The position numbers were made by a program, and so were the translations under genes. DNA of 9,514 nucleotides from contig DYJV01000074.1 of the NCBI GenBank assembly GCA_020722945.1, positions 1 to 9,514 of the forward strand. Direction: 5' to 3'. Under the pieces are notes generated by a model. That model saw only the letters and a program-made list of their open reading frames with translations. It was not told the origin of the DNA and did not search any database. Below, in pieces: positions 1-9,514 of this stretch. The stretch comes from Candidatus Methylomirabilis sp. (lineage in GTDB: Bacteria; DYJV01). The stretch's first letter is position 1; each line of letters starts with the position of its first letter.

Positions 1-27
1 TTAAGTAGAGGGGAATAAGAGCAGGGC

Positions 28-57
28 TCGAGATGACAGATGTTGTTGTTCGAGATG
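28..57. repeat. Imperfect 22-bp tandem unit in a G+C-richer patch
   Basis: TCGAGATG occurs at 28-35 and again at 50-57, with related ATG/TTG-rich sequence between. The first 75 bases are visibly richer in G and C than the following 390. The patch has no long reading frame. It may be the end of a dispersed intergenic repeat or simply the edge of the upstream transcription unit. Only two copies are present, so this is weak. Confidence 0.25.
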
Positions 58-299
58 GTAGTGTGTGTGTTTGAAAGGTTTCTAAATTTCTTGACGCTGT
101 TCTTTATTTTGTGGTATTTTCATTTTACCCATATTTTTTAGTTAAAAAAATAATTCAACATTTATAATTCATAATTTTTATAAAGTAGTTTCAGGTGGTT
201 CAGATTTATACTCCTGTGATTTTCAAGATTTAAATTGTATTACTTTTTATTATTTGTAAAATGGTTTAATTTTATATTTCAAAAGCAATGAATAAATAG

Positions 300-312
300 T
301 TATACAGTATAA
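300..312. promoter_or_regulatory. Candidate operator palindrome TTATAC-A-GTATAA
   Basis: A perfect 6-1-6 inverted repeat is centred at 306, about 105 bases upstream of the -10 box at 412. That distance would suit an activator or a distal operator. Perfect palindromes of this length also arise by chance in AT-rich DNA, and I recognise no known regulator motif in it, so this is only a candidate site. Confidence 0.25.
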
Positions 313-408
313 ATATTTCTACCATGATATTTTTTTAACTTTTTCTTTTCTTGTTAAAATATTAAATGATTTTACATTGTTAACTTTTTTATCTCTTAAG
401 GTTTTTTA

Positions 409-417
409 TGGTATAAT
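409..417 (+). promoter_or_regulatory. Extended -10 promoter of the operon (TGgTATAAT)
   Basis: TATAAT at 412-417 is a perfect sigma-70 type -10 hexamer, preceded by TG at 409-410 with one base between, which is the extended -10 arrangement. No good -35 exists at 16-18 bases: the best is TTATCT at 389-394, three of six matches, with a 17-base spacer. An extended -10 tolerates this, and a weak -35 may also mean an activator is needed. Transcription would start near 424, giving a leader of about 46 bases before the ATG at 470. Confidence 0.6.
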
Positions 418-433
418 GTTTGCAAATAAATAT

Positions 434-445
434 TATTTTAAAATA
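434..445. promoter_or_regulatory. 12-bp AT palindrome in the leader
   Basis: TATTTTAAAATA is a perfect palindrome lying between the presumed transcription start (about 424) and the ribosome binding site AGGGG at 457-461. A repressor bound here would block elongation. It is made only of A and T in an AT-rich region, so chance is a serious alternative. Confidence 0.2.
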
Positions 446-469
446 TAGTAAGATTTAGGGGTGTAGAAG

Positions 470-2431
470 ATGAGATATGCGGAAACTGGTTATAATTTAG
501 AGATAGATCTTAGTAGAGGGATTATTGAAAGGGTGGAGAGTCCACTTCCATTGTCAGAGCAGTATCTCGGTGGATTGGGGACAAATGCAAAGATAATGTG
601 GGATAGGGTTTCTCCTGATGTTGATGCTTTTTCACCTGAAAATTTAATTATATTCAGTTCTGGACTTTTGTGTGGGACTACAGCTCCGGGAGCGAATAGA
701 ACAATAATTACTTCAATTTCTCCTCAGACAAACAGTATGGCTTTCTCAATGATGGGTGGTTATTGGTCACCAGAGCTAAAATATGCAGGTTATGATAAAG
801 TGATTGTAAAGGGGAAGTCTCCAAACCTTGTTTATCTCTACATAAATAATGATAAAGTTGAGTTGCGTGATGCAACTCATCTTAAAGGTAAAAGCACATA
901 TGATACTGCGACTTTGATAAAAGAGGAGCTTAATGACAAAAATATCCAAGTGCTTTCTATTGGGCTTGCAGGTGAGAACAGAGTGTTTTTTGCATCTATT
1001 GAGACAGAGATGAGTAGTGCAAGTAGGATGGGACTTGGTGCTGTCATGGGTGGCAAAAATCTCAAAGCAGTAGCAGTCAGGGGGACTAAGGATGTTAATA
1101 TCGCCAAACCTCTTGAATATATAAAAGAGTGTGAGAATATAAACAGATATGTTGATCATAGACTCAAAAATCCTCTTCCAGGGATACCCGGTATATTGTC
1201 AATGATAGGTTCTCCGCAGGAGATGGCTGTTAATGATGAAAAATGGCATACTATAAGTTTTGCTTGGGGTAATGCAAAACATCGTAGAAAAGATTTTTGG
1301 AACGATAAAGTTGAAGAGGAGTGGACAGAGACTATGGAGAAAGCCCGTAAAAGGCTTGTAGGTTGTTACAACTGCATGGCAAAATGTCATGGGATAATTG
1401 AAGTTCCCGGTTACCCTACCTATGTAATGAAATGTTTCTCCAAACTTACCTATGTTATGGCAGCAATGTCTGACAGTCTTGAGTTTGGTTTGAAAATAGC
1501 AGGGAAAGCTCAATCTTATGGAGTAGATGGTTATACTACGCCTCAGGTTATGGCTTTTGCAGTGGAGCTTTACGAGGAGGGGATTCTTACTGATGCTGAT
1601 TTAGAAGGGATGCCAAGTCAAAAAGAGGAGAGATTCTTCTGGTTACTTGATCAGATTGTAAATAGAAAAGGGATAGGTGATATACTTGCTGATGGTGTTT
1701 ATTGGGCAGCACGGAAGATAGGAAAGGGTGCAGAGAAGTTTGATCGAAATACTATAAAGAAGCATGAGCAGATACCTATAAAGCTTGGTATGCTTAATCC
1801 TGTTTATTATCTGATGTGGTCAACAGGGGAGAAGATAAATATTACTCAGATAGAGGGTCAGATACCACAAGCACCACTTACCAAAGAGCAGAGAGAGGAA
1901 TTTATAAAAGATTGGGTTCATGTGCCGACTGCAAAGAGGGATAAATTTTACAATTTTATTCTTGAATGGGGTGATGAAGGTAAGGTGTTTCCATTTTGGC
2001 CTTCAACCGAAATGATATGTGAGCTCGTTGAATGGCAGGAAACAATGCATTATATTGATGATTCACTTGGGATTTGTGCAGGATTGTCATCATTCCCCTT
2101 AAAACCGGCTTATCATATACACAATTTGCCAATATTTATCTCTTGTGCTTCAGGAATTGAGATGAATGAAGAGAAGCTTTGGGAGACTGCCGCAAGAGTT
2201 AGGACACTTGTAAGGGCAAACAATATTAGAAGAGGGATGAGAAGGAAAGATGAAGTTCCACCTGCAGATCATTGGAAGAAAAGGTTCCCTGAATATGAGG
2301 CAAAGTTGATGGATGAGTATTATAAATACAGAGGCTGGAATAATGATGGGATTCCCACAGAAGAGACACTTAAAAGACTTGGGCTTGATTATGTTTATGA
2401 AGACTTTAAAAAAAGAGGTATTTTAGATTAA
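470..2431 (+). CDS. bamB: BamB-type tungsten AOR-family subunit, class II benzoyl-CoA reductase
   Basis: This 653-residue protein belongs to the aldehyde:ferredoxin oxidoreductase family, whose members carry a tungsten bis-pyranopterin and one [4Fe-4S] cluster. The N-terminal domain starts MRYAETGYNLEIDLSRG, with the glycine-rich GGLGTNAKIMWD at 34-45 and the pterin-binding type region up to about 205. The family cluster motif is C299-x2-C302-x3-C306, with C536 (GICAGL) as probable fourth ligand. E251 and H260 lie in a segment I recall as part of the BamB active site. C322 (MKCFSKL) is a possible metal ligand, unconfirmed. Length, N-terminus and gene order match BamB of G. metallireducens as I remember it better than true aldehyde oxidoreductases. 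BamB reduces benzoyl-CoA to cyclohexa-1,5-diene-1-carbonyl-CoA in the cytoplasm. The ATG is set by AGGGG at 457-461, 8 bases upstream. A related aryl-CoA or aldehyde substrate cannot be excluded. Confidence 0.88.
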   Translation: MRYAETGYNLEIDLSRGIIERVESPLPLSEQYLGGLGTNAKIMWDRVSPDVDAFSPENLIIFSSGLLCGTTAPGANRTIITSISPQTNSMAFSMMGGYWSPELKYAGYDKVIVKGKSPNLVYLYINNDKVELRDATHLKGKSTYDTATLIKEELNDKNIQVLSIGLAGENRVFFASIETEMSSASRMGLGAVMGGKNLKAVAVRGTKDVNIAKPLEYIKECENINRYVDHRLKNPLPGIPGILSMIGSPQEMAVNDEKWHTISFAWGNAKHRRKDFWNDKVEEEWTETMEKARKRLVGCYNCMAKCHGIIEVPGYPTYVMKCFSKLTYVMAAMSDSLEFGLKIAGKAQSYGVDGYTTPQVMAFAVELYEEGILTDADLEGMPSQKEERFFWLLDQIVNRKGIGDILADGVYWAARKIGKGAEKFDRNTIKKHEQIPIKLGMLNPVYYLMWSTGEKINITQIEGQIPQAPLTKEQREEFIKDWVHVPTAKRDKFYNFILEWGDEGKVFPFWPSTEMICELVEWQETMHYIDDSLGICAGLSSFPLKPAYHIHNLPIFISCASGIEMNEEKLWETAARVRTLVRANNIRRGMRRKDEVPPADHWKKRFPEYEAKLMDEYYKYRGWNNDGIPTEETLKRLGLDYVYEDFKKRGILD

Positions 2432-2483
2432 TAATTTAATTAGTATAGATTTGCACTTTTTAACTTAAAGAGACAAACTGAAA

Positions 2484-2498
2484 GGAGATTTTGCTTTG
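2484..2498 (+). promoter_or_regulatory. Shine-Dalgarno fixing a TTG start (bamC-like)
   Basis: AAAGGAGA (2481-2488; GGAG 2484-2487) lies 7 bases before TTG 2496-2498. No in-frame ATG lies nearby, and the first cysteine motif begins only 20 codons downstream, so the TTG start is well supported. Confidence 0.7.
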
Positions 2499-3041
2499 AA
2501 CGGGGAGAAAAAAAAGCGTATTATAAAAAATATAAAAATTGACGTTAATAAATGTCACGGTTGTCGAGCATGTGAGGTGGCATGTGCTGCATTCCATTCC
2601 AAGCCAAAATACAGTAGCGTAAATCCTGCAAGATCAAGAATCAGAATTGTAAAGGATGAATTGAACAACATATTTTTCCCTATTAGAGCAGGTGCTTACA
2701 CCAAGTCTGAATGCACAGGGAGACAGACTTACGTCATTGATGGTAAAGATTATGGAGCATGCAATCTCTGTAATGTTTCATGTCCTGCGAGAGATATGTT
2801 TAAGGAGCCTGATTCAGGACTTCCACTAAGATGTGATATGTGTGAAGATGATCCTACTTTAAAAGAGCCGGTATGTGTTCAGTGGTGTCTTGTAGATGCA
2901 CTTACTTATGAAGAGAGAGAAGAGGAGTATGAGGAATCTCCACCTATTGAAGATATGGAGATAGCTTTGGATGATGTTGTCCAGAAATATGGTTTGGATA
3001 AAGTATTGGATGGACTTGCTCGTATTACTAAAAAGAGTTAA
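2496..3041 (+). CDS. bamC: BamC-type three-cluster ferredoxin subunit
   Basis: This 181-residue iron-sulfur protein has exactly twelve cysteines: C20, C23, C26, C30, C73, C89, C92, C96, C113, C116, C127 and C131. That is enough for three [4Fe-4S] clusters. The arrangement (CHGCRACEVAC, then CNLCNVSC, then CDMCEDD with VCVQWC) is that of the electron-transfer subunits of the DmsB/HycB type. BamC of class II benzoyl-CoA reductase is such a protein and sits against BamB, carrying electrons to its cluster. No signal peptide or membrane segment is visible, so it should be cytoplasmic. The tail from about 138 is acidic and cluster-free. It starts with TTG, 64 bases after the bamB-like stop, with no clear promoter or terminator between. 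As a lone protein it could be a partner of another AOR-family enzyme; the neighbours make BamC most likely. Confidence 0.85.
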   Translation: MNGEKKKRIIKNIKIDVNKCHGCRACEVACAAFHSKPKYSSVNPARSRIRIVKDELNNIFFPIRAGAYTKSECTGRQTYVIDGKDYGACNLCNVSCPARDMFKEPDSGLPLRCDMCEDDPTLKEPVCVQWCLVDALTYEEREEEYEESPPIEDMEIALDDVVQKYGLDKVLDGLARITKKS

Positions 3042-3067
3042 TTCTAAATTTTTATTTTACTATCATG

Positions 3068-3086
3068 AGAGGAGCAGATAATAGTG
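3068..3086 (+). promoter_or_regulatory. Shine-Dalgarno fixing a GTG start (bamD-like)
   Basis: AGAGGAG at 3068-3074 lies 9 bases before GTG 3084-3086. The protein from this GTG has a sensible 24-residue helix before its first cysteine motif. Confidence 0.65.
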
Positions 3087-4235
3087 GAGATAGTAACCCC
3101 TTTCAAAGAGATAATTGAAGAAGTAAAAAGTATTGGTGGGGATTTAGCTAAATTTTGTTTTCAATGTGGGATATGTGACACTGTATGCCCATGGAACAAA
3201 GTCAGAAATTTTAGCATCCGTAAAATAATGAATCAGGCTATTTACGGTTTGTCAGAGGTAGAGAGTGAAGAGATGTGGCTCTGTTCGACTTGTGGGAGAT
3301 GTGTGCAGCGATGTCCCAGAGGTGTAAAGCAGATAGATGTATCAATAGCATTAAGAAGATTGGGGACAAATTATCAAGTTTTTCCTCCATCTGTGAAACC
3401 TATAAAAACTGTTATTGGTGGGTTGATGGCAGAAGGGAACCCTTTTGGGGAAGAGAGATCTAAAAGGGGGGATTGGGCTTCAGGTAAAGGTGTTAAAACT
3501 TTTTCTGAAGATATGGAAATCTTATATTTTTCATGCTGTTATTCAAGTTATGATAAAAGATTGAAAAATATAGCAGTTTCTACTGCATCAATACTTAAAA
3601 AAGCAGGTGTTAATTTTGGGATACTTGGAAGTAGCGAGAATTGTTGTGGAGAGAGTGTTAGAAAAACTGGAGATGAAGAGCTTTTTAAGAAGCTTGCAAA
3701 AGATAATATAAAAAATTTTATTGATAATGGCGTCAAAAAGATAGTTGTTTCCTCCCCTCATTGCTATCATACATTCAAAAATGAATACCCAGAATTTATG
3801 GTTAATTTTGAAATAATTCACATTACACAATACCTTTATGAGCTTATTAATTCAGGTAGGCTTAAGATTAAAGGTGAATACAAAAAAAGGGTGACATATC
3901 ATGACCCGTGTTATCTTGGAAGGCATAATGGGGTGTATGATGAGCCTCGTGAAGTCCTAAAAAAAATACCTTCACTTCAATTTTTTGAGATGTCAGATGC
4001 ATTTGAAGAGAGTCTCTGCTGCGGTGGAGGGGGTGGAAGGGTCTGGATGGAAACCCTCAAAGATGAAAGGTTCTCCAATTTAAGATTGAAGCAAGCTATT
4101 GATGTTGGGGCTGAGCAGTTGGTTACAGCTTGTCCTTACTGTATTACAATGTTTGAGGATAGTAGAGTTGTTTTAAATTATGAAGATGTATTAGAAATTA
4201 AAGATATTACAGAGATTGTTGCAGAGGTTATTTAA
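3084..4235 (+). CDS. bamD: BamD-type heterodisulfide reductase-like CCG-domain Fe-S protein
   Basis: The 383 residues resemble HdrD or a fused HdrCB. A two-cluster ferredoxin domain comes first: C25-x2-C28-x2-C31-x3-C35 and C67-x2-C70-x2-C73-x3-C77. Two CCG domains follow. CCG1 has CC at 151-152, CCG at 187-189 and SPHC at 224-227, where the usual CPHC has lost its first cysteine to Ser224. CCG2 is complete: C276 (HDPCYLGR), CCGGGGG at 312-318 and CPYC at 350-353. In HdrB such domains hold non-cubane [4Fe-4S] clusters that reduce a disulfide. In Bam complexes the homologue is thought to relay electrons towards BamBC; that role is inferred here from context. The protein is soluble. The gene starts 42 bases after the bamC-like stop, and fdhD follows after 36 bases. 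An alternative is a generic (Fe-S)-binding oxidoreductase of the GlpC/LldE class. Confidence 0.83.
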   Translation: MEIVTPFKEIIEEVKSIGGDLAKFCFQCGICDTVCPWNKVRNFSIRKIMNQAIYGLSEVESEEMWLCSTCGRCVQRCPRGVKQIDVSIALRRLGTNYQVFPPSVKPIKTVIGGLMAEGNPFGEERSKRGDWASGKGVKTFSEDMEILYFSCCYSSYDKRLKNIAVSTASILKKAGVNFGILGSSENCCGESVRKTGDEELFKKLAKDNIKNFIDNGVKKIVVSSPHCYHTFKNEYPEFMVNFEIIHITQYLYELINSGRLKIKGEYKKRVTYHDPCYLGRHNGVYDEPREVLKKIPSLQFFEMSDAFEESLCCGGGGGRVWMETLKDERFSNLRLKQAIDVGAEQLVTACPYCITMFEDSRVVLNYEDVLEIKDITEIVAEVI

Positions 4236-4258
4236 ATATTTAGGCAACTTATCTTTTT

Positions 4259-4274
4259 GGAGCTATAAAAGTTG
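4259..4274 (+). promoter_or_regulatory. Shine-Dalgarno and TTG start of fdhD, inside a possible weak hairpin
   Basis: GGAG at 4259-4262 lies 9 bases before TTG 4272-4274. CAACTT (4245-4250) can pair with AAGTTG (4269-4274), which would place the GGAG in the loop and the TTG in the 3' arm. The stem has only six pairs and an 18-base loop, so regulation by it is speculative. Confidence 0.4.
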
Positions 4275-5039
4275 GTTGCACTTTTTGAACAGAGCAAATG
4301 TTACAAATTTTCTAATAATGGATTGAGTGTAGAGTCAGTTTTTTTACCGCAGGAAATTGCACTTACACTTAATATTAATGGTCAAAGCAGATTTTCAATA
4401 CTCTGCACACCAAGTAAGTTGGAGTATCTTATAACAGGTTTCCTTTACTCTGAAAAAATTGTATCATCTGTTGCTGATATTGAAAATATTAATATAGATT
4501 ATCAAAATTTTACAGCTCATATAACTACCAAAACTAATATTGAGATAAAAGATAAGAAAACTATCACCTCAGGTTTTGGAAGTGGATTTATATTTAATTA
4601 CGATGGAGAGATTGTATCTTCACAACTTACTATATCTCCTGATGAGATTATATCAGTTGTAGAGTTGCTATATTCAAATATGGAGCTTTACAAAATTAGT
4701 GGTGGAGTTCATGCTTCTGCTCTTTCAGATGGTAAAAAGATTATCATTATATCTGAGGATATAGGGCGGCATAATAGTATTGATAAGATACATGGTGAAT
4801 CTCTTTCGATAGGTTTGGATACAAAAGATATGATACTTATTACAACTGGTAGGATATCTTCAGAGATGCTTCTAAAGTCATCGAGAATGAAAATTCCTAT
4901 TGTTATCTCCAAAAAATCTATAACTGCAAATTCATTTTTACTTGCTGATAGACTTGGAATAACAATTATTGCCAATGTAAAAGGTAACACTTTTAATATT
5001 TATACTCACCCTGAAAGGGTTTTGTCCAAAGTTGGTTAA
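4272..5039 (+). CDS. fdhD: FdhD-family molybdo/tungsto-enzyme sulfurtransferase homologue lacking the loop cysteine
   Basis: Family signatures are clear over 255 residues: ILCTPSKLEYLITGFLYSEK (43-62), SGGVHAS (143-149), the DIGRHNSIDK block (163-172), TTGRISSEMLLKSS (191-204) and the C-terminal FNIYTHPERV (241-250). FdhD takes sulfur from the cysteine desulfurase IscS and hands it to the metal-pterin cofactor of formate dehydrogenase. It binds the cofactor as a dimer. The sulfur-carrying cysteine(s) lie in a loop that reads TSGCG or CGxCG in relatives I know. Here the loop is TSGFGSGF (99-106), with Phe102 (TTT, 4575-4577) in place of cysteine. The only cysteines are C10 and C45. It may therefore bind or chaperone the cofactor without persulfide transfer, or use another thiol. 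Its place between the bamD-like and bamE-like genes suggests it serves the tungstopterin of the BamB-like subunit. There is no formate dehydrogenase in the window. Confidence 0.85.
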   Translation: MVALFEQSKCYKFSNNGLSVESVFLPQEIALTLNINGQSRFSILCTPSKLEYLITGFLYSEKIVSSVADIENINIDYQNFTAHITTKTNIEIKDKKTITSGFGSGFIFNYDGEIVSSQLTISPDEIISVVELLYSNMELYKISGGVHASALSDGKKIIIISEDIGRHNSIDKIHGESLSIGLDTKDMILITTGRISSEMLLKSSRMKIPIVISKKSITANSFLLADRLGITIIANVKGNTFNIYTHPERVLSKVG

Positions 5040-5076
5040 GTCAAAGCAACATTGTAATTTTGTGGAAATAAATAAA

Positions 5077-5090
5077 AGGAGACAAAAGTG
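5077..5090 (+). promoter_or_regulatory. Shine-Dalgarno fixing a GTG start (bamE-like)
   Basis: AGGAG at 5077-5081, inside AAAAGGAGA, lies 6 bases before GTG 5088-5090. The FAD-binding motif begins about 25 codons later, as expected for this family. Confidence 0.65.
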
Positions 5091-8000
5091 AATTTAGAAA
5101 CAATAGAGGGTCAATTACTCCTTAGGAGTCTCAAAGAGAAGAATTTTGGAGATGTAATGGTGCTCGGAGGCGGGATTAGTGGTATTCAAGCTGCTCTTGA
5201 TCTTGCTAATTCAGGGTTTAAAGTTTATCTTGTTGATAAGGGTTTGTCTATTGGTGGACACATGGCTCAACTTGATAAGACTTTCCCTACAAATGAGTGC
5301 TCCATCTGAATTCTCTCACCTAAGCTGGTCGAGGTCGGCCGCCATCAAAATATAGAAGTATTGACATATACAGAGCTTTATGATGTTTCAGGTGAACCTG
5401 GTAATTTTACTATAAAATTAAAAAGAAAGGCAAGATATATAAGGGAGGATCTCTGCACAGGTTGTTCTACATGTGTTGAATACTGCCCTGTTCTTGTCCC
5501 TGATATTTTTAATCAAAACTTAAACGAAAATAAGGCAGTTCATATTTACTTTTCTCAGGCGATACCACTTATTACCTATATAGATCCTGAATATTGCCTT
5601 TATTTAAAGGAGAGAAAGTGTGGTATCTGTCAAAATGTATGTAATGCTCTTGCAATAGATTTTACACAGAAAGATCAGATAATAGATATAAATGTGGGAG
5701 CAGTAATATTTTCGGGAGGCTTTGAACCTTTTGATCCTACTGTAAGAAAAGAGTATAAATATGGTGTTTTTAAAAATGTTGTTACGAGTATGGATTTTGA
5801 AAGGATGCTCAGCTCTACAGGTCCTTATGAAGGGGAGATACTTAGACCATCTGACCGACAACATCCTAAAAAAATAGCATGGATACAGTGTGTGGGCTCA
5901 CGTCAGATTCTTGAAGGGGCGAATAGTTACTGTTCATCTGTATGCTGCACATACACTCAGAAGCAGCTTATACTTATGAAAGACCACTATCCCGATTCTG
6001 AATGCACAGTTTTCCACAACGATATCAGGGCGTATGGGAAAGATTTTGAAAGGTATTATCAAAGAGCAAGATCCCTTGAAAATGTAAGATTTATAAGAAG
6101 TTATACTACAATTACAAAGGAAGATAAAGAGAGTCAGAATGTTTTTGTTAGATACACTACATTCGATGAGGGGGTAAAAGAGGAGGAGTTTGATCTTGTT
6201 GTTTTATCTGTTGGTTTATCTCCATCGATAGCTAACAAAGATATTATTTCAAAATTTTCTCTTGACCTGAATAAACACGGTTTCTGTAAAATTGACGGGT
6301 TTAACAATATAAAAACTGGGAGAAGTGGTTTATTTGCAAGTGGTGCTTTTCAGGGACCACTTGATATTCCTGAATCTGTTTTTACTGCAAGTGGTGCTGT
6401 TTCACAATGTGGGGAGTTGCTAAATTATCGTAGAGATAAGTTGACAGTTGACAGGATCTATCCTGCTGAAAAGGATGTAAGATCAGAAGAAGCAAGAGTA
6501 GGTGTTTTTGTGTGTCACTGTGGTGCTAACATTGGTCGTGTAGTTAATGTCCCTGAAGTTGTTAGATACGCTTTGACACTACCTAACGTTGTATATGCAG
6601 ATGAGCAGCTCTTTTCATGTTCTACAAATTCAGCCAAAGATATTACAAATGTTATCAAAGATAAAGGATTGAATCGGCTTATAGTTGCAGCGTGTAGTCC
6701 ACGAAACCTTGAACCAACATTTCGTGATTCTTTGAGAGAAGCTGGAATAAATCAATATTTTGTTGTTATGGCAAATATAAGAGAGCACTGTTCTTGGGTT
6801 CATTCAAAAGAGAAGGAAGCAGCTACAAATAAAGCTAAAGACCTCGTGAGGATGGCACTTGCCAGAGTTAGAAATCTTGAGCCTATAGAAGATATTGAGC
6901 TGCCCGTTGATAAAAGAGCACTTGTTCTTGGTGGTGGTATTGCAGGGATGACTGCTGCACTTAGCATCGCAAATCAGGGACACGAGGTTTACCTTGTAGA
7001 GAGGGAGAGAGAGCTTGGTGGTATGGCAAGGAGTATTTACTATACTCTTGAAGGTCTTGATGTTCAAAATTATCTAAAGGAGCTCACAGATAAACTTTAT
7101 AAAAATCAATTAGTTCACATACTTACCAATACAAATATTTTAAGTGCTACAGGTTATGTTGGTAATTTTATTACAAATGTTGAATCAGACGGCAGAATCT
7201 TTGAAATAAAACATGGAGCTGCTGTAATTGCTACAGGTTCTAAAGAGTATCAGCCGAAAGAGTATTTTTATGGTGAAAATAACAAAGTTATTACCCAAAA
7301 TGAACTTGAATATAAAATTATTCATAAAGATGAGATTGTTCAAAGTTCAGAAAGTATTGTAATGATCCAGTGTGTTGGCTGCAGAAATGAGGAGAGGAAT
7401 TACTGTTCAAGAATATGTTGTTCAAGAGCTGTGAAAAATGCACTGAAGTTGAAAGAGGAGAACCAAAATAGAGATGTTTATATCCTTTTTAGAGATATGA
7501 GGATGTATGGTTTTAGAGAGGATTATTATAGAGAAGCTGCTTCAAAGGATGTCAAATTTATAAGATATGAAGCAGATATGCCACCTGAGGTTCAGTTTGC
7601 TAAGGAGTCTGGTAAAGATGTTGTGAGAGTTACTGTTGCTGAATATGTTTTGGGGCAGAAGCTTTCAATTGATGCTGACCTTTTGGTTTTGTCAACAGCA
7701 GTTATTCCTGATTCACAGAATGTTGAACTTGCAAAAACATTCAAAGTTGCACTATCACCTGATGGATTTTTTCAGGAAGCACATGTAAAGCTCAAACCAG
7801 TTGATTTTAGTGCAGATGGTGTATTTCTCTGCGGGACAGCTCACTACCCTAAACATATTCAAGAGTCTATAAATCAAGCTTATGGTGCAGCAGGTAGAGT
7901 TTTAACACTTCTCTCACACGACAAAGTCAAAGTATCAGGTTCGGTATGTGAAGTTGATTCCAAAAAATGTATGGGCTGTGGAGCTTGTATAGATGTTTGC

Positions 8001-8180
8001 AAATATGGAGCAATAGAATTTTTTGAAGATAAAAGAGTAAAAAAGGCAAAGGTTAATCCTGTGCTTTGTAAAGGTGATGGTTTATGCACATCTCAATGTC
8101 CTACAAGTGCAATTAGATTAAAACATTTTACAAATGAGCAGATAATTGGAGAGATTGATGCACTTATTGAAGTATTATAA
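5088..8180 (+). CDS. bamE: BamE-type two-module HdrA-like flavoprotein, selenoprotein (Sec74)
   Basis: Reading the in-frame TGA at 5307-5309 as selenocysteine gives 1030 residues with unbroken homology on both sides. Module 1 has the FAD motif VLGGGISGIQAALDLA (25-40), then GGHMAQLDKTFPTNECSI (56-73), Sec74 and ILSPKLVEVGRHQNIEV. Clusters follow at C123/126/129/133 and C170/178/181/185, then the HdrA motif C268 with C282/C286/C287. A linker (476-600) holds CHCG, SCST and ACSPR motifs. Module 2 repeats the FAD motif (GGGIAG 615-620) and CVGC/YCSRICC (762-778). The tail is a ferredoxin domain: C961/964/967/971 and C994/1000/1004, with Asp997 where the fourth cysteine is expected. HdrA is the FAD site of electron bifurcation in heterodisulfide reductase complexes. 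BamE is its counterpart in benzoyl-CoA reductase. Module 2 has SIYYTLEGL where module 1 has the Sec motif, so only one selenium site exists. The gap to the next gene is 21 bases. A sequencing error is unlikely because the frame never changes. Confidence 0.88.
5307..5309 (+). other. Recoded TGA, selenocysteine codon (Sec74 of HdrA-like protein)
   Basis: The codon follows ECSI and precedes ILSPKLVEVGRH. In cysteine-containing HdrA proteins this position is Cys in a CSICIL-type motif, and Sec is known there in methanogen HdrA. The frame stays open for 957 codons afterwards. The first downstream ATG-like or TTG starts lie inside a conserved domain, which argues against two separate genes. Confidence 0.88.
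5324..5342 (+). promoter_or_regulatory. Bacterial SECIS hairpin of the HdrA-like gene
   Basis: GCUGGUC (5324-5330) pairs with GGCCGC (5337-5342) if U5326 is bulged: G-C, C-G, bulged U, G-C, G-C, U-G, C-G. The loop is GAGGUC. The stem begins 14 bases after the UGA and the loop GG is at +24/+25. A bulged U and an apical GGUC are the features that bind SelB in the E. coli fdhF element. The codons here (CTG GTC GAG GTC GGC CGC) are strikingly G+C-rich for this AT-rich gene, as expected if RNA structure constrains them. Confidence 0.75.
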
Positions 8181-8201
8181 AAAGAAAGGAGTCTCAAAGT
8201 A

Positions 8202-9047
8202 ATGGGTGGTATGACTAAATTTAGTCCCAAAATAGTTGCTTTTGTTTGTCATTGGTGAGGTTATGGGGCTGCTGACCTTGCTGGAGTTTCCAGAATTCAA
8301 TATTCAACAGATATAAGACTTATACGGGTAATGTGCAGTGGAAGGGTTGATCTATCCTTTGTGATCAAAGCATTCCTGAATGGTAATGATGCTGTGTATA
8401 TAGCTGCGTGCAAGTTGGATGAGTGTAATTATATCACCAGTGGTAATTACCATGCTTTGAAAATGGTTATTTTGTGTAAAAGAATTATGGAGCATATAGG
8501 TTTAAACCCTAATAGATTGAAGATAAATTTTATGTCAGCTTCTGAGGGGAATAAATTTGCAGAGACAGTTGACTCTTTTATAAAGGAGATTAAAGATATA
8601 GGTCCATTCGGAAAAGGTGAAGGGGTTGACGAAGCTTTACTAAAAGATAAGGTTAAGGAAATTTATAAACTTATTCCATACATAAAAATTGCGATGAGAG
8701 AGAAACTTCATGCACCTATCAGTAGAAATCGTGAAGAGTGGGATAAGATTTTTACGATTCAAGATGTTGAGACGCTTTTTAGAGAAGTCCCATCTTACTG
8801 GATAGACCCAGAGAAGTGTCAGGCTTGTGGAACATGCTTGAGAAGGTGTCCAGAAGATGCAATTATTGGTGGTAAGAACCTTGTTCATATAATTGACCAG
8901 CAAAAATGTATAAAATGTGGGACATGTTTTGAAGCTTGTCCACCCAAATTTGGAGCTGTTACCAAACTTCTCGGAACCACTGTGCCTGCTGTTATTAGTG
9001 AAGAAAAGAGAGTGATAAATAGAAAAAGTAAAGATACTAAAGATTAG
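8202..9047 (+). CDS. bamF: BamF-type MvhD-like selenoprotein (Sec19) with C-terminal two-cluster ferredoxin
   Basis: Starting at ATG 8202 and reading TGA 8256-8258 as selenocysteine gives 281 residues. The MvhD/FlpD domain (about 10-140) opens with FVCHWUGYGAADLAGVSR (14-31). The usual form is CxxWCxYxxADxAGxxR, so Sec19 replaces the second cysteine and C16 is kept. C45 (MCSGRVD), C70 and C75 (ACKLDEC) are further likely [2Fe-2S] ligands. A ferredoxin domain ends the protein: C206/209/212/216 and C236/239/242/246. MvhD links hydrogenase to HdrA in methanogens. In benzoyl-CoA-degrading anaerobes the homologue BamF passes electrons to or from BamE and is known as a selenoprotein. AAAGGAG at 8185-8191 lies 10 bases before the ATG. 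A start at Met44 (8331) would delete the diagnostic motif and has no good ribosome binding site. The stop is TAG, the only non-TAA stop in the window. Confidence 0.87.
8256..8258 (+). other. Recoded TGA, selenocysteine codon (Sec19 of MvhD-like protein)
   Basis: The codon follows VCHW and precedes GYGAADLAG, exactly at the second cysteine of the MvhD-family CxxWC motif. The reading frame is open from ATG 8202 on one side and to 9047 on the other. This position is a known Cys/Sec site in FrhD/MvhD-type proteins. Confidence 0.87.
8278..8295 (+). promoter_or_regulatory. Candidate SECIS hairpin of the MvhD-like gene
   Basis: CUGGA (8281-8285) pairs perfectly with UCCAG (8289-8293) around the loop GUU. 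UU 8278-8279 can add two pairs with AA 8294-8295 if G8280 is bulged. The loop starts 28 bases after the UGA and its first base is G, both within what is accepted for bacterial SECIS elements. It is shorter and less fdhF-like than the element in the preceding gene, so the exact fold is less certain. Confidence 0.55.
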
Positions 9048-9059
9048 GGGGTAACTATG
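9046..9059 (+). promoter_or_regulatory. Shine-Dalgarno overlapping the bamF-like stop codon
   Basis: AGGGGG (9046-9051) overlaps the TAG stop (9045-9047) and lies 5 bases before ATG 9057. This is the tightest junction in the window and suggests translational coupling of the two genes. Confidence 0.6.
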
Positions 9060-9506
9060 AGTAAAGATATAAAGATAAGACTTATGTCAAAGAATGACTA
9101 CAATGCTGTTTTAAAAATAGATGAGAAGGTTAATAAATCTCTAAGGTCTGAATATTATAAATTGAAGTTTGAGAAGCTTGTTGAATCTAAAGATTATGTT
9201 CCTACATCCATGGTTGCTGTTGACGAAGATAAAAATATTGTTGGTTTCATTATGGGTGAGCTTTTTATGGGAGAGTATGGAATATCTGATGATAGAGCAG
9301 TCATTGATACAATAGGTGTTGATCCAGATTTCCAAAATATGGGGATAGGTAAAAAGCTTATTGATGAATTTATAGAACATCTAAGAATGCTTGGAGTTCA
9401 AAAGGTCAATACACTTGTTAGATGGAATGATCCTGAGCTTATTCCATTTTTCAGTGCAAACAATTTCATTCCGTCCAAAATAATAAATTTGGTAAGAGAG
9501 ATATAA
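9057..9506 (+). CDS. GNAT-family N-acetyltransferase
   Basis: This 149-residue protein has the GCN5-related acetyltransferase fold. It starts IRLMSKNDYNAVLKIDE (7-23), followed by a strand VAVDEDKNIVGFIMGE (53-68). The acetyl-CoA pyrophosphate loop is in DTIGVDPDFQNMGIGKKLID (84-103), where Q93-N-M-G96-I-G98 fits Q/RxxGxG/A. The C-terminal part has VNTLVRWNDPELIPFFSANNF (117-137), the usual late helix-strand where the Phe/Tyr-rich motif lies. GNAT enzymes move an acetyl group from acetyl-CoA to an amine, either a small molecule or a protein lysine or N-terminus; the substrate cannot be read from the sequence. It starts only 9 bases after the bamF-like stop, so it is in the same operon. Acetylation of aromatic-acid CoA ligases is known in other bacteria, so control of the benzoate pathway is possible but inferred. 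Confidence 0.82.
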   Translation: MSKDIKIRLMSKNDYNAVLKIDEKVNKSLRSEYYKLKFEKLVESKDYVPTSMVAVDEDKNIVGFIMGELFMGEYGISDDRAVIDTIGVDPDFQNMGIGKKLIDEFIEHLRMLGVQKVNTLVRWNDPELIPFFSANNFIPSKIINLVREI

Positions 9507-9514
9507 GGGATAGG
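9505..9514 (+). promoter_or_regulatory. Possible ribosome binding site of the next gene
   Basis: The last ten bases, AAGGGATAGG, start within the TAA stop of the acetyltransferase gene. They resemble the stop-overlapping ribosome binding site at 9046-9051. This suggests the operon continues beyond the window. The start codon is not visible. Confidence 0.35.

Follow-up and report, generated by a model that had tools for sequence, protein, structure and literature searches.

A gene for an HdrA-like flavoprotein, bamE, carries a TGA codon in its reading frame, and this raises two questions: whether the codon is read as selenocysteine, as a first-pass annotation of the DNA proposed, and what a single selenocysteine would do in a protein built from two HdrA modules. 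The window analysed here is one whole contig of 9,514 bases from a 2.5-Mb draft genome. Its composition (35.6% GC against 33.4%, and a tetranucleotide correlation of 0.967, in comparison with other sampled contigs of the genome) disfavours mis-binning, and the contig most likely belongs to the genome to which it is assigned.

A benzoyl-CoA reductase operon

Judged from its sequence matches, bamE belongs to a class II benzoyl-CoA reductase (Bam) operon. The genes bamB-C-D-E-F are all on the contig with fdhD inserted (order bamB-C-D-fdhD-E-F; 36% GC, 27% GC3; Table 1), and the contig ends at 9514 after a GNAT acetyltransferase gene, with no bamG-H-I within it. The order bamB-C-D-(fdhD)-E-F is found again in many relatives' contigs, and many genomes encode a BamE-type relative, at 61-68% identity, in the interval from bamD to bamF. 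BamB matches Geobacter BamB (4z3w) over its full length (residues 1-652, E 2e-296), and the genome also encodes the ring-cleavage hydrolase BamA/oah (581.5 bits, over cut-off), next to a dch-like gene whose Dch score is below the family cut-off. Related bam clusters can also process different ring compounds, and this, together with the low Dch score, might suggest that the operon serves an aryl- or acyl-CoA reductase with a substrate other than benzoyl-CoA. We consider this unlikely, given the full-length match to Geobacter BamB and a benzoyl-CoA pathway hydrolase well above its cut-off.

The fdhD gene between bamD and bamE is the only copy that a search of the genome returned. The same placement occurs in loci L024, L038, L051, L081, L082 and L090; it is shared by several Bacillota, by a member of the Chloroflexi and by one contig of a deltaproteobacterium. 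FdhD may sulfurate the tungsten cofactor of BamB. That it is dedicated exclusively to BamB is unsupported, as the genome also encodes molybdopterin oxidoreductases, one of them with an in-frame TGA.

Table 1. Features of the window, with positions and the basis of each assignment
Feature	Position	Strand	Basis
bamB, tungsten benzoyl-CoA reductase active-site subunit	470..2431	+	full-length 4z3w match; AFOR domains
bamC, polyferredoxin	2496..3041	+	Fe-S domains; sits after bamB in relatives too
bamD, HdrC/HdrB-like, 4Fe-4S and two CCG domains	3084..4235	+	domain matches; gene order in relatives
fdhD, sulfurtransferase	4272..5039	+	TIGR00129 above cut-off
bamE, double HdrA-type flavoprotein, 1030 residues, predicted Sec74, GTG start	5088..8180	+	open reading frame; HdrA matches (5odc, 8rvu)
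BamE module 1 (about residues 18-455): FAD fold, Sec74, inserted 8-Cys ferredoxin	5139..6452	+	HdrA match; self-alignment
TGA codon, predicted Sec74 (HdrA Cys197)	5307..5309	+	TGA in 59/74 relatives, TGC/TGT in 15
bamE SECIS: stem CUGGUC/GGCCG(C), loop GAGGUC, AGGU exposed	5325..5342	+	pairing and synonymous conservation
BamE module 2 (residues 467-1030): N-terminal cluster domain, FAD fold, C-terminal ferredoxin	6486..8177	+	HdrA match; self-alignment
bamF, FlpD/MvhD domain and ferredoxin, predicted second selenoprotein	8202..9047	+	open reading frame; domains; relatives
TGA codon, predicted Sec19 of BamF (CHWU)	8256..8258	+	relatives
BamF SECIS stem-loop CUGGAGUUUCCAG	8280..8292	+	nearly invariant in relatives; folds
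GNAT acetyltransferase gene	9057..9506	+	PF00583; a 61% relative also follows bamF in locus L083

Reading through the TGA of bamE

The bamE frame runs through 1030 codons with one in-frame TGA, between ECSI and ILSPKLVEVGRH, and no other stop; AAAGGAGAC, about 10 bases upstream of the GTG, makes a good ribosome-binding site. Standard annotation would split the gene, as the first-pass annotation expected, since a table 11 reading yields one piece at 5088-5309 (73 aa) and another at 5361-8180 (939 aa). The TGA does fall at the Cys/Sec position known from HdrA: the alignment to chain A of 5odc is ungapped from query residue 24 (chain residue 147) to the site, and it puts residue 74 at residue 197. 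The column behaves accordingly among relatives, with TGA in 59 of the 74 BamE-type sites that span the codon and TGC or TGT in 15, counts that come from the best 80 matches, which share ancestry, and so are not independent events. On the tree of these relatives, about three switches between Sec and Cys suffice.

The genome encodes all four parts of the selenocysteine machinery that were looked for. SelA, SelB and SelD each score over their family cut-offs, and selC, the tRNA-Sec gene, scores 72.8 bits against a cut-off of 47; the presence of selB and selC answers the case in which either was absent, which the earlier annotation had named as evidence against its reading. The selD frame itself contains one TGA.

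A SECIS-like hairpin after the TGA had also been claimed, and here it is comparison across relatives, and not the fold of the single sequence, that makes the element real. Folded alone it is indistinguishable from chance (z -0.33), and an Rfam scan of the window gave no relevant match. The hairpin starts 16 bases past the TGA, its loop occupies positions 25-30 (with the T of TGA as position 1), and its outermost stem pair is C-C in the window sequence. In relatives with TGA, codons 80-86 reach a synonymous conservation of 0.97, the highest of all 7-codon windows of bamE, where the gene as a whole averages 0.475; in Cys relatives these codons score 0.55, close to the average of 0.52 for that group. 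Standard pairs, counted over positions 19-24 with 31-36 plus the pair 25-30, make up 416 of 420 in Sec genes as against 65 of 119 in Cys genes, and the outer pair shows a double compensatory change from C-G to A-U in three relatives. Codons 80-85 (CTG GTC GAG GTC GGC CGC) have a probability of about 3e-8 under the codon usage of the operon, and they fall inside its longest run of G/C-ending codons (7). Pairing alone is weak evidence for a SECIS, because 2290 of 20000 synonymous recodings in a codon-shuffle control keep the five inner pairs; stability is the stricter measure, with 8 of 5000 recodings equally stable.

Could the TGA instead be a true stop, a pseudogene mutation or a sequencing error, leaving bamE broken or made of two genes? 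The two table 11 pieces and the TTG start available at 5361 could be read in this way, but a product begun there would lack residues 1-91 and with them the FAD-binding GGGISG motif, and the protein is kept on either side of the TGA, as is the hairpin itself. The TGA is shared by 59 relatives in separate assemblies from several phyla, and sequencing error is implausible because dozens of independent assemblies carry TGA at this same codon. With a complete selenocysteine machinery in the genome as well, we regard a broken or split gene as highly improbable. It is less probable still that TGA is an ordinary sense codon for Trp or Gly in this genome. The adjacent genes bamE and bamF each have an in-frame TGA, as such a code would allow, but each of these long frames has only one, homologues carry Cys and never Trp or Gly at the column, and tRNA-Sec and SelB are encoded. 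Because the machinery, the TGA/Cys column and the constraint on the hairpin agree, little room is left beyond selenocysteine insertion, and the TGA of bamE is almost certainly decoded as selenocysteine. SelB and tRNA-Sec would carry out the decoding, with the downstream hairpin as their signal.

The place of one selenocysteine in a double HdrA protein

BamE does contain two HdrA modules, as had been noted, which is apparent from its self-alignment and from the match of a single HdrA chain to it in three pieces (residues 467-623, 24-382 and 854-1026). The NF040770 profile gives 950 bits, under its cut-off of 1100. An AlphaFold model of BamE (pLDDT 80.2, with residues 61-72 beside the site below 50) finds HdrA chains as its best PDB matches, 5odc first. 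All four features of HdrA are present, the thioredoxin-reductase-like FAD core, the N-terminal cluster domain and the inserted and C-terminal ferredoxins, but they are split over the two modules: module 1 is without the N-terminal cluster domain, and the FAD fold of module 2 is without a Cys at the 197 position and without the inserted ferredoxin. Because the modules show this complementary loss, a protein with two modules has a single Sec site.

In the methanogen HdrA complex, Cys197 is reported to donate, across the dimer, one ligand of the N-terminal Fe-S cluster, and in fused or tandem archaeal HdrA proteins Cys197 and the N-terminal domain are lost in a complementary way (PMC9012536); the loss pattern of BamE runs in the opposite order to that of archaeal HdrA3/4. 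BamE is a fused pseudo-heterodimer of two complementary HdrA halves, in which Sec74 stands at the position of Cys197, the residue that reaches from one HdrA copy to the other as a ligand of the N-terminal [4Fe-4S] cluster. The N-terminal domain of module 2 has four invariant cysteines (C476, C478, C511 and C536), and Sec74 would bind, within the same chain, a cluster held by three of them. We propose Sec74 as a ligand of the module-2 cluster because residue 74 corresponds to Cys197 and the modules complement each other. For the ligand step taken alone, an Fe-S ligand that joins the two halves, the comparison with HdrA tips the balance slightly in favour; for the full proposal, in which Sec74 as a selenolate ligates a [4Fe-4S] cluster that bridges the two HdrA halves within one chain, we put the chances at about even.

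It is also conceivable that Sec74 is a redox-active selenol, forming for instance a selenosulfide with Cys71, and not an Fe-S ligand. Sec74 sits in a C71-x-x-U74 motif whose Cys71 is invariant in 24 of 24 aligned proteins, and CxxU, which PMC13188914 gives as the family motif, is a common thiol-selenol arrangement. Against this, the published description of the solved HdrA complex makes Cys197 an Fe-S ligand (PMC9012536), and a ligand supplied in trans accords with the complementary loss, so that a redox-active selenol seems to us rather doubtful.

The first-pass annotation placed a second selenoprotein next to bamE, and bamF indeed adjoins it in this Bam-type operon with a TGA of its own; the corresponding motif codon is TGA in 67 of the 68 motif-bearing loci among L020-L099. 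The Sec or Cys labels for BamE that accompanied this BamF comparison were set aside, since some loci labelled Cys do not reach the BamE site. If Sec74 is a cluster ligand, it and Sec19 of BamF would attach selenium directly to two Fe-S centres within a single electron path, and selenium would tune the low-potential branch by which reduction of the benzene ring is driven. An electron-bifurcating role has been proposed for the Bam complex (PMC12096430), and BamE may route electrons between FAD and Fe-S centres such that BamB receives electrons of very low potential. The evidence on this organism comes entirely from sequence, and three points are inferred: that selenium ligates the cluster, that it affects the cluster's potential, and that electrons are bifurcated at all.

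Known relatives and what this locus adds

Identification of a Sec-type BamE is correct but already known in kind, from the BamE of Desulfococcus multivorans and from bacterial Sec-HdrA. The statement that Sec in HdrA is documented in methanogens holds as far as it goes, but such proteins are not confined to methanogens: bacterial Sec-HdrA proteins were already listed in a 2006 catalogue (PMC1794560), Sec-HdrA was found in Desulfobacterium autotrophicum (PMC2702500), and D. multivorans BamE is one of five UGA genes bearing a SECIS in that organism (PMC5109826). The last is a class II reductase protein with a UGA Sec codon before a SECIS and a double locus tag (dmul_C24500/10; PMC5109826); it comes from a different organism and is likened to the present BamE by description. 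The Sec-HdrA family of bacteria and methanogens shares the CxxU motif and is often encoded beside a Sec-containing FrhD/MvhD (PMC1794560; NF040770, PMC13188914). The HdrA of methanogens, as a rule some 650 aa long, works as a dimer of two copies, whereas BamE, encoded in a Bam operon, has two modules fused in one chain. The benzene degrader ORM2a has the same proteins as here (BamB, C, D, FdhD, E and F), of which BamE and FdhD were detected by proteomics; the text of that paper contains no word starting with "selen", and Sec in BamE goes unmentioned there (PMC13101534). BamE of the Geobacter type (L072, L076, L078) shares the operon position and the double-HdrA architecture, but it has Cys at the site, lacks a SECIS, and carries Glu76 and Cys83 where the present BamE has Leu76 and Val83.

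The present analysis adds a view of how widely Sec-BamE and Sec-BamF occur, a measured constraint on the hairpin, and a reading of the single Sec through Cys197. Since table 11 cuts both bamE and bamF, surveys can undercount the enzyme and misjudge its need for selenium, and the widespread Sec-BamE and Sec-BamF with their near-frozen SECIS offer a DNA signature by which split copies can be recognised. With Sec74 mapped to an inter-subunit cluster ligand, and with modules that complement each other, the selenoprotein assignment becomes a testable chemical proposal for the redox chemistry of anaerobic aromatic degradation.

The Sec and Cys forms differ beyond codon 74. Sec-type relatives have Leu76 and Val or Ala83 in 60 of 60 cases (codons 5313-5315 and 5334-5336 of the window), whereas Cys-type BamE/HdrA relatives (L038, L063, L067, L072 and L093, for example) have Glu76 in 16 of 17 and a second Cys at 83 in 15 of 17. 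Codon 83 lies in the SECIS loop, and a Cys there is therefore incompatible with the SECIS. The Desulfotomaculum BamE (L038, 7001-10066) has Cys74 and the Cys-type signature yet falls inside a Sec clade of the tree, which suggests replacement by, or recombination with, a Cys-type copy. In locus L051 a Sec-type and a Cys-type BamE stand in tandem. BamE on a Candidatus Omnitrophota contig (L050) is nearly identical to that of a Proteobacteria MAG (L032), with branches of about 0.02, and this suggests recent transfer or mis-binning. In Desulfosarcina cetonica (loci L097 and L098), the Sec TGA is present in each of the two BamE copies and in each of the two BamF genes. After purification, the complex of D. 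cetonica was reported to contain two selenocysteines in the dimer; with two Sec sites in every protomer, four would be expected.
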